Assembly (NCBI RefSeq): GCF_003148885.1
Contig: NZ_QGHD01000011.1
Location: 1 to 64,000 of the forward strand
Source: Hallerella porci
Lineage (GTDB): Bacteria; Fibrobacterota; Fibrobacteria; Fibrobacterales; Fibrobacteraceae
Length of the DNA stretch: 64,000 nucleotides
Reading direction: 5' to 3'
In this document: piece by piece, positions 1-64,000 of the stretch
Layout: each line of letters begins with the position of its first letter
How positions within the stretch are numbered: the stretch's first letter is position 1
The notes under the pieces: model-generated
What the model was told of the DNA's origin: nothing
The model's input: only the letters and a program-made list of their open reading frames with translations
The model's database searches: none
Made by a program: the position numbers and the translations under genes

Positions 1-116
1 CTTTGATTTTGCTTTTCGCTTCTTCAATTTTGAAATTTCAAAGCTCTTTTTTTAGCTAACAAAAACTAAATGACACAGTTTATTTGACAGAACCTTTTTC
101 ACGAATAATAAACATT

Positions 117-165
117 TTATCCAACACAATTTTTAAAATTTTTATTCAACCTCTTTTTATTCACA
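117..165 (+). other. DnaA-box-like cluster upstream of rsmG
   Basis: Three same-strand 9-mers resemble the DnaA box TTATNCACA: TTATCCAAC at 117-125, TTATTCAAC at 142-150 and TTATTCACA at 157-165, the last a full match. They lie in very AT-rich sequence just before the parS site. Bases 1-180 hold no gene I can recognise. Together with the stronger candidate at 3737-4110 this could be one half of a bipartite origin flanking rsmG-parAB. Function is inference. Confidence 0.4.
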
Positions 166-180
166 ATTTTTAATTCTAAA

Positions 181-840
181 TTGTTTCACGTGAAACATTA
201 TTTTGATTCAAATCAAGAAGAACTTCTTTTGAAATTTCTTGCCAAACAAGAAGTTTCTTTATCCGACAATCAGTTGGAAAAGCTTTTTGATTATGTCCAA
301 TTAGTCATTCAAGGAAATGAAAAAGTAAATTTAATTTCTCGAAATGACATTCCTAAATTTTTATCGCGCCATATCGCAGATTCTTTAATGCCTTATATTG
401 TTCTTTCTAAAAAAAACTTTTTAAAACCTAATATGATTTGGGCTGATATGGGCGCAGGCGGCGGATGTCCTGTATTTCCTTTAGCAATTGCTTGTCCAGA
501 AATTCAATTTTATGCTTCTGAGCCGCGACACAAGAGAGTTCTCTTTTTAGAAAAAACAAAAAATTCTCTGCATTTAGAGAATCTTCAAATCGTTGGAAAA
601 AGATTTGAAACTTCTGAAATTTCAAATTGCGATGTAATTTCTTGTCGCGCACTTTCACGCTTCGAAGCAGATTATGAACGCGCTCTTCCTGCTCTTAAAA
701 AAGATGGAATTTTTGTGACTTTTAAAAGCAAAGAAATTGCGCAAGAATTGAAGAACATTCCGAATGTTCATTTGATTGATTATCGTCTTCCATTAGAAAA
801 CTTAGAATACTCATTAGTGATTAAAGGAATCTATGGGTAA
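181..840 (+). CDS. rsmG: 16S rRNA (guanine527-N7)-methyltransferase RsmG
   Basis: This 219-residue protein would methylate N7 of G527 in 16S rRNA using S-adenosylmethionine. The Rossmann SAM-binding motif DMGAGGG is at residues 89-95, followed by a conserved PLAI helix, and the N-terminal helical region has the family pattern NEKVNLIS. Length is typical. The start is a TTG embedded in the parS site; no clear Shine-Dalgarno is visible, but the N-terminus aligns well with known RsmG lengths and no ATG fits better. Its 3' end overlaps parA by 8 bp, so rsmG-parA-parB form one transcription unit, an arrangement common next to bacterial origins. Confidence 0.92.
   Translation: MFHVKHYFDSNQEELLLKFLAKQEVSLSDNQLEKLFDYVQLVIQGNEKVNLISRNDIPKFLSRHIADSLMPYIVLSKKNFLKPNMIWADMGAGGGCPVFPLAIACPEIQFYASEPRHKRVLFLEKTKNSLHLENLQIVGKRFETSEISNCDVISCRALSRFEADYERALPALKKDGIFVTFKSKEIAQELKNIPNVHLIDYRLPLENLEYSLVIKGIYG
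182..197. promoter_or_regulatory. parS: parS centromere site (ParB-binding)
   Basis: TGTTTCACGTGAAACA is a perfect 16-bp palindrome identical to the canonical chromosomal parS. It overlaps codons 1-6 of rsmG, so the protein starts MFHVKH. The parAB genes begin about 630 bp downstream. ParB nucleates on such sites and spreads as a CTP-dependent clamp, which ParA then uses to segregate the origin region. Confidence 0.95.
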
Positions 841-1618
841 AATTATTGCAATCTGTAATCAAAAAGGCGGCGTGGGAAAAACCACAACAGCTATCAATTT
901 AGCTGCAAATTTTGCCGCACTAGAAAAGAAAACTCTTTTGATTGACATGGATCCTCAGGGAAATGCTTCCCAAGGTTTAGGTTATCTCGAAAGTCAAGAA
1001 GAAGATATTCACGAAGCTTTGGAACTTGCAGAAAGTCCTGATGCAATCACAAAAGAATCTCTGCAAAAGTTCATTTTAAAAACGGATTTAGACTATTTAA
1101 AAGTCATTACTTCGGGTCCGGATCTTTCGGTAATGGAACTCGAATTAGTCAATGCGATGAGCCGCGAACATCGTCTGCGCCGCATTACTTCTGTTTTAAA
1201 AGAAGAATTCGAATACATTATTATCGATGCTCCTCCTAGTTTAAACCTTTTAACTCTGAATGTTTTAACCGCAGCCGATAGCGTTTTAATTCCTGTTCAA
1301 TGTGAATATTACGCTTTACAAGGACTTGCTGAACTTTTCAACACCATTCGATTGGTGCAGAAAAATTTAAATAGTCAGCTGAATATCGAAGGCGCTCTTC
1401 TCACTATGTATGACGCAAGATTAAGTCTTTCGCGTCAAGTGGCAGAAGAAGTTCGCAATGTCATTTCAGAAAGCGTTTTCAAAATTATGATTCCGCGAAA
1501 TGTGACTCTCAGCGAAGCGCCTTCTCACGGAAAACCGGTTATTCTTTATAATGTAAAGAGTCCAGGTTCACAAGCATACATGAAACTCGCAGAAGAAATT
1601 ATCAACAAGGCTAAATAA
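833..1618 (+). CDS. parA: Chromosome-partitioning ATPase ParA (Soj)
   Basis: This 261-residue deviant Walker-A ATPase has KGGVGKTT at residues 11-18, including the signature lysine K11, a Walker A' DMDPQGN near residue 41 and a Walker B IIIDAPPS near residue 129. ATP-bound dimers bind the nucleoid nonspecifically and are released by ParB, which drives origin segregation. The start overlaps the end of rsmG, and parB begins 1 bp after the parA stop, so the two are translationally coupled. Chromosomal Soj-type rather than plasmid type, because of the rsmG linkage and the parS match. Confidence 0.95.
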   Translation: MGKIIAICNQKGGVGKTTTAINLAANFAALEKKTLLIDMDPQGNASQGLGYLESQEEDIHEALELAESPDAITKESLQKFILKTDLDYLKVITSGPDLSVMELELVNAMSREHRLRRITSVLKEEFEYIIIDAPPSLNLLTLNVLTAADSVLIPVQCEYYALQGLAELFNTIRLVQKNLNSQLNIEGALLTMYDARLSLSRQVAEEVRNVISESVFKIMIPRNVTLSEAPSHGKPVILYNVKSPGSQAYMKLAEEIINKAK

Positions 1619-1619
1619 T

Positions 1620-2525
1620 ATGGGAAAGAAATCTTTTGCGCTCGGAATGGGTCTGAGCGCCATTATGAATAACCACACCAATAATCTGGACGAAACCATT
1701 CAGAAAGATGAAAATGGGCAAACAGTCAAAATTGAAAAAATCAATTTGGATTTAATTGACCCTAACCCATATCAGCCGCGGACTGAATTTAATGAAGATG
1801 AATTAGTTGAATTAGCCGAAACAATTGAACAACAAGGTTTGATTCAGCCGATTACAGTTCGTAAATTCAATGGACGTTATCAGATTGTCAGCGGGGAACG
1901 TCGCACTCGAGCCGCAAAACTTGCTGGATGGACAACAATCGATGCTTATGTCCACGAATTGCTTTCCGACAAAAAAATGGCGGAATGGTCGCTGATTGAA
2001 AATATTCAGCGCGTAGACTTAAATGCAATTGAAGTAGCAAAATCCTACGAGAAACTTTTAGAAAATTACGGCTACACTCATGATGATTTAGCAAAAAGCG
2101 TGGGAAAATCGCGTTCTGCAATCACAAATTCCTTGCGACTTTTAAAACTTCCGGAACAAGTTCAAGCTTGGATTTGCGAAGGGAAACTTTCTCAAAGTGC
2201 TGCACGCACTCTTTTAAGTCCGGAAATTTCGGATCCCGAAGCAGTCGCCCGCGACATTATTGAAAAAGGAATGAATGTCCGCGATATTGAAAAGCTCACC
2301 AAAGAAAATAAAAATTCAGAACCAAAACCGCAGCCGCAACAAAAAGAAGCGCAACCATTAGATCCAAACATTTCTGCATTTCTGCAAAAAATGGAAGAGT
2401 TTTTCGGCACAAAAATCAAATTGCAACAATCTGCGGACAATGCTTCAAAAGGTCGATTAATTATTGATTATTATTCCTTTGAAGATTTAACACGCATCCA
2501 GGAAAAAATGGAAGGATTGAATTGA
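1620..2525 (+). CDS. parB: Chromosome-partitioning protein ParB (Spo0J family)
   Basis: This 301-residue protein has the family's domains in order. A short N-terminal ParA-activating peptide (GLSAIM, residues 11-16) comes first. The CTP-binding domain carries GERRTRA at residues 92-98 and ENIQR at about 128-132. A helix-turn-helix that reads parS covers about 145-170. A variable linker rich in K, E, P and Q and a C-terminal dimerisation domain follow. It should bind the parS at 182-197. The stop codon overlaps the TTG start of the next gene (TTGA), so the M23 peptidase gene is coupled to parB. Confidence 0.95.
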   Translation: MGKKSFALGMGLSAIMNNHTNNLDETIQKDENGQTVKIEKINLDLIDPNPYQPRTEFNEDELVELAETIEQQGLIQPITVRKFNGRYQIVSGERRTRAAKLAGWTTIDAYVHELLSDKKMAEWSLIENIQRVDLNAIEVAKSYEKLLENYGYTHDDLAKSVGKSRSAITNSLRLLKLPEQVQAWICEGKLSQSAARTLLSPEISDPEAVARDIIEKGMNVRDIEKLTKENKNSEPKPQPQQKEAQPLDPNISAFLQKMEEFFGTKIKLQQSADNASKGRLIIDYYSFEDLTRIQEKMEGLN

Positions 2526-3319
2526 AAAATCGCTATCACATTATTCAAATTATTCCATCGGATTCCGGAAAAACTTTATCTTTTAAAGTGAATTCCATCC
2601 TTTGGAAGTTATTTGCGATTCTTTTAATCGTTATTTTTGTACTTGGCGGATTTTTCATCTATAAATTATCCACAATCAATGCAATTATCGTGAGTTCGCG
2701 GCAAGTTCAAGCGCAAAATGAACTTTTACAGCAAAAACAAAGCGAATATGAACTCTTTTTTTCGGAATTAGATTCTATTTCTACGATGGAAAAGCAAATT
2801 AAGAACATTCTCGGTGCATTTTATGAAAATGATTCTTTAAAACTTTCTTCTGTCATCGATAAAAACCGCTTTGATTTTCAACCTTCTTCGAAAAATCGCT
2901 TTACTGCAGAGTTAAAAGGCTATTCTACCGATGGAAAAACTCAAAATTGGGCAAAAGTTCCCAGTATCATTCCTACAATCGGCATTATCAGCAAGAATTT
3001 TTCTTTAGAAGAGAATCATCCGGGAATAGATATTTCCGCAAAATTAAATGAACCTGTTTTTGCTACCGCCGAAGGAAAAGTCATCTCCGTTCTTAAAAAC
3101 AAAGATCGCGGATTACATATTATCATTGATCACGGCAACGAATATACCACCAGTTATTCCCATTTAGAGCAAACTTATGTGAATAAAGGAAAATTGGTGA
3201 AAAAAGGTGAAGCAATCGGAACAGTCGGTTCTAGCGGAAAAACGACAGGCCCGCATATTCACTATGAAATTTTGAAAAACAACGAACCCATCGATCCAGA
3301 ACTTTTTATTGAGGAATAA
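2522..3319 (+). CDS. Membrane-anchored M23 (LytM) family peptidase
   Basis: This 265-residue protein has an N-terminal cytoplasmic stub, one membrane segment at about residues 27-47, a short coiled coil at about 60-95 and a C-terminal LytM domain from about 150. The zinc ligands of an active M23 endopeptidase are present: H166 and D170 in HPGID, and the second histidine of HIH near the end. It should cut peptidoglycan cross-bridges in the periplasm. The TTG start overlaps the parB stop, and the bactofilin gene follows 3 bp after its own stop. M23 peptidase next to a bactofilin is a recurring pairing that links cytoskeletal scaffolds to localised wall hydrolysis. Confidence 0.9.
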   Translation: MKNRYHIIQIIPSDSGKTLSFKVNSILWKLFAILLIVIFVLGGFFIYKLSTINAIIVSSRQVQAQNELLQQKQSEYELFFSELDSISTMEKQIKNILGAFYENDSLKLSSVIDKNRFDFQPSSKNRFTAELKGYSTDGKTQNWAKVPSIIPTIGIISKNFSLEENHPGIDISAKLNEPVFATAEGKVISVLKNKDRGLHIIIDHGNEYTTSYSHLEQTYVNKGKLVKKGEAIGTVGSSGKTTGPHIHYEILKNNEPIDPELFIEE

Positions 3320-3322
3320 AAC

Positions 3323-3682
3323 ATGGCAAAAGAAAACGATAGCCAATTTACACAAATTAGCCCGTCGATGAATATCACCGGAGATTTATCGGGCTCTAGC
3401 GATATTCGTATCGCTGGCAAAATCAAAGGAAACATCGAAACTACCGGCGATGTAGTAATCGAAAATTCTGGCTTTGTCGAAGGCGTTATCAAATCGAAAA
3501 ATGCAACGATTGCAGGAAAAATCAATGGAGACATTGAATGTTCCGAAAAGTTGGTTTTAGAATCCAAATCGCTTTTCATCGGTAATATCAAAACAAAGCT
3601 TCTCGTTATTGAATGCGGAGCAAAACTCAGCGGAAATTGCCAAGTTTCTACGGAAAAAGAAGCAGAACCTGTTAAAAAGTAA
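3323..3682 (+). CDS. Bactofilin (polymer-forming cytoskeletal protein)
   Basis: This 119-residue protein consists almost entirely of a bactofilin beta-helix, with repeating hydrophobic/glycine turns such as GKIKGNIETTGDVVIE and a short charged C-terminal tail (EKEAEPVKK). Bactofilins assemble without nucleotide into filaments that scaffold wall enzymes and, in Myxococcus, position ParAB-parS. It is the last gene of the rsmG-parA-parB-M23 unit and is followed at once by a terminator. The N-terminal tail is short and lacks an obvious membrane helix, so membrane contact probably goes through the coupled M23 protein. Confidence 0.9.
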   Translation: MAKENDSQFTQISPSMNITGDLSGSSDIRIAGKIKGNIETTGDVVIENSGFVEGVIKSKNATIAGKINGDIECSEKLVLESKSLFIGNIKTKLLVIECGAKLSGNCQVSTEKEAEPVKK

Positions 3683-3703
3683 TTTCGCTTTTTAATTTTT
3701 TTG

Positions 3704-3736
3704 AACAGTCTCTTGATGAGGGACTGTTTTTTATTT
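3704..3736 (+). terminator. Rho-independent terminator after the bactofilin gene
   Basis: Arms 3704-3712 (AACAGTCTC) and 3720-3728 (GGGACTGTT) pair over nine positions with one G-U, around a 7-nt loop, followed by a T-rich tail. It closes the rsmG-parAB-M23-bactofilin unit. Confidence 0.85.
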
Positions 3737-4110
3737 CTCTAAAAGAAGATTTATCATCTTTCCACACACTCTTTAAATATTCTTCTTATATATATAAAAG
3801 AGATTGATAATGGTAACGTGGATTTGTGAAGAGTTTAATCGATTGCGATTATAAGTGATTGATTTTCATCAAGATATAAAAAGCGTGGATAGTTTTAAAA
3901 TGATGAAAACTATCTAAGTTATTCACATTATTCAACGTTGAAAGATGTTAAACGAAAAGTTTTCAACATTTTTCCCACGTAAATGCCCAAAACACCGTTG
4001 AAAGTTGACTTTTCAACAACTTATTTATCCACATGTGAATAGATTTGTTGAATTGATTCGTATCACATTGAAATTCAATGAGTTAAAGAATTTTATTCTT
4101 TCGGGATTAA
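3737..4110. other. oriC: Candidate chromosomal replication origin (oriC)
   Basis: This AT-rich gap holds no gene. DnaA-box matches are TTATTCACA (3919-3927), TTATCCACA (4025-4033, exact consensus) and the near matches CTATCCACG (minus, 3884-3892), TTATTCAAC (3928-3936) and CTATTCACA (minus, 4034-4042). Palindromes are dense: GATAGTTTT/AAAACTATC (3888-3896 and 3906-3914), TTCAACGTTGAA (3931-3942), GTTGAAA/TTTCAAC (3997-4003 and 4011-4017) and CATTGAAATTCAATG (4066-4080). A run of TATATATATAAAAG at about 3787-3800 could be the unwinding element. Position beside parAB and parS fits an origin. Cumulative GC skew was not computed. Confidence 0.55.
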
Positions 4111-4131
4111 AGTTTAATTAAATTTAAAAGG

Positions 4132-4875
4132 ATGGATAAGAGAACTTTTAGAATTGGGCAAATCGCAGATGTTCACTTGATCGCGGATAACGATGAAGCG
4201 GATCATCTCAAATCGGTGGAAAGTTTTGAAAAAACTCTCGCGGATGCTGATAAATTTGATTTAGATCTTCTCGTTATTAGCGGAGATATGACAGAACATA
4301 GTTTTCCGCAGGAATACCAACTTTTTTTTGAAATGATGAAAGCATATTCGGGAAAATGGTGTATGATTGCGGGAAATCATGATAAATCAGCGGATATTGC
4401 ACGTTATTCGCCTTTTCCTATTGAATTACATCATGGGGAATATTTCTATAAAAAAACGGTAAATGAAGTGGCGCTTTTCTTTTTAGATTCTTCAACGGAT
4501 TCTGTTTCAAAAAGTCAATTAGAATGGTTAAAAGAAGAAGCAGCGAAAGAAAGTAAAGAAATTTTTATTTTTATGCATCATCCGCCGTGTCTTTGCGGGC
4601 ATCTGTTTATGGATTCGCGTTATGCATTGAAAAATTGGAATGAAACAAAATCGGTAATGGAAGAAATTCCAAATCTGCGAGCAATTTTTACGGGGCATTA
4701 TCATTCGGCGATGGAAGTGAATTTGGAGAATGGAAAGAAAGTTTATTTGACGCCGGCGACGCAAATGCAATTAAATCCGGATGTTTCAGAATTTAATATC
4801 ATTAGTACAGTTCCAGGTTGGCGGTATATTGAATATAAAAATGAAAAAATTTCCACAGAATTGCGTTATCTTTAA
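4132..4875 (+). CDS. Calcineurin-like metallophosphoesterase (CpdA/Icc-like)
   Basis: This 247-residue enzyme carries the full metallophosphoesterase metal set in order: ADVHL (DxH) near residue 13, SGDMTEH near 50, AGNHD near 83, MHHPP near 148 and GHYHS near 186. The C-terminal region TPATQMQLNPD resembles the 3',5'-cyclic-nucleotide phosphodiesterase branch (Icc/CpdA), so hydrolysis of cAMP or another phosphodiester is the best guess. It is cytoplasmic, without a signal peptide. AAAAGG sits directly against the ATG, an unusually short Shine-Dalgarno spacing. It is the first gene after the candidate origin. Substrate is uncertain. Confidence 0.8.
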   Translation: MDKRTFRIGQIADVHLIADNDEADHLKSVESFEKTLADADKFDLDLLVISGDMTEHSFPQEYQLFFEMMKAYSGKWCMIAGNHDKSADIARYSPFPIELHHGEYFYKKTVNEVALFFLDSSTDSVSKSQLEWLKEEAAKESKEIFIFMHHPPCLCGHLFMDSRYALKNWNETKSVMEEIPNLRAIFTGHYHSAMEVNLENGKKVYLTPATQMQLNPDVSEFNIISTVPGWRYIEYKNEKISTELRYL

Positions 4876-4893
4876 AAATTTTCTCTTTAACCC

Positions 4894-4922
4894 TTGAAAT
4901 TTTTTTAATAATAATCTAAATT
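4894..4922 (+). promoter_or_regulatory. Possible promoter for tRNA-Met
   Basis: TTGAAA at 4894-4899 and TAAATT at 4917-4922 are separated by 17 bp and end about 10 bp before the tRNA. This is a plausible sigma-70-type promoter, but -10-like hexamers are frequent in such AT-rich DNA. Confidence 0.4.
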
Positions 4923-4932
4923 GAGTTCACCT

Positions 4933-5005
4933 GGCGGTTTAGCTCAGTTGGTAGAGCAACGGAATCATAATCCGTGTGTCTGTGGTTCGACCCCACAAAC
5001 CGCTA
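4933..5005 (+). tRNA. tRNA-Met (anticodon CAT), elongator type
   Basis: A complete 73-nt cloverleaf is visible. The acceptor pairs GGCGGTT with AACCGCT (one G-U), the D-arm begins GCTCAGTTGGTAGAGC, the anticodon stem is ACGGA/TCCGT around loop ATCATAA, and the T-arm is TGTGG/CCACA around TTCGACC. The anticodon is CAT. There is no initiator-type G-C run in the anticodon stem and no 1-72 mismatch, so it is not tRNA-fMet. tRNA-Ile with lysidine-modified CAT is the alternative, but the acceptor resembles elongator Met. CCA is not encoded. Confidence 0.93.
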
Positions 5006-5031
5006 TTATTTTCCTTTGGAAGGAGCTTCAG

Positions 5032-5460
5032 ATGAAGAAAATGCTTTTTGCGATCTTGTTCTTGTTGGCTTCTTCCTTTTTTGTATCCTGTGGGAATGAT
5101 CAGACGGCTGATTTGACTCCGTCGCTTCCTTCGAAGAATGCTCAAGTTGCATCGGCTCCGGTTTCGGTTCCGAAATTTACTCCTCCTGCAAATTCCGCGA
5201 TAGATGAAAAGAAAGCTCAGCAATATGCCAATGCAAGTGCTGCGTTAATTCTTTTGGGCGAAGAATGGTCTTCGAAAATTGAACAAGCTCAAGGCGAACA
5301 AAAAGTGGCGATTTTGCAAAATTACGATGAAGCGCGCGATCAAGTTTGCAGTCGAGTCGGACTTGCAGGAATTGCCGAATATAATTGGATTACCAATGTC
5401 GCCGCAAAAGATTCTAGCAATGCAGATAGCTTTGCAAAAGCGGGAATTCGCTTAGATTAA
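5032..5460 (+). CDS. Small lipoprotein of unknown function
   Basis: This 142-residue protein starts MKKMLFAILFLLASS and has a lipobox-like FVSC with the lipidated cysteine at about residue 20. A P/S/A-rich linker and a helical C-terminal half of about 80 residues (KKAQQYANASAALILLGEEW) follow. I do not recognise the family. The ATG at 5032 is chosen because AAGGAG precedes it at ideal spacing; in-frame codons further upstream run through the tRNA and are not coding. It starts 26 bp after the tRNA with no terminator between, so it is probably co-transcribed with it. Confidence 0.8.
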   Translation: MKKMLFAILFLLASSFFVSCGNDQTADLTPSLPSKNAQVASAPVSVPKFTPPANSAIDEKKAQQYANASAALILLGEEWSSKIEQAQGEQKVAILQNYDEARDQVCSRVGLAGIAEYNWITNVAAKDSSNADSFAKAGIRLD

Positions 5461-5492
5461 TTTCAATTAAAATTTTTTTTGATTTAAAATGA

Positions 5493-5523
5493 AAAACGCA
5501 GTTCAAAATGAACTGCGTTTTTT
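5493..5523. terminator. Bidirectional terminator (lipoprotein / metY)
   Basis: A perfect 13-bp stem, AAAACGCAGTTCA (5493-5505) with TGAACTGCGTTTT (5509-5521), has a 3-nt loop and T-runs on both sides. It serves the convergent lipoprotein and metY genes. Confidence 0.9.
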
Positions 5524-5535
5524 GGAGTTGATGAA

Positions 5536-6816
5536 TTAGATTTGTTCGAATGCTTGATTCATATCTGCGATTAAATCATCTGCATTTTCAATGCCCACAG
5601 AAAGACGAATCAAATCAGGACGAACGCCCGCTTCTAAAAGTTGTTCATCGCTTAACTGACGGTGCGTATGGCTAGCGGGATGCAAAACGCAAGAACGTGC
5701 ATCGGCAACGTGAGTTACAATAGCGATTAACTTAAGCGAATCCATAAATTTAATGGATTCTTCGCGGCCGCCTTTAATGCCAAATGCCATAACACCGCAA
5801 GGAAGTCCTCCGTCAAATTGCTTTTGAGCGAGTGCGTGATACTTATCGTTTTCAAGACCCGCGTAATTGACCCAAGCTACTTTCGGATGATTTTGCAGGA
5901 ACTTGGCAATCTTCAAAGCATTTTCGCAGTGCTTTTGCATACGAAGTGCTAATGTTTCAAGACCGATGTTTAAAAGGAATGCATTCATCGGAGCTTGAAT
6001 ACTTCCGAAGTCGCGCATCAGCTGAACAGTTGCTTTCACGATGTAGCATTTTTTACCAAATGCTTTACTGTAAGCGAGTCCGTGATAAGACGGATCCGGT
6101 TCTGTAATGCCGGGGAATTTTTCTTTGTGTGCTTCCCAGTCAAAGTTTCCGCTATCGATAATGCAGCCGCCGACAGTCATCGCATGACCATCCATATACT
6201 TTGTAGTGGAATGCGTTACGATATCTGCGCCAAATTCAAATGGACGGCAGAGAACAGGAGTTGCAAATGTATTGTCGATGATGAAAGGAACGCCGTGCTT
6301 GTGAGCGATGTCTGCAAACTTTTTAATGTCGGTGACATGACAAGTCGGATTTGAAATGGTTTCGCCAAAGAATGCTTTTGTATTCGGGCGGAAAGCCTTT
6401 TCAATTTCTTCTTCGCTTGCATCCGGATCGATGAAAGTTACATCAATTCCGAGTTTTTTCATGCTTACGCTGAAAAGATTATAAGTACCGCCGTAAATGG
6501 CAGAAGAACTCACAAAATGATCGCCGGATTCGCAGATGTTGAAAATTGCGTAGAAATTTGCTGCTTGACCCGAACTGGTAAGCATCGCAGCGACGCCGCC
6601 TTCGAGATCTGCAATTTTAGAAGCGACAGCATCATTGGTTGGATTTTGAAGACGTGTGTAAAAATAACCTTCTTCTTTTAAATCAAACAAATCCGCCATT
6701 TGAGCACTGGTGTCATATTTAAAAGTCGTGCTTTGATAAATGGGGAGAATTCGAGGTTCGCCTTTTTTTGGCTGCCAGCCGCTTTGAACGCATTTGGTTT
6801 GAATGTCTAATTTCAT
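5536..6816 (-). CDS. metY: O-acetylhomoserine sulfhydrylase / aminocarboxypropyltransferase
   Basis: This 426-residue PLP enzyme belongs to the Cys/Met metabolism family. It would join O-acetylhomoserine and sulfide (or methanethiol) to give homocysteine (or methionine). The PLP-lysine context STTKYMDGH is at about residue 206, [10 protein letters not shown] lies before it, and NPT and SSGQAAN binding motifs are present. The length of about 430 fits MetY rather than the shorter MetB/MetC. AAAGGA lies just before the ATG. No SAM riboswitch is visible in the short upstream gap. The methionine link fits the MetE-like gene at 29024-30139 and cysK at 61342-62259. Confidence 0.9.
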
Positions 6817-6888
6817 CTATGATATCCTTTGAAATTGATGCTTCAAAAATATAAAAGTTTTTATTAAAAATGTTGTAAACGAGAAAGC

Positions 6889-7851
6889 TTAAAACGATTC
6901 TTCATTGAAAAAATATTTGGTGCTGCGGCCTTTTTCTTTGGATTTTTTGAGAATGTTTTTTTGCTGTAAATTTTTAAAATCGCGAAGAGCGGAATCGTGA
7001 GAAATCGCAGAAATTTTTGCCCATTCTGACGAAGAAATTTTTGCATGTGGATTTTCTTGTAGATATTTTATAAGAAGTTGTTCGCGTTCCGAAAGCGCAA
7101 TTCCGCTGAGAGAAAATTCGGACTTTTTTGCGGAAAATTTTTGCGCCCAATTCGCTTGAGCATTTTCTAAAGCGAGATGCAATTTGGAAAGGAAATAAAA
7201 AATCCAATCGGTGATGTCGCCGTTCGAAGTTTGCGCTTGAAAAAGAGATTGAAAATAAGAATTTTTGTCTTCAAAAAACAGAGAATGAAATGAATAACTG
7301 TGCTTTTCGGAATGTTCACTTTGCGAAAGCAGCAAATCCGAAAGAAGGCGAGCCATGCAGCCGTTGCCTTTTGAAAAAGGACGAATTGTTACAAACCAAA
7401 AATGAACAATTGCCGCTTTTAAAACGGGATCCATTTCGGATAAATTGAAAAAACGAATCAATTTTTCCATTTCTTTTGGAATTCGATCCGCTGAAACGCC
7501 TCGAAATCCACAAAGATAATCCAAATTTTGCGATTTAGAAGAATTTTTGTAACGTCCGCCATTAAAAATTAGCGAAGAATGAAATGAAAAAAGGCGTTTT
7601 TCGGTTAGTTCGTTTGAAAAATTGCGTTCTGCGGAGAAAAAAAGTTTTGGAATTTCTGAATATTCATCAATTTTACATAAATTTGATAAATTTTCTTCTT
7701 GAATTCCTTGAAAATTTTCATTGGAAAGCGCAAATGCGCACTTTCCTTGTAATTTTCCTTGTAAAAATCGAATTTTACAGAGTAAATCGGCGATTTTTAA
7801 ATAAGAAATGCGAAAATTTGTCCAATCGGGATATTGATGAATGAAAAGCAT
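6889..7851 (-). CDS. Fic-domain protein with altered catalytic motif
   Basis: This 320-residue protein has the architecture of DUF4172-type Fic proteins. An N-terminal segment starts FIHQYPDWTNFR, a central Fic fold carries the loop at 157-168, and a C-terminal winged helix (about 250-320) ends GRSTKYFF. Active Fic proteins carry HPFxxGNGRxxR; here the loop is RPFSKGNGCMAR, with the catalytic His replaced by Arg157 and an ATP-contacting Arg by Cys165. Each change is one transition away from the ancestral codon. The reading frame is otherwise intact. AMPylation activity is therefore unlikely; a DNA-binding or non-enzymatic role, or early decay, is possible. No antitoxin gene is adjacent. Confidence 0.8.
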   Translation of the reverse strand: MLFIHQYPDWTNFRISYLKIADLLCKIRFLQGKLQGKCAFALSNENFQGIQEENLSNLCKIDEYSEIPKLFFSAERNFSNELTEKRLFSFHSSLIFNGGRYKNSSKSQNLDYLCGFRGVSADRIPKEMEKLIRFFNLSEMDPVLKAAIVHFWFVTIRPFSKGNGCMARLLSDLLLSQSEHSEKHSYSFHSLFFEDKNSYFQSLFQAQTSNGDITDWIFYFLSKLHLALENAQANWAQKFSAKKSEFSLSGIALSEREQLLIKYLQENPHAKISSSEWAKISAISHDSALRDFKNLQQKNILKKSKEKGRSTKYFFNEESF

Positions 7852-8159
7852 AATTACCGTGAAAAGAGAAAGTGAAAATTTATTTTTATACGCATATTCT
7901 GCGTTGAATATAAAAATTTTTCTTGGAAAAATACTTCATCCATACGAAATTTTTGATTAAAAATTGATTTTAAAAATTCTCCAAATTCATTTTAGAATGA
8001 AAATTTTTAAAATTTAAGCGATTTTTACATAATTTACGCAAAAAATGCGTTAATAATACGACTTTTTTGTCTATCATCAATTTTTCTATGGAAAATTCTT
8101 TTCACTGAATTTATCTTTGGTGCATTCATTTCAACCCCATTTTGGGAAAAGGATTCATT
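7852..8159. other. AT-rich divergent intergenic region
   Basis: No gene is seen in these 308 bp between the divergent Fic-like and aldolase genes, so both promoters must lie here. Two inverted repeats are visible: ATTTTTATA/TATAAAAAT (7882-7890 and 7909-7917) and ACGCA/TGCGT (8036-8040 and 8046-8050). The second lies about 110 bp before the aldolase start and could be an operator. Both are short for such AT-rich DNA. Confidence 0.35.
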
Positions 8160-9110
8160 ATGTACTACCCGTCGATTAAAGTCCTCGATTGCACCATTCG
8201 CGATGGCGGACTCGTCAACAAGCATGACTTCAGTTTGGAATTTGTGCGTCGTCTTTATCAACTTTTGACGGCGGCGGGCGTGGATTATATGGAAATGGGC
8301 TATAAGAATTCTCCGGAATTGTTTGATCCGAAGGAATATGGCCCGTGGAAATTCTGCGAAGATGAAATGCTTTGGAAAGTGCGCGATGGCATTGATAGCG
8401 AAATGAAGATGGCGGTGATGGCCGATGTTGGCCGCGTCAATATGAACGCAATTAAGCCGGCTTCGGAATCTCCGTATCAGATGGTTCGCGTGGCAAGTTA
8501 TGTGAAGAATATCGACAAAGGCATTAGCCTCGTCAATACATTCCACGATTTAGGATTTGAAACGACGCTGAATATTATGGCGGTGAGCCGCGATCGCGGT
8601 CCGGAATTGGATGAAGCGTTGGATCAAGTGGAACACGAATGCAAAAACGATGTGCTCTACTTGGTGGATTCTTTTGGTCATTTCTATCAAGAAGATATTG
8701 ATCAGAGCATGGTGCGTTATCGCGAGCATGTGAAGTCGAAAAAATTCGGTTTCCACGGTCATAATAATCAGCAGCTTGCTTTCTCCAATACGATTCAAGC
8801 AATTATCAATCATGTGGATTATTTGGATTGCACGGTGACTGGAATGGGCCGCGGTGCTGGAAACTGCACGACAGAACTTTTGCTCAGTTTCCTGAAAAAT
8901 CCGAAATATGATTTGCGTCCGGTTTTGGATGCGATTACAGAACTCTTTACTCCGCTTCGTCGCAAGTACGAATGGGGTTACATTATTCCGCAGATGATTA
9001 CGGGTTCTTTGAATTTGCATCCGTCGTCGGCAATTGAATTCCGCAAAGGACCGGATAAAGAATTGTATCGCAAATTCTTTGAACAGATGATGAACGAATT
9101 GAATGTTTAA
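8160..9110 (+). CDS. HMGL-like aldolase/carboxyltransferase TIM-barrel protein
   Basis: This 316-residue protein belongs to the DRE-TIM metallolyase superfamily, which includes 4-hydroxy-2-oxovalerate aldolase, HMG-CoA lyase and isopropylmalate synthase. The hallmark VLDCTIRDGG near residue 8 carries the metal-binding Asp and catalytic Arg, and the second metal site HGHNN is near residue 197. GMGRGAGN near 226 is the loop typical of DmpG-like aldolases. The ATG at 8160 is preferred over an in-frame TTG at 8142 because AAAAGGA lies 6-7 bp before it. Substrate is unknown; no DmpF-like dehydrogenase is nearby, so a biosynthetic role is possible. A terminator follows. Confidence 0.8.
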   Translation: MYYPSIKVLDCTIRDGGLVNKHDFSLEFVRRLYQLLTAAGVDYMEMGYKNSPELFDPKEYGPWKFCEDEMLWKVRDGIDSEMKMAVMADVGRVNMNAIKPASESPYQMVRVASYVKNIDKGISLVNTFHDLGFETTLNIMAVSRDRGPELDEALDQVEHECKNDVLYLVDSFGHFYQEDIDQSMVRYREHVKSKKFGFHGHNNQQLAFSNTIQAIINHVDYLDCTVTGMGRGAGNCTTELLLSFLKNPKYDLRPVLDAITELFTPLRRKYEWGYIIPQMITGSLNLHPSSAIEFRKGPDKELYRKFFEQMMNELNV

Positions 9111-9136
9111 GGAAAACATTTGAATGGATTCACGAG

Positions 9137-9163
9137 AGCGCTCTGACGAGGAGCGCTTTTTTA
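9137..9163 (+). terminator. Terminator after the aldolase gene
   Basis: AGCGCTC (9137-9143) pairs perfectly with GAGCGCT (9151-9157) and a T-run follows. It ends only about 20 bp before the acyltransferase start, so read-through or attenuation of that gene is possible. Confidence 0.85.
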
Positions 9164-9181
9164 TTTCTACTTTTGCCCGCG

Positions 9182-10300
9182 ATGAATGTCAATGGAAAAT
9201 CTTATTTCCCAGCGATAGATGGGTTACGGCTTTTAGCTTCTCTCAATATCGTGATGTTACACCTTTCGTCGTCATCGGCGCTCGGTTATATGTCGCATTG
9301 GAATTGGATTTTTCCGGTGGTTACGGCGCCGGCATTTGCAGCGGGATTGTTTTTTATTTTAGCGGGATTTTTATTCGGCTCCAAATTTAATGATCCCGAT
9401 CGGCGAATGCCTGTAATTCCTTTTATGTTTGCGCGGATTGCAAAACTTTATCGTTGCCATTTTGCGATGACGGTTTTAATGTTTGCAGCGCTTTATGTAA
9501 AACTCGGCGGCTTTGAAAATATGTTTCATCCGCTGCGTTCTTTTCTCATGCATGCGACGCTAACGTGGACATTTTTACCGCAGTTGGGAATGAAATTAAA
9601 TGAACCGAGTTGGTCGCTCACCGCATTTTTTGTGTGCTATGCGATTACTCCTTTTTGCGCACGATTCTTTGCAAAAATTGAAAGTCGAAAAATTCTTTGG
9701 ATTTTCTGCGGGCTTGTTTTTATTCCGGGAATTGCGTGGGGAATTTTCTTTGAATACGCAGGATGTTTAGGAACGCTTCCATTATTAGGCGATTTTTCGG
9801 ATTACAATTTACGTTATCAATATTTTCACATGTTTCCGTTTGTTCGCATTTTTGAATATCTGTTTGGGATGATTCTTTTTCGACTTTATAAATCGGGCGC
9901 GTTTGATTTTTTACAAAAAAATTATGTCGCAGGAATTTTGCAAATCGCATTGCTCGGACTTTTATATGCGAGTTTGTTTACGATGAAATCCGAAAATGTC
10001 GCGTGGAATTTTATTTGTCATCATTCGGTTGCCGTTTTGATTTACGGCGGTTTAATTGTAAGCATTACCACATCGAAAGGATGGCTTTCTAAAATTTTCT
10101 GCATTCCGATGATTCGGTCGGTGGGACGCGCTTCGTTTTATCCGTATTTGATTCATTTGCCGCTCATTACAATTGCGTGGAGTTTTTGCAATTTAAATCG
10201 TCCGCTTGCAACGGTAATTTTCCTTCTCTTTATTTATACGATTAGCACGCTCTATCAAAATTATAAAACGGCTAAGAAAAAGCGTTTAGCGGCAAAATAA
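9182..10300 (+). CDS. Acyltransferase 3 family membrane protein
   Basis: This protein of about 372 residues has around ten hydrophobic segments and the family-defining N-terminal stretch AIDGLRLLASLNIVMLH, in which the His is the proposed catalytic residue. Such proteins (OatA/NodX/WecH type) move acyl groups, often acetyl, onto cell-surface sugars across the inner membrane. The start is probably the ATG at 9182; a TTG three codons earlier is possible, and neither has a clear Shine-Dalgarno. It lies just behind the aldolase terminator. Target polymer is unknown. Confidence 0.8.
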   Translation: MNVNGKSYFPAIDGLRLLASLNIVMLHLSSSSALGYMSHWNWIFPVVTAPAFAAGLFFILAGFLFGSKFNDPDRRMPVIPFMFARIAKLYRCHFAMTVLMFAALYVKLGGFENMFHPLRSFLMHATLTWTFLPQLGMKLNEPSWSLTAFFVCYAITPFCARFFAKIESRKILWIFCGLVFIPGIAWGIFFEYAGCLGTLPLLGDFSDYNLRYQYFHMFPFVRIFEYLFGMILFRLYKSGAFDFLQKNYVAGILQIALLGLLYASLFTMKSENVAWNFICHHSVAVLIYGGLIVSITTSKGWLSKIFCIPMIRSVGRASFYPYLIHLPLITIAWSFCNLNRPLATVIFLLFIYTISTLYQNYKTAKKKRLAAK

Positions 10301-10437
10301 AAAAGACATAAATTGTCAAAATAGAAAGCTAAATTCACGACGAAAATGTTGAAAAATAAATAGCTTTTTCGTCTGTGTTTTTCGTCACTTGAAAGTCTGC
10401 GGGAGAGGAGCTATTTTACACTTGGACTGAGGATTTT

Positions 10438-11220
10438 ATGATAAACCGCTTTCATTTACTCTTTGCATGTTCCGCGATGGCGATTGTCTTTGCGTGTAGC
10501 GAAGGATTATCGTCGGCAGATGAAAATGAAGTGGGAAAAATTTCGAAAAAAGAAAATGCGGTTTATTTCCGAGCGATGGACGCTTATGAAATTGACACCG
10601 AAAAATCAACGATTACGCTGAATGTTCCGGTTTGCCGTGCCGAAAAAGATTCGCTAATTTGGGCACCGTCGGGCGAACGGATTGTGGGAATTTACAAGTA
10701 TCATTCGAAAGAAAAAACGATTCGTTTCGATTTAGCGGGCGAAAGTTTTGATTTGCATTATGACGGAAAAATTTTTCCGATTGGAAATTGGTTAAGTCAA
10801 ACGGATTCAACGAGTTATGCTTCGGGATTTTCATTGGATAACGAAGGAATTTTTACATCGATGAATGTATTTTCCGATTCTTGTGCGATGAAAAATTTGC
10901 GGGCGGTTGAATTTTTGGGCAAAGAAATTTTTGGCGATTCAATTACAGAATTCGGTTGTCGTTCTGCGAAAACTTTCCGCGGAATGAAAATTGTCGTAGA
11001 AAATTATCGTCCGTTAGAAATTGCAATGAAAATTTCGCATGGAGATATTTCGTGCGCAGTAAAAGTTTCGCCGCGCTTTGCGATAAATCGGGAAGATTGC
11101 GAAGCTGCATTTGCCGAATATCGAGAAAACGGTTCGGTGGGAAAATTTCAATTTGAAGATTTTGCATTTGAAACTACTACCGAAGAAAATTGCATGGAAA
11201 ATTTGCTGAAATCGCTTTAA
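10438..11220 (+). CDS. Lipoprotein of unknown function
   Basis: This 260-residue protein has a signal peptide ending in a lipobox VFAC (cysteine at about residue 20), followed by an S/D/E-rich linker and a body of short beta-like segments. I recognise no domain. Several cysteines (in PVCRAE, DSCAMK, FGCRS, ISCAV, EDCEA, ENCME) may form disulfides in the periplasm or outside the cell. It stands alone between the acyltransferase and a strong terminator. Confidence 0.75.
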   Translation: MINRFHLLFACSAMAIVFACSEGLSSADENEVGKISKKENAVYFRAMDAYEIDTEKSTITLNVPVCRAEKDSLIWAPSGERIVGIYKYHSKEKTIRFDLAGESFDLHYDGKIFPIGNWLSQTDSTSYASGFSLDNEGIFTSMNVFSDSCAMKNLRAVEFLGKEIFGDSITEFGCRSAKTFRGMKIVVENYRPLEIAMKISHGDISCAVKVSPRFAINREDCEAAFAEYRENGSVGKFQFEDFAFETTTEENCMENLLKSL

Positions 11221-11245
11221 TTGAGGCTCTTTTTACGCATCCAAA

Positions 11246-11272
11246 GACTCGCCCGCAGGGCGGGTCTTTTTT
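11246..11272 (+). terminator. Strong terminator before secA
   Basis: GACTCGCCC (11246-11254) pairs with GGGCGGGTC (11258-11266; one G-U) around loop GCA, followed by TTTTTT. Confidence 0.92.
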
Positions 11273-11314
11273 GATTTTCTAAATTAGTGGAGTAAATTTT
11301 AAAAAGGATTTTCA

Positions 11315-14215
11315 ATGAGCATTCTCGATTCGCTTCTGCACAAGGTTTTTGGTACTCCGCATGAACGTAAAGTGAAATCTTTGCGCCCAGTCATTGCAGA
11401 GATTCACGAAGCCCGCAAAAAACTCGAAAGTTTAAACGATGCGGAGTTAGCAGCAAAGTCTGCGGAATTCCGCGAAATGCTGAAGAACGGGAAAACATTA
11501 GAAGATATTAAAGTCGAAGCGTTTGCGGTTTGTCAAGAAGCTTGCGACCGTCGCTTGGGAATGTTCAATATCTTTAAGCCAGAATTTGGATTTGATTTTT
11601 CGAAGCTCGGCGATGACGCAGAAATTTTGTCTGCGGTAGATGCTGCGAAAGTGGCGATTGCAGAAGGCAAGCCCGAATGGGAAATTTACATGCCCGCAAA
11701 GTTCTATGCGAAAATTCGCGAACTTTATCCGGACTCGGTAAAGCCTTTCCGAATGCTTCCGTTTGATGTGCAGTTAATCGGTGGCCTTGTGCTTCACGAA
11801 GGTGCAATCGCAGAAATGGCAACGGGTGAAGGTAAAACGTTGGCTGCGGTTTGCCCGGTTTATTTGAATGGACTTTCGGGCAAAGGCGTTCATGTAGTGA
11901 CGGTAAACGATTACCTCGCTGGACGTGACGCAAAGCAGATGGGTTTTGTTTACAAGTTCCTCGGTTTAACCGTTGGCTTAATCGTTCACGATTTGAATGC
12001 GGAACAGCGCCGTGAAAGTTACAATTCGGATGTGACATACGGCACGAACAATGAATTCGGATTTGACTATCTCCGCGATAATATGGCGGTAGATCCGAAA
12101 GAAGTGGTGCAGCGTGAACCGAATTTCTGCATTGTCGATGAAGTGGACTCGATTTTAATCGATGAAGCGCGTACACCGCTTATCATTAGCGGTCCCGCAG
12201 AAGATGCAACGGATAAATACACGAAGGCGCGTCAGTTGGTTGCGCAACTTGTCCGCGGAAAAGATTACACCGTTGATGAAAAAGATAAAATTGTGCAGCT
12301 CACCGAACGCGGAACAAATCACGTGGAACAAATTATGGGTTTCACGAATTTGTATGGCGAACACGCGGAATGGGTGCACTTTATCAGCCAAGCGTTGAAG
12401 GCGGAAAATTTATTTATCCGCGACCGCGATTACATTATCCGCGATGGCGAAGTGGTTATCGTCGATGAAAACACGGGTCGTTTGATGGAAGGTCGCCGTT
12501 ATTCGGATGGCATTCACCAGTCGATTGAAGCGAAGGAAGGTGTGCAGATTCGCCGCGAAAATCAGACCCTTGCGACGATTACATTCCAGAATTATTTCCG
12601 CATGTATAAGAAGCTTTCCGGTATGACAGGTACCGCAGAAACGGAAGCGACGGAATTCATAAAAATTTATAACATGAACACGTGGGTAATTCCCACAAAC
12701 AAACCCTGCATTCGCAAAGATATGCAGGACATGGTTTACAAAACCGAAGACGCAAAATGGAAAGCCATCGTCGCAGAAATTAAAAAGCGTCACGAAAAAG
12801 GTCAGCCGATTCTTGTGGGTACCGCTTCGGTGGAACGTTCCGAAAAAATGCATCAGTTGCTTTTGAAAGAAGGCATTCCGCATGATGTGTTGAACGCAAA
12901 GAATCATAGTCGCGAAGCAGAAATTATTCAGTTCGCAGGATACAAGGGCAAAGTTACCGTAGCGACGAATATGGCCGGCCGCGGAACGGACATTGTGCTT
13001 GGTCCGGGAGTAAAAGAACTCGGCGGTTTGCATGTGCTCGGAACAGAACGTCACGAAAGCCGTCGCATTGATAACCAGTTGCGCGGACGTGCTGGGCGTC
13101 AAGGTGATCCGGGTTCATCGCAATACTTCCTTTCTCTCGATGACGATTTAATGCGCATCTTCGGCGGAAGCAATGTGAAGCAGTTAATGAATCGCTTTGG
13201 CGTTGGCGATGACGAAGTGATTACGCATCCGATTGTTTCGCGCTCCATTCGCGGAGCCCAGAAACGCGTGGAAAGTCAAAGCTTTGATACGCGTAAATAT
13301 TTGCTGGACTACGATAATGTGATGAACGAACAACGTAAAGTGATTTACGGAATTCGCCGTCGCATTTTGAATGGTGAAGATGTGCGCAAAGATATTTGGG
13401 ACAATGTTCAAGATGCTTGCGACATTAAAGTTTCTCAATTCATTTTCAAAGATCGTTTTGCCGATGAATGGAATTGGGACGGTCTTACGACTGCTGTAAA
13501 ATTGAGCTTTGCGATTGAATACAATCCGAGCGCAGATGAACGTAGCACAAAATCCGCGGAACAAGTTTTGGACGAAGTCATCGCACTTTGCAAAACAAAG
13601 TATGACAAACTCGTCGAAATTATTCCGGATGCAGATTTCCGCAACATTGAACGTCGCATTTTCCTTTACACAATTGACCAACATTGGAAGGAAAATTTGT
13701 ATGCGATGGATCAGTTGAAAGATGCGATTCGTTATCAAGGTTATGCGCAGAAAGATCCTTTGGTGATGTATAAAAATCAAGCTTTCGTCACCTTCCAAAA
13801 ATGCCTTGAAAGCATTGCATCGGTTACAGCGCAGCGCATTTTGAATATTCGCATTCAACTGCCGAATGGCATTTCCGTTTCGCCGGAACAGTTGCAAAAA
13901 GCTCCGCGCCCGCAGCCAATTCCTGCAAATGCTGAAAAGCCCGCAGACGCTGCAGAAACAACTGCAAAAGAAACTGCTGCAGAACAAACCGAAAATGCAG
14001 AAGCGCCTAAAGCAGTAGATCCTGTTCCGCAAGCGCCGACATCGAGTGCGATTCCGAGTTCAGCGTTACCGGGAACTCGCCCGCAGGGAATGCGTCGGAC
14101 TCTTCCGGGCGCTCGCACTGTGAAAAACGATCATCCAAAACTTGGACGCAATGATCTTTGTTGGTGCGGCTCGGGCCTCAAGTATAAAAAGTGCCACGGC
14201 AAAGACGAAGTGTAA
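11315..14215 (+). CDS. secA: Preprotein translocase ATPase SecA
   Basis: This 966-residue motor pushes preproteins through SecYEG. Visible elements are the Walker A region ATGEGKTLA at about residue 167, the helicase motif DEVDSILIDEARTPLI near 276, motif VTVATNMAGRGTDI near 548, and RRIDNQLRGRAGRQGDPG near 588. A proline/alanine-rich linker leads to the C-terminal zinc motif CWCGSGLKYKKCHG, which binds SecB and phospholipids. AAAAAGGA precedes the ATG. It stands as a single-gene unit between two terminators. Confidence 0.98.
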   Translation: MSILDSLLHKVFGTPHERKVKSLRPVIAEIHEARKKLESLNDAELAAKSAEFREMLKNGKTLEDIKVEAFAVCQEACDRRLGMFNIFKPEFGFDFSKLGDDAEILSAVDAAKVAIAEGKPEWEIYMPAKFYAKIRELYPDSVKPFRMLPFDVQLIGGLVLHEGAIAEMATGEGKTLAAVCPVYLNGLSGKGVHVVTVNDYLAGRDAKQMGFVYKFLGLTVGLIVHDLNAEQRRESYNSDVTYGTNNEFGFDYLRDNMAVDPKEVVQREPNFCIVDEVDSILIDEARTPLIISGPAEDATDKYTKARQLVAQLVRGKDYTVDEKDKIVQLTERGTNHVEQIMGFTNLYGEHAEWVHFISQALKAENLFIRDRDYIIRDGEVVIVDENTGRLMEGRRYSDGIHQSIEAKEGVQIRRENQTLATITFQNYFRMYKKLSGMTGTAETEATEFIKIYNMNTWVIPTNKPCIRKDMQDMVYKTEDAKWKAIVAEIKKRHEKGQPILVGTASVERSEKMHQLLLKEGIPHDVLNAKNHSREAEIIQFAGYKGKVTVATNMAGRGTDIVLGPGVKELGGLHVLGTERHESRRIDNQLRGRAGRQGDPGSSQYFLSLDDDLMRIFGGSNVKQLMNRFGVGDDEVITHPIVSRSIRGAQKRVESQSFDTRKYLLDYDNVMNEQRKVIYGIRRRILNGEDVRKDIWDNVQDACDIKVSQFIFKDRFADEWNWDGLTTAVKLSFAIEYNPSADERSTKSAEQVLDEVIALCKTKYDKLVEIIPDADFRNIERRIFLYTIDQHWKENLYAMDQLKDAIRYQGYAQKDPLVMYKNQAFVTFQKCLESIASVTAQRILNIRIQLPNGISVSPEQLQKAPRPQPIPANAEKPADAAETTAKETAAEQTENAEAPKAVDPVPQAPTSSAIPSSALPGTRPQGMRRTLPGARTVKNDHPKLGRNDLCWCGSGLKYKKCHGKDEV

Positions 14216-14220
14216 TTTTC

Positions 14221-14257
14221 AAAAGCGAAAGTGTTGAAAAACATTTTCGCTTTTTTT
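14221..14257 (+). terminator. Terminator after secA
   Basis: GCGAAAGTGTT (14225-14235) pairs with AACATTTTCGC (14240-14250; one G-U) and is followed by seven Ts. It lies immediately before tmk. Confidence 0.9.
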
Positions 14258-14261
14258 CGCA

Positions 14262-14915
14262 ATGGATTTTAAAATGAATTTTCAGACGGCAAAAAATTTT
14301 TTCTGTTTAGAAGGCATTGATGGCTGCGGAAAAAGTACGCAGTTAAAAAAAATTGCTCTTGATTTAGAAAACGCAGGTTACGAAGTTCTTTGCATTCGGG
14401 AACCAGGTGGCGTTGAAATCTCAGAAAAAATTCGGCAGCTTTTGTTGGATGTAAAATACAAAGGAATCATGTGCGATAAAACTGAATTGCTTTTGTATAA
14501 CGCTGCGCGTTCTCAGTTAATCGCTGAAAAAATAGCGCCAGCACTTGCCAAAGGAAAAGTAGTTCTTGCAGATCGCTTTGCGTGGAGCACTCTTGCATAT
14601 CAAGGTTATGGTCGCGGAATTGACCCGCAGACAATTCTTGAACTTTCGCAAATTGCGTGTGGCGAATACACTCCCGAACTCACTATCGTATTAGATTTAT
14701 CGGTTGAAGAAAGTCGTCGTCGGCAAGCGGGCGAAGGCCGCACTCCCGATAGACTTGAAAGCGAAGCCGCAGATTTTTTTGAAAGAGTTCGAAACGGTTA
14801 TCAGCAAATGGCAAAAAATTTCCCAGCCTGCGTTTCTCTTATTTATGCAGAAGATTCTGTTGAAAATGTTTACACACAAATTAAGCAACGTATTTTTGAA
14901 AAATTAAAAAGGTAA
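14262..14915 (+). CDS. tmk: Thymidylate kinase
   Basis: This 217-residue enzyme phosphorylates dTMP to dTDP. The P-loop is GIDGCGKST at about residues 18-26, the DR motif is in LADRFAWS near 107, and the lid motif is ESRRRQAGEGRTPDR near 151-165. The lid arginines indicate a type II (E. coli-like) rather than a type I enzyme. Translation could begin at the ATG at 14262 or at the one four codons later. The terminator hairpin of secA almost touches the start, so part of its expression may be read-through. Confidence 0.93.
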   Translation: MDFKMNFQTAKNFFCLEGIDGCGKSTQLKKIALDLENAGYEVLCIREPGGVEISEKIRQLLLDVKYKGIMCDKTELLLYNAARSQLIAEKIAPALAKGKVVLADRFAWSTLAYQGYGRGIDPQTILELSQIACGEYTPELTIVLDLSVEESRRRQAGEGRTPDRLESEAADFFERVRNGYQQMAKNFPACVSLIYAEDSVENVYTQIKQRIFEKLKR

Positions 14916-14944
14916 AATTCTGCTGTTAGAAAAATTCAGATAAT

Positions 14945-15703
14945 TTACTCAATCCCATTTTCGGGCTTTAAGTTAATATCGACTCTCACCGTAAAAGAAT
15001 CTCTTCCGACGACGGTATTCATCCCAAAGGAATCAAATAAATAAATATGAGACTTGGATAAACTATCTAAGCCTACGATAGTGGGTGTTGTTGCAGTGTC
15101 TGCATTTACTCTAAATTCAGAATCGTTTAGAGTTGCTATAAAATAAGCCTGTTTCGAAGGAAATGTGATTTGAATGGAATCGCCAATTTGTTTGTAAAAT
15201 GTTTTATAAGGAGTTAAATCAATATCAAATTTTTTTACGACAGAATTTGCATCTTTTAATTCAAAATGGACAAAATTATTCGAGTCTAGAGGTAGAGTTA
15301 TTTTACTATCGTAATTGACGGTTTGATGATTGCTTTTGTATATATACCTTGGAAGAGAATAGCATTTTGTTGAAGCCTGTTTACTTGTTATAACTTCATA
15401 TCCTTGTGAGGTTAATGTAGATTTTGTGTTATCATTTTTTTGAATTTGTAACCCTTCTTTAAATTGAACTATAGCGGCATTTTTGTAGAGTTCATTCTCT
15501 AGGTATAATCTTATAAAGTAAATCATACTTGCATAATGAATTTTTCTCGTTAGCTTTACATCTCTAGAATCACAATCGTCATGAGATTTGCATGCTGCAT
15601 AACAATCACGAGAGCTACATTCTGGGCAACTATCATCTAATCCCATATCAATACCACAAGACAATAAAAATAGACAAGTTAAAATAAAAATTAGCTTATT
15701 CAT
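14945..15703 (-). CDS. Lipoprotein, paralogue of the protein at 20081-20884
   Basis: This 252-residue protein has a signal peptide ending LLSC (cysteine at about residue 16) and a Cys-rich N-terminus (CPECSSRDCYAACKSHDDC). The core shares a pattern with the protein encoded at 20081-20884: IHY.SMI...LYLE...Y followed by an aIV.....GL element, then a KFDIDL / KYDFDV segment. Function is unknown; it is probably exported and attached to the outer membrane. It starts 4 bp after the stop of the heparinase-like gene and so is the last gene of that minus-strand unit. Confidence 0.7.
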   Translation of the reverse strand: MNKLIFILTCLFLLSCGIDMGLDDSCPECSSRDCYAACKSHDDCDSRDVKLTRKIHYASMIYFIRLYLENELYKNAAIVQFKEGLQIQKNDNTKSTLTSQGYEVITSKQASTKCYSLPRYIYKSNHQTVNYDSKITLPLDSNNFVHFELKDANSVVKKFDIDLTPYKTFYKQIGDSIQITFPSKQAYFIATLNDSEFRVNADTATTPTIVGLDSLSKSHIYLFDSFGMNTVVGRDSFTVRVDINLKPENGIE

Positions 15704-15706
15704 AAT

Positions 15707-18625
15707 TCATCTCAAAAGTAAAAGTGGTAATGCGGGTAAATAATTTACTGCTGTATTTTCTTGAAATACGCTTCCATCTTGTGATGTGTATTGATAAAAA
15801 TTTTTAGCTGTTGTTGCAGAATGGATTTCTTTGGTGTTGCCATTTTTGGTAATGGTTAATGAACCATCGAGAACTCCTAAAATATCATAAGCATCATTGT
15901 TTCTTGAAATCATTGTGATGCCAGTTGAAGAAAAATCTCCAGAACAGTCATTATAAGGTAAAATATCGCAAATTTTAAAGGGGGTATTTCTTGGCGGAAT
16001 AATTAAGTATTTGTCTTTATTTGGTGTAGCGAAACATTGAAAATTTTGTAGACAAATATCTGTTTTAGAAAATAACTCTTGAGTTAATGGGTATTCCATT
16101 ATATACATAACTGAAGTTTTATTTTGAACTGACGTCCATAAATTAGTTAAATATTTTTTTTCATTATTAATTAAATCATAATCATTTCTTTGAATGTGTT
16201 GCTTTATTGAGATGATTTGATAGTTTGTGATAGTAGTATCAAGTAGATCTATTGGTTCTTTATTTGAGGTATATAGTTTTAAGTGAGTCGAATCTAAATG
16301 AGCATTTATGTTTGCAAGCCAAACCATTCCCTTTTCTGTTGGTCTATCAATTACCCAAAAACTTTCTCCAAAATAGAGAATGGTTCTGTAATTTGTGATA
16401 AATTCATTTTTTATAAAATCTTGAATAATATTTGTGCGAGCTGTGTAGCCTATAATATTTTTTTGCGGATTGTTTATATGTTTGTCTAAAACTTTTGCTT
16501 CATAGCCGCCATCTACAGTAAAATCATAGTTTTTGTCTTTTATTTTAAGGACTATATTAAAAATAGCCATATTTGCTGACCAAAAAAATCCGGGAGTTGA
16601 ACCCATCATTTTTTCAGTTCGTTTTCGTAATTCATCAATTGAAATTGTATAATTATCGGGTTGCCCTCCACCGATTAAACAATCTTTTTTAGAGGTTGAT
16701 GATTCACAATTTTTTCCATAAGTAAGCACATTGTGATTGTTGTATCGATGAAAATTTTCATCTGAACGATTATAAAATTCAGAATAACCTCGGTCTTGAA
16801 TAATAAATCCTTTTTTTGAACTGGATAAAGTAATGGATAAATTATCTTGTTGGTCATGAGATTGCCCATTTTCTAATAAATCGCCATTTTCTGCGATCAT
16901 TGATAAAGCAACAGTATCGTTACCTGCGATTGCAGTAATTAGTCCAATTCCATCTTTAAAATCTCCCCATAATAGATTGCTCTCTGTAGGTATTGTAAGT
17001 GAGTCTAAATTGTAATTCGGAAATCCTAAAAACATGATTGGAGATAATTTGTATGGATCAACAGGATGTTTATTTGCCCATTTATAATAGATTGGATTTT
17101 CTTTTAATTTTCCCCAAATGCGATAATCTGGATTATAAGTGCAGCCATCATCAATTTCAACAGGAATATATCCTGCATTTTTTACGGGTCTTGAAAAATG
17201 GTACATATAATCGGGAGATGCTAAAAATTTTTCATTGATAAAAATAGACTGCCCTTGAGTTGCATAAGCTTCTTTTAGAGCTGCTAATAAGTAAGGAAAA
17301 TCTTCCCAAATGTATTCAGAATAACCAGCTCCTTCTGAATAAGCACCATTTGAACTATAATGAATATTTAAGGCATCGTTAATCGCCTTTAAATTATTAT
17401 CTGTTCCAAAGTGAATGTATTCATATAACGCTAAACTTCCATAGGATTTGATGGCAATATTGTTAAATGCTAAAAATGGTGCTGCAAGTTCAAGCCAAGC
17501 TAAAACACCATCGTAAACTTTTTTATAAGCCATTAACGAAAAGGCTCTAAAATTATTTTTATCAAGCCAAGCGAGTAAAGAAATGCGAACCATCGCTTCT
17601 GAAATAGCAATTAGTTTTTCTTGATGGTTATTGAAAATGTTATAACCTTTTTTAGAAATAAAATCCTTAGCAAAAAATCCACAATCAATAGTGGATGAAA
17701 GTTGATTAGACCATTTGTAATCGTAGGCTTCATAAAATTTGGTACAATTTGCAGTATAAGATTTGTCTATAGAATTTCCAAAATCTTTCCATTTTTTTAT
17801 GTAATTTCCTGTTAAATTGAATGTTTCGTAGCAAGCGTTAATTCCATCTACAATCCAAGCAGCATCTTCTATCATTGAACTACTTGTTAAAAAATAATCC
17901 TCATAATTTAATGTATCAATTTGATTGTTTTTATGATTGCTAACAATAATTTTCCCAAGACCTGAGGTTGAATCTAATTCAAAATCGAATCGATTTTTTT
18001 TGTCAGAATTCAATTTTGATAAAATTTCATCTGTTAATAAAAGGTTTAAGTTATCCCTTGTTGTTGCCCATTTTTTAGCTTCATTATCGTCATCATTTAA
18101 AGGTTTCAATTGAATAGTATCGCTAGCGTGTAAATAATTTTCAAAAAATTTCCAATTATAACTTGATGTATCAATTTGAATATTATTTTGCGATAAATTC
18201 CAACTAGTTATAGATTTGTCATTTGAAGAAAAAGTTTTTGAAAGTTGATCTTTTATGCCAACAAAATCAAAACAAAGTATTTTTTTGTATAATTTATAAA
18301 TCCATTGTGCTGGTTGGTAAATTCCGTTGACAACAGAACAACATATCGTTGCAACAGTTGATGAATAACCATCAACAATATCTCTTACATTTTTAGAAAA
18401 TTTTGCCGTTACTCCTAATGCAGGTACATCAACATAAACAGCAGCTTTTACAACATTTTTTACAAGTCTAAACAAGCTAAATGAATTTGTTCTAAAATAA
18501 ACAAAGTCATCTACAATGCTATCTGCTTTTATACTTTCCCAACGATTTTCAGATTTTATAAAGTGTTCCACATAAATGCTATCATTTGTAGAATAGGAAA
18601 AATCTAAAGGGAGCGCAACATCCAC
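15707..18625 (-). CDS. Heparinase II/III-like C-terminal piece (probable polysaccharide lyase)
   Basis: This piece encodes 972 residues from a GTG, but the frame is open back to about 18778, so the GTG is probably not the real start. The middle resembles the alpha/alpha-toroid plus beta-sandwich of heparinase II/III and alginate-lyase families: GAYSEGAGYSEYIWEDFP, then SHDQQDNLSITL and IIQDRGYSEFYNR, then NNHNVLTYG. These correspond to the H.H.D and HN regions of that family. It would cleave an acidic polysaccharide outside the cell. The lipoprotein gene at 14945-15703 follows at once. Exact substrate cannot be told. Confidence 0.6.
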   Translation of the reverse strand: MDVALPLDFSYSTNDSIYVEHFIKSENRWESIKADSIVDDFVYFRTNSFSLFRLVKNVVKAAVYVDVPALGVTAKFSKNVRDIVDGYSSTVATICCSVVNGIYQPAQWIYKLYKKILCFDFVGIKDQLSKTFSSNDKSITSWNLSQNNIQIDTSSYNWKFFENYLHASDTIQLKPLNDDDNEAKKWATTRDNLNLLLTDEILSKLNSDKKNRFDFELDSTSGLGKIIVSNHKNNQIDTLNYEDYFLTSSSMIEDAAWIVDGINACYETFNLTGNYIKKWKDFGNSIDKSYTANCTKFYEAYDYKWSNQLSSTIDCGFFAKDFISKKGYNIFNNHQEKLIAISEAMVRISLLAWLDKNNFRAFSLMAYKKVYDGVLAWLELAAPFLAFNNIAIKSYGSLALYEYIHFGTDNNLKAINDALNIHYSSNGAYSEGAGYSEYIWEDFPYLLAALKEAYATQGQSIFINEKFLASPDYMYHFSRPVKNAGYIPVEIDDGCTYNPDYRIWGKLKENPIYYKWANKHPVDPYKLSPIMFLGFPNYNLDSLTIPTESNLLWGDFKDGIGLITAIAGNDTVALSMIAENGDLLENGQSHDQQDNLSITLSSSKKGFIIQDRGYSEFYNRSDENFHRYNNHNVLTYGKNCESSTSKKDCLIGGGQPDNYTISIDELRKRTEKMMGSTPGFFWSANMAIFNIVLKIKDKNYDFTVDGGYEAKVLDKHINNPQKNIIGYTARTNIIQDFIKNEFITNYRTILYFGESFWVIDRPTEKGMVWLANINAHLDSTHLKLYTSNKEPIDLLDTTITNYQIISIKQHIQRNDYDLINNEKKYLTNLWTSVQNKTSVMYIMEYPLTQELFSKTDICLQNFQCFATPNKDKYLIIPPRNTPFKICDILPYNDCSGDFSSTGITMISRNNDAYDILGVLDGSLTITKNGNTKEIHSATTAKNFYQYTSQDGSVFQENTAVNYLPALPLLLLR

Positions 18626-18747
18626 AGTATCGCCATTTTTTAATTTCTCATCAATATCGTAAATGTCTCCCAGAATACATAACTCTTCATAATTTTCAGG
18701 GCCATTCGGATTAAATTCTAATTTGTTGTAAGTCGGAATTTTTCCGT

Positions 18748-19188
18748 CTACAAATTTTTTGAAACAAAAGGAGTTTCGTCAAATTCATAAATCGCTTCAA
18801 CAAAATCTTTATCAAGTAATTTTTCGGTTTTCTTAATTTCAATCCATTCAGGAGTTTCTTTTTTTGCCCACCATTTTAATTTTATTTTTCGATGGTCATT
18901 CATGACAATTTCAAAAGTCGGCGCAATGTTAATTTGATGAGATAATTTGACGATTGTATTCCAACCGCTTAAAGGAACTCTTTTGTTTCCGGCATAAAAA
19001 TAACCATTCAGTTGTTTTTTATCCGTGGGCTCAATTTGTACATAAATCGTGGTGTATTCAAATTTTGGAAGTTCTGTTATTTTGAAGTTTGAAGAAATTC
19101 CTTTAAATTCAGTTGTTGAATTTAGTTCTCCTAAATCAATATCATTTTTAATTTGTTCAAAATAAATGGAATCAAATTTTTCAATCAA
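18748..19188 (-). CDS. Fragment of the disrupted heparinase-like gene (second repeat domain)
   Basis: This frame of 146 codons has only a TTG start, no signal peptide and no Shine-Dalgarno, and runs into a stop 3 codons after the A6 tract. It contains QLNGYFYAGNKRVPLSG and a closing KLKWWAKK, the same layout as the upstream piece. It is best read as an internal part of the disrupted gene rather than an independent protein. Confidence 0.45.
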   Translation of the reverse strand: MIEKFDSIYFEQIKNDIDLGELNSTTEFKGISSNFKITELPKFEYTTIYVQIEPTDKKQLNGYFYAGNKRVPLSGWNTIVKLSHQINIAPTFEIVMNDHRKIKLKWWAKKETPEWIEIKKTEKLLDKDFVEAIYEFDETPFVSKNL

Positions 19189-19252
19189 TTGTTTTTTTAT
19201 CTAATCTGTTTTTGAATTTGTTTCTTGACAAGTTGACGTTGCAATTTCAGAA

Positions 19253-19588
19253 TCAACCCACCATTGAATGGGTAAATTTTGTGATGGACCCTCGTATTGA
19301 ATCAAAAGGGAATCGGATTTTTTTAAAATTGATTTCGTGATAATAAGAACGCAGATTATATCTACAGTCATTAACAGTTAAATTTCCTGAAAGTGGAACT
19401 GATGGAATCGAATTGATTCCTAAAATAATTCGCGAATAAAACCAACCAGTAGGAAAATTTTTTAATGCGATTTCGTCGCCGTTTTGAAGAGAGATGACTG
19501 TTTTTTCATTATAGGAAATGGAATGTATTTTCGCAAAAGAAATTTGTGTTATGCAAAGTAAAACAATAGCGAAAATAATTCGAGTCAT
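19253..19588 (-). CDS. Signal-peptide-bearing fragment of the disrupted heparinase-like gene
   Basis: This frame of 111 codons starts with a clear signal peptide (MTRIIFAIVLLCITQISFA). It contains SVPLSGNLTVNDCRYNLRS before the A7 tract. Read as is, it ends in a short unrelated tail; with one A removed it continues through an IQWWVDSE segment that matches the second repeat domain. It is probably the true 5' end of the disrupted gene. Confidence 0.5.
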   Translation of the reverse strand: MTRIIFAIVLLCITQISFAKIHSISYNEKTVISLQNGDEIALKNFPTGWFYSRIILGINSIPSVPLSGNLTVNDCRYNLRSYYHEINFKKIRFPFDSIRGSITKFTHSMVG

Positions 19589-19594
19589 AAAATT

Positions 19595-20038
19595 TTAGGG
19601 AACGATAGAAAGTGATTTTATCGGACAAGATACAAAAGTTGGTTTCCCATTTGCATCATTTAAAATAGCGCAATTCGTATCATTAAGAGTGTTTGTTGCC
19701 GAAGAATAATTCACAAAAATAATGCTAAAAAAACTTTTAGTTGCGTATCCAGTTTGCGCCAAAGCTTGCGTTTGATTGTAGCTTAAATTAGAAGATGGAA
19801 GAATGTGAAATCGCAAAGAATATTTTTTATTGTTAATTGTGACCGTGTCGCTAGAAGCAATAAAAAAGGTGCCACCTTCTTGAATGGATAATGAAAATTT
19901 TGATAAAGATGTTATACAAGTTGATTTTGGAATGCCAGGATTTCCCGAATAATTATTGTCGTTACAAATAATTTGAGCATTGATGGGAAGTAGATTAAGT
20001 AGTAAAATAAATCCAATCTTCTTAAAAATTTCATACAA
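19595..20038 (-). CDS. Small secreted protein of unknown function
   Basis: The body of about 147 codons follows a signal-peptide-like stretch IGFILLLNLLPINAQ. The in-frame start is a TTG at 20038 behind ATGGAG. A much better-looking start, ATGAAATTTTTAAG at 20034, is out of frame by one base; one extra A there would give MKFLKKIGF and a textbook signal peptide. Either the TTG is used or this gene too carries a one-base lesion. It lies 6 bp upstream of the disrupted heparinase-like gene on the same strand. Frame codons upstream of 20038 overlap the promoter area of the divergent lipoprotein and are probably not translated. Confidence 0.5.
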   Translation of the reverse strand: MYEIFKKIGFILLLNLLPINAQIICNDNNYSGNPGIPKSTCITSLSKFSLSIQEGGTFFIASSDTVTINNKKYSLRFHILPSSNLSYNQTQALAQTGYATKSFFSIIFVNYSSATNTLNDTNCAILNDANGKPTFVSCPIKSLSIVP

Positions 20039-20080
20039 AACTCCATTTTCTTTTTTGAAATATAATATCTTTTTATTGTG

Positions 20081-20884
20081 ATGCTCAAAGTAAAAAAAAT
20101 ATTGTTCATTTTGTTGAGTGCAATTCTTTTTGTACTTGTGGGATGTATTTCCAGTAGCGATGATGACTATAAGTATAAAGATGCAAACACTTGTTATTAT
20201 AGGAGAGTCATTCATTATAAAGCGATGATAATAAATCTTTATTTAGAAAAAGTATATAAAACAAAGAATTTAATCGATAAAGATGCAATAGTGAATGTAC
20301 AATTATCATTAGGAGAAGGCTTAGAAAAACAGGATATTGATAAAAATGTGTGCTCTAATACAAATTACAAGTATATAGTAGCTCTAGAGAATAATTCTAA
20401 ACAAAATGGATATGCTGGGCCAAAGTATAAATTAAAGTTAGATACACTAGGTCATGTCAAATTTTCATTGTTTGACGCGAATGATGTTGAAAAGAAATAT
20501 GATTTTGATGTAGATCAACTTCTAAATTTTAGCCATATAAAGGATACCATATTTATTGGAAATAGGGATAGTTCTATTGTCAATTATGAAAGTTGTGATT
20601 TTTCGGATAGCATTTATAATGAAAAATATCGAATTTATAATGCACAACAAATTCCTAAATGTTTTGATAAATCGCAAAAACTAGATAAACCATTAACATT
20701 TTATAATGATTCCACATTGGGCAAAACTATTTCGATGAATTATAGTTTTGAGTATGATAATGGTCTCGGCTTGGATCTAATCAAGGTAAATTCATCAGTC
20801 GTCATCAAAGGCGATGATGAATGGCATAAAATGGTGAATTACGAATTTGAAAATTGGTATTTTCCAAATTCTTCTAGGCAATAA
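20081..20884 (+). CDS. Lipoprotein, paralogue of the protein at 14945-15703
   Basis: This 267-residue protein has a signal peptide ending LVGC and then an S/D-rich linker. The core IHYKAMIINLYLEKVY and DANDVEKKYDFDV match the other lipoprotein of this island. A GTG directly before the ATG is an alternative start. TATAAT at 20061-20066 is a good -10 about 15 bp before the start, so the leader would be very short. It is divergent from the 19595-20038 gene with only about 40 bp between them. No known domain is recognised. Confidence 0.7.
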   Translation: MLKVKKILFILLSAILFVLVGCISSSDDDYKYKDANTCYYRRVIHYKAMIINLYLEKVYKTKNLIDKDAIVNVQLSLGEGLEKQDIDKNVCSNTNYKYIVALENNSKQNGYAGPKYKLKLDTLGHVKFSLFDANDVEKKYDFDVDQLLNFSHIKDTIFIGNRDSSIVNYESCDFSDSIYNEKYRIYNAQQIPKCFDKSQKLDKPLTFYNDSTLGKTISMNYSFEYDNGLGLDLIKVNSSVVIKGDDEWHKMVNYEFENWYFPNSSRQ

Positions 20885-20938
20885 ATCATTTTGCAGATTT
20901 TTTAAATTTTGCAAAATGATTTTTTGAAAAATTTTGAT

Positions 20939-22411
20939 TTAGATATTATATCTTACATATAAATTAACTGCATGCATGGTGCGTGACATTGGGGGAACGC
21001 GCTCGTATGCAGCGATTTTTACATAAGAGTTTAAGCGGAGACCTAAACCAAAATCAGCGGGCAAGTAGGCTTCGATGCCGGCATTGTTAAAGATGACGAA
21101 GTCGTAGCCGTTCGTGCCGTAGTGCGGTTCGGTATTGGGGATGGTGCGGAAAAGATAGGCCGCGATGTAGTTGTAAAATTTTCCCCAATTTTTAAGTTCT
21201 AATTCAATGGTCGATTTGTAGCTTAAGCCCAAGCTGTATTGGTATTTGCGGGTAACTTGATAATTGGTATCCGCTGCGGCTAACACATCGTCATAGTTAA
21301 AGTCCGAAGAGCCGAGAATGATATAAGATGGCATGTGAATCATTCGGAATCGAAGACTTTCGGAAAGGTCAATATTTACGTCGGCGCCGAGACCGATTGC
21401 GAGAGCAGACATTTCAACTAAGTCTCCGTAGAATGTATCGAAGTGCAAGTATGTAGCAAAGTCCATCCAATTTTCGCCGGCGTGGAAGTGCAAATTTTTA
21501 AGCTTGCCCACGGAATTCATCCGCATCATCATACCGTCTTCGCTTTGATCTTGACTAAAGTCAAAGGTGAAATATTCAAACGGTTCTTTGATTTTTCGAT
21601 TGGGACTTCCGTAAACGAGATTTAATCCATAAGTCATCGATCCTGCATCCCAATCATCGCTGTCTTGTAATTTTCCGTCTTCACCATCGTAGCGATATTC
21701 ACTTCCGAAGCGTTTGCCGAGACCGGCAAAGATGGACCATTTCATCGGTGCGTAGCCCGGATTTGTGGGACTTGGACCGTGCCATTTTTCTTGGACGTAA
21801 GCCATCGGACTTGCGATGAATGCAAAAATATTGTCAAGGATTCCGGCGTTAGGTTTTGCTAAGGCTCGCGTAGAAATACGATAAAGCATTTCGCCGTAAA
21901 TTGTTCCGCCGACGCTTGTCGCAATGAGATCGTTTGGGGCGGGATATTCTGTTTCGCAGAACATTTCCCAGAAATATGATCCGGTTAAAGCGAAGAAATA
22001 GCTTTCGTAAAAGTCATAACCCGAAGCACGAGCCGTCGCATAATACATGTTGCCTTGATACGGGTGACCGAAGAAGTTAATCGCAAAATGGTTATCGTCC
22101 CAACGCCAACCTTCGCGGTAATTGCGCTTCCAATAAGAAGGGCCGACTTTCGCATAATCTTTTTGCAAAACGTAGCGGTCCCAAACCCAAACGAGACCGT
22201 CTTGTGCGAGAACGCCGATAAAGGGAACGATGACAGGAAGGCGTTTGCCGGTGGGAGTTCGCGGTGTATATTCGGGAATCGAATCCGAATTGCCTGCGGG
22301 CTGTTTTGACTCAACCGAAGAGGTATCGGTTGCTGCTGTCTGCGGGGTTTCGTCCGCAAAAGCAAGCGCGGAAAGGAAAGCCAGAGAAAGAAAAAACAGT
22401 TTTATTTTCAT
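20939..22411 (-). CDS. DUF3943 outer-membrane-type protein
   Basis: This 490-residue protein has a cleavable signal peptide (FLSALAFA at about residues 12-19) and a proline/serine-rich spacer. A DUF3943 domain at about 50-190 shows FAINFFGHPYQGNMYY and ATSVGGTIYGEMLYR. The rest has alternating aromatic/polar beta-strand patterns and ends in VRYNI, consistent with an outer-membrane beta-barrel. Function of the family is unknown. It is a single-gene minus-strand unit. Confidence 0.75.
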   Translation of the reverse strand: MKIKLFFLSLAFLSALAFADETPQTAATDTSSVESKQPAGNSDSIPEYTPRTPTGKRLPVIVPFIGVLAQDGLVWVWDRYVLQKDYAKVGPSYWKRNYREGWRWDDNHFAINFFGHPYQGNMYYATARASGYDFYESYFFALTGSYFWEMFCETEYPAPNDLIATSVGGTIYGEMLYRISTRALAKPNAGILDNIFAFIASPMAYVQEKWHGPSPTNPGYAPMKWSIFAGLGKRFGSEYRYDGEDGKLQDSDDWDAGSMTYGLNLVYGSPNRKIKEPFEYFTFDFSQDQSEDGMMMRMNSVGKLKNLHFHAGENWMDFATYLHFDTFYGDLVEMSALAIGLGADVNIDLSESLRFRMIHMPSYIILGSSDFNYDDVLAAADTNYQVTRKYQYSLGLSYKSTIELELKNWGKFYNYIAAYLFRTIPNTEPHYGTNGYDFVIFNNAGIEAYLPADFGLGLRLNSYVKIAAYERVPPMSRTMHAVNLYVRYNI

Positions 22412-22533
22412 GCTAGCACAAAAATGGCTTTTTTTATAAGTTTTTTGTAGGGAGGAAAAGATAAAATGGGTCGTTTTCCGATGAAATGATCAAATGGTTG
22501 GGGTTTTGACGATGATTTTCTATATTTACGGCA

Positions 22534-22854
22534 ATGCAATTATGCTTAGAACCAGATCAGCTGAATTTAATTCAGCGAATTTTAAATGCCCATTTCGCAG
22601 GGCTTGAAGTGGACGCTTATGGTCCGCGGGTAACTGGTGTTGATTTAACGCCAGAGTCTGCGTTGAATATCGTAGTCGTTACTTCGCAGCCTGTTTCCTT
22701 CGAAGAAATGGTGAGCGTTGAAAATGCATTCGCCGAAAGCGGACTTCCTTTTCGCGTCGATATTATCGATTGGTCAAAGCTCACAGAAGGCATGCAAAAA
22801 GACATTAAAAAAGAACACATCGTAATCCAAGAAGCCGTTGCGGATGCTTCTTGA
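22534..22854 (+). CDS. MNT-like nucleotidyltransferase fold, catalytic residues lost
   Basis: This 106-residue protein matches the small MNT nucleotidyltransferase fold in outline. AYGPRVTGVDLTPESALNI at residues 28-46 corresponds to the active-site stretch, and FRVDIIDW near 75-82 to the strand bearing the third acid. The diagnostic G-S pair is G30-P31, and the metal-binding D-x-D is A43-L44-N45, so catalysis looks impossible. No HEPN toxin partner is adjacent. The next gene's ATG starts 14 bp after this stop, so the two may be co-transcribed. Function is unknown. Confidence 0.6.
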   Translation: MQLCLEPDQLNLIQRILNAHFAGLEVDAYGPRVTGVDLTPESALNIVVVTSQPVSFEEMVSVENAFAESGLPFRVDIIDWSKLTEGMQKDIKKEHIVIQEAVADAS

Positions 22855-22867
22855 TTTTTGGAAATTT

Positions 22868-24643
22868 ATGCTCAAAAAAATTTTTTCATCCACAATTCCG
22901 GCGCTGCTTTTGGCGTCCGCAGTTGTTTCTGCTGCTCCGACAGAATCGGCGGATTGCTCGTCTCTTGAATCTTTAAAACCTCTCGCAGAAAAGAAGTTGA
23001 AAACCGAAGAAGGTTATCAGGCAGCGTTACAGCTCGCAGCTTGCTACGCAGCATCGGGCGATACCGCAAATTTGGATCGTTTGTCTTCTCGGTTCCTCGA
23101 ATTTTATGCGGGAAATCCGAAACGTTCGCGGATGGAAGTCATCGCCGCAGAACGGATGCTTGCGAATGATTCGTCGGTGACAAAAGCCATCGATATGCTT
23201 TTGAATGTGCTTTCGTATAGCCAGAATAATACGATTAAAGAAGATGCGAGCAATTTAGCGGTGCGAATTATTGCAAAAGATGCGCGCTTAACGATTGGAC
23301 AACTCACGACGATTGCAGATAAAGCGCTCGTGAATCGCAAAGTTTCGAATGCGACTTGGTTGCGCTTAGGCAGCGAACTTGCGAAAAAGCAAAATTACAA
23401 AGCGGCGCGTTACTGGTATAAAAAAGTGGTAACGGCAAATGAAAGCGCAGAATGGGTAGAAAAAGCAAATCGATCAATCGATGATTTAGAAGGGAAAGCT
23501 TCGATTCCGACCGTTTTGATTTTGGCGCCGACTTCGGGCGATTTTGCGGAATTTGGTAAAGAAGCGGTGAACGGCGTTCGCTTGGCATTTGAAAAATCGG
23601 ATTTGAAAAATAAAGTGAATTTACGCGTTGCCGATACGCGTGCCGATGCCGTGGAAGCGCTTCGCAAAACGCGTCAAGCGGTTGCGCAAGATAGCGTCGT
23701 CGCAATAATTGGACCTTTGATGAGTGCGCCGGCAGCAACGGTTGCAGCTTGGCTCAGTTCGATGCATACAAATATTCCGATGATTACGCCGACGGCAACG
23801 GATGCGGGCATTTCTCGGATGGGCTCGAATATTTTCCAAGTGAATGTGAGCATGGATAATTTGGCGACAGGCATTGCGAATTATGCGATTAACTGCTTAG
23901 GCATTCGCGAATTTGCAGTCCTTTCTCCGGTGGGAGATTTTGGTTCAGCGATGACGCAGAGCTTTACCCGCGCTGTCGAAAGTCGCGGCGGAGTGATTGT
24001 TGCGACGCAGGAATTTGAAGAAGGTCGTCCTGATTATACGACGGAATTTCGAAAATTGCGTGCGGTGCGTTTCCCGCAAATTTTGCGCAAGCGGAACATT
24101 GCTCGCGGAGCCAAAGATTTAGATGCGATTTCGGCAAAAGATAAAAAGTCTTATTTGCAAGATTCTGTGTTTGCGATTCCCGGCATTTTCATTCCGAGCT
24201 CAAGCCCGTCGGATGCAGGACTGATTGCGCGTCAGGTGGCGTATCACAAATTGAACGGCACACTTCTCGGCACTTCGGGCTGGTATGGGCAAGACTTAAT
24301 CGACGAAGGCAAAAAACTTGTCGAAGGTTCTTACTTTAGCGTCGCTTCGGCGGGAGTTGATTCCAACAAAGTTTACACCGATTTTGCGAATGCGTACAAA
24401 TCGAAATTTGGCGAAGCGCCGAAAGCAGATAAAGTCAGCGGGCTCAGTTACAGCGCAGCAAACATTGTCTTCTCGCTTCTCGCATCGGGCGAAAAAGAAT
24501 TGGTGAAGAAAATTTATTCGCAAAAGAATTTCGTCGGCGTTTACGGCGACATTCGCTTTGAACGTGGCGCTAATGCAAATGTTCAAATCATGAGCGTGGA
24601 TTCGTCGGCTTTTGTGAACAAAACCAAGTGTGCAGAAAAATAA
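22868..24643 (+). CDS. LpoA-like periplasmic protein (TPR plus type 1 periplasmic-binding fold)
   Basis: This 591-residue protein has a signal peptide (about residues 1-22) and a helical repeat region at about 25-195 resembling TPRs. A type 1 periplasmic-binding fold of the branched-chain amino-acid receptor family follows, beginning IPTVLILAPTSGDFAEFG and including VVAIIGPLMSAPAATVAA. TPR plus this fold is the layout of LpoA, the outer-membrane activator of penicillin-binding proteins, but no lipobox is evident. No ABC permease or ATPase gene is near, which favours an LpoA-like or sensory role over transport. The ATG at 22868 is chosen because the signal peptide begins there. Confidence 0.7.
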   Translation: MLKKIFSSTIPALLLASAVVSAAPTESADCSSLESLKPLAEKKLKTEEGYQAALQLAACYAASGDTANLDRLSSRFLEFYAGNPKRSRMEVIAAERMLANDSSVTKAIDMLLNVLSYSQNNTIKEDASNLAVRIIAKDARLTIGQLTTIADKALVNRKVSNATWLRLGSELAKKQNYKAARYWYKKVVTANESAEWVEKANRSIDDLEGKASIPTVLILAPTSGDFAEFGKEAVNGVRLAFEKSDLKNKVNLRVADTRADAVEALRKTRQAVAQDSVVAIIGPLMSAPAATVAAWLSSMHTNIPMITPTATDAGISRMGSNIFQVNVSMDNLATGIANYAINCLGIREFAVLSPVGDFGSAMTQSFTRAVESRGGVIVATQEFEEGRPDYTTEFRKLRAVRFPQILRKRNIARGAKDLDAISAKDKKSYLQDSVFAIPGIFIPSSSPSDAGLIARQVAYHKLNGTLLGTSGWYGQDLIDEGKKLVEGSYFSVASAGVDSNKVYTDFANAYKSKFGEAPKADKVSGLSYSAANIVFSLLASGEKELVKKIYSQKNFVGVYGDIRFERGANANVQIMSVDSSAFVNKTKCAEK

Positions 24644-24697
24644 TTATTGCAGAGCGCAATAATTGATTGTAAAATCATCCGAGCGGAGTCAGTAAAA

Positions 24698-25648
24698 ATG
24701 AAACGCAACAGTTTTGGCTTATTGATTTCGCTCATTCTTTTTTTTGTTGGAATTTCTTCGGCCGAAAACACTTCAATTTTTTCTTTACCCGGAGAATTAA
24801 ATTCTTTGGCGAAGCAAGCGATGGCGCAAGCGCTTCAAACAAATTATGCGGCTTCGTATGCGACGATTCAAAAAATTGAAAAGAAAAATGCGGGCGCAGC
24901 TTGTGTTCTAAGAAACATTGTGCGCTTGAGTGAATTTGACGATTTAGGCGATACTGTCGCATTGATAAAGGCTCACGAAGAACTTTCGCAGTGCAAAGCG
25001 GATAGCGCATGGGATGTGCTTCGAGAATTCGAATTGGGTTATGCGATGAGTGCCTTAGGGCATTCGTTTAAGGGTGCATTAGGGACGCGAAGCGCTGCAA
25101 AAAAATTTGAAGATTCCAAAGACAAAGATGCGCAGGCGATTTATTCGATTTACGCTTATTATGTCGATGACGGTTTTAGTTTTCTGCCGTTCGTCTCGGA
25201 CGACCGCGAAACTTATCTGAAAATTTTAGAAGAGCGTTCTGCAAAATCCGAATTTTTCTGGGCACTCTTTGCGACGCCACTCGCGTGGATGTATTACGAC
25301 CGCGAAGAATATGAAAAAGCGCTTGCGGTGGTGAATCGAGCCCTTGGAAAAGCGCCCGGAAATCCCATATTCATTCAGATGAAAGCGGATATGCTTTACA
25401 AATTAAAGCGTTACGCAGAGGCCGCAGAAATTTACGAGAAGAGCTCAAAGGATTATTATAAACGTTCCAAAAAATCGGTGCGGTATTTCTGCGCCGTCGG
25501 CAATTTAGCGCGGATTTATTTAGCGGCAGGCGATGACGAAAAAGCAAAAATGAAAGCGGGAAAATTCAACGATCCCGCATACGAAAAAGTGGAAAAATGG
25601 ATGCCCGCTTCTCTCGTAAAAGATTTGAAAAAGAAAAATCTTCTCTGA
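24698..25648 (+). CDS. Secreted TPR-repeat protein
   Basis: This 316-residue protein has a signal peptide (FGLLISLILFFVGISSA) and at least two recognisable TPRs at about 210-280, with motifs such as AWMYYDREEYEKALAVVNRA and AEIYEKS. The N-terminal part is also helical. The ATG at 24698 is chosen because the signal peptide starts there. It follows the LpoA-like gene after 54 bp and is probably in the same unit. It is likely a periplasmic or outer-membrane scaffold; partners are unknown. Confidence 0.7.
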   Translation: MKRNSFGLLISLILFFVGISSAENTSIFSLPGELNSLAKQAMAQALQTNYAASYATIQKIEKKNAGAACVLRNIVRLSEFDDLGDTVALIKAHEELSQCKADSAWDVLREFELGYAMSALGHSFKGALGTRSAAKKFEDSKDKDAQAIYSIYAYYVDDGFSFLPFVSDDRETYLKILEERSAKSEFFWALFATPLAWMYYDREEYEKALAVVNRALGKAPGNPIFIQMKADMLYKLKRYAEAAEIYEKSSKDYYKRSKKSVRYFCAVGNLARIYLAAGDDEKAKMKAGKFNDPAYEKVEKWMPASLVKDLKKKNLL

Positions 25649-25690
25649 TTTTAGAAACAAAAATAATTTGCAATTTCAGCGTTTAAAAAA

Positions 25691-25721
25691 GAAAAACTCT
25701 CGCGAGTGTGAGAGTTTTTCT
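25691..25721. terminator. Bidirectional terminator (TPR gene / eno)
   Basis: AAAAACTCTC (25692-25701) pairs perfectly with GAGAGTTTTT (25710-25719) around an 8-nt loop, with T-rich flanks in both directions. Confidence 0.9.
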
Positions 25722-25738
25722 TTGACAAAAGTTGTCAA

Positions 25739-27121
25739 TTACTTGCGCGGATCGCCAGCGTAAACAGCCTTCTTGCCGAGTTCTTCTTCGATTGCGAGAA
25801 GACGGTTGTACTTGGCAATACGGTCGGTACGAGAGAGCGAACCAGTCTTGATCTGGCCAGCAGCAGTACCCACAGCGAGGTCAGCGATGAAGGTGTCTTC
25901 GGTTTCGCCAGAACGGTGAGAAACGATCGGAGCGTAGCCCTTTTCCTGAGCAGTCTTGATAGCGGCGAGAGTTTCGGAAATAGAACCGACCTGGTTCACC
26001 TTGATAAGGATTGCGTTTGCAATGCCAGCTTCGATACCTTCGTTGAAGATAGTCGGGTTGGTCACAAACAGATCGTCGCCAACGAGGTTGATCTTCTTGC
26101 CGAGATCCTGAGTGAGAACCTTCCAACCTGCCCAGTCGTTTTCGTCCAAGCCGTCTTCGATCGAGAAGATAGAGAACTTGTCCACGAGCTTTTCGTAGTA
26201 CTTAACGAGCTGTGCGCTCTTGTAGGTCTTGCCGTTAGACTTCTTGAAGGTGTAAGTCTTATTCTTGTCCCACTTGGTCTTTTCGCTCTTTTCTTCTTGA
26301 TCACAGAATTCAGAGGAAGCGACGTCGAGAGCAATCTTGATGTCCTTGCCGAACTTGTAGCCAGCAGCTTCGGTTGCATCCTTGAGAGCGGTGAGAGCCT
26401 TTTCGAGGGTCATCACACCGGTAATCTTCCAACCGAATTTAGACTTCGGATCTTTCTTCAGAGCAACGCCCGGAGCAAAACCACCTTCGTCACCGACGGT
26501 CGTTTCGTAGCCACCCTTCTTGAGAACGCTCTTGAGGGAGTGGAAAATTTCAGTGACCATCTGGAGGCCCTTCGAGAAAGAAGAAGCGCCAACCGGAGCG
26601 ATCATGAATTCTTGGAAGTCAATCGGAGCAGAAGAGTGAGCACCGCCGTTAATCACGTTGCACATCGGGCACGGGAGAGTGAGTTTCTTGGTGCCATGGA
26701 GCTTTGCGATGTACTGATAAAGCGGAAGGCCTGCTTCCTTAGCAGCAGCAACGCAGACAGCCATCGAAACAGCGAGAATTGCGTTTGCACCGAGATGATT
26801 CTTGTGCATGCGATCGCCGTCGAGTTCGATCATCTTATCGTCAACAGCTTTCTGATCAAATGCATCCATTCCGATGATGCCTTTGCCTTTCTTTGCAATT
26901 TTTTCGTTAACATTGTTCACAGCCTTGGTTGTACCCTTGCCGCAGTATGCCTTGCCACCATCGCGGAGTTCGCAAGCTTCGCGGATACCGGTAGAAGCAC
27001 CGCTCGGAACCTTAGCGACGCCTTCGACGCCAGATTCGAGAACAACGACAGCTTCGACAGTCGGATTGCCACGGGAATCCAGAATCTGACGAGCCTTAAC
27101 AGACTTGATAATTGCAGCCAT
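25739..27121 (-). CDS. eno: Enolase
   Basis: This 460-residue enzyme interconverts 2-phosphoglycerate and phosphoenolpyruvate. Visible motifs are [10 protein letters not shown] near residue 41, DEGGFAP near 212, the metal ligand region [11 protein letters not shown] near 322, VGDDLFVTN near 346 and the catalytic lysine in [10 protein letters not shown] near 374. It is about 30 residues longer than E. coli enolase, mainly in a lysine-rich stretch at about 275-305. The DNA is clearly less AT-rich than its surroundings, which fits strong codon bias in a highly expressed glycolytic gene. Confidence 0.97.
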
Positions 27122-27240
27122 ATTTTGCCTTTTGGTTAGAGTGAAAAATCTTTGTTATTGAATATAGAAAAAAATGTGAATAAACGGTAGTATAAGTAGA
27201 GTGTCTTCGGTTGTAAAATTCGAATTTCTAATTTTGAATT

Positions 27241-29001
27241 ATGGCATTACTTTCCGTCAAAAATTTATTGCTTCGTTTTAGCGATCCCGCTTTACTCGAT
27301 CATGTTTCCTTTGATATTCAAGAAGGTGAACGCGTTTGTTTGATGGGACGAAACGGCGAAGGCAAAAGTACGCTGCTCAAAATTCTCTCGGGCGAAATGG
27401 AAGCGAACTCGGGTGAAATTATTCGCAAAAATGGTTTAAGAACTTCGCGGTTAATTCAAGAAATTCCTGCGCACATTGCAGGAACTGTCCGCGATATTGT
27501 TATCGGCGAAACTCCAGAAAGACATACCGCAGGCGAAGATATTTTAGGAAAGACGGGAATTGATCCGGATGCAAAATATGATTCGCTTTCGGGCGGACAA
27601 AAACGCCGCGTTCTTTTTGCGAAGGCGATTGCCGAAGAACCGGATTTGCTTTTGCTCGATGAGCCGACGAATCACTTGGATATTCCGAGCATTCAATGGC
27701 TCGAAGGAATTCTCGCGCGGGTGCAATGCACGGTTCTTTTCATCAGTCACGACCGTGCTTTTGTGCGGCGCTTGGCGACTCGGATTTTGGAATTAGACCG
27801 TGGACGAATTCGTTCTTGGAATTTTCCTTACGATGAATTTGTGCGTCACCGCGACGCGGCACTTGCCGAAGAAGAAAAAGCGAATAAACTTTTTGACAAG
27901 CGTTTAGCCGAAGAAGAAGTTTGGATTCGCAAAGGAATTCAAGCCCGCAGAACGCGTAACGAAGGCCGCGTCCGCGCACTGATTCAAATGCGAAGAGAAC
28001 GCGCTGACAGAAGAAATCGCACGGGAAATGTGAAAATGCAAATTACCGAAGCGGAACGCTCGGGGCGTCTTGTTGTCCGCGCAGAAAATATTTCGTATTC
28101 GTATGAAGGGCGTCCGCTAATTCAGAATTTTTCGACGGAAATTTCTCGTGGCGATCGTGTAGGAATTGTGGGCGAAAACGGCTGCGGCAAAACGACGCTT
28201 TTAAAAATTCTTCTCGGCGAACTCACGCCGCAAAGCGGAAGCGTGCGCTTGGGCTCGAATTTACAAATCGCCTATTTTGATCAAATGCGGACTCGTTTGC
28301 GCGAAGATAAATCGCTCATTGAAAATATCGGCGACGGGCAAGAATATGTCGTGCTCAATGGACAGAAACGCCACGTGCTCAGCTATTTGCAAGATTTTTT
28401 GTTTACCGCACAACGCGCCCGCGGACCGATCAGCGCACTTTCGGGCGGTGAACGCAATCGTTTGCTTCTCGCTTGTTTATTTTCGCATCCGTCGAATGTT
28501 CTCGTTCTCGATGAACCGACGAATGACTTGGACATGGAAACTTTGGATTTACTCGCGGACTTGCTTGTAGAATATAACGGCACCGTGATTACAGTAAGCC
28601 ATGACCGCGATTTTTTGGATAACGTCGCCACCGAAATTTTAGGCTTTGAAGGAGTCGGCGATATTCACGAAAACGTGGGCGGTTATTCGGATTATGCCGA
28701 AGCAAAAAAATTGCGCATCAAAGAAGCGGAAAGTGTCTCGGCAAATTTGAAAAAAGAAACGTCCGAAAAACGGGTGAAAGAAAAAAAGAAACGCAGCTAT
28801 AAAGAAGAGCGCGAATATCAAGCGCTCCCTGATTTAATCGATAAATTGGAAAAAGAAATTACCGAATTGCAAACGGCGCTTGGAACGGAAGAGGTTTATA
28901 CGAATGCGACAAAACTCATCGAAATCCAAGCGCAATTAGCGGAAAAAGAAAAGCAATTAGAAACGGCTTACGAACGCTTTGAAATTTTGGACGCTTATTA
29001 A
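27241..29001 (+). CDS. ABC-F family ATPase (Uup-like)
   Basis: This 586-residue protein has two ABC domains and no membrane domain. Domain 1 has GRNGEGKST near residue 36, signature LSGGQKRR and LLLLDEPTNHLD. Domain 2 has GENGCGKTT near 313, LSGGERNR and LVLDEPTNDLD. The C-terminal 90 residues form a charged coiled coil, as in Uup. ABC-F proteins act on ribosomes or nucleic-acid structures. There is no Shine-Dalgarno before the ATG. It is a single gene between eno and the convergent methionine-synthase-like gene. Confidence 0.9.
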   Translation: MALLSVKNLLLRFSDPALLDHVSFDIQEGERVCLMGRNGEGKSTLLKILSGEMEANSGEIIRKNGLRTSRLIQEIPAHIAGTVRDIVIGETPERHTAGEDILGKTGIDPDAKYDSLSGGQKRRVLFAKAIAEEPDLLLLDEPTNHLDIPSIQWLEGILARVQCTVLFISHDRAFVRRLATRILELDRGRIRSWNFPYDEFVRHRDAALAEEEKANKLFDKRLAEEEVWIRKGIQARRTRNEGRVRALIQMRRERADRRNRTGNVKMQITEAERSGRLVVRAENISYSYEGRPLIQNFSTEISRGDRVGIVGENGCGKTTLLKILLGELTPQSGSVRLGSNLQIAYFDQMRTRLREDKSLIENIGDGQEYVVLNGQKRHVLSYLQDFLFTAQRARGPISALSGGERNRLLLACLFSHPSNVLVLDEPTNDLDMETLDLLADLLVEYNGTVITVSHDRDFLDNVATEILGFEGVGDIHENVGGYSDYAEAKKLRIKEAESVSANLKKETSEKRVKEKKKRSYKEEREYQALPDLIDKLEKEITELQTALGTEEVYTNATKLIEIQAQLAEKEKQLETAYERFEILDAY

Positions 29002-29023
29002 CGTCCAAAATTCTGCGCTTTTT

Positions 29024-30139
29024 TTATCCCCAGACTTCGTCGGCAATCGATTTGACTAAATCAAGCTTTGCCCATTGTTCGTCTTCGGTTAAGCGGTTAC
29101 CGATTTCGCAAGAAGCGAAACCGCATTGCGGGCTTAAATAAAGATTGTCAAGAGTAACGAATTTTGAAGCTTCGTGAATGCGTTTAATCTCTTCGTTTCT
29201 GTCTTCTAATTTCGGCGACTTCGAAGTAATCAAACCCAAAACGACTTTCTTATTTTTCGGCACGAATTTGAGCGCATCAAAAGAACCCGAACGTTCATCG
29301 TCGTATTCCAAATAAAAAGCGTTCACATTTTCTTTGGCAAATAAGTAAGGTGCAACCGGGTCATAAGCGCCTTGAGAAGCGAAGCAAGAATTGTAATTGC
29401 CACGGCACACATGCGTGTTGATGACTAAATCTTCGGGCAAATTTTCGATTGCGAGATTATTCAAACGCAGATAAAGAGCTGCTTCGTCTTCAATGGAAAA
29501 TTCCGTTTTGCCGCGAGCTTTCCAATAATCTTTATCGATGATCATTCCCCAAGTGCAGTCGTCAAGTTGAATGGTTCTGCAGCCCGCTTGATAAAGTTCA
29601 AGAATCGTTTCGTGATAAGCTTTTGCAATATCTTGAATCAAGACTTCTTTATCGGGGTAAAATTGATTCGTATTTTTTCCGTTATCGCCGCGGAAAAGTT
29701 CTGCCCAAAGTTGCGCGGGCGCAGGAATTGTCTGCTTTGCGATAATGCCTTCTTCTTCAAATTGTTTGACGAATTTATAGTGATTGACAAACGGATGATT
29801 TGTTCCTGAAATTTTTCCGGTAATTTGAATGGAACCTTTTTTGGTTTCAATTCCGTGGAATTTGTAACCGTGTTCAAGTTCAATATGTTCAATTCCGTTG
29901 AATCCCCAGAAGAAATCCAAATGCCAATAACTGCGGCGGAATTCACCGTCGGTAATCACATGAAGCCCGTGCGCTTTTTGCTTTTTCACCAGTTCGGTGA
30001 TTAGTTTGTCTTCAACATTTTTCAAATCTTCTGCAGAGATTTTTCCGCTTGCAAAATTGGCTCTTGCTTCTTTTAATTCTGCGGGACGCAAGAAACTTCC
30101 GACGAAATCAGCTCTAAATGGTGCGTGAATTGTGGACAT
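29024..30139 (-). CDS. Cobalamin-independent methionine synthase-like protein (MetE C-terminal type)
   Basis: This 371-residue protein corresponds to the catalytic barrel of MetE alone, as in the YxjG/YxjH group. Zinc-ligand motifs are HVCRGN near residue 235 and SPQCGFAS near 335, with the Glu in YLEYDDE between them. It would methylate homocysteine (or a homocysteine-like thiol) to methionine. Because the N-terminal half of MetE is missing, the methyl donor may not be the usual folate. The ATG at 30139 follows AAAGGAG. It is divergent from an Lrp-type regulator, a likely control link. Confidence 0.85.
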   Translation of the reverse strand: MSTIHAPFRADFVGSFLRPAELKEARANFASGKISAEDLKNVEDKLITELVKKQKAHGLHVITDGEFRRSYWHLDFFWGFNGIEHIELEHGYKFHGIETKKGSIQITGKISGTNHPFVNHYKFVKQFEEEGIIAKQTIPAPAQLWAELFRGDNGKNTNQFYPDKEVLIQDIAKAYHETILELYQAGCRTIQLDDCTWGMIIDKDYWKARGKTEFSIEDEAALYLRLNNLAIENLPEDLVINTHVCRGNYNSCFASQGAYDPVAPYLFAKENVNAFYLEYDDERSGSFDALKFVPKNKKVVLGLITSKSPKLEDRNEEIKRIHEASKFVTLDNLYLSPQCGFASCEIGNRLTEDEQWAKLDLVKSIADEVWG

Positions 30140-30296
30140 GTAAACTCCTTTCTTGTGGTTGTTTTTGATGTGCACAAATCTATAAAGCGAAAAATGAGCT
30201 CCTAAAATTTTCTAATAAAAAAGAAAACAATTCTATTTTTGACTAAAATTTGATTGAATTGAAGAAAATTATTCTAAAAATTTCTAATTTCGTAGA

Positions 30297-30758
30297 ATGG
30301 AAAATTTAGATGAAATCGATAGAAAAATTCTTCAGCTGATGCAAGAAAACGCAAAGCTCACCACAAAAGAGTTAGCGGATAAAATCAAACTTTCTCCAAC
30401 GCCTACATTTGAACGCTTGAAACGCTTAGAGCGCGAAGGTTTCATCGATCATTACGCCGCCGTTTTACATCCCGAGAAAACGGGAAATGGGCTCATCGCT
30501 TTTTGCAATATTCGTTTAAAGCAACACAGCAGAACGATTGGACTTGATTTTATTCAAGCGGTTCAAAAAATTCCCGAAGTGACGGAATGCTATAATATTT
30601 CGGGCGATTACGATTTTATGATTAAAATTTATGTGCGGGATATGCCGCATTATCAAGAATTTGTTTTAATGCGACTCGGAGAAATTAAAAGCATTGGAAG
30701 TTTGCATAGTATTTTTGTCATCGGAGAAATTAAAAATTCGCACGCAATTCCGGTTTGA
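30297..30758 (+). CDS. Lrp/AsnC family transcriptional regulator
   Basis: This 153-residue protein has an N-terminal winged helix-turn-helix (about residues 1-60, LTTKELADKIKLSPTPTFER) and a C-terminal RAM ligand-binding domain (about 65-145, VTECYNISGDYDFMIKI). Lrp-type octamers respond to amino acids and often regulate the divergent neighbour, here the MetE-like gene. The 157-bp gap between them contains two TTTCTAAT copies that could be part of a binding site. It ends at a strong terminator shared with purM. Confidence 0.9.
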   Translation: MENLDEIDRKILQLMQENAKLTTKELADKIKLSPTPTFERLKRLEREGFIDHYAAVLHPEKTGNGLIAFCNIRLKQHSRTIGLDFIQAVQKIPEVTECYNISGDYDFMIKIYVRDMPHYQEFVLMRLGEIKSIGSLHSIFVIGEIKNSHAIPV

Positions 30759-30773
30759 TTTTTTCACAGGTCA

Positions 30774-30803
30774 AATGAAAAACGCCCCGCTTCGCGGGGC
30801 GTT
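30774..30803 (-). terminator. Terminator of the purM unit
   Basis: AACGCCCCGC (30781-30790) and GCGGGGCGTT (30794-30803) form a perfect 10-bp stem with a TTC loop. The T-run is on the minus-strand side (TTTTTCATTT), so it mainly ends purM transcription. Confidence 0.9.
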
Positions 30804-30820
30804 CTGCGTTAACTTTTTAC

Positions 30821-31846
30821 TTAGTCTTTGAAGAGAACTTTCTTCGATCCCTTCACGACTTCACCGACCATATAATACGGTTCATTTTTCGCTTTGAGAT
30901 GCGCTTCTACGTCAGCGAGATTTTTGTCGTCGACGAAGACGAGCATGCCAATTCCCATATTGAATGTGGAATACATTTCGTCTTTTTCCACAGTGCCCGC
31001 TTGCTGAATGAGCTTGAAGATTGCGGGAACTTCCCAAGAAGTGCGATCGATAACGACATCGACATCAGCCGGGAGAATACGTGGAATGTTTCCTTGGAAG
31101 CCCGAACCGGTAACGTGCACAAGGCCGTCGATTTTTTTCGCATTGGTCAAATCGATGAGGCTCTTGTAATAGCTGCGGTGCGGAACGGTGAGCGCTTCGC
31201 CGATAGTTTTGTCAAGGCATTCGACGCGCGATTGCGGTGTGTAGCCGGCGACTTCAAAGAGCGCCTTGCGAGCGAGAGAATAACCGTTGGTGTGAAGACC
31301 GGTTGACGGAAGGCCGAGAATTTTTGTGCCCGGATGAATGCGAGAACCATCGATGATATTATCGCGTTCGACGACGCCGACGATTGTTCCCGAAATATCG
31401 TAATCGCCTTTTGCGTAGAAGCCCGGCATTTCTGCTGTTTCGCCGCCGATGAGAACCATATCATTTTCGCGACAAGCTTTTGCCATGCCGACGACGATAC
31501 TGTCCATCACTTGCGGTTCCAAGCTGCCCATCGCAACGTAGTCCAAGAAGAAGAGCGGACGCGCACCTTGCACGAGAATGTCGTTGCAGCAGTGGTTCAC
31601 AATGTCTTGGCCTGGGAGAGTGTGCGAGCCCATTTCGATATCGACTTTGAGCTTTGTACCGACACCATCTACAGAACTGACGAGCACGGGATCCTTAAAG
31701 CCGAGATGCTTTAAAGTAAAAAGTCCGCCGAAGTTACCAACGTCACCCAAGACGCATGGATTAAACGTGGAACGGACAGACTTTTTGACGCCGACCATGG
31801 CTTCGTCTGCACGAGAAAGGGAAACACCTGCGTCTGCATAATTCAT
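30821..31846 (-). CDS. purM: Phosphoribosylformylglycinamidine cyclo-ligase (AIR synthetase)
   Basis: This 341-residue enzyme makes 5-aminoimidazole ribotide from FGAM with ATP in de novo purine synthesis. The family motifs VSSVDGVGTKLKVD near residue 57, LIGGETAEMPGFY near 135 and MGIGMLVFVD near 303 are intact. AAAGGA precedes the ATG. It lies 27 bp downstream of the cyclic-nucleotide-binding/DUF4388 gene and probably shares its transcript. Confidence 0.95.
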   Translation of the reverse strand: MNYADAGVSLSRADEAMVGVKKSVRSTFNPCVLGDVGNFGGLFTLKHLGFKDPVLVSSVDGVGTKLKVDIEMGSHTLPGQDIVNHCCNDILVQGARPLFFLDYVAMGSLEPQVMDSIVVGMAKACRENDMVLIGGETAEMPGFYAKGDYDISGTIVGVVERDNIIDGSRIHPGTKILGLPSTGLHTNGYSLARKALFEVAGYTPQSRVECLDKTIGEALTVPHRSYYKSLIDLTNAKKIDGLVHVTGSGFQGNIPRILPADVDVVIDRTSWEVPAIFKLIQQAGTVEKDEMYSTFNMGIGMLVFVDDKNLADVEAHLKAKNEPYYMVGEVVKGSKKVLFKD

Positions 31847-31873
31847 ACGATTTTTTCCTTTGTTTTTTTGTTT

Positions 31874-32680
31874 TTATTGATTCTTCTTTTGCTGGAGCTG
31901 CTTTTCGTCGATGTTGCGAAGCGCATCCAGAATTAAACTTGTCGTATCAGCTTGCTGATTGATATTCACCGCATCGGGCATCAAATGCGTATCCAATTTG
32001 AAGAGCGTATCTTCGCCCCAAGAAAGCATGAGCTCAAAGGCGTCGGGACCGGTAAGGCGCCCGCTTTTTGCACAGCAAATTCTGCCGTCTTTAAATGCGA
32101 TAAATCCCGAAGCGCCGTTGCATTCGAGTAGAACGGTTCCCGTGATGCGGCTCTTTTCCAAAGTTTGCGCAAAATCGATAAAAGGAAGAACGCGTCCACT
32201 CGCTAAAAGCGAGAGGCTTTCGAATTCATCGAGCGCTTGATTTTTTGCGCGGAGACGATCGGCTGCGATTTTGTAAAGGCAGACGACGATGCTCGGATTT
32301 TTTTCGAGAAATTTGATGAACGCTTCACGAGAAAGGTGAAGCACAGTGCAATCTTCGGCGGCGATAACGGTATTGCTCGTCGCTTCGTTGCAGAGAATTG
32401 ACATTTCGCCAAAGCACGCACCGGTTTCGAGCCAAGCGATGACATTGTAATGTCCATCGGGGAAAAAGCTTCCGCAAATTTGAGCGCGTCCGCTTTGCAA
32501 AACGCAGAAAGTTTTTCCGTCTTGTCCGCCCGAAATAATGGTTTCGCCGGCTTCGTATTCTTTGATCTGTGAATTGAGCAAAAAAAAGTCTGCGGATTCC
32601 CGCGGAATTTGCTGCAGGAAGGGGACTTCTCTTTCGTAAGATGCCGAGATCCAATCACCGATGCTAGAACGATTTGTCAT
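31874..32680 (-). CDS. Cyclic-nucleotide-binding domain plus DUF4388 protein
   Basis: The 268 residues contain an N-terminal Crp-like cyclic-nucleotide-binding domain (about 20-145) with the binding-cassette motif GACFGEMSILCNEATSNTV. A DUF4388 domain at about 165-255 follows, with ITGTVLLECNGASGFIAFKDG and a downstream AFELMLSWGEDTLF. There is no DNA-binding domain, so this is more likely a signalling or polar-localisation protein than a transcription factor. It lies between the BtuF-like lipoprotein (6-bp gap) and purM on the same strand. The ligand could be cAMP, cGMP or another nucleotide. Confidence 0.8.
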   Translation of the reverse strand: MTNRSSIGDWISASYEREVPFLQQIPRESADFFLLNSQIKEYEAGETIISGGQDGKTFCVLQSGRAQICGSFFPDGHYNVIAWLETGACFGEMSILCNEATSNTVIAAEDCTVLHLSREAFIKFLEKNPSIVVCLYKIAADRLRAKNQALDEFESLSLLASGRVLPFIDFAQTLEKSRITGTVLLECNGASGFIAFKDGRICCAKSGRLTGPDAFELMLSWGEDTLFKLDTHLMPDAVNINQQADTTSLILDALRNIDEKQLQQKKNQ

Positions 32681-32686
32681 ATCTGC

Positions 32687-33844
32687 TTAAAAATTAGAAA
32701 GTTTGCGATACCATCTGGACGGCTCATCTTGAAAATATGCCGGATGTAGGATTTTTGCGACATCGAGCAGTAAAGAGTCGGGTTTGACGACTGCGCTTTC
32801 ATAAAAATCGAGGCCGCCTGCAGGACCTTGCCGTAAATTATAGCCGTAAATTTCGCCGGTTTTCCAAACGGGGAAAAGTTTCACGCGGCTTTCGCCCGCA
32901 AGAATTTCTTGTAAATTTTTTCCGTAAGCGTTCAACCAAATGTCGGCTTTTTGCACATCGGAAAATGCTTTTTCAAAAGGCATCGAAAGAGTTTCTTTCG
33001 ACGAATCATTTGCCCACAAGTAAATGCCGCCAGCGTCTTGAATTAAATGCGCCATAAAACTTTTCCCAGTGGACGCATACCAAGTTCCCGCAGCTGCAGA
33101 ACCGGTAAAGACGATGGGTTTTGCTTTTACCATCGCATTGATTTTTTGCAAAATTTCTCTGTAGCTTTTTTCGTGTGCTGCAAAAAGCGAATCTGCGCGG
33201 GATTCTTTGCCCGTTAAAATGCCGAAGAATTTTAACCATTCGGCTTTGGCGAGCGGACTATTTTCAATCCATTCCGAAGTTAAAATCACGGGCATTTTTA
33301 ATTGAGCGAGTTTGGGATAAGCGTCGTAAATAGATTCGCCCATCGAGAATGCGAAAATCGCATCGGCGTTAAGCGCATAAATTTTTTCGGGAGAAAGCGC
33401 TGCGCCTTCGCCGACTTCGTTAATTTGTACGGAATCTGCCCATGCATAAAATGCAGAATCTGCGATGTATTTTTTCGTATCGATGCCGACGATATTTTTT
33501 TCCATTTGTAGCGCAGACAAAAATCCGAGGTAAGTGGAAGAAAGGGCGACGATGCGTTTTGCGGGAATAGAAATTTGCGGATAATTCGAAAGGTTTGGCG
33601 GAATTTCTTGGGGCGAAAGCGAATCTTTAAGCAGCCAACGCACTGGCGCCGCTTTCCCGTTTTGAACTTGCAAAATGCGGAAACTGCCGCAAGAATCGAC
33701 GGAAAAATTTTGAGCGTAAGCGAGGGTGAGCGCGGGCTTTTCTTCGCAGGCGGGGATGATTTTTTTTTCTGGAGAATTTTCTTTGCAGCCGTTTAGCGCA
33801 AAAAGGCAAAGAAAAAAGGCGAATAAAGGGAAAATTTTTCTCAT
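32687..33844 (-). CDS. BtuF/FepB-type substrate-binding lipoprotein
   Basis: This 385-residue protein has a lipobox LNGC (cysteine at about residue 20) and the type III periplasmic-binding fold of vitamin B12/siderophore/haem receptors: RIVALSSTYLGFLSALQ, then LSPEKIYALNADAIFAF and a long backbone helix. Ligand is unknown. No BtuC/FecD permease or ATPase gene is in this window, so it is an orphan receptor or is served by a distant transporter. It is the first gene of a three-gene minus-strand unit ending with purM. Confidence 0.8.
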   Translation of the reverse strand: MRKIFPLFAFFLCLFALNGCKENSPEKKIIPACEEKPALTLAYAQNFSVDSCGSFRILQVQNGKAAPVRWLLKDSLSPQEIPPNLSNYPQISIPAKRIVALSSTYLGFLSALQMEKNIVGIDTKKYIADSAFYAWADSVQINEVGEGAALSPEKIYALNADAIFAFSMGESIYDAYPKLAQLKMPVILTSEWIENSPLAKAEWLKFFGILTGKESRADSLFAAHEKSYREILQKINAMVKAKPIVFTGSAAAGTWYASTGKSFMAHLIQDAGGIYLWANDSSKETLSMPFEKAFSDVQKADIWLNAYGKNLQEILAGESRVKLFPVWKTGEIYGYNLRQGPAGGLDFYESAVVKPDSLLLDVAKILHPAYFQDEPSRWYRKLSNF

Positions 33845-33946
33845 AATGTAAAATTAGAATTTTGCGTTTCACTAGAATGGGGCAATTTTCCGTCAAATTT
33901 TGTATGCAAATCACTCCGCATTCTTTTTTTAAGCTATTTTAATTGT

Positions 33947-34786
33947 ATGAAATTCAGAAAGCTTTCCCTATTCCTGTTTGTCGCAACTCTTTGCGCACTA
34001 ACAACTTCCGCTTTTGCTGAGCCCGAAGAAGGCTTTTACGAAAAGCACGATATCCGCGGATTTATTTCTATCGGCGGCGACTATCGCGGAATGCGTAGTG
34101 CCTACGTGGATTACTTGAACAAGACTTTGTTCAAGCGCAATTTCGGGCATATTATTGAAACGCAAGCGCCGGGAGATACCGCGGTCACAAAAACTTTTGA
34201 ACGCGATGAATCGGTCGGCAAGTACGAACACTTTGACGATTACTATATCGGTCTGCACGTGGAAGTCGGTGCGCAGTATCATCAATTCTTGACTTGGTTC
34301 GACATTAACTTTATGCCGACTCAAGTTTCGGATAAACCGTCGGATAAGAACAGCAACGGCTTTGATCTTTACGACGTGAAGTGGTTCTCTTACGGAATCG
34401 ATTGGATGTTTGGTTGGAAGCTTTTCGGGGAAAACACAGTCATCAATTTGATTCCATCGGTGGGTATCGGTTTTAATTTGCTGAATGTTCACTTGGGCTC
34501 GAATTATTCGTTTAAAACGGATGACGGCGATACGGTGAAAGTGCGCAATCGTTATTACAGCGTTTTCTCGCCGACGTTTAATGCGCAACTCGAACTTCGC
34601 TTTGCACTTGATCCGTTCTCGGTCGGTGCTTACGGCGGTTACCGCGTTATCCGATTCGACGAATTTGATGTCGAAGGTTATAAATTAGGCGATCCGGATA
34701 ACAACGGCGACACGTGGTTTATCGGCGCTAAGCTAACTTGGACATTCCTCTCGGAAAATCAGCGGAAGCTGCGGGATAAACTTTAG
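33947..34786 (+). CDS. Putative outer-membrane beta-barrel protein
   Basis: This 279-residue protein has a signal peptide (LFVATLCALTTSAFA) and then repeated amphipathic strands with aromatic ends (YYIGLHVEVGAQYHQFLTW, TWFIGAKLTWTF). The pattern suggests a barrel of roughly ten strands. No named family is recognised. Its last 59 bp overlap the 3' end of the convergent NYN-like gene. Confidence 0.65.
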   Translation: MKFRKLSLFLFVATLCALTTSAFAEPEEGFYEKHDIRGFISIGGDYRGMRSAYVDYLNKTLFKRNFGHIIETQAPGDTAVTKTFERDESVGKYEHFDDYYIGLHVEVGAQYHQFLTWFDINFMPTQVSDKPSDKNSNGFDLYDVKWFSYGIDWMFGWKLFGENTVINLIPSVGIGFNLLNVHLGSNYSFKTDDGDTVKVRNRYYSVFSPTFNAQLELRFALDPFSVGAYGGYRVIRFDEFDVEGYKLGDPDNNGDTWFIGAKLTWTFLSENQRKLRDKL

Positions 34787-35429
34787 TCTGCATTCGCGGA
34801 AGCAAAAACAAATCTTGAGCCAGCACATCTCTGCTGGCTTTTTCTTTGTCCATGATGCGTTCCATCGGGATGTAATAGGTGGATTCGTGGCGTAGATTTT
34901 GATCGGTGTGCCAATGGATGGTGCGATCTTTGTTGGTGTATTTGAAATTCCAACCTAAAAGCAATGTGGGAATTTTTTGTTTTAAAAGTGTGCTTGGAAG
35001 CCCGCCGAATTGTCCTTGCGTGGAAACGAGAACGAGAGCATCGAGTTGATTGTATTGCGCATAAAGTAACGCATCTTCTTTGAGCGCCATATTCGGGCAA
35101 AGCGAATGCGCGTAATCCAGCGACGCAAAGTGAACACTAAAACCCGCTTTGACGATTTCATCGGCGAAATGCATAATGTTGCGATGTCGATAATCGTTAT
35201 CCAATTCGGGATTGCGATAAGGATGATAGTAATGCGACATCATTTCGAGTGGACGATTGGGCCAAAAATAGCGGCTCGCTTGGGCGGCGACCCAATTTTT
35301 TAGTCCGAGAAGATTGATGCCGTTGCAATCGGGATTTTGGAATCGATAGTATTCGTTGACTTTTCTTAGCGTAAAACCATCGACGAAAAGTCCGATTTTG
35401 AAACGGGTGAGAGGTTGTGTTTGTTGCAT
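34728..35429 (-). CDS. NYN-domain (LabA-like) protein with altered acidic motif
   Basis: This 233-residue protein resembles the NYN/PIN-like RNase fold. LFVDGFTL (D17) is the first strand, D119 and D130 lie in the central region, and VSTQGQFGGL at 135-144 stands where active members have a SGDxDF motif. Loss of those acids suggests reduced or no nuclease activity. It ends inside the convergent outer-membrane protein gene (59-bp overlap), so the two mRNAs would be complementary at their 3' ends. Family assignment is by fold pattern only. Confidence 0.6.
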   Translation of the reverse strand: MQQTQPLTRFKIGLFVDGFTLRKVNEYYRFQNPDCNGINLLGLKNWVAAQASRYFWPNRPLEMMSHYYHPYRNPELDNDYRHRNIMHFADEIVKAGFSVHFASLDYAHSLCPNMALKEDALLYAQYNQLDALVLVSTQGQFGGLPSTLLKQKIPTLLLGWNFKYTNKDRTIHWHTDQNLRHESTYYIPMERIMDKEKASRDVLAQDLFLLPRMQTKVYPAASADFPRGMSKLA

Positions 35430-35537
35430 GAGGTTTCTCCTTTTGGATAAAAGTGAAACCTCATCTATATAGACGTTTTTTTCAGAAAAAATGTTCGCTT
35501 TGTAAATGAGAATTTACAAGGTTAAGCATTTTTTGCA

Positions 35538-37097
35538 TTATTTCCCGGGAGTTGGCTCTTTGGCTTCCCAGTTGGATGGCTCGTAGCCTGAAATGCGATA
35601 ATCGACGCGGTTTAAGCTAAATCCGTAGCCATCGGCTTCTTTGGGCCAGAGACCGTTATCCGAATAGAGAATCGCATCGGAAACTTGATAATAGACGATG
35701 AGAGAATCTTTCAAGTTCTTCGCGATTTCCAAAGGATTTTCAACGGAAATTTTTTCGCCGCGGTTCGAAAGCTTACCCGTGTACTGGAAAACCTGAACGG
35801 AATCGGCAAGCGCGCCTTCCCACTTTTTGCGGAATTCGTCTACAGTAATGCTCACCGACGTGTAACCGTCCGTATCCGTATAAGAAGACGGGATAAGAAC
35901 TGCGACTTCACCTGGTTCGAGCGTATGGTTCTCTCCAAATTCAAAGCCGACACCGCCGATTTTCCAGCCTTTGTCGCTCAGGTTGAGCATGGGGTGGAGC
36001 GTTACCGTCGAATCACCCTTGTTCACGATTTCAAGGAATTCCACGTCGCCGTCGAGCGGATTGTAGAAGACTTCGCTGATGTAAATCGGTCCGAGATCGA
36101 TTTCGGAATTCCTAGCGCCTTCAGTCGGTTTCAGCAAAGTTCCCTGCTGGGTCGACCCGTCGGAAAGTTCGATTACGCCGGCAGAAAGCCCCGTCGGGAC
36201 GGCGGAATATTCCATGCCCGATTCCACACCGGTCACTTCACCATCCTGCACTTCGCGCAGGTAAACCGCTTCACCGCGGGCGACAAAAGAAACGCTTGAC
36301 TCGTTACCGTCTTCCGTCAGGAGCGTGTGCAAAGAAAGGTAAGCGCCACCCGCAATCGTCGTTCCGCTCGGAATGTAACGGACGCTGTCTTTTGCGTCAG
36401 CACGGACAACCTTCCATCCGCTGATGTCCGTTGTCGAAGTTCCCGCATTGTAAAATTCTATCCAGGAGCCGGTTTCGTCGCTGTGGTACGGCATGATTTC
36501 GTTGATGCGCACCGAGGAAGTTGCATAATAAGGATCTTCGGTCGAACCCGGATTTCCGTTCACGATCTTGCTCGCCGCCCAGGATTCCGCATAGGCAGGA
36601 TTTTCTCCCATGTAAACGAGAGAGCTCCCATTGCCATCGGCAAGACTTGGCCAAGGAGGATTGTTGTCGTAACGGGCGTCAAAGTCGCCTTTACCGTCGA
36701 GCTTCACTTCCAACACGTCGCCCGAGTTCGAAAGCTTAAAGCCGGCGTCCCACTGGAACAGGCGCCCCTTGTAATCCGGATACTTTTCACGGAAAAGCGC
36801 CGAGTCTTCCGTCACCACGATGATTTCACCCTTGTCGAGTGCTTCATCGGGGAACGTAAATTCCACAGCGCCGTCCAAACGCAAATTCACGTTGGACATG
36901 CTGGAAAGGGATGTTCCCGAAAGGGTGAGTTCCACAAATTCCGGATAGCCGTCCGCCGGATGATACATGAGTTCCGTCACGGCCATCGCCGGGATCGAAA
37001 CGGTACGCGTTTTTCCACTGCTGCTTTCGGAGCAGGCTGTCATGGAAAACGTAGAGAGCATGGCGGCGGAAACCGCCAAGGGTAATATTTTTTTCAT
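35538..37097 (-). CDS. Lipoprotein with repeated lamin-tail domains (LTD)
   Basis: This 519-residue protein has a signal peptide ending MTAC (cysteine at about residue 22). Three lamin-tail-like modules are recognisable by their openings VTELMYHPADGYPEFVEL (about 39), INEIMPYHSDETGSWIEFYN (about 199) and ISEVFYNPLDGDVEFLEIVN (about 342), each followed by Ig-like strands. Such modules are usual in secreted surface proteins and often sit next to CotH kinases; no CotH kinase domain is present here. It is the last gene of the five-gene VTC operon. Its ATG overlaps the VTC stop (ATGA) and AAGGAG lies upstream. It may be the outermost component of the machine. Confidence 0.8.
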   Translation of the reverse strand: MKKILPLAVSAAMLSTFSMTACSESSSGKTRTVSIPAMAVTELMYHPADGYPEFVELTLSGTSLSSMSNVNLRLDGAVEFTFPDEALDKGEIIVVTEDSALFREKYPDYKGRLFQWDAGFKLSNSGDVLEVKLDGKGDFDARYDNNPPWPSLADGNGSSLVYMGENPAYAESWAASKIVNGNPGSTEDPYYATSSVRINEIMPYHSDETGSWIEFYNAGTSTTDISGWKVVRADAKDSVRYIPSGTTIAGGAYLSLHTLLTEDGNESSVSFVARGEAVYLREVQDGEVTGVESGMEYSAVPTGLSAGVIELSDGSTQQGTLLKPTEGARNSEIDLGPIYISEVFYNPLDGDVEFLEIVNKGDSTVTLHPMLNLSDKGWKIGGVGFEFGENHTLEPGEVAVLIPSSYTDTDGYTSVSITVDEFRKKWEGALADSVQVFQYTGKLSNRGEKISVENPLEIAKNLKDSLIVYYQVSDAILYSDNGLWPKEADGYGFSLNRVDYRISGYEPSNWEAKEPTPGK

Positions 37098-37936
37098 GCA
37101 AAGATCTCCTTCGAATCTTCAAAGTTACCTGCCAAATATGGGAAGCGCGCATCGCGGAAGTCCTTCGGCTTTTCGTAAACGCGTTTCCATTCGGCAGCTG
37201 CATTTCCGAACTTAGAAAATGCGCCATGCTTTAAATTAAAACGACGAATCAAATCGAGCATCCAATAAGGTACCTGCAAAGCCGGACATTTGAGTTCAAG
37301 CACAGCATTGCAGTCCTTTTGGAAGAATCTCGGAATACCCGTAGACCACATTTCCTGCGGATTCACGGTATAATCGAAGCCGTTTTCTTCGCGGAAGCGC
37401 ATTCCCATATCGATCGTCACACGGGAATATTCTTCGCGAGTGCCGAACCAGGCGCGACGCTTGTACTGCGTGAGCAGTCTCGGATGTGCATTGTGCAGCC
37501 ACGTCTTGTTCAAGAATTCGCGGATGTATTTGCGGTCCTGGTCCGTTTTGCACGGCCATTCCTCTTCCGGGTGTTCCCAGACAAAGGAAGGATTTACGCC
37601 TTTGATGGTTCCACGGCTCTTGTAGCAGACACGTCCGATTTTGCGTTTGCATTCAAAGTGAAAAAAGCCGTCATCGGCCGGATGTTCCCCATACGTGCGG
37701 ACGCGCATGTTGAAGCGGTCCAATAGCCCCGCCTTTTTCCAGCCGAGGAAAGTCCAGCGCGGCGAATCCAGGTACAAATTCGTAATCCAATAAAATTTAC
37801 CCGGTGTGATTTTGGAATAGTAGTCCTCTTCACAGTACGGCTTCAAGAACTCGCCTATCTCGTCGGCGAGCGATACTGGAATATGATACTTGAGCTCGAA
37901 TCTTTCGAGCAGGCTGAATCCGCGCGCTTCACTCAT
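37094..37936 (-). CDS. VTC-domain polyphosphate polymerase homologue
   Basis: This 280-residue protein is essentially a single VTC triphosphate-tunnel domain. The tunnel residues are visible in order: ERFELKY (11-17), NLYLDSP (53-59), RVRTYG basic pair (78-83), ECK (95-97), YKRRAW (158-163), RVTID (172-176) and LELKCP (213-218). In yeast Vtc4 the same positions bind ATP, metal and the growing chain to make polyphosphate. No SPX domain or membrane helix is present, so membrane attachment probably goes through the DUF4956 protein of the same operon. Both ends overlap neighbours by ATGA junctions, implying fixed stoichiometry. Polymerase activity is inferred from the family. Confidence 0.88.
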   Translation of the reverse strand: MSEARGFSLLERFELKYHIPVSLADEIGEFLKPYCEEDYYSKITPGKFYWITNLYLDSPRWTFLGWKKAGLLDRFNMRVRTYGEHPADDGFFHFECKRKIGRVCYKSRGTIKGVNPSFVWEHPEEEWPCKTDQDRKYIREFLNKTWLHNAHPRLLTQYKRRAWFGTREEYSRVTIDMGMRFREENGFDYTVNPQEMWSTGIPRFFQKDCNAVLELKCPALQVPYWMLDLIRRFNLKHGAFSKFGNAAAEWKRVYEKPKDFRDARFPYLAGNFEDSKEIFA

Positions 37937-39240
37937 TTTGCAGGTCCCGCTTTCAAATGATTCGTCACATCGGTACGCGCAAGCGCACCCATTCTGTCGA
38001 GCATATCCAAGTAGATGGTAAAGATGTCCATATCGAGCTGAACAATCTTCAGCTGGCTCTGCAAGGAGCTTTCCTTGGCGCGCAAAAGAAGAAGAGGATC
38101 GTTGCCCGCCTTCGTCGCAAAGTCTTCGAAGAGCGCGCCCTGGTCCACCTGTTCCACGAACTTCTGCTGCACATCGCGTTCCGCGATCAGGCCGAGGATT
38201 TCTTCACGCAAGCGTTCCACCTTCTGGCTCAAATCGCGCTTCGCTTCCTGGTAGTCGCGTTCGCTTTCGAGAACGTCAATCTGGCGCTTGAGGTTCGAAT
38301 TGTCGTTTCCCGAGAAGAACGGCAAACGAATAGCGACAGAAGCATAGAACTTGTCTTGAGTTCTGCGGTCGTCGTCAGTACGCTGCAACTGCCATTCTTC
38401 TGTGCAAGAAGAACCAGAGCAGGACTGCGTCACCCATTTGTACTTGTACTTTGCATGCACGTACTTGTAGCCGACGCCGATCTTCGATATGAAATTGCGT
38501 TCACCGGCCGCGTCCTGGCCCGCCTTCTTTTCGTTCACCAGCCACTTGGCTTTCGCGGCGGCGACGTCGGCGTACTTTTCCGCATCCATCGGCATGTCCT
38601 TCAGAATACTCTTCAGCTCATCTATCGTCGGAAGAAAATTCGAATCGATCGAAACGGAATCGTATCCCTTCACAAACGAAAGGAGCTTGAGTTTCGAATC
38701 GTTCATCGAGTTCGAATCCGCCACGAGCTTTGCACTGATCGCAGCCTGTTCTTCCATCGCCGTCACCAGGTCCTGCAAACGAAAGGTTTCAGAACCCGCC
38801 AGCGCCTGCAAGACTTCAATGCGGTCCGCGGCGATCTGAGCGAGCTGTTCATGGATCAAACGGATCTGCTGGCGCAGCACGTAACGCAGAGCGTGTTCAT
38901 AACGTTCAAACATCACTGCGGAACGGTCGTAGTTCATCAGCGCACGCTGATACTCCGCCTGGCTCTTCCAGTAAGCTTCATCCGCGGATCCTTCGCCAAA
39001 CGCCTTCGGCTTGATCTTCAACTCGAAATCATGTTCAAGGAATCCAAAACCGTCGAGCGTATATTCAAACTCGAGATCATCCCAAAGTCTGGTGCAAGAA
39101 CGGCCCCCGATAGCAGTCTGCTTCTTTTGCGAAGCCTGAATAACGGGATCTTCATCCGCAGACGCAACGAGCTTGTCCCACGTGAGAGGCTCCGCGACAG
39201 CGCATGCCACGAGAATCCCGCACCAAGCTAAAGTTTTCAT
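37933..39240 (-). CDS. TolC-like outer-membrane efflux protein
   Basis: This 435-residue protein has a signal peptide (ILVACAVA) and two long coiled-coil stretches (about 95-215 and 315-420) separated by beta-strand-rich parts (FISKIGVGYKYVHAKYKYKWV, FYASVAIRLPFF). This is the layout of TolC-type outer-membrane factors, though shorter and divergent. It would form a periplasmic tunnel through the outer membrane. It starts in the HlyD-type gene's stop (ATGA) and ends in the VTC start (ATGA), so channel, adaptor and polymerase are translationally coupled. No ABC or RND pump is in the operon. Confidence 0.75.
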   Translation of the reverse strand: MKTLAWCGILVACAVAEPLTWDKLVASADEDPVIQASQKKQTAIGGRSCTRLWDDLEFEYTLDGFGFLEHDFELKIKPKAFGEGSADEAYWKSQAEYQRALMNYDRSAVMFERYEHALRYVLRQQIRLIHEQLAQIAADRIEVLQALAGSETFRLQDLVTAMEEQAAISAKLVADSNSMNDSKLKLLSFVKGYDSVSIDSNFLPTIDELKSILKDMPMDAEKYADVAAAKAKWLVNEKKAGQDAAGERNFISKIGVGYKYVHAKYKYKWVTQSCSGSSCTEEWQLQRTDDDRRTQDKFYASVAIRLPFFSGNDNSNLKRQIDVLESERDYQEAKRDLSQKVERLREEILGLIAERDVQQKFVEQVDQGALFEDFATKAGNDPLLLLRAKESSLQSQLKIVQLDMDIFTIYLDMLDRMGALARTDVTNHLKAGPAK

Positions 39241-40337
39241 TCATGACCTCCCTGGATCGCAGAGTTTTCCAAGATCTTCGGCATTTTGCTTTTTTCCGCA
39301 ATCGTCACTTTTTCGCCGAGAAGGAGACCGTTCTTGTCCGGAACGCGAATCATCACTTCACGACCGTAGAGCGGCATATCGACCATCTTAAGCAAACGGA
39401 TCGGATACGGAACGATGCGGCTCGACATCCCAAGCACTTCACCATCCATGCGTTCACCGGAACCGCTGATCACTTCGATCGCGTCACCGACCTGGATGCG
39501 GGTGTACACCTTTTCGTTGATGTAGCCGCGCACGAGAGTCACCGCCTTGTGCGTCAAAGTGATGATCGGGTTGTAGCTCGAAATTTTTTCGCCGTCACGC
39601 GCTTCCACAGTCGCCACGACCCAGCCTTCCTTGGCGATGATCGTCAGTTCCTGCTGTTGCTGCTTCAGGATGTCCATTTCGCGGCGGAGCGCTTCGGCTT
39701 CTGTCTTGTTGCTGGACTTTGCAAGGCCCTTGCTACCGCGCAGAAGACGGATCTGGGAAGCGGCATTCGATTCCGCAATTTTCAATTCCTGCTTCAGATT
39801 GCGAATGGAAAGCAGAATACCGTTCGAGCTGTCTGTCTTGATCGAAGTCGAAATGCTCTTGAGCTTCGAAGAAATCGCCTTGTTCTGTTCGTACTGCTGA
39901 CTGAGCTTGTCAATTTCAAGAAGAATCGTATTGCGCTTGATGTTCAAATCCGATTGAATGCTCGCCACCTTCTGATCGATGTCCGCCGAATTCAAATTGG
40001 TACGGCCTTCGAGAGCGTCGAGTTCACGGGTAAGCTCGTTCATACGCACAGCAAGATCCGGACGGCTGAGTTCCACAAGCGTATCGCCCGCCTGAACTTC
40101 CTGACCAGGAATCACGTGAATTTTCACGACTTCTACCGCTTCCGGCATACTGACAGTCGTTTCCGCAGCTTCCGCAATACCCGAGAACACAATCTTCTGA
40201 CCGTGGAAAAAATAACCGAGGGCAATAATCGACGCGACCGCAAAAATCCAAGCGATAAGCATCTTGTGCGATTCGATTGCATGAAAACGCGAAGAGTTCA
40301 GATCTGCCAATTCGTCTAATTTTTTAGAGAAACCCAT
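39237..40337 (-). CDS. HlyD-family membrane-fusion (adaptor) protein
   Basis: This 366-residue protein has one membrane helix (about residues 26-45), a biotinyl-lipoyl half (VVKIHVIPGQEVQAGDTLVE) and a long coiled-coil hairpin (about 105-235). The second lipoyl half and beta-barrel follow (VRGYINEKVYTRIQVGDAIE). Such adaptors bridge an inner-membrane complex to a TolC-type channel. AGGAGG, overlapping the DUF4956 stop codon, is an ideal Shine-Dalgarno for its ATG. In this operon the only inner-membrane partner is the DUF4956 protein, which is unusual because HlyD proteins normally serve ABC, MFS or RND pumps. Confidence 0.85.
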   Translation of the reverse strand: MGFSKKLDELADLNSSRFHAIESHKMLIAWIFAVASIIALGYFFHGQKIVFSGIAEAAETTVSMPEAVEVVKIHVIPGQEVQAGDTLVELSRPDLAVRMNELTRELDALEGRTNLNSADIDQKVASIQSDLNIKRNTILLEIDKLSQQYEQNKAISSKLKSISTSIKTDSSNGILLSIRNLKQELKIAESNAASQIRLLRGSKGLAKSSNKTEAEALRREMDILKQQQQELTIIAKEGWVVATVEARDGEKISSYNPIITLTHKAVTLVRGYINEKVYTRIQVGDAIEVISGSGERMDGEVLGMSSRIVPYPIRLLKMVDMPLYGREVMIRVPDKNGLLLGEKVTIAEKSKMPKILENSAIQGGHE

Positions 40338-40346
40338 GATAGCCTC

Positions 40347-41030
40347 CTACACTTCCGTCGTCGCGTCTTGCATCATGAAGTGAATGTCCGAAATGCCCGG
40401 GACCAGAGTCAGCTCCTTCAGCACTTCATTTGCCGGGCGCTTGCGGCGCAGTCGAACCTGGTAGGCTACATCAATGCGTTCTCCTCCGTCCACCTCTCGC
40501 ATCGTAATCAGCACAAATGTCTTGATATTCGCCCGCATAATCTTTTCTAACTGAGCGCGGGATTCCGAATTATTCGGCATTGCAAAACGGAGCATACCGT
40601 CGAAGAAATTCTTGGTACCGAGTCCCGAACGGGAAAGCACAAAAGCGATTACACAAAAGGTAAAGGTTCCACCCGCAGCGATACCCCAGGCAAACACACC
40701 GCAGCCGATGCCCGCGCCGAGTGCCGCAAACAGGAACATGATATCACGCGGATCCTTGAAGCTCGTTCTGAATCGAACGATGGAAAGCGCACCGAGCATC
40801 CCAAGCCCGCGCCCGACGTTATCGCCGATGGCTTGCATCACCGTCGCAGCGACGACAGAACTGAGGACTAGCGCCTGGACAAAATTTCGCGAATATGAAA
40901 GCCCGAGGAAAGTGTGCTCGTAGGTAAAACCAATCGCCGTCGAACAGACGAAAGCGAGAAGCAAAGTATAAACCATCGTGATGACGGTAGGATAAGCAGC
41001 ACTGGACTGAACGGTCAAAAGGTCAAGCAT
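40347..41030 (-). CDS. DUF4956 membrane protein
   Basis: This 227-residue protein has about four membrane helices in residues 10-133 and a soluble C-terminal domain of about 80 residues. The conserved DUF4956 core GALSIVRFRTSFKDPRDIMF lies between helices 2 and 3, with a basic/acidic face likely at the membrane surface. DUF4956 genes are known neighbours of VTC and CotH genes. The position suggests a membrane anchor or channel partner for the VTC polymerase. It is the first gene of the operon, with GGAG before its ATG. Confidence 0.85.
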   Translation of the reverse strand: MLDLLTVQSSAAYPTVITMVYTLLLAFVCSTAIGFTYEHTFLGLSYSRNFVQALVLSSVVAATVMQAIGDNVGRGLGMLGALSIVRFRTSFKDPRDIMFLFAALGAGIGCGVFAWGIAAGGTFTFCVIAFVLSRSGLGTKNFFDGMLRFAMPNNSESRAQLEKIMRANIKTFVLITMREVDGGERIDVAYQVRLRRKRPANEVLKELTLVPGISDIHFMMQDATTEV

Positions 41031-41052
41031 AAAAGCTCCAATGTTAAGCTAC

Positions 41053-41070
41053 CTTGAAATTAGTTTCAAG
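41053..41070. promoter_or_regulatory. Inverted repeat upstream of the VTC operon
   Basis: CTTGAAA (41053-41059) and TTTCAAG (41064-41070) form a perfect 7-bp inverted repeat with a 4-bp spacer, 23 bp before the DUF4956 ATG. It is positioned like a repressor operator or a 5' leader element. The regulator is unknown. Confidence 0.45.
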
Positions 41071-41186
41071 CAGACAAGAAAACACCCTAAAAAAAGTTTA
41101 ACATTCGTTTTTTACCGCATTTTTACAGAGAATTTCGCAGTAACGGGAGTTTTCAGCCCTTTTTATCGACTTTATTTTAAAATACA

Positions 41187-41208
41187 AAAGGCGGTTTTCA
41201 CCGCCTTT
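41187..41208 (-). terminator. Terminator after nhaA
   Basis: AAAGGCGGT (41187-41195) pairs perfectly with ACCGCCTTT (41200-41208) around a 4-nt loop, with T-rich sequence on the minus-strand side. It separates nhaA from the VTC operon on the same strand. Confidence 0.8.
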
Positions 41209-41241
41209 GAAAAATTTTCGTTTTTCTGTAAACTTTTGGAA

Positions 41242-42615
41242 TTATTCTGTCGGGCCTGCAGGAACTTCGGCAGCGGCAGAGGGCTTAGAAATCAGCTTCA
41301 TATAAATGACGCCGAGAATTGCTGAAGCGAAACTTCCCGAAAGAATTCCGACTTTTGCCGCAGCGAGGAAGTGGGCGTGAGCCGGATCGTCAAAGGCAAG
41401 GCTTGCGACAAAGAGCGACATCGTAAAGCCGATACCCGCGAGCATTCCACCGCCGAGAAGAATGCGCCAGTTGACGCCATTCGGAAGACGGCAAATTTTT
41501 GCCTTAATCGCTGCAAACGAAACGAGGAAAATGCCGAGAGGTTTACCGATTAAAAGACCGAGAGCGACAGAGAAAGTTACCGCACTAATCGCTTTCGGTT
41601 CGATGACAACGCCGGCGTTTGCCAAAGCGAAGAGCGGCATAATCACAAAGTTCACCCACGGTTGCAAATGCGTATTCAAACGGCCTTGCAAAGAACCGCT
41701 TTCGCGCGAAGTGCGTTCGAGCATATCCAAAACTTCTTTGCGTTGATCATTGGTCATCGGGCGGTTTTCTTTGACCGCATCGCCGACCGTTACAATCAAA
41801 CGATCCATATAAGTCTTCGCAACCATCGGAGTCACCGGAGTCAAAAGACCGATAATCACACCGCAGATTGTCGGGTGCACACCGCTTTGCACAAAGCAGA
41901 ACCAAGCGACAATAGCGAGGACACCGTGGACAAAGAGATTGCGAATGCCGACCTTAAACGAAAGCCAAGTGAGGAAAAGGAAAATCGCAGCGATAGCGAG
42001 AGCGCTCCATTGGACGCCGCTCGAATAACCGACGGCGACGACGATAATCGAACCGATATCGTCTGCAATTGCGAGGGTCAAAATCATCACGCGTAAGCCG
42101 TGCGGAATGCGGGAACCGAGAAGAGCCATACAGCCAACGGTAAAGGCGATATCCGTAGCCATCGGGATTCCCCAACCGTGATGAGCTTCGCCCGGGCAAA
42201 GGATAAGATAAATGAGAGCGGGGAAAATCATTCCGCCGATAGCGGCGAGAATCGGGAGCAAAGCTTTCCGCACATCGTGCAATTCACCTTGAACAATTTC
42301 ACCTTTCACTTCCAAGCCGACAGAGAAGAAGAAAATCGTCATTAACGCATCGTTAACAAGCCAGCCGATGCTCGGAGCGTGATCGCCGAGGGCTTTGCCT
42401 AAGCTCCAAGAACCGATATGAAAATCAAATGGTAAATGCCAGAAAGCGTTATAGGTTTCGTTGGATAAATTCGCCCAAAGAAGAGCTAAAAATGTCACAA
42501 CGATAAGACCAATGCCCGCAGTGGATTCCACTTTGAGGAATCGCTGAACCGGAGCTACAAATTTATCGATTGCCGCACGCGGCATATCTGTTCCGAGGAC
42601 TTCTTTTTCTGCCAT
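41242..42615 (-). CDS. nhaA: Na+/H+ antiporter NhaA
   Basis: This 457-residue protein has about 11-12 membrane helices. The ion-binding signatures are intact: IPMATDIAFTVG (the D133 position of E. coli NhaA) and LAIADDIGSIIVVA (the D163/D164 pair). It exports sodium in exchange for protons. The ATG at 42615 is chosen because AAAGGAAA precedes it; an in-frame start 45 bp upstream is less likely. About 60 extra residues at the C-terminus and before helix 1 explain the length compared with E. coli NhaA (388). Confidence 0.92.
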   Translation of the reverse strand: MAEKEVLGTDMPRAAIDKFVAPVQRFLKVESTAGIGLIVVTFLALLWANLSNETYNAFWHLPFDFHIGSWSLGKALGDHAPSIGWLVNDALMTIFFFSVGLEVKGEIVQGELHDVRKALLPILAAIGGMIFPALIYLILCPGEAHHGWGIPMATDIAFTVGCMALLGSRIPHGLRVMILTLAIADDIGSIIVVAVGYSSGVQWSALAIAAIFLFLTWLSFKVGIRNLFVHGVLAIVAWFCFVQSGVHPTICGVIIGLLTPVTPMVAKTYMDRLIVTVGDAVKENRPMTNDQRKEVLDMLERTSRESGSLQGRLNTHLQPWVNFVIMPLFALANAGVVIEPKAISAVTFSVALGLLIGKPLGIFLVSFAAIKAKICRLPNGVNWRILLGGGMLAGIGFTMSLFVASLAFDDPAHAHFLAAAKVGILSGSFASAILGVIYMKLISKPSAAAEVPAGPTE

Positions 42616-42747
42616 GGCTTTTCCTTTTTGATGAAAGCACCCCAAAAATAAAAAAAGCACCTATTAAATTTCAAATTTTTCGCATTGTCTTTGAACAAAT
42701 TCCTTTTTTTCGAATAAAATGAGGTTTGTTTATAGAAGTGCGGCTTT

Positions 42748-42811
42748 GAATGAGATTTTAGAACTTAGCGCTTAGAAATTCTAAGATCAAAGTTCTCCGC
42801 TCTAAGTTCTT
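42748..42811. repeat. Left flanking palindromic repeat of the 42-bp array
   Basis: The outer arms AGAACTTAG (42760-42768) and CTAAGTTCT (42802-42810) are inverted, and nested between them is the perfect palindrome CTTAGAA-A-TTCTAAG (42771-42785). A copy in the same orientation lies at 43365-43435, sharing GAATGAGAT, AGAACTTAG, AAGATCAAAGTTCTC and CTAAGTTCT. No reading frame is evident. Confidence 0.8.
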
Positions 42812-42858
42812 AAAAATGGCGCTTCGCACGAAAACTTCCAAAATTAACCGCTAAAAAA

Positions 42859-43361
42859 TTCGCACTTCCAGACCTATTTGGTGAGTAAAACGGCACCATT
42901 CAAAAGTGCAAAGCCCCGTTTTACCCAACAAATGTCCCTATTCAAAAGTGCAAAGCCCCGTTTTACCCAACAAATGTCCCTATTCAAAAGTGCAAAGCCC
43001 TGTTTCGCCCAACAAATGCTCTTCACAAAAGTGAATTGCCAGATTTGGTAGTAAAAACAGCCCTTTTCAAAAGTGAATTGCCAGATTTGGTAGTAAAAAC
43101 AGCCCTTTTCAAAAGTGAATTGCCAGATTTGGTGGTAAAAACAGCCCTTTTCAAAAGTGAATTGCCAGATTTGGTAGTAAAAACAGCCCTTTTCAAAAGT
43201 GAATTGCCAGATTTAGTAGTAAAAACAGCCCTTTTCAAAAGTGAATTGCCAGATTTGGTGGTAAAAATGCCACCATTCAAAAGTGCAATGCCCCATTTGG
43301 TGGGTAAAATGGCATCTTGCAGAAATGCGAGGACACATTTGGTGAGTAAAACGGCATCTCG
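42859..43361. repeat. 42-bp tandem repeat array, 12 units, with three inverted-core units
   Basis: Units begin at 42859, 42901, 42943, 42985 (41 bp), 43026, 43068, 43110, 43152, 43194, 43236, 43278 and 43320. Most start CAAAAGTG. Six central units (43026-43277) are nearly identical and carry a core like GATTTGGTAGTAAAAACAGC. Units at 42901, 42943 and 42985 carry instead GTTTTACCCAACAAATG, which is the reverse complement of the CATTTGGTGAGTAAAAC core in the end units. Because 42 is a multiple of 3, both strands stay open by chance in the central part. There are no unique spacers, so it is not CRISPR. The rest of the 42616-43528 gap outside the array, its two flanking repeats and the prs terminator holds no gene I can see. 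Confidence 0.9.
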
Positions 43362-43364
43362 CAG

Positions 43365-43435
43365 GAATGAGATCTTAGAACTTAGAGTTTAGAGCTTAGC
43401 ATTTCTAAGATCAAAGTTCTCAGTTCTAAGTTCTC
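43365..43435. repeat. Right flanking palindromic repeat of the 42-bp array
   Basis: This is a direct copy of the left flanking repeat: GAATGAGAT (43365-43373), AGAACTTAG (43377-43385), CTTAG/CTAAG (43395-43399 and 43405-43409), AAGATCAAAGTTCTC (43407-43421) and CTAAGTTCT (43426-43434). It is slightly longer than the left copy because of an extra AGAGTTT-like stretch. Bases 43441-43490 beyond it include the palindrome GTGCGCAC and no gene. Confidence 0.8.
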
Positions 43436-43495
43436 TCTCAATTCCTAACTTGCCGAAGGCGGAGCACTGCGTAGCCGTGCGCACTCATTTCTAAT

Positions 43496-43526
43496 AAAAA
43501 AGGCTCGCTAAAAGCGAGCCTTTTTT
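43496..43526. terminator. Strong terminator after the prs homologue
   Basis: AAAAAAGGCTCGCT (43496-43509) and AGCGAGCCTTTTTT (43513-43526) form a perfect 14-bp stem with an AAA loop. It is symmetric and works in both directions. Confidence 0.93.
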
Positions 43527-43528
43527 AA

Positions 43529-44695
43529 TCAATACATGTGCGGAGGCGGCCAACGCGGGTTCTTTGAACTCATATCGACCTTGTAGAAGTTTTTGTCATA
43601 GCGACCGTCATCTTCACCATAGAGACGCATTACATAACGCGACATCCACTTGGCGATTTTCAAAACGGTGAGCTTATGACGCAAACGACCTTGGCAGTCG
43701 CGGTTCATAATATCCGGGAGAGTGTTCGTCGTCAAAATTTCGTCGATAGCAGGGCTGTTCAACTTTTCGCGGGCTTCTGGGCTCGAATTGAAATGCGAAA
43801 CGCAGAAACAAACGCGGTTGGGTTTTCCTGTTTTCAAGTAATCGCAGCAGCGAACAATCGTCGAACCGGTGCGAACCATATCGTCGAAGACGATGACATC
43901 TTTGCCTTTTAAATAATCCAGCTGCACTTCGCTATCCGGAGAAAGCGACATGCTGACTTCGCGTTCGCCTGTACGCACCTTGCTCATAATCACGCGTTTG
44001 CATTTTGAGAGTTGGAGCGCATCGAACATCGCGTTTACAAACGGAGTTGCACCTTTATCGGGGGCGACGATGACGAGGTTATCGCCATCTTTTCCGGTTT
44101 GCACGAAATTCGAAGTCTTAATATAATGGGCATACACTTCCGTCGGAATCATATTGTGGAAGTGTCCGCCAAAAATTTCGCTGTAAAGATTCTGAACTTT
44201 GACCGAGTGATTGTGCACGGTAACGACTGCATCGACTCCCGAAGCCTTCAAAAGCTGCGCATAAAGTAATGCGGTAAACGGCTGACCGTCGAATTTTTTC
44301 AAATCCGAAACGGGGCGGTCTTTTTCTAAATCGCCGACGCGATGAGCGCCGCGGTCTTGTGCACTGTAGAACAAATCCGGTTCAATTAAAACAACGCTTT
44401 CGGCTCCGTTTTCTTTGGCGGCACGTGCCAAAATGCAAGCGCGCATAGCTAAATCGTTGCGGCTCCACTCGTGAGTTGTCGAAGAGCAGATAAGAACGAT
44501 TTTGCCTTTTAAGCGCTTACCGATGTTTTCGTCGTCGAAAACGTCGAGCATGTAACGCGGGCAGAATTCGGTATTCGCGTAGGTCTTGAGCGAAACGGTA
44601 TCGGAGATGTCTTCGCGGAGTCCGATGTATTGAGCCATGTCAATAGCAAACGGATCATCCGTAAAGGTTCCTGTAACTATGAATCGATCTTGCAT
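43529..44695 (-). CDS. prs: Ribose-phosphate pyrophosphokinase homologue
   Basis: This 388-residue protein follows the Prs layout with two phosphoribosyltransferase-like halves. Matching elements are PDLFYSAQDRG near residue 107 (the catalytic/ATP flag region), TVHNHS near 159, VIVAPDKGA near 208 and the PRPP loop VFDDMVRTGSTIV at 269-281. Standard enzymes have DDMxDTGGT, so D-to-R and G-to-S changes are present in the loop. It is about 70 residues longer than usual, mostly at the ends. The ATG at 44695 has AAGGATTCC upstream. Activity as a PRPP synthase is likely but the loop is atypical. Confidence 0.82.
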   Translation of the reverse strand: MQDRFIVTGTFTDDPFAIDMAQYIGLREDISDTVSLKTYANTEFCPRYMLDVFDDENIGKRLKGKIVLICSSTTHEWSRNDLAMRACILARAAKENGAESVVLIEPDLFYSAQDRGAHRVGDLEKDRPVSDLKKFDGQPFTALLYAQLLKASGVDAVVTVHNHSVKVQNLYSEIFGGHFHNMIPTEVYAHYIKTSNFVQTGKDGDNLVIVAPDKGATPFVNAMFDALQLSKCKRVIMSKVRTGEREVSMSLSPDSEVQLDYLKGKDVIVFDDMVRTGSTIVRCCDYLKTGKPNRVCFCVSHFNSSPEAREKLNSPAIDEILTTNTLPDIMNRDCQGRLRHKLTVLKIAKWMSRYVMRLYGEDDGRYDKNFYKVDMSSKNPRWPPPHMY

Positions 44696-44742
44696 CCAAG
44701 GAATCCTTTTTGATGAGTAAACAAAAAAGTAGAAAATTTTCT

Positions 44743-46509
44743 CTAATTTAAATTGGCGCCGTCGATAATCCACTCGCAGAGAGAATGGATGTTATCGTAA
44801 TCGGGAAGGAAATGATGCGGATCTTCGCGGTGAACGCGTTCGACAAATTGATGCCACACATGTTCATTTTTCCCATCTAATCCTAAATGCTGTTCAATGG
44901 CTCCGCGGGTCCAGACCCAAATGCCGACCTTTGCCAATTTATTGTGAATATTTTCTAACGGTTTCCGCGCTTCGGGGAGGGCTGCCATCATCGCGTAAGC
45001 TTCACTTGCCGAGATGCGCGATTTTTTGCTCACCGGAATGCCGTGAATTAGACGAATATGTTCTTGCAAAGAAAGTTCGCGGAAAAGCGATTTGCAAAAA
45101 TCGATATCGGGATCATCTTTGGCTAAGAATCCGTCTTGTTGCGCATTGTTAAATGCATAATCCAAATCGACGATGGCGCGGACCGGTAAATCCATCGCCG
45201 CTAATACTTGCATACTTTTTCGCGTATTGCTTACGCCGCCTTGATGCACCAACGCACAGCGAATGAGCGCAAACGAAAGTCCCGTCATTTTTTCAAAAAG
45301 AGTCGGGAGAACGCGCCATTCGGTTTTGCCTTCGGTTAAAAGCACGTAATCGGCGAATAAAAGCTCGTTGGAATTCGAAAGGGAGAAAAGCATTTGCAGC
45401 TGCGCTTGCGCATCGGTAATGACAGAATGCACAGCGTCTTCCATACGGCGGCGCATAAAGGTTCCGCGTTCTTTATTCTTTCGGATGAGAAGAGAAGTGC
45501 TCACATCTTCGCTCGTAACCATTTGTGCGGAATGCGTTGCAAAGACGACTTGATAACCTTCGTGCGAAAGATTTTTGAGGGCGACGCGGACAAGTTCAAC
45601 GGCTTGCGGATGCAAAAATAATTCGGGTGAATCGATTAAAAGAAGTGTGCGGCTGAGGTAATGATTGTTGTGATGCTTTTTTACTTCGTCCAAGTAACGC
45701 ACAAGCGCCATTTGGATGGCGCGTTTTGAGCCTGCGCCCATCGATTGAATGTCGCGTTCAAAGCCGTCATCTTCGTCGAGGACGTTGAGCTGCGCCGTCG
45801 AAAGAAATGCGTTGAGAGTCGGCGCTTGAATGTCTAAGCGCACGTTGACAGAGGGAAAAAGTGGGCGGAGTTTTTGATTGAGCCCGCGTTCAAATAATGC
45901 AAATTCTTCGGCGCGCGAATCGCTATGCGCATCCAAAAGGGCGCTGAATTTTTGAATGAGTTCGTTAAATTCTTTGCCCAAGCGACGTTCTAACGGTTTA
46001 AAAATTTCATTGAGCAATTTTGCGAATGCTTTATCGCCTTCAAAATCCCAAATCTGAATGGGCGGCGGAAAAATGCGAGAAAATGTTTCTTCAAATCCAA
46101 ATGGAGCTTTTACCCATTCGCCTTTTCCTTTGGCGGCGTCCCAATCGAGAACCCAAAATTCAACATCGGCTGCGTTTTCGCCGGGGACGCGCTGCGAACG
46201 TTGCACGCGCAATTCACCGTTTTTTAAAAATGGCGCTAGAAGTTCGCGCTGTTCGGGTTCGAGTTTTTCTAAAATCGCGGGCGAAATTCCGCCGAAAAGA
46301 CCTTCGGCTTCGACAGGAATATCTGGATTATCAAAGTAAGAATTGTTGAGAGAAGAGCGATACAAAAGCCAACGAATTCCCATGAGAATATTCGTTTTGC
46401 CCGCATTATTGTAGCCGATGAGAGCGGTAAAATCGCTCAGCGGAAATGTCTCCTCTCGGATTGAGCGGAGATTTCGAATGGTAATCGATTTTAATTGCAA
46501 CGCTTCCAT
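44743..46509 (-). CDS. OLD-family ATP-dependent endonuclease (AAA ATPase plus Toprim)
   Basis: This 588-residue protein has an ABC/SMC-type ATPase head with Walker A GYNNAGKTN at 32-40 and Walker B TLLLIDSPELFLHPQA near 299-314, followed by the switch motif FATHSAQM. A C-terminal Toprim nuclease domain follows (LLTEGKTEWRVLP near 408, IVDLDYAFNN near 464). OLD proteins nick DNA and some act in phage defence. No UvrD-like helicase partner (Gabija type) is adjacent, so this is a stand-alone class 1-type OLD. The ATG at 46509 is chosen because the ATPase fold starts right after it. It precedes the prs homologue by 47 bp on the same strand. Confidence 0.85.
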   Translation of the reverse strand: MEALQLKSITIRNLRSIREETFPLSDFTALIGYNNAGKTNILMGIRWLLYRSSLNNSYFDNPDIPVEAEGLFGGISPAILEKLEPEQRELLAPFLKNGELRVQRSQRVPGENAADVEFWVLDWDAAKGKGEWVKAPFGFEETFSRIFPPPIQIWDFEGDKAFAKLLNEIFKPLERRLGKEFNELIQKFSALLDAHSDSRAEEFALFERGLNQKLRPLFPSVNVRLDIQAPTLNAFLSTAQLNVLDEDDGFERDIQSMGAGSKRAIQMALVRYLDEVKKHHNNHYLSRTLLLIDSPELFLHPQAVELVRVALKNLSHEGYQVVFATHSAQMVTSEDVSTSLLIRKNKERGTFMRRRMEDAVHSVITDAQAQLQMLFSLSNSNELLFADYVLLTEGKTEWRVLPTLFEKMTGLSFALIRCALVHQGGVSNTRKSMQVLAAMDLPVRAIVDLDYAFNNAQQDGFLAKDDPDIDFCKSLFRELSLQEHIRLIHGIPVSKKSRISASEAYAMMAALPEARKPLENIHNKLAKVGIWVWTRGAIEQHLGLDGKNEHVWHQFVERVHREDPHHFLPDYDNIHSLCEWIIDGANLN

Positions 46510-46637
46510 GATTTTAAAGTAAACAAAATCGAGAAGCGAAGACGGAAAAAGTTTTTGGTTTCTGCGGGATTTTTGGATTACACGCAATTTTGCCTGATAA
46601 GCGAACTTTATTTTAAGATTTTATATATATCTATGTT

Positions 46638-48506
46638 ATGGGAAATCTTGTCATTAAGCGTTATCTTGGACTTTGCGGGCTGATTGCTTTTGGCTTGATT
46701 TTTAATCGCATTTTTGCAGAATTGACTCTGCATTTTCATTTGCCGCTGTATTTGGATTCGATTGGGACAATTTTTGTGGCGGCTTTGGGAGGCTTTTGCC
46801 CCGGTGCGATTGTCGGATTTTTGACGAATTTTATCGGGGGCATCGTTGATTCTTCGACATTTTATTATGGAACGATCAATTTTTTAATCGCCGTTTGTAC
46901 GGGAATTGCGGCGCGCTTTGGCGCCTTTGAAAGCATTCGCCGGCTGCCGATTCTTTTGCTCTTCCTCATGATTTTAAGTATTCCGGGCTCGCTATTTTCG
47001 TATTTCCTTTATCATTTTGAAATTGCGGAAAATGTGGTTTCACCGATTACGCAGGATTTGCATAGTCGCGGCCTTCCGATTGTTCTTGCGCAAATTCTCG
47101 CGGACTATTTGACCGAAGTTCCGGATAAAACGATTTCTGTTCTCGTCGCGTACACGCTTTATCAATTGACGCCGAAGAAAATTTTTCACTTTTTTGATAT
47201 GAGTTCGGGCCGAATCATTCTCGGAAATCCGAAATTTCATTCGGGGAAGGAATCGCTCCGGCATCAAGTGAGCGTGTTTTTAGCGTTTGCATGTTTGGCT
47301 TCGGTTTTTGTTGCGACGGCTGTGGGCTATAAAATTTTTACGGAAACGAAACAGCAAGAATTTACTTTGCTTTCGCATTCGGTAAATCATCTTATTTCGG
47401 ATGCGATTCAGAAAACGGATTCGGCGTCAGTTGAAAAATACATTGCGGAATTAGAAGAAAAATATCCGCAAATTGCTGCGGTGACATGGAATCGTCCGCC
47501 GATGGAAAATTCGTCGGTTGTCTGCGATGAAGGCGCATTTACGGTTTGCACGCGGTTTAGTTCCGAAGCGATTCAAAGTGAAGTGATTCTTTTTTGCACA
47601 AAAATTTTCTCTACATTATCCGGACTTTTGCTCTGCATTGTTTTTGCGGCGATTCTCTTTGCCAATCAGCGGGTCGTTTATCCGATTCAAGAAATCACAG
47701 CGGAAATGGAAAATTTTGAATACGATAGCAAAGTCGGGCGTAAAAAATCCATTGCGAGCATTTGCGCGCTCCCGATGCAAACGGGAAATGAAATTGAAAA
47801 TTTGCACAAGTCAATTATTAAAGCAGTTGAAGAAATCGATCATTACATTACAAAATCCAAGGAACAATCCGATTTGATTGCAGCGTTACAGATGAATATC
47901 ATTACGACTCTCAGCAACTTGGTCGAAACGCGAGACGAAACGACGGGCGGTCATGTGCAACGGACGGCGAATTACGCAAAAATCATCGCGCGGCAGTTAC
48001 AGAAAGACGGCGTTGAAAAAGAAATTGATGATAAATTTGTCGATACAATTTACGTGGCGGCGCCTCTTCACGATATCGGAAAAATCCGCGTGTCCGATAT
48101 GATTTTAAATAAACCGGGAAAACTCACCGTCGAAGAATTTGATCAGATGAAATTGCATTCGGTTTTTGGTCGCGATATGTTGGCTGCGGCATCCAAAAAT
48201 TTGGGCGATTCGGATTATTTGCAAATGGCGAAGGAAATCGCTTACAGTCATCACGAATGGTGGGACGGTTCTCGCGGTTATCCGGAAAAATTAAAGGGCA
48301 AAGAAATTCCGCTTTCGGCGCGGATTATGGCAGTTGCCGATGTGTTTGACGCTTTAGTGTCGGTGCGTCCGTATAAAAATGCGTTCTCTCTCAACGAAGC
48401 GATGAAAATTATCGCAGGGGAAAGTGGAACGCATTTTGATCCCGATGTGGTAAATGCTTTCTTGAAAAATCGTCCGCTTATCGAACGGATGTTAAAGCGT
48501 TCGTGA
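46638..48506 (+). CDS. Membrane HD-GYP domain protein (putative c-di-GMP phosphodiesterase)
   Basis: The 622 residues have three parts. An N-terminal membrane domain of about six helices (1-185) contains FVAALGGFCPGAIVGFLTNF and resembles ECF-transporter S components or related sensors. An extracytoplasmic stretch lies between helices at about 215-235 and 325-345. A HAMP-like linker leads to the C-terminal HD-GYP domain (about 425-615). HD-GYP motifs present are DETTGGHVQRTANYA, LHDIGKI, HHEWWDG and GYP. One extra residue (SRGYP instead of the usual SGYP) lies in the signature loop. It probably degrades c-di-GMP in response to an external or membrane signal. Confidence 0.85.
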   Translation: MGNLVIKRYLGLCGLIAFGLIFNRIFAELTLHFHLPLYLDSIGTIFVAALGGFCPGAIVGFLTNFIGGIVDSSTFYYGTINFLIAVCTGIAARFGAFESIRRLPILLLFLMILSIPGSLFSYFLYHFEIAENVVSPITQDLHSRGLPIVLAQILADYLTEVPDKTISVLVAYTLYQLTPKKIFHFFDMSSGRIILGNPKFHSGKESLRHQVSVFLAFACLASVFVATAVGYKIFTETKQQEFTLLSHSVNHLISDAIQKTDSASVEKYIAELEEKYPQIAAVTWNRPPMENSSVVCDEGAFTVCTRFSSEAIQSEVILFCTKIFSTLSGLLLCIVFAAILFANQRVVYPIQEITAEMENFEYDSKVGRKKSIASICALPMQTGNEIENLHKSIIKAVEEIDHYITKSKEQSDLIAALQMNIITTLSNLVETRDETTGGHVQRTANYAKIIARQLQKDGVEKEIDDKFVDTIYVAAPLHDIGKIRVSDMILNKPGKLTVEEFDQMKLHSVFGRDMLAAASKNLGDSDYLQMAKEIAYSHHEWWDGSRGYPEKLKGKEIPLSARIMAVADVFDALVSVRPYKNAFSLNEAMKIIAGESGTHFDPDVVNAFLKNRPLIERMLKRS

Positions 48507-48507
48507 T

Positions 48508-49164
48508 TTAATCCGGCAAATCGTCGAGAACGTCGTCGGGTCCGAGCACAAACAAAATATCGTTTTCTTTTAATTGGTGATCGGCCAAATTTCCGATGAG
48601 CGCTTTGGGCTGCAGCGGATCGCGGATGGCGATAATTTGAATGCCGTATTTCGAAGTGAGGGCGAGTTCTTTTAACGTTTTGCCTTTGAATTTATTCGGG
48701 CACACGATTTCGATAATCGAAAATCCATCGAGGAACGGTAACCGATCGAGCATATTCGGGTGCGTTAAACGCTCAGCCAAAGAAATTGCCATGTCGCGTT
48801 CTGGCTGGAAAATGTCCGAGACGCCGAAACGTTCCAAAATCGAAGTGTGCTGCGAACTAGAACTTTTGGCGATGATGTGCTTTACGCCGAGTTCGCGCAA
48901 ATTTAAAATGGTGAGGAGAGATGCTTCGAGGTCGGCGCCGATGCAGCTAATGACCGCATCCACTTTCGTCACCGGAAGCGCAGCCAGTTGCTGCTTTCTC
49001 GTTGAATCGGCGACGACAGCTTGGGCGACGCTTGGCGTAATATCTTGAACTTTTTCGGGAGTATTGTCCACGGCAAGCACTTCGTTGCCGAGGCTTGTCA
49101 AATGCTTCGAAAGAAAAATTCCCGTGTTCCCGAGACCGATGATAATGAATTGCTTCTTTGCCAT
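48508..49164 (-). CDS. ktrA: K+ uptake regulatory subunit KtrA (RCK domains)
   Basis: This 218-residue cytoplasmic protein has an N-terminal Rossmann RCK_N domain (IIIGLGNTGIFLSKHL, residues 7-22) that binds ATP/ADP or NAD(H). A C-terminal RCK_C domain from about 135 often binds c-di-AMP or cations. It forms the octameric gating ring of the KtrB channel, encoded 1 bp upstream in the same unit. The Lys/Thr-rich pattern fits KtrA/TrkA; one RCK pair is present, as in KtrA and unlike double-length TrkA. Confidence 0.9.
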   Translation of the reverse strand: MAKKQFIIIGLGNTGIFLSKHLTSLGNEVLAVDNTPEKVQDITPSVAQAVVADSTRKQQLAALPVTKVDAVISCIGADLEASLLTILNLRELGVKHIIAKSSSSQHTSILERFGVSDIFQPERDMAISLAERLTHPNMLDRLPFLDGFSIIEIVCPNKFKGKTLKELALTSKYGIQIIAIRDPLQPKALIGNLADHQLKENDILFVLGPDDVLDDLPD

Positions 49165-49165
49165 T

Positions 49166-50557
49166 TTAACCTACCATAATATCTTCTTCTGCATACCAAG
49201 CACCGGTTTCCCTTTTCTTTACAACCGCAGAAATGAGGAGCAGTGCTCCCATACGACCTACAAACATGAAAATACAAATAAAGATGCGTCCAAACGAGGA
49301 AAGTTCTGGAGTTAATCCGAGAGAAAGTCCGCAAGTCGAAAGTGCGCTTGTCACTTCGAAGAAAACATAAAGCAAGTGCGATTCCGATGAGCCCGCCGAA
49401 GCGCCCGGATATTCGGTGAGAAGTAAAATCAATGTTCCAACCAGCGAAAGGACAATGTAAACGATGAAAATTCGCACGGATTTGCTCACGGTTTCTTCGG
49501 GAATGGTGCGGTTTAAAACCTGCGTTTTTTCGCGGCCGAGAAGGCGATTAAATCCGAGAATAGCAATCACAGCGGCTGTAGATGTTTTAATGCCGCCGCC
49601 ACAGCTTCCGGGGCTTGCGCCGATGAACATCGAAATAATGATAATGATAATCGTCGTTTCGCGGAGGGTGAGCATATCAAATGTGTTGAAGCCTGCGGTT
49701 CTAGAAGAAAACGAAATGAAAAGTCCAGAAATCAATTTTTCGCCAAAGTCAAGCCCGGCGAGCGCACCGTTCCATTCTAAGAGAAGGACAAACAATAATT
49801 CCACAATAGAAATAATCGCCGTAGTCAGCAAAATAATTTTTGTGTGCAATGAAATTTTCTGAATCGTACGGGTGTGAAAGTCGAAGAGATTTTTGATTTC
49901 GGACATCGAAAGGAAACCGATACCGCCTGCAACGACCATGAGCATCGTCACGATGTTTACGACATGATTGAATTGATAATCGCAGAGGGAATTGGCGAAC
50001 GGAGAAAATCCTGCGTTGCAAAAAGCGCTAATGGAATGGAAAACGGAATAAAGAATCCGCTGATCCATCGGGAGATGATCAAATTGCGTAAATAACGCTG
50101 TCGTTCCAAGCCCTTCGATGACGAAGGTAAAAGGAAGAATGGCGATTAAAATTTTCTTCGGTTCAATGTCATCTTGCGAGGTAAAGCCGGATTTGAAAAG
50201 CGCTTGTTGGTTAAAACCGGGGCGAATTCCTGAGAGAAGAAGAATCGCCGTAGAAAATGTCATGATACCGAGACCGCCGATTTGAATCAGCGCAGCTAAA
50301 ATCCAAAGTCCCGTCGGGGATAGGACAGTTCCGATATCGATGACCGAAAGTCCGGTAACGCATACCGCCGAAGTCGCTGTAAAAAATGCATCGATGACGG
50401 ATAAATCTTTTTCGAGTGAAAAAGGACACTTTAAAAGAATCGTTCCGAGCACGATCAAAACCGCATAGGCTTTGATGAGAAATAGCATCGGATTCGACGA
50501 TTTCTTTTTGACGACCGATTTGGTCATCGGAATGTCTTTATACCGCGACAGTAGCAT
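49166..50557 (-). CDS. ktrB: K+ uptake membrane subunit KtrB/TrkH
   Basis: This 463-residue protein has the four pore-loop repeats of the Trk/Ktr superfamily, each with its selectivity-filter glycine: VCVTGLSV, FCNAGFSPF, SRTAGFNTFD and STCGLSLG. It is a Na+- or H+-dependent potassium channel-like transporter in the inner membrane, gated by the RCK protein encoded directly downstream. Translation could also begin at an ATG ten codons later (50527); neither start has a clear Shine-Dalgarno. It is divergent from the BASS-family gene with about 30 bp between the starts. Confidence 0.92.
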   Translation of the reverse strand: MLLSRYKDIPMTKSVVKKKSSNPMLFLIKAYAVLIVLGTILLKCPFSLEKDLSVIDAFFTATSAVCVTGLSVIDIGTVLSPTGLWILAALIQIGGLGIMTFSTAILLLSGIRPGFNQQALFKSGFTSQDDIEPKKILIAILPFTFVIEGLGTTALFTQFDHLPMDQRILYSVFHSISAFCNAGFSPFANSLCDYQFNHVVNIVTMLMVVAGGIGFLSMSEIKNLFDFHTRTIQKISLHTKIILLTTAIISIVELLFVLLLEWNGALAGLDFGEKLISGLFISFSSRTAGFNTFDMLTLRETTIIIIIISMFIGASPGSCGGGIKTSTAAVIAILGFNRLLGREKTQVLNRTIPEETVSKSVRIFIVYIVLSLVGTLILLLTEYPGASAGSSESHLLYVFFEVTSALSTCGLSLGLTPELSSFGRIFICIFMFVGRMGALLLISAVVKKRETGAWYAEEDIMVG

Positions 50558-50590
50558 TTATCGCCCCAATTTACTAACTTTTGCTGCGTT

Positions 50591-51532
50591 ATGGCAAAAC
50601 TGCGTTCCATTTTGATGCCGCTGGCGATTCTTTTGGGCATTTTACTGCCTTGTGCACATGTGCTTTCTCCGCTGATGCCTTTTTGCATCGGCCTTATGAT
50701 GGCGCTTACTTTTGTGTCGAAAGTGCCACCGCAGCAGCACGGATTTACGTTTAAAATTGAAATGCGAGCGCTCTTTGCGGGGCTTTTTCTCTGCGGGCTT
50801 TTATTAGCTTCCGAAAAACTTTTTGGACTTTCGCGGCCGATTGTTCTCGGCTGCATGCTCATTTGCCTTTGCCCGCCAGCGAATGCGGCTCCGGTGATGG
50901 CGAAACTTCTCGGTGGAAATCCGATTTTAGCGCTTAAAATTTTCCTTGTCGGAAGCGTCATCGCTTGCTTTTCGATTCCATTTATTTTCGGCTATTTTTG
51001 TCCACCGCCTGCGGGAATGGAACAGCTTGATTTTTTAGGCCTTTCCAAGAGAATTTTTAATTCGATTCAACCGATTATTACAATTCCTTTGGCGATTGCG
51101 CTCGGCCTTCGCAGTTTTTATCCCGAAGTCGCTGATAAAATTGCGAAACTACAGAAATACACGATGTTCATTTGGATTTTCAACGTTTTCGTTTTGCTTT
51201 CGAAGGCGAGTTACGATGTCCGTTTAATGGGCGTCAAAAAATTGTGGGACGCTGGAGATTTTCAACTGACCGCAATTATTTCTCTTGTACTTTGCGTTCT
51301 TCTCTTTTTCTTAGGCTGGCTTTGTGAACGGAAATCGCATCCGATTGAAGGTTCGCAGAGTATGGGACAAAAGAATACGATGCTTATCATTTGGGTGGCG
51401 CAGCTTTACGCGGGCCCCGTCGCTGCTCTTTGTCCGACATTTTATGTCGTATGGCAAAATCTCGTTCTGAGTTGGATGAGTCGTTCTCGTCGCAGTAATA
51501 AAAATCCAACACTGCAAAAAAACGAAGCATAA
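50591..51532 (+). CDS. Bile acid:sodium symporter (BASS/SBF) family transporter
   Basis: This 313-residue protein has nine or ten hydrophobic helices. The BASS pattern is visible in the central CLCPPANAAPVMAKLLGGN, with helix-breaking prolines, and in the C-terminal GQKNTMLIIWVAQLYAGPVAAL region, which corresponds to the ENxxLA crossover. The substrate could be an organic anion such as pantoate or pyruvate-like compounds; true bile acids are unlikely. It stands alone, ended by a strong terminator shared with the hsp20 pair. Confidence 0.75.
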   Translation: MAKLRSILMPLAILLGILLPCAHVLSPLMPFCIGLMMALTFVSKVPPQQHGFTFKIEMRALFAGLFLCGLLLASEKLFGLSRPIVLGCMLICLCPPANAAPVMAKLLGGNPILALKIFLVGSVIACFSIPFIFGYFCPPPAGMEQLDFLGLSKRIFNSIQPIITIPLAIALGLRSFYPEVADKIAKLQKYTMFIWIFNVFVLLSKASYDVRLMGVKKLWDAGDFQLTAIISLVLCVLLFFLGWLCERKSHPIEGSQSMGQKNTMLIIWVAQLYAGPVAALCPTFYVVWQNLVLSWMSRSRRSNKNPTLQKNEA

Positions 51533-51557
51533 AAAAAGCGGCTTTCGCCGCTTTTTT
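51532..51557. terminator. Bidirectional terminator (BASS gene / hsp20 unit)
   Basis: AAAAAAGCGGC (51532-51542) pairs perfectly with GCCGCTTTTTT (51547-51557) around loop TTTC. It ends the convergent BASS transporter and hsp20 transcripts. Confidence 0.93.
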
Positions 51558-51562
51558 CGTTT

Positions 51563-51937
51563 TTATTTGATGACCAATTTGTGGGCTTGTGCGCTCTGCT
51601 TCTTGACGAATTTGAATGTGAGAATGCCATCTTCCAAGAAAGCGTCTGCATTTTCTGCATTCAAATCTTCGGAAAGCTTGAACGAGCGTTCGTATTTCAT
51701 TTCGGAAGTTGCGCTCTTACGCGTTGCTTTAATGGTAAGAGTATCGCCTTCGATGTCCACGTCAATATCGCTCTTCTTTACACCGGGGAGTTCAACTTCC
51801 AAAGTGTAAATTCCACCTTTTTCCGAAACGGTTGCGCGTGGAACATAAGAATCGCAAGCCTTCACATCTTCATTCAATGTGTCAAACCAATCATTCAATC
51901 CAAAGAAATTTGCCGGAATCATTTTTTTCGTAAACAT
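51563..51937 (-). CDS. Small heat-shock protein Hsp20 (second gene of pair)
   Basis: This 124-residue protein carries an alpha-crystallin domain (about 33-118) with ELPGVKKSDIDVDIEGDTLTIKA and a closing GILTF. The C-terminal IxI-type anchor is reduced to KLVIK. It is an ATP-independent chaperone that holds unfolded proteins as oligomers. It shares the opening MIPxxFFGLxxxFDxL with the upstream paralogue, which lies 29 bp before it in the same operon. Confidence 0.93.
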   Translation of the reverse strand: MFTKKMIPANFFGLNDWFDTLNEDVKACDSYVPRATVSEKGGIYTLEVELPGVKKSDIDVDIEGDTLTIKATRKSATSEMKYERSFKLSEDLNAENADAFLEDGILTFKFVKKQSAQAHKLVIK

Positions 51938-51966
51938 AATGAAATCTCCTTTTCTAAAATTGCCGT

Positions 51967-52332
51967 TTATTTAATCATGATTTTGCGTTTTTCAGCCGCT
52001 TGCTTCTTCGAAAGCTTAAAGCTCAAAACGCCGTTTTCAAAAGACGCTTCGGCAGAAGACGGATCCAAATCTTCGGCGAGTTTGAATGTGCGTTCGTATG
52101 TCACCTGAGATGTGGCGGTCTTACGAGAAGCCTTGACTGCGAGAGTATCGCCTTCGACATCGACTTCTACATCTTCTTTCCTTACGCCCGGAAGATCAAT
52201 TTCCAAAGTGTAAGCGCCATCTTTTTCGACGACAGCAGCGCGCGGCATGCAAGCTTTTCCGTTGCCATCGAGGGCGTCAAAGAAATTATCTAATCCAAAG
52301 AAGTGAGTCGGAATCATTTGAGTGTTGTACAT
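51967..52332 (-). CDS. Small heat-shock protein Hsp20 (first gene of pair)
   Basis: This 121-residue alpha-crystallin-domain protein has EIDLPGVRKEDVEVDVEGDT and ENGVLSFKLSKK and ends KIMIK. It is a close paralogue of the downstream gene, so this is a tandem duplication. GGAG precedes the ATG. A consensus sigma-54 promoter lies 36 bp upstream of the start. No CIRCE element is visible, so heat-shock control by HrcA is not indicated. Confidence 0.93.
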   Translation of the reverse strand: MYNTQMIPTHFFGLDNFFDALDGNGKACMPRAAVVEKDGAYTLEIDLPGVRKEDVEVDVEGDTLAVKASRKTATSQVTYERTFKLAEDLDPSSAEASFENGVLSFKLSKKQAAEKRKIMIK

Positions 52333-52367
52333 ATTGTATCTCCTTTTTTATTTTCACCCGATGATTA

Positions 52368-52383
52368 TGCAAAAGCCGTGCCA
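52368..52383 (-). promoter_or_regulatory. Sigma-54 (RpoN) promoter for the hsp20 pair
   Basis: On the minus strand the site reads TGGCACGGCTTTTGCA, an exact match to the -24/-12 consensus TGGCAC-N5-TTGCA with correct spacing. Transcription would start near 52357, about 25 nt before the ATG. A TTGGC/GCCAA inverted repeat (52405-52409 and 52417-52421) further upstream could bind an enhancer-type activator. Confidence 0.8.
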
Positions 52384-52537
52384 ATTTTTCTGTAGCGATG
52401 AAATTTGGCAAAAAAGGCCAAGAGAATGCGGCGAAGTATTTCAAAATCAAACAAAGAGTTTTAAAACGAAATAGGGAAATGATGCAAAATGAAAAATGCC
52501 TTCGGTAAGAATGCGGCAAATTTTATATGTTTATCAC

Positions 52538-54340
52538 ATGAAACTTAGAATGTCTTTTGCACATTGCCTTTTTAAAACTCTTACTATCGCAGGGATTGCG
52601 GTAAGCGTCGTCTTTGCTGCTTCTTCTAAAAACGAGAAGAAAGCGCCAGGCGATTTTTACGAAGAACTTTCGCGCTTGAACAAAGTTCTTTCGGAAATCA
52701 ATTTGAAGTATGTCGAAGATGTCGATCCGGCAGAACTTTCGGAATCGGCGATTCAAGGAATGCGGAATATTTTGGATCCGCATACAGCGGTTTTTGCCCC
52801 GAAAGATTACGAAGATTTGAAAGTTTCGACGGAAGGGGAATTCGGTGGCGTCGGAATTACGATTAGTCTCCGCGATAATATTTTGACGGTGATTTCGCCG
52901 CTTGCGGGAACGCCGGCTTTTAATTTGGGCATTCGTGCGGGTGACCGCATTATGAAGATTGACGGTAAAGACACGAAAGGTTACACATTAGACGAAGCCG
53001 TGAGTAAACTCCGCGGAAAAGTCGGAACAGATGTGACCGTGAGCATTGCTCGCGCAGGTGTTACCGAACTAATGGACTTTACAATTACCCGTGCGAAAAT
53101 TGTGGTGCATGCGGTGCCGTTTAGCGGAATGATTTCCGAAGACATCGGCTACATTAAACTCGCATCGTTCTCGTTAAAGACCCGCGACGAAGTCGTAAGC
53201 GCGATTCAGAAATTGCAAAAGCAAGGCATGAAAAAACTCGTCCTCGATTTGCGCTATAATCCGGGCGGACTTCTCAACCAAGCGGTAGAAATCGGCGAAC
53301 TCTTTTTGAAAAAAGGAAACGTCATCGTCAGCACTCGTGGACGGACTCAGCAGACCGAAAGCCGTGCACATAAAGACGGCATCGTTTCTCCCGATGTTCC
53401 GCTCGTCGTTTTGGTGAACCAAGGTTCGGCAAGCGCCGCAGAAATTGTTTCGGGCGCCATTCAAGATTGGGACCGCGGACTTATCATCGGAAAGACTTCG
53501 TTTGGTAAAGGTTCTGTGCAAACGATTTTCCCGTTAGACAATCAAGGTTATGCGTTAAAACTCACGACGGCGTTTTATTATTTGCCGTTCGGACGCTGCA
53601 TTAACAAGCCGGAAAATGGCATTAAAGGTTTGAAAATCCGCGAAGAAGAAGAGCTTGAAGACGAAACAGAAACGGCGCAAGATTCCACTGTCGCTTCGGC
53701 GGATACCGTTGTTGTGGACACATTCTTTACCAATGCCGGCCGTAAAATGTATGGCGGCGGAGGCATCACACCTGACGTCGATATTGAATTAGACCCGATT
53801 CCGTGGGTCGTTCAAGTGCAAGAACGCATGGCGATGTATTTCAAGTATGCGGTGAAAATTCGCCCGAGTTTAGAAAAGCAAGGCGTAAAAGTTGATGGAA
53901 ATTGGGTTGTTCCCGATTCTCTCTTTACACAGTTCAAAGATTTCTGTTTAAAGGATACGAATTTTACAAAGATTAAGAGCAATTCTTTAGCGACTTTGGA
54001 AATTCTCGAAAAAGATTTAATCCGCGAACAGAATTTTATGGGCGATTCTTCGAAGACGCTTTCCGATACAGTTCTCAGCGCCGAAGTTAATGCGCTTCGC
54101 AAAGCCCTTGAAAAAGACCGCGATAATCAATTCGGCGAAAACCGCGAATACATTATGAACGGAATCAAACGCGAATTGTTGACTGTTTTCCAAGGCGATT
54201 CGGCAAGCACTGCGTTTACACTTCAAAGCGATGCGCAGGTCAAGGAAGCTATCAAGTACTTGTCGGATATGGATTTGTACAAGAAGACGATTAGCGCACC
54301 GACGAAAGCGCCGACCAAAGAAAAAGGCAAAAAGAAATAA
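52538..54340 (+). CDS. S41 family C-terminal processing peptidase (CtpA/Prc-like)
   Basis: This 600-residue protein has a signal peptide or membrane anchor (IAGIAVSVVFAA), an N-terminal helical region and a PDZ domain (about 85-170; GGVGITI, GIRAGDRIMKIDG). The S41 protease core follows with LRYNPGG, the catalytic serine in NQGSASAAEI and the general-base lysine in GKTSFGKGS. It trims C-termini of periplasmic proteins, often wall hydrolases. A helical tail of about 180 residues is longer than in minimal CtpA. The ATG at 52538 begins the signal peptide. Confidence 0.9.
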   Translation: MKLRMSFAHCLFKTLTIAGIAVSVVFAASSKNEKKAPGDFYEELSRLNKVLSEINLKYVEDVDPAELSESAIQGMRNILDPHTAVFAPKDYEDLKVSTEGEFGGVGITISLRDNILTVISPLAGTPAFNLGIRAGDRIMKIDGKDTKGYTLDEAVSKLRGKVGTDVTVSIARAGVTELMDFTITRAKIVVHAVPFSGMISEDIGYIKLASFSLKTRDEVVSAIQKLQKQGMKKLVLDLRYNPGGLLNQAVEIGELFLKKGNVIVSTRGRTQQTESRAHKDGIVSPDVPLVVLVNQGSASAAEIVSGAIQDWDRGLIIGKTSFGKGSVQTIFPLDNQGYALKLTTAFYYLPFGRCINKPENGIKGLKIREEEELEDETETAQDSTVASADTVVVDTFFTNAGRKMYGGGGITPDVDIELDPIPWVVQVQERMAMYFKYAVKIRPSLEKQGVKVDGNWVVPDSLFTQFKDFCLKDTNFTKIKSNSLATLEILEKDLIREQNFMGDSSKTLSDTVLSAEVNALRKALEKDRDNQFGENREYIMNGIKRELLTVFQGDSASTAFTLQSDAQVKEAIKYLSDMDLYKKTISAPTKAPTKEKGKKK

Positions 54341-55126
54341 ATGCCTTCGGTGTTGGACATTGCGGCAACGAGCCTCGGGCATTACGTTCGAAAGTTCTTT
54401 GACACGGTCCGCGGTTATTTTGTCTTTATGTGGGAACTCGGCAAAACGATTCCGAGTTCATTCCGCAATTTTCATACGATTGTAGAACAAATGTATATCA
54501 CCGGAATTACAAGTATTCCGGTGGTTTTTGCGGCGAGTTTAGCGACGGGCGCCATTATGGCGTGGCAGTTGGCGTATCAATTCGGCGATATGATTCCGCT
54601 TGTTTTTGTGGGAATGGCGGTCGGCAAATCGGTGATGGTAGAACTCTGTCCGATTTTAACGGCGATGGTTCTCGCAGGGCGCGTAGGCGCATCGATGTGC
54701 TCGGAACTCGGCACGATGGCGGTTACAGAACAACTTGATGCGTATAATGTTCTCGGACTAAATCCGTATCGTTTTTTGTTAGCGCCGCGTTTAATCGCAA
54801 CCGTTGTCATGCTTCCGGTGCTCACGATTATCAGCATTTTTATCGGTATCGTCGGCGGATTTGTCACCGCTTATCTTTACAAAGAAGTTTCCTTTTCGAC
54901 TTTCTTTTATGGCGTTCGCATGTTCTACGAAGACTGGGATTTTGCAGTCGGTTTAATCAAGGCTGCGGTTTACGGATTCTTCATCGCGAGTTACGCTTGC
55001 TTCTTCGGTTACAACACGCATAGCGGTGCCGAAGGCGTTGGAAAAAGTACAAAGTCAACAGTGGTTGCGGGCATGACGAGCATCCTCATCGGCGGCTTTG
55101 TGCTTTCAAAACTTTTATTAGTATGA
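54341..55126 (+). CDS. MlaE-family ABC transporter permease
   Basis: This 261-residue membrane protein has five or six helices and the conserved MlaE core: PVVFAASLATGAIMAWQ and then AGRVGASMCSELGTMAVTEQ and VNAL-like LGLNPYRFLLAPRL. It moves phospholipids between inner and outer membranes with an MlaF ATPase and MlaD. Neither partner is adjacent, although the usual order is mlaE-mlaF-mlaD. It begins 1 bp after the ctpA stop and overlaps the DUF721 gene (ATGA). Confidence 0.88.
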   Translation: MPSVLDIAATSLGHYVRKFFDTVRGYFVFMWELGKTIPSSFRNFHTIVEQMYITGITSIPVVFAASLATGAIMAWQLAYQFGDMIPLVFVGMAVGKSVMVELCPILTAMVLAGRVGASMCSELGTMAVTEQLDAYNVLGLNPYRFLLAPRLIATVVMLPVLTIISIFIGIVGGFVTAYLYKEVSFSTFFYGVRMFYEDWDFAVGLIKAAVYGFFIASYACFFGYNTHSGAEGVGKSTKSTVVAGMTSILIGGFVLSKLLLV

Positions 55127-55443
55127 GCCAAGAAGAAAATAGTCCGCATCTGCATAAATTGCGGGATTTAACGCATGCGAGTTTGCTTCTTTCGCGGATA
55201 TTTGCTGCGGGAGAAATCGGCGAAAAACAGAACCTTTTTACTCTCATGGCGAACTTCGAAAATCTCTTTGGAAAACAACTCGCCGAGCATTTAAAAATCA
55301 TCGATTTAAAGAACTCTATTTTGGTCTTAAAAGCCTCCAATTCCGTGTGGAAAACCGAATCGGAATACCAAAAAAAAGCTATAATTGAACGGTGTAATGG
55401 ACTCCTTGGCGCGAAGTGCGTTAAGAACATCCGATTCGTTTAA
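55123..55443 (+). CDS. DUF721 (DciA-like) protein
   Basis: This 106-residue protein has the DUF721 pattern: a helix with NFENLFGKQLAEHLK, then LKNSILVLKASNSVWKTESEYQKKAIIERCN, and KNIRF near the end. DciA-type proteins load the replicative helicase DnaB in bacteria lacking DnaC, and the gene often sits next to gyrB or recF, as here (24 bp before gyrB). The start overlaps the mlaE-like stop by ATGA. Confidence 0.8.
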   Translation: MSQEENSPHLHKLRDLTHASLLLSRIFAAGEIGEKQNLFTLMANFENLFGKQLAEHLKIIDLKNSILVLKASNSVWKTESEYQKKAIIERCNGLLGAKCVKNIRFV

Positions 55444-57375
<1,932 letters not shown>

Positions 57376-57383
57376 TTTTTCCT

Positions 57384-58391
57384 ATGAATTCCGCCGATCA
57401 CAAGACCTTTCAAGAAGTGCTGCAGAATGCACGTGGACAAGTTCAAGAATACTTGAACGAAGCCGATGCGACCGTTTTAGCGGTTGCGCGCTCGGCTCCA
57501 GAAGGTGTTTCGGAACGGATGTTAAAACTCATTCAGCGCAAAGGAAAAAAGATTCGTTCGACAGTGCTTTCGTTAATTGCGACATCGGGAAAAAATTCTC
57601 CTGTGATGGAACGCGTGGCGAAAGCTTGCGCGGGCGTAGAAATGTTGCATTTAGCAAGTCTTGTTCACGATGACATTATCGATGAAACGACTCTGCGCCG
57701 CGGCGAACGCACCGCTCATGTAGAATGGGGAAATAAAATCGCTGTTCTTATGGGCGATTACATTTTGTCGCAGGCAATGCGTGCAGTCATTCACGAACAA
57801 GCGCACGATATTCCGCTTGAACTTTCTTCGGCGGCAAACCGTTTAATCGTTGGCGAAATTTGTGAACTCGATTCGACGGGAGATTTGGATATTTCTCTTG
57901 CGCGATACAATCACATTATCGATTGTAAAACCGCAGCACTCATCGAAGCGAGCGCTCGCATCGGAGCGATTATTGCGGGATTTGAAAAACCGGAAGTGGA
58001 AAAATTTGGAAAAATTGGCGCGCACTTTGGAATTGCATTTCAAATCATCGACGACTTGCTCGATTATGGCGTCGGCGCAACCGATTTAGATAAAGCAAAA
58101 TTTACCGATCTTTCAAACGGACTTGCGACTCTTCCTTTGATTCTTTATTTTGAAAAAGTTTCTCCCGAAGAAAAATCGGAGATGAAAGATTTGCTGAAAA
58201 AATCTTCGGAAACAGGCGTTCCAGAAAAAATTTGCGAACGTTTAAAAAATGCGGGCGCATTTGACCAAGCAAAAGAAATTGCATTGCAACATATTTCGGA
58301 TGCGTCCGAAATTTCTGATTCGCTTCCGAAAAACGAACACATCGAAATTCTCAAAGCGTTTTTGTTCTCGATGACAGAACGCGGCAACTAA
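57384..58391 (+). CDS. ispB: Polyprenyl diphosphate synthase (octaprenyl type)
   Basis: This 335-residue trans-prenyltransferase has both aspartate-rich motifs, LVHDDIIDETTLRRG near 93 and FQIIDDLLDYG near 217, with the GK..R substrate site KKIRST near 53. The residues before the first motif are large enough to allow a long chain only if small at -5; HLA suggests C35-C45 products. It makes the side chain of menaquinone, a quinone used in anaerobic respiration. It lies 8 bp after gyrB and 2 bp before the UvrD-like gene. Confidence 0.88.
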   Translation: MNSADHKTFQEVLQNARGQVQEYLNEADATVLAVARSAPEGVSERMLKLIQRKGKKIRSTVLSLIATSGKNSPVMERVAKACAGVEMLHLASLVHDDIIDETTLRRGERTAHVEWGNKIAVLMGDYILSQAMRAVIHEQAHDIPLELSSAANRLIVGEICELDSTGDLDISLARYNHIIDCKTAALIEASARIGAIIAGFEKPEVEKFGKIGAHFGIAFQIIDDLLDYGVGATDLDKAKFTDLSNGLATLPLILYFEKVSPEEKSEMKDLLKKSSETGVPEKICERLKNAGAFDQAKEIALQHISDASEISDSLPKNEHIEILKAFLFSMTERGN

Positions 58392-58393
58392 AT

Positions 58394-60538
58394 TTGCCAT
58401 TGACAGAAACATTCAAAGCATTAAACGCGGAGCAGCTTTTAGCGGTCACAACGACCGAAGGCTATGTCCGCGTGATGGCGGGCGCAGGCACCGGGAAAAC
58501 GAAAGCGCTGACAGCGCGTTATGCGTATTTAGTTTCAGAACTCGGCATTTCTCCTTCGAATATTCTCACGGTCACATTTACAAATCGTGCGGCGAACGAA
58601 ATGAAAAGTCGCATTCGTACAATGCTCGGCGATTTGGACTTGGGGCAAATCAGCACGATTCACGCATTTTGCGCGCGATTTTTAAAAGACGAAATTAATC
58701 GATTAGGTTATCCGAAAAGTTTTATTGTCATCGATACCGATGATGAAAAAGAAATGCTGCAACGCATTTTTGCGGACATGAAAATTTCTCTGCGTGAAAC
58801 GACGATGCAGCGGACAATCGATGAAGTGCTCGAAGCGGGCAAAATGACCGATGCGTATATCGATGAATTTTTACGGATTAGCGCTGAAGAATTGCTGCAA
58901 AAAATTGCGGATGAGCCGGACAAAAAACGTCAAATATTTTTCCGCTATCTTTACGAGCAAAAGAAAAATTTTGGACTAGATTTTAACGATCTTATCAATT
59001 TTACGGCGTACATTTTGGAAAAATTTTCGGAAGCGCGAGAACATTGGCAGAATCGCATTCAGTATGTGATGGTCGATGAATTTCAAGATGTGAGCAAGAA
59101 GCAATATAAAATTGCGCAAATTCTTTCGGCGAAGCACGGCAATCTTTTTATCGTGGGCGATAGCGATCAGACAATTTATTCGTGGCGCGGATCGCATGTG
59201 CGTTTATTCTTGGATTTTGATAAAACTTATCCGCAGTCCAAAACGATAATTCTCAAAGAAAATTATCGCAGCACGCCGCAGATTTTAAAAGCTGCCAACG
59301 AATTGATTTCGCATAATGCGGTGCGTTTTCCGAAGGAATTACACGCGAATCACGCCGACGGAAAAAAGCCGATTTATTTTCACGGCAAAGATCAAAAAGC
59401 CGGATCGAATTGGATTGCAGATACGATTGGAAAGCTCGTTTCCGAAGGCGCTAATTTAGGCGACATCGCAATTCTTTATCGCGCGCATTCGATGTCGCGA
59501 CCGGTGGAAGAAATTTTAATTCAACGCAAAATTCCGTATCGCATTCTCGCGGGCATTTCATTTTACGAACGCCGAGAAATCAAAGATGTCATCGCATATT
59601 TGCGAATGCTCACGACACAAGATGACATTGCATTTTTGCGAACAATCAATTCTCCGCCGCGGAAAATCGGCAAAAAGAAATTGGAATTTTTAAAAGAATA
59701 TGCGCAAGAAAATCGAATTTCTTATTACAACGCATTGCTTGAAAATTTAGAAAGCGCTGTTTTCAAAGGCACCGCTGCAAAGAAATATGTGGACGCGATT
59801 ACGAATACGCGAAAAGGTTTAGAGAATAAACGCATCGACGATGTGCTCGATGAAATTTTAGACTTGTCCGGTTACACGGAATTTTTGCGGATGGACGCTG
59901 ACCAAGATCGTTTGGATAATGTCGCCGAATTAAAGCAAGCGATGGAAATTGCAGCAAAAGATCCGGACGCAAATCTCGAAGATTTTTTATCGCGCGTTGC
60001 GCTCTACGGCATGTTGGATAAAGAAGACCGCACGAATTCGGTGAAGCTCGTCAGCGTGCATTCGGCAAAGGGTTTGGAATTTCCGAATGTCTTTATCGTC
60101 GGGCTTTCGGAAGGCATGTTCCCAAGCGCAAAAATTGAAACTCTCGAAGAAATGGAAGAAGAACGCCGCATCGCTTATGTCGCTTTTACGCGGGCAAAAG
60201 AGCGTTTGTTCTTAACGGAAAATGAAGGCGGTAGCATCGGCAGCCGTTTTCCTTCGCGATTTATTTTTGATGCGGGCGAAGAAAATTTGGAAATGGTAAA
60301 TCCGCTGCCCGATGATTTAAAAGCAGAAGCTCTGCAAAAAATTCAGCAGAGCATTGAGCACATGACGCTTTTGCAAAATTTATTTTTTGTCGGCGATCGT
60401 GTGCTGCACAAAATTTTTGGCGAAGGCACGATTGTGGAAATCGATAATGCGGCATCGGCTTACGTCATTCAATTTGATCAATTAGCGACGACGCGCAGTT
60501 TACAATTCACCGCAAAATTAGAACGGGTGCAAGGATGA
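58394..60538 (+). CDS. pcrA: UvrD/PcrA-family DNA helicase
   Basis: This 714-residue superfamily 1A helicase has the Q-motif LNAEQ near residue 13, Walker A AGAGTGKT near 31, motif II VDEFQDVS near 227, GDSDQTIYSWRG near 258, and motifs V/VI SVHSAKGLEFPNVF near 556 and RRIAYVAFTRAKERL near 592. It unwinds DNA in repair and removes RecA and stalled polymerases. The start is a TTG at 58394 (or a TTG two codons on); there is no ATG near the Q-motif. A C-terminal KOW/Tudor-like element (VGDRVLHKIFGEGTIV) near 675 is typical of PcrA and binds RNA polymerase. Confidence 0.92.
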   Translation: MPLTETFKALNAEQLLAVTTTEGYVRVMAGAGTGKTKALTARYAYLVSELGISPSNILTVTFTNRAANEMKSRIRTMLGDLDLGQISTIHAFCARFLKDEINRLGYPKSFIVIDTDDEKEMLQRIFADMKISLRETTMQRTIDEVLEAGKMTDAYIDEFLRISAEELLQKIADEPDKKRQIFFRYLYEQKKNFGLDFNDLINFTAYILEKFSEAREHWQNRIQYVMVDEFQDVSKKQYKIAQILSAKHGNLFIVGDSDQTIYSWRGSHVRLFLDFDKTYPQSKTIILKENYRSTPQILKAANELISHNAVRFPKELHANHADGKKPIYFHGKDQKAGSNWIADTIGKLVSEGANLGDIAILYRAHSMSRPVEEILIQRKIPYRILAGISFYERREIKDVIAYLRMLTTQDDIAFLRTINSPPRKIGKKKLEFLKEYAQENRISYYNALLENLESAVFKGTAAKKYVDAITNTRKGLENKRIDDVLDEILDLSGYTEFLRMDADQDRLDNVAELKQAMEIAAKDPDANLEDFLSRVALYGMLDKEDRTNSVKLVSVHSAKGLEFPNVFIVGLSEGMFPSAKIETLEEMEEERRIAYVAFTRAKERLFLTENEGGSIGSRFPSRFIFDAGEENLEMVNPLPDDLKAEALQKIQQSIEHMTLLQNLFFVGDRVLHKIFGEGTIVEIDNAASAYVIQFDQLATTRSLQFTAKLERVQG

Positions 60539-61275
60539 AGTCGCTCGTCTGCGATTTCTCGGGAATATACCGTGAACAAAAATTTTGCAACGGAGAAAAT
60601 TTTCGCTGGTTAGATTGTTCAAAAATTCGCGGCACCGATTGTTATTTAGACGACGAAGCGAAAGCAGAAATTCAAAAAATTTTTGCGCAAGAAGAATTGC
60701 GAAATATTCATTTTATCGATTCGGGCAATTATCATTATCTTTCGAAATTGTGGACGGACCGCATCCAAGAAAAATTTAACTTGCTCGTTTTCGATCATCA
60801 TTCGGATATGCAAGCGCCTGCGTTTGAAGGCATTCTTTCTTGCGGCGGTTGGGTAAAAGCGACGCTCGATGAAAATCCGTTTTTGCAAAATGTTTTTCTT
60901 TTTGGAATCCGCGAAGATCATGCGCTCGCCATAGAAAAAAAATATCGCAGTCGCGTTTTTGTAAAAACCGAAACGGAATGCGCCCAAGAAAATTTTGAAT
61001 ACGAATTACCCGCAGAGGCGTTGAGTTTTCCCGTTTACATTTCGCTCGATAAAGATGCGCTTCCCGAAAATGAATTAAAAACGAATTGGGATGCGGGCAG
61101 TTTTCCTCTGAAAAAATGGGAAAAAGTTTTGCAAAAATTTATCGGAAAAAATTCTGTCTTGGGAATTGATATTTGCGGCGAGCCTTCGCTTCAAAGAGAA
61201 TTTTCAGAAGATTTAGAACAAAGTAATCAAATCAATTTCCGCTTAGAAAAATGGCTGCGGAAACTTTTTGAATAA
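60535..61275 (+). CDS. Arginase/ureohydrolase-fold protein
   Basis: The 246 residues match the ureohydrolase fold. FIDSGNYHYLS near residue 63 stands where GGDHS is found in true arginases, VFDHHSDMQ near 84 matches DAHxD, and SLDKDALPENEL near 168 matches SxDxDxxxP. Most metal ligands remain but the first site differs, so the natural substrate may not be arginine. ATGA overlap with the helicase gene suggests co-translation. Clostridial and Bacteroides homologues are annotated only as arginase family proteins. Confidence 0.75.
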   Translation: MKSLVCDFSGIYREQKFCNGENFRWLDCSKIRGTDCYLDDEAKAEIQKIFAQEELRNIHFIDSGNYHYLSKLWTDRIQEKFNLLVFDHHSDMQAPAFEGILSCGGWVKATLDENPFLQNVFLFGIREDHALAIEKKYRSRVFVKTETECAQENFEYELPAEALSFPVYISLDKDALPENELKTNWDAGSFPLKKWEKVLQKFIGKNSVLGIDICGEPSLQREFSEDLEQSNQINFRLEKWLRKLFE

Positions 61276-61278
61276 AAA

Positions 61279-61307
61279 AAAGCCGCAAGTTTTTTGCTTG
61301 CGACTTT
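61279..61307 (-). terminator. Terminator downstream of cysK
   Basis: GCCGCAAG (61282-61289) pairs with CTTGCGAC (61297-61304; one imperfect pair). On the minus strand the stem is followed by eight Ts. It ends cysK transcription and probably also the convergent ureohydrolase-fold gene. Confidence 0.75.
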
Positions 61308-61341
61308 CCCTGGATGTAATTTCTAAAAATTGAGTTTTGGA

Positions 61342-62259
61342 TTAGCCTTCGAAAAGCCAAGTCGAAAGGTAACGTTCGCCGGTATCGGGGAGAAGTGCGA
61401 CGATTGTTTTGCCTTTATTTTCGGGGCGCTTTGCAATGGTGAGCGCCGCTTCGAGAGCAGCTCCCGAAGAAATGCCGACGAGCAAACCTTCTTCTTTGGC
61501 GGCGCGGCGAGCGATTGTCCCCGCTTTCACGTCATTCGTCAGATAAATTTCGTCGATGATTTTCGGGGCGTAAACTTTCGGCACAAATCCCGGACCAATG
61601 CCTTGAATTTTGTGCGGGCCTGCGGGCTTTCCCGAGAGAACTGCAGAAGTGTCCGGTTCGACGACGACGATTTTCACATTCGGATTCTGGCTCTTGAGAT
61701 AAGTTCCAACGCCGGTAACGGTTCCGCCGGTTCCTGCAGCCGAAACGAAAATGTCCACTTTGCCTTCGGTATCTTTCCAGATTTCCGGGCCAGTTGTTTT
61801 GATATGCGCTTCGGGATTTGCAGGGTTTTCAAATTGCTGCGGAATGAAAGAACCCGGAGTTTGTGCTGCGATTTCGTTTGCCTTTGCGATAGCGCCTTTC
61901 ATGCCGGATTTGCCGTCGGTTAAGACGAGTTCTGCGCCGAGAGCGGCGAGAAGTTTGCGGCGTTCAATGCTCATCGTTTCGGGCATCGTGAGAATAATGT
62001 GGTAGCCTTTTACTGCGGCGACGTAAGCGAGTCCGACGCCGGTGTTTCCGCTGGTCGGTTCGATAATCACAGAACCCGGTTTGAGTTTGCCTGCTTTTTC
62101 GGCGGATTCGATCATCGCGAGAGCGACGCGGTCTTTCACGCTCGAAAGCGGGTTGAAAGATTCAACTTTGACGTAAACTTCGGCTTCGCTATCGTTCAAT
62201 TTGTTGATGCGGACGAGCAGAGTATTTCCAATGAGATCGGTAATTTTATTGACTTTCAT
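61342..62259 (-). CDS. cysK: Cysteine synthase A (O-acetylserine sulfhydrylase)
   Basis: This 305-residue PLP enzyme makes cysteine from O-acetylserine and sulfide. The PLP lysine is in [10 protein letters not shown] near residue 42, the substrate loop is [11 protein letters not shown] at 68-78, and [10 protein letters not shown] at about 177-186 binds the phosphate. The length is typical. GGAG precedes the ATG. It belongs with metY and the MetE-like protein to sulfur amino-acid metabolism but is regulated separately. Confidence 0.95.
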
Positions 62260-62383
62260 GTTTTCTCCTTGTTGTTTCCGCAGATAATATAAAATGAAAA
62301 TTTCTCTCCGGCAAGAGTTAATTCCTATTTTTTTAATAATTTTTGTATCATTTCAAAAACGATGATTTTTGAGGCTTTAAAAC

Positions 62384-62413
62384 AAAAAAGCGAAGATTCC
62401 GCAGAACCTTCGC
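62384..62413 (-). terminator. Terminator after the GH5 gene
   Basis: On the minus strand GCGAAGGTTC (62413-62404) pairs with GAATCTTCGC (62399-62390; one G-U) and TTTTTTGTTTT follows. Confidence 0.85.
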
Positions 62414-62434
62414 CTTGAATTTTGAAGAGATAAA

Positions 62435-64000
62435 TTATTGGAGACGAACCGGAACCGTGGTGCGGTTGCTGCCGAGTTTCATCACGACAAATCCTGCGCC
62501 GCGGTAATTGGTTTCGAGCATCACCGAGTTTGTTCCCGCAGAGGTTGTAAAGCTCTTCGATGCGACGATTTGACCCTTTCCGTTAACGAGAGTGAGGGAG
62601 GCGCGAATTGCTCTGTTTGCGGCAATTTGACGCGGTTGCACTGCACTTGTTTGCGGAACGAGAATGCCGGTTGCAACGCCTTCGATTGTCGGCGTTTTCT
62701 TGTTGAAGTTTTGCAAGGTGTCAACGGAACCGTCAGCTTTGTGCAAGAGGAGATTATCCATTTCGAGAGTTCCCGAAAGTTGTGCGCCGTAAACATTGAT
62801 GCCGATGGCGTTCACCTTGTTTTTGCTTTCGATGTCAAGTCCAGTGGAGTTTAATGGAATCACGTATGTTTTCCATGTAGAGCTCACATCGCTTTCCGGG
62901 ATGTTGTAATCATTCCATGTCCAAGAAGAACCGCTCATCGCAAAAACGCTAACCGATGTCCAAGCATATCCGTTGCAAGCTTCAGCAGTGCCAGTGCAAG
63001 GACCCGTGGATTTTACATCGATTTTCGCTTGGAACGAAACGGCTGTATATTGACTCCAATCCACACCGCCTAAGTCAATGCGGATGGTTCCAACTTCAGA
63101 AGAATCGCTTTGCTTTGAAGTGTAAGTGACCTTGAGCATCTTATCCGAAGAATCGAGACTTGCTTTCACAAATTGATCGATGGAGTTGCCGGCTAAGGTG
63201 TCCATGCCGTAAGCTTTACGCATCGCATTCAAAACTTCGTAGTCCACAACGTCGCCCACATTTCCTGGGTTCTTATCGGTTTGGCGGCGGATAATCGTCA
63301 TGTTATGATTGTCTTCAGCACCGGTATCCCAAATGCACGGAATAATTCCGTTTTCCTTTGCTGCTTTAACGGTGTAGCCGTACCAAGCTGCGCGACCTTG
63401 TAAATGGAGCTTCAAATTTTCGCCCGAGATTTCTTCTAAGCGTTTGATTGCGCCCATTTCGCCAATCACAACAGGAATATTCTTCGAAGTGAATGCGGTT
63501 TTGAGTTTGTCGAATTGCTGGTCGATATGCGCTTTGGAACCGAGACTGCTAACGGTTGCGCCCATATTGTGCTTCGTATCGGTCGTAGAATTCATGCCGT
63601 CCCAATAGAAGAACTGCGCGCCCCAAGATTCATCTTTTTCCATGAGCGAATACTGATACGGATAGAAGTGAGCTTCTGCCATGGTGTAGCCGTCGCCTGC
63701 GGGGTCTGTCGGATATTCGGCAACCAAAAGATTGTACATGTCGATTTCGGTGCGAGGCATTTGCACGACCACGGTACGGGTCGCGTTATTTCCGCCGGTT
63801 GCGCGGACAGCTCTGAGGCACGCTTCGTGATACTTTCTTAAAACCTTCATGCGGGCATCGTCAAAAGCGTATTGTCCACTAGCAAGCCACGGGTCGTTTA
63901 CACCCGGTTCGTTTGCTGAGGCAAAAATCAAGTGTTCATCGTAGTCGTTGTTAAACTTTGTTGCAATCTGCTTCCAGTAGCTTTCCTGCTTTGCTGCAAT
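62435..64000 (-). CDS. GH5 endoglucanase, secreted, N-terminus beyond window
   Basis: About 521 codons are visible and the frame is open to the window edge, so the signal peptide and the first part of the barrel are missing. The GH5 acid/base is the Glu of SANEPG near the visible start, and the nucleophile is the Glu of VVIGEMGAI. A galactose-binding-like beta-sandwich follows (VGTIRIDLGGVDWSQYTAVS to NLLLHKADGS). A C-terminal module of about 75 residues starts ASLTLVNGKGQIV and ends TTVPVRLQ, resembling type IX secretion sorting domains of Fibrobacter cellulases. It hydrolyses beta-1,4-glucans at the cell surface. The terminator lies 22 bp after the stop. Confidence 0.9.
   Translation of the reverse strand: MAAKQESYWKQIATKFNNDYDEHLIFASANEPGVNDPWLASGQYAFDDARMKVLRKYHEACLRAVRATGGNNATRTVVVQMPRTEIDMYNLLVAEYPTDPAGDGYTMAEAHFYPYQYSLMEKDESWGAQFFYWDGMNSTTDTKHNMGATVSSLGSKAHIDQQFDKLKTAFTSKNIPVVIGEMGAIKRLEEISGENLKLHLQGRAAWYGYTVKAAKENGIIPCIWDTGAEDNHNMTIIRRQTDKNPGNVGDVVDYEVLNAMRKAYGMDTLAGNSIDQFVKASLDSSDKMLKVTYTSKQSDSSEVGTIRIDLGGVDWSQYTAVSFQAKIDVKSTGPCTGTAEACNGYAWTSVSVFAMSGSSWTWNDYNIPESDVSSTWKTYVIPLNSTGLDIESKNKVNAIGINVYGAQLSGTLEMDNLLLHKADGSVDTLQNFNKKTPTIEGVATGILVPQTSAVQPRQIAANRAIRASLTLVNGKGQIVASKSFTTSAGTNSVMLETNYRGAGFVVMKLGSNRTTVPVRLQ

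Follow-up and report, generated by a model that had tools for sequence, protein, structure and literature searches.

The tandem array studied here raises the question of how three neighbouring units came to carry a reversed core while the rest of each unit keeps its direction, and of whether such an array serves the cell. We followed it through the window (the whole 64,000-nucleotide stretch analysed), through the host genome and through its relatives.

Organization of the array

The array sits in the spacer between nhaA and a prs-like gene, with heptad-repeat elements on both sides (Table 1). Its 503 bases correspond to 12 x 42 minus 1, that is, 11 units of 42 bp and one of 41 bp. From left to right come one diverged forward unit, three units whose core is reversed (R units), six F' units and two forward units.

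Table 1. Features of the array and its surroundings (positions in the window)
Feature	Position	Strand	Remarks
nhaA-type Na+/H+ antiporter gene	41242..42660	-	5' end facing array; Pfam PF06965, E 7.9e-128
Left heptad-repeat element	42753..42814	.	TCTAAGATCAAAGTTCT type, partly self-complementary
Left end unit	42859..42900	+	forward core (42875-42891), outer part diverged
R unit 1	42901..42942	+	inverted segment 42916-42935
R unit 2	42943..42984	+	same sequence as R unit 1; inverted segment 42958-42977
R unit 3	42985..43025	+	junction unit of 41 bp; inverted segment 43000-43019
Six F' units	43026..43277	+	forward subtype CAAAAGTGAATTGCCAGATTTGGTAGTAAAAACAGCC..., order as on contig C7
Two forward units	43278..43361	+	right end of array
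Right heptad-repeat element	43369..43435	.	CTAAGTT/AACTTAG, partly self-complementary
Hairpin GGCTCGC-TAAAA-GCGAGCC	43502..43526	.	A and T runs flanking, terminator-like, at 3' end of prs-like gene; read from sequence, absent from the terminator scan's list
Ribose-phosphate pyrophosphokinase-like (prs-like) gene	43529..44773	-	3' end facing array; Pfam PF00156, PF13793, PF14572

The forward core reads TATTTGGTGAGTAAAAC in the left end unit and CATTTGGTGAGTAAAAC at 43336-43352. The reversed core is GTTTTACCCAACAAATG at 42918-42934 and 42960-42976; in the third R unit it reads GTTTCGCCCAACAAATG (43002-43018), with 2 mismatches to the former. In every R unit the outer part CAAAAGTG runs in an unchanged direction. 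Direct reading thus bears out the preliminary description, which had reported three units with a reversed core inside a 42-bp array and outer parts in the array orientation. Its description of the units holds for the three inverted cores at 42901-43025, but the third core is diverged and its unit has 41 bp. It had also overlooked that the six middle F' units form a forward subtype of their own.

The core is turned in place

The CCATTT/AAATGG arms that bound the core are perfect (6-bp) in the local forward unit 43278-43319. When positions 16-35 of the best F unit were inverted, R1 agreed with it at 36/42 positions, compared with 32/42 uninverted, a score above all of 2000 core shuffles, whose highest value was 32. 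The best inversion interval was 17-34, with 37/42 identity to R1. Since the arms are palindromic, intervals down to 22-29 are equivalent, and for the same reason the visible change lies mainly in the loop. All best-fitting intervals are symmetric about unit position 25.5, the dyad centre, and leave the 42-bp register unchanged: in the R units the core is turned in place, centred exactly on the CCATTT/AAATGG dyad. This is in keeping with the earlier suggestion that inversion through these arms, or template switching, is plausible. The closest flipped F unit still lies at least 5/42 bases from R1, and the parental unit was not found.

Alternatively, the R core could have evolved independently and resemble an inversion only through its palindromic arms. 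Arm similarity indeed adds to any inverted match, and the diverged R units on contig C7 reach only 32-33/42 inverted against 29-30/42 direct; taken alone, the inversion case for these C7 units is weaker. However, the 8-nt loop of R1 by itself matches at 7/8 positions inverted and 2/8 direct, and the score of R1 was beyond every shuffle. We therefore regard an independent origin as highly improbable.

One flipped block in two arrays

The window array lies on contig C11 of a 2.85-Mb genome in 78 contigs. A search for the unit in the genome and in relatives, as proposed in the preliminary description, returned nine arrays of this A-type unit on seven contigs of the host genome and none in 40 relatives. 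When A-type arrays were cut at CAAAAGTG, 111 pieces had 42 bp and two had 41 bp. The count includes the final piece of every array, whose length was set to 42 by the procedure; two such pieces are not repeat units. Both 41-bp units are R-to-F junctions, one on C11 and one on C7, and they are near-identical.

Among more than 100 A-type units, R units are confined to the C11 and C7 arrays, with three copies on C11 and nine plus two degenerate ones on C7; C7 is also the one other array with flipped units among the ~32 sampled. In the remaining arrays, scanning for units flipped in place turned up no clear case among whole internal units, only array-end and hybrid units. The C11 and C7 arrays have in common a gap-free block of 370 bases, 89.7% identical, which extends from R1 into the sixth F' unit, and they differ outside it. 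The simplest account of both arrays is a single inversion, followed by amplification and by copying of a multi-unit block. An assembly artefact is argued against, as far as the contigs can tell, by the presence of related arrays on separate contigs with different flanks and by the recurrence of the R block on C7.

Higher-order repeats of 84 and 126 bp, as multi-unit duplication would give, were observed within 42-bp arrays at L045:4338-5166 and L047:3931-4816.

The distribution of R units also bears on programmed, site-specific inversion, in which a recombinase would flip the core repeatedly, for example to vary nhaA expression. The core, with its inverted arms, is invertible in shape and the array lies upstream of nhaA. 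Nevertheless, arms of 5-6 bp are far below the length of usual recombinase sites, the flips form one contiguous block common to two arrays instead of being scattered among more than 100 units, and other arrays occupy tandem, convergent and divergent spacers alike. Such a switch is extremely improbable.

The array looks non-coding

A 118-aa ORF at 43036-43392 crosses the array, and long ORFs are found in other arrays too, because 42 is a multiple of three (3x14). Among 81 distinct forward units, stops occur in 69, 7, 42, 3, 38 and 15 for frames +1, +2, +3, -1, -2 and -3, respectively. No marked excess of synonymous changes was seen among these units in any of the six frames, and frame -1, the most open, showed a deficit (0.130 versus 0.219 expected). 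Pfam gave no match to the array ORFs. The stop distribution, the missing synonymous excess and the frame -1 deficit, together with the location between genes, support the earlier view that the array is non-coding; on these grounds it looks non-coding, with its ORFs as by-products of the 42-base period.

A repetitive peptide of 14 residues per unit would fit a period divisible by 3 and the long open frames across several arrays. Against this, several frames are open at once, the synonymous changes point the other way in the most open frame, the frame is broken by the 41-bp unit, units of 41 or 43 bp make up some families, and the ORFs have no Pfam counterpart. We find a coding array hardly conceivable.

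A conserved hairpin was also considered and rejected. On either strand, the RNA of the array folds better than shuffled sequences (z about -4), as repeats with inverted copies do anyway, and compensatory change is absent from the arms: at pair 16/35, 19 Watson-Crick combinations were counted versus 29 expected.

A genome-wide class of 41-44-bp arrays

Other arrays of 41-42 bp with different units were first seen at loci of heptad elements (for example L054, L056, L062, L066, L068, L070 and L079). In a 1.26-Mb sample of the host genome, partly chosen for A-type arrays, 34/67 tandem arrays have a period of 41-44, among which 27 repeat at exactly 42; period 14 ranks second, with 5 arrays. The unselected contig C1 alone gives 10/19. 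Of the 34, two are located within genes and show no relationship to the others, which leaves ~32 of non-coding type. Arrays make up ~8% of the intergenic DNA in the sample, intergenic counts being approximate since the gene model, longest ORFs, is crude. So large a set of 41-44-base arrays is unusual for a bacterium.

Heptad elements (CTAAGTT / AACTTAG, and GTTAGTG at other array ends) flank many arrays and occupy 32 sites in the host genome. Of 28 intergenic heptad clusters, 18 lie within 300 bases of an array, compared with 8% of the remaining intergenic DNA (p about 1e-13). The 20-base heptad pattern occurs 28 times in the host genome, in 0/5 congeners and once in genome G006.

Full-unit alignments scoring above every shuffle link 26 unit consensuses. 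Families A and B have one 21-bp half in common (20/21) and differ in the other; shorter stretches are common to the family pairs C/J, E/D and B/G, and hybrid units stand at the ends of single arrays. To judge by these common halves and hybrid end units, the class is mosaic in behaviour, with halves of ~21 bp as its pieces. The idea that every unit is strictly palindromic was rejected, since it does not hold generally.

Relatives and the array period

In four congeners prs and nhaA are adjacent, with a spacer of ~42-310 bp versus 868 bp here, so that the array is most simply an addition in the host lineage. Viral contigs contained no exact match to the unit pattern.

Sampling beyond the host genome gave 0/9 arrays at 40-44 bp in 400 kb of the complete genome of congener G002, and 1/61 at 66 loci around prs in Fibrobacteraceae and relatives. 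Fibrobacter intestinalis ATCC 43854 (G005), of the same genus as the host genome and close to it, has 7/31 arrays with a period of 41-42 bp in a 538-kb sample, and a gene contains at least one of the seven. The idea of a class confined to one species was dropped on this result. The units of its 41-bp arrays (L312, L315, L316, L331 and L334) are mostly unalignable to host-genome units; homology of its 41-42-bp units to the latter is not significant for most and weak for L328 (z 3.1). The strict heptad pattern accompanies one F. intestinalis array only. Divergence may have gone too far for any kinship of these units to show; alternatively, something other than common origin may favour the period.

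The second possibility would suit a functional array that binds a protein or bends DNA, where a nucleoid-type protein would read the spacing: 42 bp is about four helical turns, and each unit has two dyads 21 bp apart. Several observations could be taken in its favour, namely the nearly uniform 42-bp length of A-type units, the dominance of period 41-44 across families, the F. intestinalis arrays with mostly unalignable units, and the invariant blocks in the A unit (CAAAAGTG, ATTTGG and AAAA), which could reflect a binding constraint instead of neutrality. However, families span 41-45 bp and follow no strict helical multiple, half-period dyads are automatic for any palindromic circular unit, and many units are not significantly palindromic. 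Moreover, most families are related by descent, and descent alone can fix a period. On balance we consider a binding or bending role unlikely. A broader version, quite unlikely in our view, is that the Fibrobacter clade keeps an intergenic satellite period of about four helical turns while sister species replace the unit sequence, a process or protein measuring the length and swapping or flipping ~21-bp dyad modules.

A probable template-switch origin

The array probably belongs to a large series of non-coding intergenic satellites specific to the lineage, in which one template-switch flip was later amplified and copied. Three steps can be read in the sequences: an array was added where relatives have a short spacer, the core of its R units was inverted in place about the dyad, and R units occur in two of the examined arrays only, which have one gap-free multi-unit block in common, 41-bp junction included. 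From these we infer the template switch, the amplification and the transfer between arrays. During replication or repair, a polymerase would switch template at the CCATTT/AAATGG inverted repeat, copy the loop from the opposite strand and switch back, which would flip the core once. Slippage or unequal recombination would then multiply the flipped unit, and recombination or gene conversion would copy the R-containing block between the C11 and C7 arrays. Similar switches and exchanges at dyads would also give rise to the mosaic of ~21-bp halves among array families. No role for the host or for neighbouring genes is needed in this account.

A precedent exists in spacer inversions that arise when template switching occurs at short inverted repeats (PMC8604942). 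The yeast inversions described there have arms over 9 bp only and 2-5 changed bases, an arm range that is an observation and not a defining limit (PMC8604942). The R core resembles them in that the loop between inverted arms is turned in place, with arms conserved and register kept. It differs in that the flipped unit has multiplied in tandem and has also been copied into another array, and in its shorter arms: a length of only 5-6 bp, with a loop of 8 nt, is a real weakness of the template-switch account. Small hairpin-loop inversions are also reported in chloroplast genomes, where, as in the R core, the loop is reversed between unchanged arms.

Comparison with known repeat systems

Large dispersed families of non-coding satellites are described as rare in prokaryotes; those of Leptospira interrogans and Methanocella conradii have units of 37, 46 and 69 nt (PMC6749651). 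Like them, the host arrays are apparently non-coding, have units of tens of bases with a regular length, and recur in several families through one prokaryote genome, related arrays standing at separate sites (nine of A type on seven contigs). Unlike them, the host arrays have one dominant narrow period (41-44) and exchangeable ~21-bp halves, often abut heptad repeats and, in two cases, carry an inverted core. The L. interrogans families are nonetheless the best match and the nearest in kind. The word Fibrobacter is absent from the text of that report (PMC6749651).

With BIMEs and REPs, the host arrays have in common extragenic, partly palindromic and mosaic modules amplified in tandem (PMC2817692, PMC3733652). 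The likeness in palindromy is partial, since unit palindromy is significant in some families only and the arms lack compensatory changes. The A-unit consensus CAAAAGTGCATGGACACATTTGGTGGGTAAAATGGCACCTTG has no GTAG or CGTC end tag, and in contrast to the alternating orientation of REP/BIME, all A-type arrays are built head to tail at a fixed period. With these two defining features failing, we do not assign the host arrays to REP/BIME. Spread driven by a RAYT appears unlikely, since counts of Y1 transposases do not follow the arrays: Y1_Tnp has one match in the host genome (C33:2487-2816) and more in congener G002, whose 400-kb sample is without such arrays. Like the host array, CRISPR arrays lie in a spacer region and repeat a dyad-symmetric sequence in tandem, but the host array has no unique spacers and its entire 42-bp unit repeats.

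Because arrays, unit halves and a flipped core can be followed between sites of the host genome, it becomes testable in a group of fibre-degrading gut bacteria how bacterial satellites arise, spread and turn over in sequence, and what part very short inverted repeats play in template switching.

Surroundings of the array

Promoter and terminator scans of the spacer between nhaA and the prs-like gene gave results near chance level, and an Rfam search found no match near any gathering score. Just upstream of the prs-like gene, on the minus strand, lies an ORF for an OLD-family ATPase/TOPRIM-like protein (window 44743-46587; PF13175, PF20469), which overlaps the prs-like ORF by ~30 bases; OLD-type proteins include phage-defence nucleases. 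Elsewhere in the window, positions 16001-20000 are A+T-rich, with a GC of 0.30 against ~0.36-0.46 in the surroundings, and are possibly acquired DNA.
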